Positions 1 to 17,880 of a stretch of 17,880 nt of DNA are shown here, piece by piece (the stretch's first letter is position 1; every line of letters begins with the position of its first letter). The notes below the pieces were generated by a model. The model was not told the DNA's origin, made no database searches, and saw only the letters and a list, made by a program, of their open reading frames with translations. Made by a program: the position numbers and the translations under genes. The DNA is from a bacterium. Lineage in GTDB: Bacteria; UBP15; UBA6099; DSWB01. The stretch lies in the NCBI GenBank assembly GCA_020061125.1, contig JAGUYV010000174.1, positions 1-17,880 of the forward strand. The letters run 5' to 3'.

Positions 1-408
1 ATCCTGGCCCTGGCCGACAGGCCCCCGCGCATCGTTCAGGCCGGACTGCGCAGCATGTGCACCGAGGAATGGAACCTGTCTCGCCGCTCCCGCTCCGTGA
101 CCTCGTTCCTGGCCAAAGACAACATGAGCGGCAAAGCGCCCGCACACAAGATTTTGAGCGCGCTCTCGCGCGATGTGTATGTCACCATTGATTTGGACGC
201 GTTCGACCCCAGCGAAATGCCGGGCGTGGGCACGCCCGAGCCGGGCGGCCTCACCTGGGCCTGGGTCAACGATCTTCTCGGCCTGGTCGCCGCCAAGCGC
301 AACATCGTCGGCTTCGACATCGTAGAACTCTGCCCCATCGAGGGCCAGAACATCTCCGAATTCTTCGCCGCGAAACTGACTTATAGAATCATGGGGTTGC
401 TGGTGTAA
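1..408 (+). CDS. speB: Agmatinase/arginase-family ureohydrolase (3' part only)
   Basis: This is the C-terminal 135 residues of a binuclear-manganese ureohydrolase; the 5' end lies outside the window. Family members hydrolyse a guanidino group to release urea, for example agmatine to putrescine in polyamine synthesis. Seen directly: the metal-binding segment TIDLDAFDPSEMPGVGTPEP at visible residues 62-81, with the paired aspartates D64 and D66 that ligate Mn, and the downstream glutamate E80 in GTPEPGG that normally contacts the guanidinium group. The following stretch GFDIVELCP and the terminal helix EFFAAKLTYRIMG also fit the fold. The frame is open from base 1 and ends with TAA at 406-408, so an internal ATG at 55 is not the start. 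Agmatinase is favoured over arginase or formimidoylglutamase from the GTPEPGG context, but the substrate cannot be fixed from this part. It is a cytoplasmic enzyme. The downstream HicB gene starts 78 bp later on the same strand. Confidence 0.85.
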   Translation: MLALADRPPRIVQAGLRSMCTEEWNLSRRSRSVTSFLAKDNMSGKAPAHKILSALSRDVYVTIDLDAFDPSEMPGVGTPEPGGLTWAWVNDLLGLVAAKRNIVGFDIVELCPIEGQNISEFFAAKLTYRIMGLLV

Positions 409-460
409 TGCGCCTTGATGTGGAAAGAGATTTTGTTTGGAAGTAAAATACAAGTACGGA

Positions 461-486
461 TGATACTATTGCACACAGGAGGGGTC
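461..486 (+). promoter_or_regulatory. Strong ribosome binding site, and possible extended -10, before hicB
   Basis: AGGAGG at 477-482 lies 4 bases before the ATG at 487. It decides the hicB start over an upstream TTG at 415 in the same frame. A TGATACTAT at 461-469 resembles an extended -10 box, but no -35 match is seen at the right spacing and the resulting leader would be only about 10 bases. The ribosome site is well supported and the promoter is speculative. Confidence 0.45.
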
Positions 487-729
487 ATGCCGGAAATTTG
501 CCTCAAACTCCACATAGAAAGCCTGGACGAAGGCGGATATGTTGCAACAAGCCCCAACCTTCCTGGACTTGTCGCACAGGGTAGAACACTTTCTGAAACA
601 CTGGAAATTGCTCAAGATGTTGCGAGAAAATTGATTGAGTCATACGAAGAACACGGAGACCCCTTGCCGCCAGGCCTGCAAAAGCCCGGAAAGAAGCTAA
701 ACATTGACATAGCCGTCGGAATTGCATGA
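487..729 (+). CDS. hicB: HicB-family antitoxin
   Basis: This 80-residue protein matches the compact HicB (UPF0150) fold, a degraded RNase H-like domain that binds and neutralises the HicA mRNA-cutting toxin. Seen directly: the typical core GGYVATSPNLPGLVAQGRTL at residues 16-35, followed by the amphipathic helix with SETLEIAQDVARKLIESY and a short C-terminal strand with PLPPG. ATG 487 is chosen because of the AGGAGG box just upstream; an earlier TTG in frame lacks support. The stop overlaps the hicA start in an ATGA arrangement (726-729), so the two are translationally coupled, antitoxin first. The protein ends soon after the core and has no separate C-terminal HTH or ribbon-helix-helix domain, as in the short HicB subclass, so how the pair autoregulates is unclear. 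The gene is AT-richer than its neighbours, which suggests horizontal arrival. Confidence 0.85.
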   Translation: MPEICLKLHIESLDEGGYVATSPNLPGLVAQGRTLSETLEIAQDVARKLIESYEEHGDPLPPGLQKPGKKLNIDIAVGIA

Positions 730-953
730 TGGGCCAGCTTGCCGGATTCACATATAAAGACATCATTGGCAAATTGAAAAAACTTGGTTTTGAATTTGAT
801 AGAAATGCCAAGGGAAGTCATGAAATCTGGAGAAATCCCCAAACAAGGGCGAGAACAACCATTCCGAATCACCCTGGAGACATTCCAGAAGGAACAGTTC
901 GCAATATTATTCAACAGGGCATGATCAGCAAAAGAGCTTTTCTGGATATCTAA
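726..953 (+). CDS. hicA: HicA-family mRNA interferase toxin
   Basis: This 75-residue protein is a HicA toxin, a small dsRBD-like ribonuclease that cleaves mRNA independently of ribosomes and is held inactive by HicB. Seen directly: the opening helix YKDIIGKLKKLGFEF at residues 10-24, the hallmark KGSHEIWRNP at 29-38 whose histidine (H32) is the expected catalytic residue, the strand TTIPNHPGDIPEGTVRNI at 44-61, and a final helix with IIQQGMISKRAF. This is the full usual length of the family, with no damage, so an active toxin is expected. Two adjacent ATG codons (726 and 729) could start it; the first overlaps the hicB stop in ATGA. The gene after it is on the opposite strand and ends only 40 bp away, so hicBA forms a stand-alone two-gene unit. 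Confidence 0.88.
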   Translation: MMGQLAGFTYKDIIGKLKKLGFEFDRNAKGSHEIWRNPQTRARTTIPNHPGDIPEGTVRNIIQQGMISKRAFLDI

Positions 954-993
954 CTGACAAACTCAATTACACCCAAAAATCATCGTCAGGTCA

Positions 994-1401
994 TCAAAAA
1001 TCCTTCTGCAAATAAGTCCGCGCGCGCACCGTGGCGTCCCCGATGCGCAGGTCGAGATCAACCTGTTGCCTGATTTCCGGACATTGCTCGAATTTTTCGA
1101 GGCGGGCGATTTCGTGCTCGCCAAGGCCGAGCAGGGCCATGCCGGACAGAACCGCGCCCGATTCGCGGCGCATGAAGTGCATTTGCTTTCCGTCAATTTC
1201 CGCGTACCCGCGCGAGAATCCCGCTGCCAGGGCCGGAGCCATGGCCACGCGCCGGCCCAGCACATGCGCGGCGATGTCAGGATCCATGAGGGAACCGCAC
1301 ACGAACGCCACGGCGTCCGCGCGGCGCGGGTCCACTGGCGCGCCCTCGGGGTGCAACACCACCGCGAAAATGTCTCGTATCAGCGTGACCTGATATGGCA
1401 T
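994..1401 (-). CDS. Gamma-glutamylcyclotransferase-like (AIG2 fold) protein
   Basis: This 135-residue protein resembles the GGCT/AIG2-like cyclotransferase family, small enzymes that cyclise gamma-glutamyl amines or amino acids to release 5-oxoproline. Seen directly: VAFVCGSLMDPDI at residues 31-43, matching the family's nucleotide-loop-like FVYGTLM signature, and GMALLGLGEHEIARLEKFEQ at 87-106, where E105 sits at the position of the catalytic glutamate in the usual LDxxE segment. Two features are odd: the tyrosine of the signature is replaced by cysteine (C35), and about 30 residues precede the signature, whereas family members usually begin close to it. ATG 1401 has no strong ribosome site; AAGGA lies about 16 bases upstream. 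It starts 46 bp after the murJ stop on the same strand and is probably co-transcribed with it. The fold assignment is fairly safe but the substrate is unknown. Confidence 0.65.
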   Translation of the reverse strand: MPYQVTLIRDIFAVVLHPEGAPVDPRRADAVAFVCGSLMDPDIAAHVLGRRVAMAPALAAGFSRGYAEIDGKQMHFMRRESGAVLSGMALLGLGEHEIARLEKFEQCPEIRQQVDLDLRIGDATVRARTYLQKDF

Positions 1402-1447
1402 GGGGCGTGTTCAAAATCCTTTACTGAATTCATCATCTCAAAGCGCT

Positions 1448-3097
1448 TCATTTTTTCAGCCTGAACCGCCGCAGGAACATGCCCGTGACATCGCCGGCCT
1501 CGGGCACTTTGAACACCCTGCACGCTGCCAGAAACACCGCGCCGCCCAGGACCATGATGCCGAGCACCTGCACGGAGGGGTCCATGTTCTTCATGAAAAA
1601 CGCGGCGGCCGCCACCGCGGCGCTCATGACCAGCGTGGCCAGAGTCACGCGCGCGAAACCGTCCCACACGCGCCCCATGTCGAAATCCGGCATGCGCTTG
1701 CGGAACAGGATCAGCAGGGCGACGAGGTTGAAAAGCGTGGCCAGGGAGATGGCCAGGGCGATGCCCTGATGCTCAAGATGCTGTACGGCAACTCCGGCAT
1801 AATAGAACGGAGACACATGCGACACGAACACCAGCGCCTTGATGGCGGGATTGGCCATGTCCACCACGGGCTGCACAAGGCCCACGCCCATGGGAATGAT
1901 GATCAGCAGCACGCTCGTAAGCGCCACCAGGAACGGGGTGCGCGTGTCCTGCATTGAGAAGAAACCGCGGGTCACCATCTGGATGGCGGTGTGGCCGGCC
2001 AGGCCGATGGAGTAATACAGAAGTACGCCGCGCGTGTCCAGGCAGTCGGCCATGGTGAATTCGCCGCCGCCGAACAGCAGGCGCACGATGGGCATTCCGA
2101 GCAGGATGAACCCGGCGGTGCACGGCAGCGAAAACACGAAGGTGGAGCGGATGCCGCGCGCCAGCGTGCCGTGGAACTCGCCCCAGCGCTCACCCGCGGC
2201 CTGCGCGCTCATGGTCGGAAACGCGGCCATGGCCAATGCGTTTCCGAACACCCCCAGCGGCAGCAGCAGCAGGCGCACGCCGTACTGTAGCGAAGTCACC
2301 GACCCGTGGCTGAACAGGGAGCCGAAGGTGATGGGCAGCACGAACAGATTGATCTGCGACAGACTCATGCCCAACATGGCGGGCAGAAACAGCGCCAGCG
2401 CGCGTTTCACATTTGGATCCCCTGGCCCCGAACGCACATGGTACCGCAGCCCCTTTCGGATCATCACCGGGAACTGAACCAGAACCATGGACCCCGCGCC
2501 CACAAGCACGCCATAAGACAGTCCCTTGATGCCCATGCGCCCGTGCAGGATGAACGCCGCGCCGATGATGCCGAGATTGTGCAGGCTCCACGCCAGAGCC
2601 GGGGTGGAGAAATGATCCTTGGACTGCAGCACCGCGTTGCACAGCGCGGCCGTGGCCGTGAAAATCACCATGGGGAAGATGATGCGCATGATGTCCACGC
2701 ACAGCGCCTTGGTCTGCGGCTCGTTGCGGAACCCCGGCACGATGATGTCCGTCAACTGCGGCGCGAACACCATGCCCAGCACGATGCCTGGAACCACCAC
2801 CAGCATGAGCACATTCCACACGCCGCTCGCCAGCCGCCACGCGTCCTCTTCCTGCTTCTTCTCCAGCAGGCCAGAGAACAGGGGAATGAACGCGGCGCTC
2901 AACGCGCCTCCCGACGCCAGCACATACAGCAGATCCGGCACCGTGAACGCGCCTATGAACGCATCCGTCTCCCACCCGCGGCCGAAATAATACGCGATCA
3001 CCTTGTAACGAAGATACCCAAGGATGCGGCTGATGATCATGCCGAACATCACAATCGCCGCGGCACGCTTTACTGTCTTGATGGCTTTGTCGCTCAC
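1448..3097 (-). CDS. murJ: MurJ/MviN lipid II flippase
   Basis: This is a polytopic inner-membrane protein of the MurJ (MviN) family, which flips the peptidoglycan precursor lipid II from the cytoplasmic to the outer leaflet. Seen directly: the family opening AIVMFGMIISRILGYLRY, the segment ETDAFIGAFTVPDLLYVLAS followed by GALSAAFIPLF, the mid-protein VFGNALAMAAFPTMS, and RGFFSMQDTRTPF, with about 14 hydrophobic segments along the chain. The start chosen is GTG at 3097, which has a GGGAG box 9 bases upstream and gives MSDKAIKTVKRAA (549 residues, normal for the family). An ATG at 3163 in the same frame would add 22 basic residues not typical of MurJ and has a weaker ribosome site. The AIG2-like gene follows 46 bp downstream. 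murJ is essential housekeeping and is unrelated in function to the glycosidase genes upstream. Confidence 0.92.
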   Translation of the reverse strand: MSDKAIKTVKRAAAIVMFGMIISRILGYLRYKVIAYYFGRGWETDAFIGAFTVPDLLYVLASGGALSAAFIPLFSGLLEKKQEEDAWRLASGVWNVLMLVVVPGIVLGMVFAPQLTDIIVPGFRNEPQTKALCVDIMRIIFPMVIFTATAALCNAVLQSKDHFSTPALAWSLHNLGIIGAAFILHGRMGIKGLSYGVLVGAGSMVLVQFPVMIRKGLRYHVRSGPGDPNVKRALALFLPAMLGMSLSQINLFVLPITFGSLFSHGSVTSLQYGVRLLLLPLGVFGNALAMAAFPTMSAQAAGERWGEFHGTLARGIRSTFVFSLPCTAGFILLGMPIVRLLFGGGEFTMADCLDTRGVLLYYSIGLAGHTAIQMVTRGFFSMQDTRTPFLVALTSVLLIIIPMGVGLVQPVVDMANPAIKALVFVSHVSPFYYAGVAVQHLEHQGIALAISLATLFNLVALLILFRKRMPDFDMGRVWDGFARVTLATLVMSAAVAAAAFFMKNMDPSVQVLGIMVLGGAVFLAACRVFKVPEAGDVTGMFLRRFRLKK

Positions 3098-3178
3098 TTT
3101 GCAACGCTCCCGCGCCCGCGCAGCATTCCGGAACAGGAACCAGCCCGGCGCAATGGCTGGCATTTCTCACATCATCAC

Positions 3179-3235
3179 ATTGTATATCTCTTTTGCATAA
3201 GTTCTATGCGTGAGCCATGATTCATCAATTGATGA
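3179..3235 (-). promoter_or_regulatory. Possible murJ promoter region with two dyads
   Basis: The 190-bp stretch between murJ and the GH27 stop is the only AT-rich gap on the - strand. Read on -, TACAAT (3184-3179) is a five-of-six match to a -10 box and would give transcription into the GTG start at 3097, but no good -35 is seen. Just upstream lie an inverted repeat GCATA-N5-TATGC (3195-3209) and a perfect 14-bp palindrome TCATCAATTGATGA (3222-3235), placed where an operator could sit. No experimental or family evidence supports this. Confidence 0.25.
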
Positions 3236-3243
3236 TTTGTCCA

Positions 3244-3276
3244 ATAAAGGCTTAACAAGCATCCGTAGCCTTACGG
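3244..3276 (-). terminator. Weak hairpins after the glycosidase operon, possible terminator
   Basis: Downstream of the GH27 stop on the - strand there are two short hairpins: CCGTA-AGGC-TACGG (3276-3263), and GCTT-GTT-AAGC (3260-3250) followed by CTTTATT. The stems are only 5 and 4 bp and the T-run is interrupted, so this is a poor intrinsic terminator. It is listed because some termination is expected between the operon and murJ. Confidence 0.2.
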
Positions 3277-3287
3277 CGGCCGCGCCG

Positions 3288-5279
3288 TCAATCATACTCG
3301 TTCGGCTGCGGGGCGCCGATTTTGAGGAGCACGGCGCCGTGCGCGGGCACGGTTATGGTGTGCGAGCCTTCGATGAAACCCGTATCTCGTCTCCGCCACA
3401 GATCGCGCACGGGCTGCGTGACGGCCGGATCCAGGCCGATGTCCGCCACCCGGTAAGTGATGTCCGCGTCCTGCACGAACCTGTTGAACAGGCCCACGGC
3501 CACTGTACCGTCGTAAAGCGGCCGCGCCCACACTTCGAGCAGCATGCCCGCATCCGCGACCCTGCGGCCCTGCTTTCCGAGCGGGTCCTGGTTCACGGCC
3601 AGGACTTCGGGGTTGGTGAGCAAGTCCTTCGTAAACTGGTCCATGTCCGTCATGTCGCAGCCGATGAGCAGCGGGGACGCAAGCATGCTCCACAGGGAGA
3701 TGTGCGTGATCTGCTCATTGGGGGTGAGGCGCGTGGGATGGATGCTTGGCCCCCAGCCCACTTTGCCGACCACGAGCATGTCCGGGTCGTTCCAGCGGCC
3801 GGGTCCGGCGTGGGACTCGATGCCGTTCTGGCTGAAGCCGATGCCGGCCATGCTCTCCCAGGTGTCCACGATGTCGCCGGTGGTGCGCCACAGGTTGCCG
3901 CCCACCTCGGCGCCCCATTCCCAGACATTGCCCATGCCGTACTGGCACAGGCTGTACACGATGTCGCGGCTGGCTTTGTCCAGGGCGTCGCGCATCACGA
4001 AATAGGGTTTCATGAGTTCCTCGCGGCTGTCGTCCTTTGCGATGATCCGGTACGAGCACCAGTCGTGCTTGAGGTAGTCAATGCCCCAATCGGCCCAGGT
4101 GGCGGCGTCTATGTGCTCGTGCTCCCATGAGCCAGGATATCGTGCGCAGGTTTCCGGGCCGGGCGAGGAGTAGATGCCGAGTTTGAGGCCCAGGGAATGG
4201 ACATGGTCCGCGAGCGCCTTCATGTCCGGAAATTTTTCATTGGTGCGGAGCACTCCCGAGGCGTCGCGCGCGCCCTCCCACGCGTCGTCTATGTTGATGT
4301 ATTGGAAACCCACGGAGGCCAGGCCTGAAGCGTGCATGGCCTCCGCGGCGGCGCGCACCTTGTCCTGGGTTACGGAGGTTCCCCACACATTCCACGAGTT
4401 CCAGCCCATGGGCGGAGTGAGCGCGAGCCTGTGCGTTCCGCCGGCGATTTTGAGTTTCCGTTGAGCAACTGCGCCCGAGGCGTCGGTGACTTTGAGCGCA
4501 ACCATGGTTTCGCCGCCGCCCTGCAGCGCGCCGGAGATGATGCCCGTGGCCGGGTCCAGGGAAAGGCCCGCGGGCAGATTGGCTGCCTCAAATTTCAGGG
4601 GCGCTTTTCCCGTTGCCGGGATGCGGAACAGGAACGGGCGGCCCGGTGTCGCGCCGGTCACGCGCGGGCCATGGATGCCGATGGCGGTGAAGTCCGTATG
4701 CGCGATTTCCATGGATGCGGTCTCCTCGAAAGCGGCGATGGTCACGGAAGCCTCCATGCCGGGTTTGACCTTGAGCAGCGCTCCGGCCCAGTCCGCCGCC
4801 GCATTTCCGGCTCCGATAGCGCGCACAGTGAGAAACATCTGTCGCGCGCCCGCGCAGTCCGCTTCGATAATACGCGGCGCTTGCCCCTTGCTCACCGGTT
4901 CGGACTCCGCGGCCTTTTTGCCGTCCAGCCACACCTCGAACACCACAGGGCCGGACGAACCCGAAAAGTCGTTCACGCCAACCATGGACGCGAACCGCTC
5001 GGCCGCGCCGCCGAGGTTCACCACCAGCACGCTTGACGGGAATCCGCCCAGGCCGTGCTGATAGATTACGCCCTTGAGCATGATGGGGCCGCCGGACGAC
5101 GACTTGTTCACGGGCATTCCCGGAGTGCGGCCCGGTCCCACCAGATCGTCGAGCCACACCGCGCCTTTGGGCGGATTGGGCGCACGGAATGCGGCCTCTC
5201 CCAGCGCCAGCGCGCTTGCCGCCATGCACGCCGCGGCAAGCAGCGCTCCGATAATCATGCCGATCAGTTTCTTCATCAT
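3288..5279 (-). CDS. GH27 alpha-galactosidase with NPCBM and Ig-like domains
   Basis: This 663-residue exported enzyme is predicted to remove terminal alpha-linked galactose (or possibly alpha-GalNAc), as on blood-group B or alpha-Gal epitopes. Seen directly: a signal peptide (1-26, ending SALA); an NPCBM-like galactose-binding module at about 30-175 (KGVIYQHGLGG, then RFASMVGVND); a putative Ig module at 200-280 with the classic LPAGLSLDPATGIISG; and a GH27 barrel from 285 (LTPPMGWNSWN). Catalytic residues are in place: IDDAW (D331, D332), nucleophile D406 in YLKHDWC, acid/base D469 in WRTTGDIVD, and WNDPDM at 496-501. A C-terminal beta-sandwich follows. The loop that reads the sugar 2-position is SLCQYG, which favours alpha-galactosidase over alpha-GalNAcase. 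The ATG at 5279 has GGGAG 6 bases upstream. It is the last gene of the operon, 24 bp after GH29. Beta-L-arabinopyranosidase is an alternative GH27 activity. Confidence 0.9.
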   Translation of the reverse strand: MMKKLIGMIIGALLAAACMAASALALGEAAFRAPNPPKGAVWLDDLVGPGRTPGMPVNKSSSGGPIMLKGVIYQHGLGGFPSSVLVVNLGGAAERFASMVGVNDFSGSSGPVVFEVWLDGKKAAESEPVSKGQAPRIIEADCAGARQMFLTVRAIGAGNAAADWAGALLKVKPGMEASVTIAAFEETASMEIAHTDFTAIGIHGPRVTGATPGRPFLFRIPATGKAPLKFEAANLPAGLSLDPATGIISGALQGGGETMVALKVTDASGAVAQRKLKIAGGTHRLALTPPMGWNSWNVWGTSVTQDKVRAAAEAMHASGLASVGFQYINIDDAWEGARDASGVLRTNEKFPDMKALADHVHSLGLKLGIYSSPGPETCARYPGSWEHEHIDAATWADWGIDYLKHDWCSYRIIAKDDSREELMKPYFVMRDALDKASRDIVYSLCQYGMGNVWEWGAEVGGNLWRTTGDIVDTWESMAGIGFSQNGIESHAGPGRWNDPDMLVVGKVGWGPSIHPTRLTPNEQITHISLWSMLASPLLIGCDMTDMDQFTKDLLTNPEVLAVNQDPLGKQGRRVADAGMLLEVWARPLYDGTVAVGLFNRFVQDADITYRVADIGLDPAVTQPVRDLWRRRDTGFIEGSHTITVPAHGAVLLKIGAPQPNEYD

Positions 5280-5303
5280 GGTTCTCCCGTCTGTTGTTTC
5301 ATG

Positions 5304-6767
5304 TTATTTTTCCGCTGATGGCGCCATGGTGAAAAGCGCGAACTCGGCCAGCGTGGGCGCCACGCGGTATTGCGAGAAACGGATGCGCACCCGGCTCGCT
5401 GTCACCGGCTCGAACTGCACGAACCTCTTGTAGCCCACGGTTGTGCCCGAAGCGATTTCCGTCCATCGGCCGTTGATTTCCGCGTCCAGGGCGAAAGCCT
5501 CGATGCGCTGCCCGGAGGCGATGTGCTCCTGGAACATGGCGATGTCGAACGCGGCAGGCGCGGGCAATGTGTATTCGAGCGAAATCTCGCCCGCGCCTTC
5601 CGGCCCCTGCCAGAAGGTGTCCTGGTCTCCGTCAATGGCCGCGGCTTCGCCCTGCGCTCCGGCAAGGAAATTCCGATCATATATGGCGTCAATGCGTTTT
5701 CGCAGGGATTTGAGCGCCTTGATGTCGTTTTTGTGAATGAGTCCGTCCGGCCCGGGCGGAATGTTCAGCAGGAGTTGCGCATTGCCCCCCACGGTGTTGA
5801 ACCAGATGTGGAACAATTGGCTGTTGGTTTTCACGAGGTAATCTTCGCCGGGATGGTAGAACCAGCCGGGGCGGATGGATGTGTCGGCCTGGGCCGGATA
5901 CCAGCGCAGGGTGTCGCCATTTTTCGCCGCGGCCATCAGATGCGCACGGCCGCCCGGAACCATATCTCCGGCCGGGGTGCTGACCGGCAACACACTCCAC
6001 TGCGTGTCCGGGTTTTCACCCGCCTCGTTGCCGATCCAGCGCACATCCGGACCGTAGATGGACATGGCCGCCTGGGGCTGAAGTTCGCGCACGGTGGCGA
6101 AAATCGTGTCCCAGTCGTACGCTACGCCCTGGCAGCGCGGATCCGGATCCATGGCGGAACCGCACGCGCCGTCCATCCAGACTTCATGGACCGGGCCGTA
6201 GCCTGTGAGCAACTCGCGCAACTGGTTGTCATAGTATGTGTCGTATTCGGACGAGCCGAACAGGGTGGAATTGCGGTCCCAGGGTGAGAGGTAGAGCCCG
6301 AACTTGAGGCCGGATTCGCGCGCGGCGTCCGCGGCCTCGCGCACCACATCGCCGCCGCCGTTTTTCCACGGGCTGTTCTTCACGGAATGCTCCGTGAAAG
6401 CGCTGGGCCAGAGGCAGAACCCGTCGTGATGCTTGGCCGTGAGGATCATTTGCGTCATGCCCGCATCCCTGATCACGGCGGCCCACTGGCGCGCGTCCAG
6501 CTTTCCCGGGTTGAACAGCGCCGGGTCCTCGGTTCCCCTGCCCCACTCCCTGTTGGTCATGGTGTTCATCCCGAAATGGATGAAGGCCGTGTATTCCTCG
6601 CGCTGCCAGGCGATCTGCCTCGGGTGCGGCGTCACGGATGCGGCTTTGCGCATGACCTGCTCTTCGGTGTCGGAGGGTTCGAGCTTCACAAAGTATTCCG
6701 CCCGGCACGGCGCGCCGCATAGCACAAGCACAGCCGCAATCAACATTGATTTCAGGATGTGGTTCAT
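5304..6767 (-). CDS. GH29 alpha-L-fucosidase
   Basis: This 487-residue exported alpha-L-fucosidase has a C-terminal discoidin-like (F5/8 type C, CBM32-type) module. Seen directly: a signal peptide (1-23); the GH29 barrel with FIHFGMNTM at 62-70, LTAKHHDGFCLWPS at 109-122 that binds fucose, and the nucleophile D199 in HEVWMDGACG; and a candidate acid/base E248 in RWIGNEAG. The YDW at 217-219 following the nucleophile loop resembles subgroup B enzymes, which prefer alpha-1,3/1,4-fucose on Lewis-type branched glycans; this subgroup call is inference. From about 370 the chain switches to the beta-sandwich (AAAIDGDQDTFW, later SRVRIRFSQY). ATG 6767 is chosen because AGGAG lies 6 bases upstream; a GTG immediately before it is too close to that box. 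The gene lies 16 bp after the GH95 stop and 24 bp before GH27, so it is part of the same transcript. Confidence 0.9.
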   Translation of the reverse strand: MNHILKSMLIAAVLVLCGAPCRAEYFVKLEPSDTEEQVMRKAASVTPHPRQIAWQREEYTAFIHFGMNTMTNREWGRGTEDPALFNPGKLDARQWAAVIRDAGMTQMILTAKHHDGFCLWPSAFTEHSVKNSPWKNGGGDVVREAADAARESGLKFGLYLSPWDRNSTLFGSSEYDTYYDNQLRELLTGYGPVHEVWMDGACGSAMDPDPRCQGVAYDWDTIFATVRELQPQAAMSIYGPDVRWIGNEAGENPDTQWSVLPVSTPAGDMVPGGRAHLMAAAKNGDTLRWYPAQADTSIRPGWFYHPGEDYLVKTNSQLFHIWFNTVGGNAQLLLNIPPGPDGLIHKNDIKALKSLRKRIDAIYDRNFLAGAQGEAAAIDGDQDTFWQGPEGAGEISLEYTLPAPAAFDIAMFQEHIASGQRIEAFALDAEINGRWTEIASGTTVGYKRFVQFEPVTASRVRIRFSQYRVAPTLAEFALFTMAPSAEK

Positions 6768-6783
6768 CACCGTCTCCTATGAT

Positions 6784-14101
<7,318 letters not shown>

Positions 14102-14113
14102 ATTTCCTCCAAG

Positions 14114-15643
14114 TTACCAGAAAATGATGTACAGCACGGCCGTGAGCGCCACGATGATCGCGCCCAGCACGGGAGCGATGCGGCTCGGCCGGTGATCGTA
14201 ACCCGGAATTTCGGGCATGGTCACCGGCTGCTTCAGGGGCGCGATCATGGTAATGGCGACATTCCACACGCACAGGCATGCGAATGTGATGAGCATGTGG
14301 TGCAGGAACGCCACCTTTGGCAGGCCGAAGAGCAGCGCGCCGTAGATGGGGATGCCCAGAAGCATGGAGCCGATGGCGCCGGCCGGGGGCGTGCGCTTCG
14401 AGAACATCCCGAACACGAACGCGGCCACGATGCCCGGAGAGATGAAGCCCCAGATTTTCTGGATGTACTGAAACACGCTGCCGAAGTTGCTGATGATGGG
14501 CGACCACAGGCAGCCGATGATCACGAACAGCGCGGTGGTCACACGGCCGATGGTCACAAGCTGCCTGGGCGTGGCTTTCCTGTTGATGTGTTCCTTGTAG
14601 ATGTCCACAGTGAAAATTGTGGACGCGGAATTGAGCATGGAGTCCAGGGAACTCATGACCGCGCCGAACAGGGCCGCGAACATGGCGCCGCGCAGTCCCG
14701 CGGGCAGAATCTTGCTCATGAGAATCGGGAACGCCTGATCCGGGTTTGCGATTTGGTCCGCGTACAGGTGATAGGCCATGATGCCGGGGAACACGATGAT
14801 GAAGGGAATGAGCAGCTTGAGAAACGCGGCGAACATGATGCCCTTCTGACCCTCGGCCAGGCTCCTGGCGCCCAGTGCGCGCTGGGTGATGAACTGGTTC
14901 AGCCCCCAGTAGAACAGGTTGGGAATCCACAGGCCGCCGAAGAACACGGCCACCCAGGGCATCTCGGGATCGTTCCAGGGCTTGACCGTGTGCAGCTTGT
15001 CCCCGGCGATCTCGAAGAACTCGGCCGGGCCGCCGATGGCCTGGAACCCGAGGACCATGACCAGCGCGCCGCCAAGAAGCAAAGCCGCGCCCTGGATCAG
15101 GTCCGACCACACCACGGCCTTGAGTCCGCCGTACACGGTGTAGCCTCCGGCCAGGATGCCGATGAGCCAGATGCCGTAAATGATGTTCAGTCCGTAAATG
15201 GCTTCCAGGGCCAGCGCTCCCGAGTACAGCACCGTGGCCAGCGCCACGATGATGTACGCCATCATGATGAGCGTGGCCATGAGCGTGCGCGCGTTGCGGT
15301 TGTACCGGTATTCCAGAAACTGCGGCATGGTGTAGATGCCGCTCTTGAGGAATTTCGGCAGAAAGAACAGCGCCACGATCACGAGCGTGACCGCGGCCAT
15401 CCACTCGTAGCTGGCGATGGCCAGACCGATGTCGTACCCGCGGCCTGCCATGCCCACGAAATGTTCCGTGGATATGTTGGACGCGATGAGCGAAAACCCG
15501 ATCAGCCACCAGGTGAGCTTGCGCCCGGCCAGAAAGTAATTCTCGTCGGACGATTCCGAGTCCCGCGACGCAAACAGGGACACGCCGATGACAAAGGCGA
15601 TGAAAAGCACGAACACAACATAGTCGAGCAATTCGAAGTGCAT
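14114..15643 (-). CDS. Sodium/sugar symporter of the SSS (SGLT) family
   Basis: This 509-residue inner-membrane Na+/solute symporter is very close in pattern to the Vibrio galactose transporter vSGLT. Seen directly: NISTEHFVGMAGRGYDIGLA at 56-75, IASYEWMAA at 76-84, GIYTMPQFLEYRYN at 102-115, VYGGLKAVVWSDLIQ at 170-184, YWGLNQFITQR at 245-255, FAAFLKLLIPF at 271-281, SSLDSMLNSASTIFT at 331-345 and FQYIQ at 391-395. Sugar-contact positions known from vSGLT map to N56, H61, E80, N249, K276 and Q392 or Q395; the Na2 site maps to A54, I57, A328, S331 and S332. About 14 membrane helices are visible. ATG 15643 is chosen because GGGAGG lies 7 bases upstream; an earlier start at 15664 lacks this. It is the only transporter in the operon, so it is the likely importer of a hexose released by the hydrolases, with galactose or glucose favoured over fucose or GlcNAc. 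Confidence 0.9.
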   Translation of the reverse strand: MHFELLDYVVFVLFIAFVIGVSLFASRDSESSDENYFLAGRKLTWWLIGFSLIASNISTEHFVGMAGRGYDIGLAIASYEWMAAVTLVIVALFFLPKFLKSGIYTMPQFLEYRYNRNARTLMATLIMMAYIIVALATVLYSGALALEAIYGLNIIYGIWLIGILAGGYTVYGGLKAVVWSDLIQGAALLLGGALVMVLGFQAIGGPAEFFEIAGDKLHTVKPWNDPEMPWVAVFFGGLWIPNLFYWGLNQFITQRALGARSLAEGQKGIMFAAFLKLLIPFIIVFPGIMAYHLYADQIANPDQAFPILMSKILPAGLRGAMFAALFGAVMSSLDSMLNSASTIFTVDIYKEHINRKATPRQLVTIGRVTTALFVIIGCLWSPIISNFGSVFQYIQKIWGFISPGIVAAFVFGMFSKRTPPAGAIGSMLLGIPIYGALLFGLPKVAFLHHMLITFACLCVWNVAITMIAPLKQPVTMPEIPGYDHRPSRIAPVLGAIIVALTAVLYIIFW

Positions 15644-15718
15644 GGAGAAACCTCCCTGGAGCAAAGGGATGCGCGCCGGGCCATGCGGCGGGCGCTTATG
15701 TGGATTTCATGTATTGTA
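15644..15718 (-). other. Spacer between GH89 and the symporter with a GC-rich hairpin
   Basis: This 75-bp spacer is the longest gap inside the operon. Read on -, it holds a hairpin CGCCG-CATGGCC-CGGCG (15690-15674), extended by two more pairs across a mismatch, and then the symporter ribosome site GGGAGG. There is no T-run, so it is not a standard terminator. It could stabilise mRNA or damp read-through, or have no role. Confidence 0.3.
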
Positions 15719-17880
15719 TCACCGCGCGCACTCGCGGGTCATGGCGGCCCGGAATCTTTTGTGCACGGCCAGAGCCTCGTCCGCGGGATCGCCCAGGGGC
15801 GCCGCCGGATACGGCTCATGCCCGCGGGTCCAGCGCTCCTCCATGGCGTACCAGTCAATTCCCGTGGGGTCGAAAAACTTGCCCGGCTCGCCCTCGTTGA
15901 TCTGCTGCACCATGGCGTCCCATTCCTGTTCCACGGTCTCGCCGCCGCGCCGGGTGTATTGGTCGAAGTTGTCAATCACGGTGTTGAGGAACAGTTTCCA
16001 GCGCTCGTAGTAGAATCCGCGCAGCAGGCCGGCCCACTCGCGGTTGGCGTATTCGTGCAGCCGGTCCGCGGTCTCACGCGGCCCCCACACTGTGATTTGC
16101 GTGCGCGCGTTCCACTCGAACAAATCCATCTCCGCGGGGGTCGCGCCAAGAGCGCGCGCGGCATTGATCCAGGCGCCGAGCAGAAAGTGCGGGCTTGCCG
16201 CGGTGAGCCGGTCCTGGGCCTGAAGCAGTTCCAGAAACTCGTCCGCGGCTTGCTCGAAAGCGGGTTTGTCGGCTTTTGCATAGGCCGCGTTCAGCCGCGC
16301 AAGTGTGAGCAGCCCGAGGTTGGCCAGAGCCTGGCGCGACACATTCACCAGATCGTGCTCGAAGGTCTTCACGCCGCGGTACTTGTCCGCATCGGCCACG
16401 AACAGATCCCAGGCTTTGGCGAACTCGCACTGGTCGTACTCGCGCCGGAACTTGTTCATGTCCTGCGAGATGTTGATCCCGGGGCGCGCGCAGAACGGGG
16501 ATTCGGGTTCAGCGCGTTTGCCATCCTTTGGCCCGTAGGCCGTGTCTTTGAGCGTGCGCCAGGCTTTGTCCACGCCCGGCGTGAGTTTGCCGTAGCGGCG
16601 CTTGGCGAAGCCCGTGATCCATGTGTCCAGACTGGGCGGTTCGGTGCGCCAGCCCATTTCAAAGAGCAGGTCCCAGAGCGGATCGTCCTGCATGCTGGCT
16701 TCGAGCATGGCGCCGATGCCGGCCATGTTGCCGCGCTTGGGATCCTTGAGCGCGGCCGGGGGATACTGTGCCACTTTCCACAGCGCGCCGTAGATGCCCG
16801 TGTTGCCGCCGAAGTTCGAGATGACATTCCACACCCAGGGGAACCCGTAGAACCCTTCGCGCCGCTTCCACTGGGGGTTGGATTCCCCGAACAGGTCCAG
16901 GATCAGCGTGCGGTTTTTGTCCAGGCCGTCGAGGAGTTCTTTCTTGGGGTTGGACTGCCAGGCCTGAAGCACCCACACGGCGTCCGGCTCGAACGCGCGC
17001 ATGGCGCGCTGGATGTCGCGGCCCGCGCGCGTGAGGTTGATGTCCGCGCCGCCGCCCTCGTGGAACGGGTCTCCACCGAAGAAACGCGCATCGCCATAAA
17101 GCGCGCGCTGTTCCTGATACCAGATGGCCGCGGCCTGCCCGAACAGGGGATCCGACGGATCTATCATGGCCGGGCGGTCCATGTTCACCCACTTGCCCGT
17201 CTCCAGAATGCGCGCCCTGGGGTATTTTTTGATCATGGCCCTGGGGACCATGGAGAAGAACCCCTGCAGAACCGGCTCGATCTGCAGCTCGCGCATGCGC
17301 GCCAGGATTTTCTTCTGCAGCGCGGCCCGGTCCTCGATCCATTCCTGGCTCACCGGCCCGCCCCAGCCCTCGAGATTGCTCATGAGCCACCAGGCCTGGA
17401 ACCCCGGCCCGGGAATGAAGCGCGCAATCTCGTCTTCGGACAGGCCCAGGCGGCGCAGGGTGTTGCGCCACACCGCTTCCTGCCCCACCACGGACAGGGC
17501 CAGGTTCACACCGTTCAGCGCCAGAAAATCAAGCTCCCGCTCCCACTGCTCCCAGGTCCAGAACGACATGGTGTAATTGAATGTGCAATAGTTGTACATG
17601 TAGCGGTACTTGTAGGGCGACGCCATGCGCACCTTTTTGGGAACTGCCGGCAGGGGCGACGGCAGGGCGAGCTGGTCGCCGGTCCAGGACACATGAGCGT
17701 TGGCGTAGTATTTGAGATACCAGTGGAACCCGAACAGCAGGGCCGGCGCGCTGCTCCCGCGAACGATGATCTGCCCGTTGCGGGATTCGATTTCGAACAC
17801 ATCATTGCCTTTTTCCCTGGCGATTGCCTGGAGGCGGAATTTGGCGGCGTGCTGCGGCGCTATGCGCTTGACCACGCCCG
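15719..17880 (-). CDS. GH89 alpha-N-acetylglucosaminidase (5' end outside window)
   Basis: This is the C-terminal ~720 residues of a NAGLU-family enzyme, which removes terminal alpha-linked GlcNAc (in bacteria, from alpha-1,4-GlcNAc-capped gastric-type mucin O-glycans; in humans, from heparan sulfate). Seen directly: the end of the N-terminal domain (LLFGFHWYLKYYANAHVSW at visible residues 46-64); then the barrel with RYMYNYCTFNYTMSFWTWEQ at 91-110, FLALNGVNLALSVVGQEAVW at 117-136 and NLEGWGGP at 167-174. Acid/base E273 is in GGDPFHEGG, nucleophile E331 is in DLFGESNPQW, and WNVISNFGGNTGIYG follows at 349-363. The all-alpha C-terminal domain then runs to ECAR. The frame is open to the window edge, and the GTG at 17875 falls within the expected N-terminal domain, so the true start and any signal peptide lie beyond the window. 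It is the furthest-upstream operon gene visible. Confidence 0.93.
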   Translation of the reverse strand, partial: GVVKRIAPQHAAKFRLQAIAREKGNDVFEIESRNGQIIVRGSSAPALLFGFHWYLKYYANAHVSWTGDQLALPSPLPAVPKKVRMASPYKYRYMYNYCTFNYTMSFWTWEQWERELDFLALNGVNLALSVVGQEAVWRNTLRRLGLSEDEIARFIPGPGFQAWWLMSNLEGWGGPVSQEWIEDRAALQKKILARMRELQIEPVLQGFFSMVPRAMIKKYPRARILETGKWVNMDRPAMIDPSDPLFGQAAAIWYQEQRALYGDARFFGGDPFHEGGGADINLTRAGRDIQRAMRAFEPDAVWVLQAWQSNPKKELLDGLDKNRTLILDLFGESNPQWKRREGFYGFPWVWNVISNFGGNTGIYGALWKVAQYPPAALKDPKRGNMAGIGAMLEASMQDDPLWDLLFEMGWRTEPPSLDTWITGFAKRRYGKLTPGVDKAWRTLKDTAYGPKDGKRAEPESPFCARPGINISQDMNKFRREYDQCEFAKAWDLFVADADKYRGVKTFEHDLVNVSRQALANLGLLTLARLNAAYAKADKPAFEQAADEFLELLQAQDRLTAASPHFLLGAWINAARALGATPAEMDLFEWNARTQITVWGPRETADRLHEYANREWAGLLRGFYYERWKLFLNTVIDNFDQYTRRGGETVEQEWDAMVQQINEGEPGKFFDPTGIDWYAMEERWTRGHEPYPAAPLGDPADEALAVHKRFRAAMTRECAR

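What the first reader, a model, noticed from the sequence alone, without database searches (positions are those of the whole stretch)
3288..17880. Complete exo-acting toolkit for animal O-glycans in one operon
Six hydrolases with intact catalytic residues cover alpha-GlcNAc (GH89), beta-HexNAc (GH20), beta-Gal (GH2), alpha-1,2-Fuc (GH95), other alpha-Fuc (GH29) and alpha-Gal (GH27). Families and residues are read from the sequence. That these linkages co-occur on mucin O-glycans, blood-group and Lewis structures is established. The claim that the target is an alpha-GlcNAc- and fucose-capped host glycan, rather than a plant or algal polymer, is inference. GH89 is the most telling member because alpha-GlcNAc caps are rare outside gastric-type mucin and heparan sulfate.
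Basis: partly seen in the sequence, partly recalled or inferred. Interest (0 to 1): 0.6.

Follow-up and report, generated by a model that had tools for sequence, protein, structure and literature searches.

The report
Exo-glycosidase operon for animal-type glycans
A row of six sugar-trimming enzymes and a sodium-driven sugar importer, in the draft genome of an uncultured bacterium from a tiny, little-known lineage, looks built to strip the outer sugars of mucin- or glycoprotein-type glycans; the kind of gene cluster is well known, but the exact target and the organism's habitat remain unproven.

Summary
On the minus strand lie GH89 (5' end cut by the contig end), a sodium/sugar symporter, GH20, GH2 (LacZ type), GH95, GH29 and NPCBM-GH27, with gaps of 75, 12, -4, -4, 13 and 24 bases: one transcription unit by layout. 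Catalytic residues align with those of solved relatives. The finding leaves out the symporter, which keeps most vSGLT sugar-site residues, so released galactose or glucose is probably imported. GH29 is of the subfamily B type (Lewis-type alpha-1,3/4-fucosidases).

'Complete' is too strong: the cluster has no sialidase, sulfatase or enzyme for core GalNAc. A GH33 sialidase and nine sulfatases lie elsewhere in the genome; no M60 mucin peptidase was found. GH95 is ambiguous: its active site resembles xyloglucan- and L-galactose-active members more than AfcA or FucOB.

The genome belongs to a lineage with only seven genomes held, probably candidate phylum UBP15 (digester sludge, wastewater, black smoker): inference. 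A relative, RA.bin91, carries GH89, GH20, GH2, GH95 and GH29-B, mostly on separate contigs. A host-type glycoprotein target is the best reading; mucin-like microbial polymers are a live rival. New member of a known kind.

The parts
15719..17878 (-). GH89 alpha-N-acetylglucosaminidase, 5' end cut by the contig end (719 aa present)
   Evidence: Pfam NAGLU N, barrel and C domains; 489 bits to CpGH89 2vc9, E274 and E393 on the catalytic Glu columns
14114..15643 (-). SGLT-type sodium/sugar symporter (open frame from TTG 15664; likely start ATG 15643)
   Evidence: Pfam SSF; NCBIfam NF007790 over cut-off; 403 bits to vSGLT 2xq2 with E88, N260, Y263, K294 and Q428 equivalents kept and Q69 replaced by His
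12386..14101 (-). GH20 exo-beta-N-acetylhexosaminidase, signal peptide
   Evidence: Pfam GH20 409 bits; 439 bits to 6q63; D365-E366 pair
9222..12389 (-). GH2 LacZ-type beta-galactosidase, signal peptide (start overlaps the GH20 stop by 4 bases)
   Evidence: Pfam GH2 domains; NCBIfam NF052611 1112 bits, cut-off 999; 917 bits to 6sd0
6784..9225 (-). GH95 alpha-L-fucosidase (alpha-L-galactosidase not excluded), signal peptide; alternative ATG start at 9204
   Evidence: Pfam GH95_cat 587 bits; N402/N404/E537/D713 kept, Thr400 at the position of AfcA His419
5304..6770 (-). GH29 alpha-L-fucosidase, subfamily B type (1,3/1,4), with F5/8C module and signal peptide
   Evidence: Pfam; about 425 bits to 4zrx and to 3mo4 (alpha-1,3/4-fucosidase), against 86 bits or less for the group of thermotogal and Bacteroides GH29-A structures
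3288..5279 (-). GH27 alpha-galactosidase type with N-terminal NPCBM and putative Ig domain, signal peptide
   Evidence: Pfam NPCBM, He_PIG, Melibiase_2, Melibiase_C; 326 bits to 4nzj; D406/D469 kept

Best explanation
It is a catabolic operon of secreted or periplasmic exo-glycosidases coupled to a sodium/hexose symporter. The enzymes trim animal-type glycoprotein glycans (mucin O-glycans, Lewis and blood-group structures, complex N-glycans) from the non-reducing end: GH27 takes alpha-Gal, GH95 alpha-1,2-Fuc, GH29-B branched alpha-1,3/4-Fuc, GH89 alpha-GlcNAc, and GH2 with GH20 unzip the Gal-GlcNAc backbone in turn. The SGLT-type symporter then takes up released galactose or glucose. A GH33 sialidase and sulfatases encoded elsewhere would uncap the substrate first. 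The families and layout are shown; the substrate, the coupling and the uptake are inferred.
For: Six exo-acting families in one tight same-strand unit with catalytic residues kept. GH29 matches the alpha-1,3/4 (Lewis-type) subfamily at about 425 bits against at most 86 for GH29-A. GH89 is closest to the Clostridium perfringens enzyme. Signal-like N-termini on GH20, GH2, GH95, GH29 and GH27. A GH33 sialidase and nine sulfatases over the cut-off in the same genome. GH89, GH20 and GH95 each occur once in the genome as held, all in this cluster. The same GH set defines mucin-degrading profiles of Akkermansia, Victivallales and Bacteroides (PMC9120202). A relative has GH89, GH20, GH2, GH95 and GH29-B homologues at 49-54% identity.
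Against: No activity data. No enzyme for core GalNAc in the cluster and no M60 peptidase in seven genomes. Only a truncated, sub-threshold fucose-isomerase match in its own genome, which is 79% complete. GH95 residues do not favour mucin over plant substrates (PMC8245568). Relatives other than RA.bin91 lack GH89 and a confident GH95. In RA.bin91 most of the genes are not clustered. The lineage's probable habitat is not a gut.
Confidence: 0.55

Rival explanations
1. The target is mucin-like glycoconjugate made by microbes, such as sialylated and sulfated extracellular polymers of sludge granules or cell-surface glycoproteins of neighbours; the operon serves a digester scavenger or necromass feeder with no link to animals.
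For: Probable habitat of the lineage is digester sludge and wastewater (PMC11382960; phylum inferred from lineage size, genome sizes and GC). Granular sludge polymers are sialylated and sulfated and have been compared with mucin (PMC10483923). The genome has a GH33-type sialidase and nine sulfatases. Digester Planctomycetota carry similar exo-glycosidase sets (PMC11929135).
Against: Sewage also carries human mucin, and digester Planctomycetota were enriched on porcine mucin (PMC11929135). Lewis-type branching, which GH29-B enzymes prefer, is not reported for sludge polymers in the passages read.
Confidence: 0.22
2. Mixed or broad target: the operon handles terminal sugars of many glycoconjugates, including plant complex N-glycans with Lewis a caps and fucosylated xyloglucan oligosaccharides, with no single polymer.
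For: GH95 is nearest to BH0842 (activity unknown), BACOVA_03438 and XacAfc95 in the active-site stretch. GH95 acts on both O-glycans and xyloglucan, and plant antennary N-glycans carry alpha-1,4-Fuc (PMC10154630). LacZ and GH27 act on many plant galactosides (own knowledge).
Against: GH89 and GH20 have no obvious plant cell-wall role. No GH31, GH74 or other xyloglucan enzymes in the cluster.
Confidence: 0.13
3. The families are read correctly but the genes are a loose metabolic neighbourhood, not a unit with one substrate.
For: In RA.bin91 the homologues sit on four contigs, with unrelated neighbours for GH89 and GH20.
Against: Four-base overlaps at two junctions and short gaps at the rest in this genome.
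Confidence: 0.07
4. Heparan sulfate degradation: GH89 acts as in human lysosomes, with the genome's sulfatases, and the other enzymes are incidental.
For: 4xwh (human NAGLU, own knowledge) is a GH89 relative at 425 bits; sulfatases are present in the genome.
Against: The rest of the operon (two fucosidases, alpha- and beta-galactosidase, hexosaminidase) has no heparan role; no polysaccharide lyase or GH88 in the cluster.
Confidence: 0.03

Closest known systems
Mucin-degrading glycosidase repertoires of Akkermansia, Victivallales and Bacteroides (PMC9120202)
   Same: GH89, GH20, GH2, GH95, GH29 and, elsewhere in the genome, GH33; sulfatases too
   Different: Six hydrolases in one tight operon with a symporter, in an uncultured lineage of probable digester or wastewater habitat; no M60 peptidase found; no endo-enzyme in the cluster
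Bacteroidota polysaccharide utilisation loci for host glycans
   Same: Clustered exo-glycosidases with signal peptides and a transporter
   Different: No SusC/SusD pair in the window; import is by an SGLT-type monosaccharide symporter
Exo-glycosidase-rich Planctomycetota of anaerobic digesters (PMC11929135)
   Same: Environmental bacteria with GH33, GH29 and GH95 sets, some enriched on porcine mucin; two strains grown on mucin lack mucin-specific metalloproteases
   Different: Different lineage; GH89 does not occur in that paper's text; the cluster structure was not compared
Xyloglucan utilisation loci (GH95 with GH31, GH35, GH74; PMC8245568)
   Same: GH95 fucosidase with Thr at the polymorphic position, a beta-galactosidase, an inner-membrane sugar transporter
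   Different: No GH31, GH35 or GH74; GH89, GH20 and GH29-B instead

Membership tests
GH89 alpha-N-acetylglucosaminidase | NAGLU domains and two catalytic Glu | tested here: met
   three domains, E274 and E393 on the CpGH89 catalytic columns; N-terminus missing at the contig end
GH29 subfamily B (alpha-1,3/4-fucosidase) | Closer to BiAfcB-like enzymes than to GH29-A, nucleophile Asp and acid/base Glu kept | tested here: met
   about 425 bits to 4zrx and 3mo4, GH29-A 86 bits or less; D200 and E249 aligned
GH29 subfamily B (alpha-1,3/4-fucosidase) | Hydrolysis of Lewis-type branched fucose | not testable with these tools
   needs an assay
GH95 alpha-1,2-fucosidase acting on H antigen | Catalytic Asn pair and Glu, specificity for Fuc-alpha-1,2-Gal | tested here: inconclusive
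   Catalytic set kept; Thr400 where AfcA and FucOB have His; XacAfc95 and Blon_2335 are fucosidases with Thr, so the residue does not decide (PMC8245568)
GH27 alpha-galactosidase | Melibiase fold, catalytic Asp pair, galactose-binding Asp-Asp | tested here: met
   D406, D469, NIDDAW motif; a Cys-Gln-Tyr-Gly-Met stretch where the solved plant and Bacteroides enzymes have Cys-Glu-Trp, so the sugar preference at C2 is not settled
SGLT-type galactose/glucose symporter | Sugar-site residues of vSGLT (Q69, E88, N260, Y263, K294, Q428) | tested here: met
   all kept except Q69 to His; that human SGLT1 also has His at this place is own knowledge
Complete mucin O-glycan toolkit in one operon | Sialidase, sulfatase, core alpha-GalNAc-ase and endo- or peptidase activity in the cluster | tested here: not met
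   none in the window; GH33 and sulfatases are elsewhere; no M60 peptidase in seven genomes
SusC/SusD polysaccharide utilisation locus | SusC/SusD pair next to the hydrolases | tested here: not met
   no such gene in the window; the GH89 side is cut by the contig end
Candidate phylum UBP15 (host lineage) | Placement in a marker-gene tree | not tested
   Only circumstantial: 7 genomes of one order, 2.6-4.5 Mb, loci GC about 54-61%, against 6 genomes, 2.56-4.55 Mb, GC 51-60% in PMC11382960

The most novel reading that the evidence does not exclude
A free-living digester lineage has assembled a compact, symporter-coupled exo-glycosidase operon for mucin-like glycoproteins made by other microbes, showing that 'host-glycan' enzyme sets, GH89 included, also serve to recycle microbial extracellular polymers capped with alpha-GlcNAc and fucose.
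Probability: 0.15. Interest if true: 0.5.

Novelty: new member of a known kind. Interest (0 to 1): 0.27.

Why it matters
It would extend clustered host-type glycan trimming to a barely sampled candidate phylum and give a ready enzyme set (alpha-GlcNAc-ase, Lewis-type fucosidase, NPCBM alpha-galactosidase) for glycan analysis. It also makes a live question testable: whether such sets in sludge bacteria feed on sewage mucin or on mucin-like polymers made by the sludge itself.

Tried and rejected
Names and accessions of RA.bin91 and of the Bacteroidales run gave no paper on either. FEN-1099/Lernaellota was considered for the host phylum and set aside because relatives' loci have GC near 54-61%, mostly below its reported 61.5-64.3%. 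A literature search for 'UBP15' returned deubiquitinase and plant papers. The Thr/His difference in GH95 was first taken as evidence against fucosidase activity and dropped after PMC8245568, in which T395H in XacAfc95 changed nothing and another Thr-bearing GH95 is a fucosidase. The one scan of genome contigs with GH89 found only RA.bin91 and a Bacteroidales contig where GH89 stands next to a GH53 gene with no such operon, so the same gene order was not found elsewhere; that scan is narrow (two peptide patterns). Promoter and terminator scans gave about chance numbers. A structure prediction was not run because family assignment by profile was already beyond doubt and a fold would not settle the substrate.

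Full report
OBSERVATION. The window is a whole contig (C204) of a draft genome of 4.12 Mb in 513 contigs, 78.8% complete. From 17878 down to 3288 the minus strand encodes, in order, GH89, a sodium/solute symporter, GH20, GH2, GH95, GH29 and NPCBM-GH27. With the symporter starting at ATG 15643 the junctions are 75, 12, -4, -4, 13 and 24 bases; 124 bases follow to a MurJ gene on the same strand. Two junctions overlap by four bases, a usual sign of translational coupling. No promoter-like or terminator-like pattern stands out from chance. GH89 is cut at the contig end, so the start of the operon is unknown.

ENZYMES. Catalytic residues were checked by alignment to solved relatives. GH89: 489 bits to the C. 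perfringens enzyme 2vc9 and 425 to 4xwh, which I know as human NAGLU; E274 and E393 fall on the two catalytic Glu columns (the identity of those columns is own knowledge). GH20: 439 bits to 6q63, Asp-Glu pair at 365-366; my recollection is that 6q63 is the Bacteroides thetaiotaomicron N-glycan enzyme BT0459. GH2: LacZ type, 917 bits to 6sd0 and over the NCBIfam cut-off for Bga2A. GH29: about 425 bits to 4zrx and to the alpha-1,3/4-fucosidase 3mo4, against 86 bits at most for GH29-A structures, so it is of the subfamily B type. The genome has a second, A-type GH29 on C62. GH27: 326 bits to 4nzj, D406 and D469 kept, the Asp-Asp of NIDDAW kept; a Cys-Gln-Tyr-Gly-Met stretch replaces the Cys-Glu-Trp of the solved enzymes, so a preference for Gal is likely but not certain. 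It carries an NPCBM domain (CBM51), a module whose studied members bind galactose and blood-group structures (own knowledge). GH20, GH2, GH95, GH29 and GH27 begin with hydrophobic signal-like segments.

GH95. The catalytic Asn pair, Glu and Asp are kept (N402, N404, E537, D713). In the active-site stretch the nearest solved relatives are BH0842 (activity unknown), the L-galactosidase BACOVA_03438 and the xyloglucan fucosidase XacAfc95; the mucin-type FucOB and AfcA are further off. The position that is His in AfcA and FucOB is Thr here, as in BACOVA_03438 (PMC4491172). PMC8245568 shows that this residue does not decide: XacAfc95 has Thr and is fucose-specific, T395H changes nothing, and the GH95 fucosidase Blon_2335 also has Thr. 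GH95 is therefore an alpha-L-fucosidase by family, with its aglycone undecided.

SYMPORTER. 403 bits to vSGLT; of its sugar-site residues E88, N260, Y263, K294 and Q428 are kept and Q69 is His (the list of site residues is own knowledge). The most economical reading is sodium-driven uptake of galactose or glucose set free by GH27 and GH2. Uptake of fucose and GlcNAc is not explained by the window. No SusC/SusD pair is present.

THE REST OF THE GENOME. Four BNR_2 proteins include one with clear GH33 sialidase matches (C235; 167 bits to 1eur, YRIP motif and Asp boxes). There are ten sulfatase matches, nine over the cut-off, and no Peptidase_M60 in any of the seven genomes. The fucose-isomerase match is truncated at a contig edge and below the cut-off. 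GH89, GH20 and GH95 were each found once, all in this cluster. So the cluster is not complete in itself, but the genome adds a sialidase and sulfatases.

RELATIVES. Only six other genomes of the same order are held, and no others of its class or phylum turned up. G005 matches record JAKLIR01, 'bacterium isolate RA.bin91'. It has GH89 (53% identity), GH20 (51%), GH2 (49%), GH95 (54%) and a GH29-B (51%), on four contigs; GH2 and GH95 share one of them. It has no close GH27 and no close homologue of the symporter (best relatives about 25% identity). The other five have no GH89 and no confident GH95; GH20 is in four of those five. The set is thus largely shared with one relative, while the operon arrangement is so far seen only in this genome.

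LINEAGE AND HABITAT. The lineage's size (seven genomes), genome sizes (2.6-4.5 Mb) and locus GC (about 54-61%) fit the candidate phylum UBP15 in PMC11382960: six genomes, 2.56-4.55 Mb, GC 51-60%, from black smoker, digester sludge and wastewater. The accession of RA.bin91 (JAKLIR) lies near JAKLEM01, a digester-sludge genome in the same table. This is inference; no marker tree was possible. In such a habitat sewage mucin and mucin-like microbial polymers are both on offer. Granular sludge polymers are sialylated and sulfated (PMC10483923), and digester Planctomycetota with similar exo-glycosidase sets were enriched on porcine mucin and likewise lack mucin-specific metalloproteases (PMC11929135).

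VERDICT. The reading 'host-type glycoprotein glycans' is the best of several, at about 0.55. 'Complete' and 'O-glycans' are stronger than the evidence: N-glycans, glycolipid-type structures and microbial mucin-like polymers fit nearly as well. The GH families and their joint use are known from gut bacteria (PMC9120202), so this is a new member of a known kind in an under-sampled lineage.

Noticed in passing
window 415-953 (+): HicB-like antitoxin frame (415-729; weak, sub-cut-off Pfam match) followed by a frame reading like a HicA toxin (KKLGFEFDRNAKGSHEIW, about 707 to 950): a probable HicBA toxin-antitoxin pair next to an agmatinase fragment.
   Followed up: partly
window 994-1401 (-): Small open frame (135 aa) that reads like a gamma-glutamylcyclotransferase-type protein (FVCGSLMDPD); no NCBIfam match.
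   Followed up: no
window 1448-3163 (-): MurJ lipid II flippase directly downstream of the glycosidase operon, 124 bases after GH27; it may be co-transcribed by read-through.
   Followed up: no
L045:3689-4744 (G000:C460): BNR_2 protein with a very strong match (E 3e-69) but no sialidase match in NCBIfam; homologues of similar strength in G001 and G005. Function unclear.
   Followed up: partly
L020 (G005:C597) 2147-9619: In RA.bin91, GH95 sits beside a SASA-type carbohydrate esterase and opposite a GH2 gene: a different small glycan locus in the relative.
   Followed up: partly
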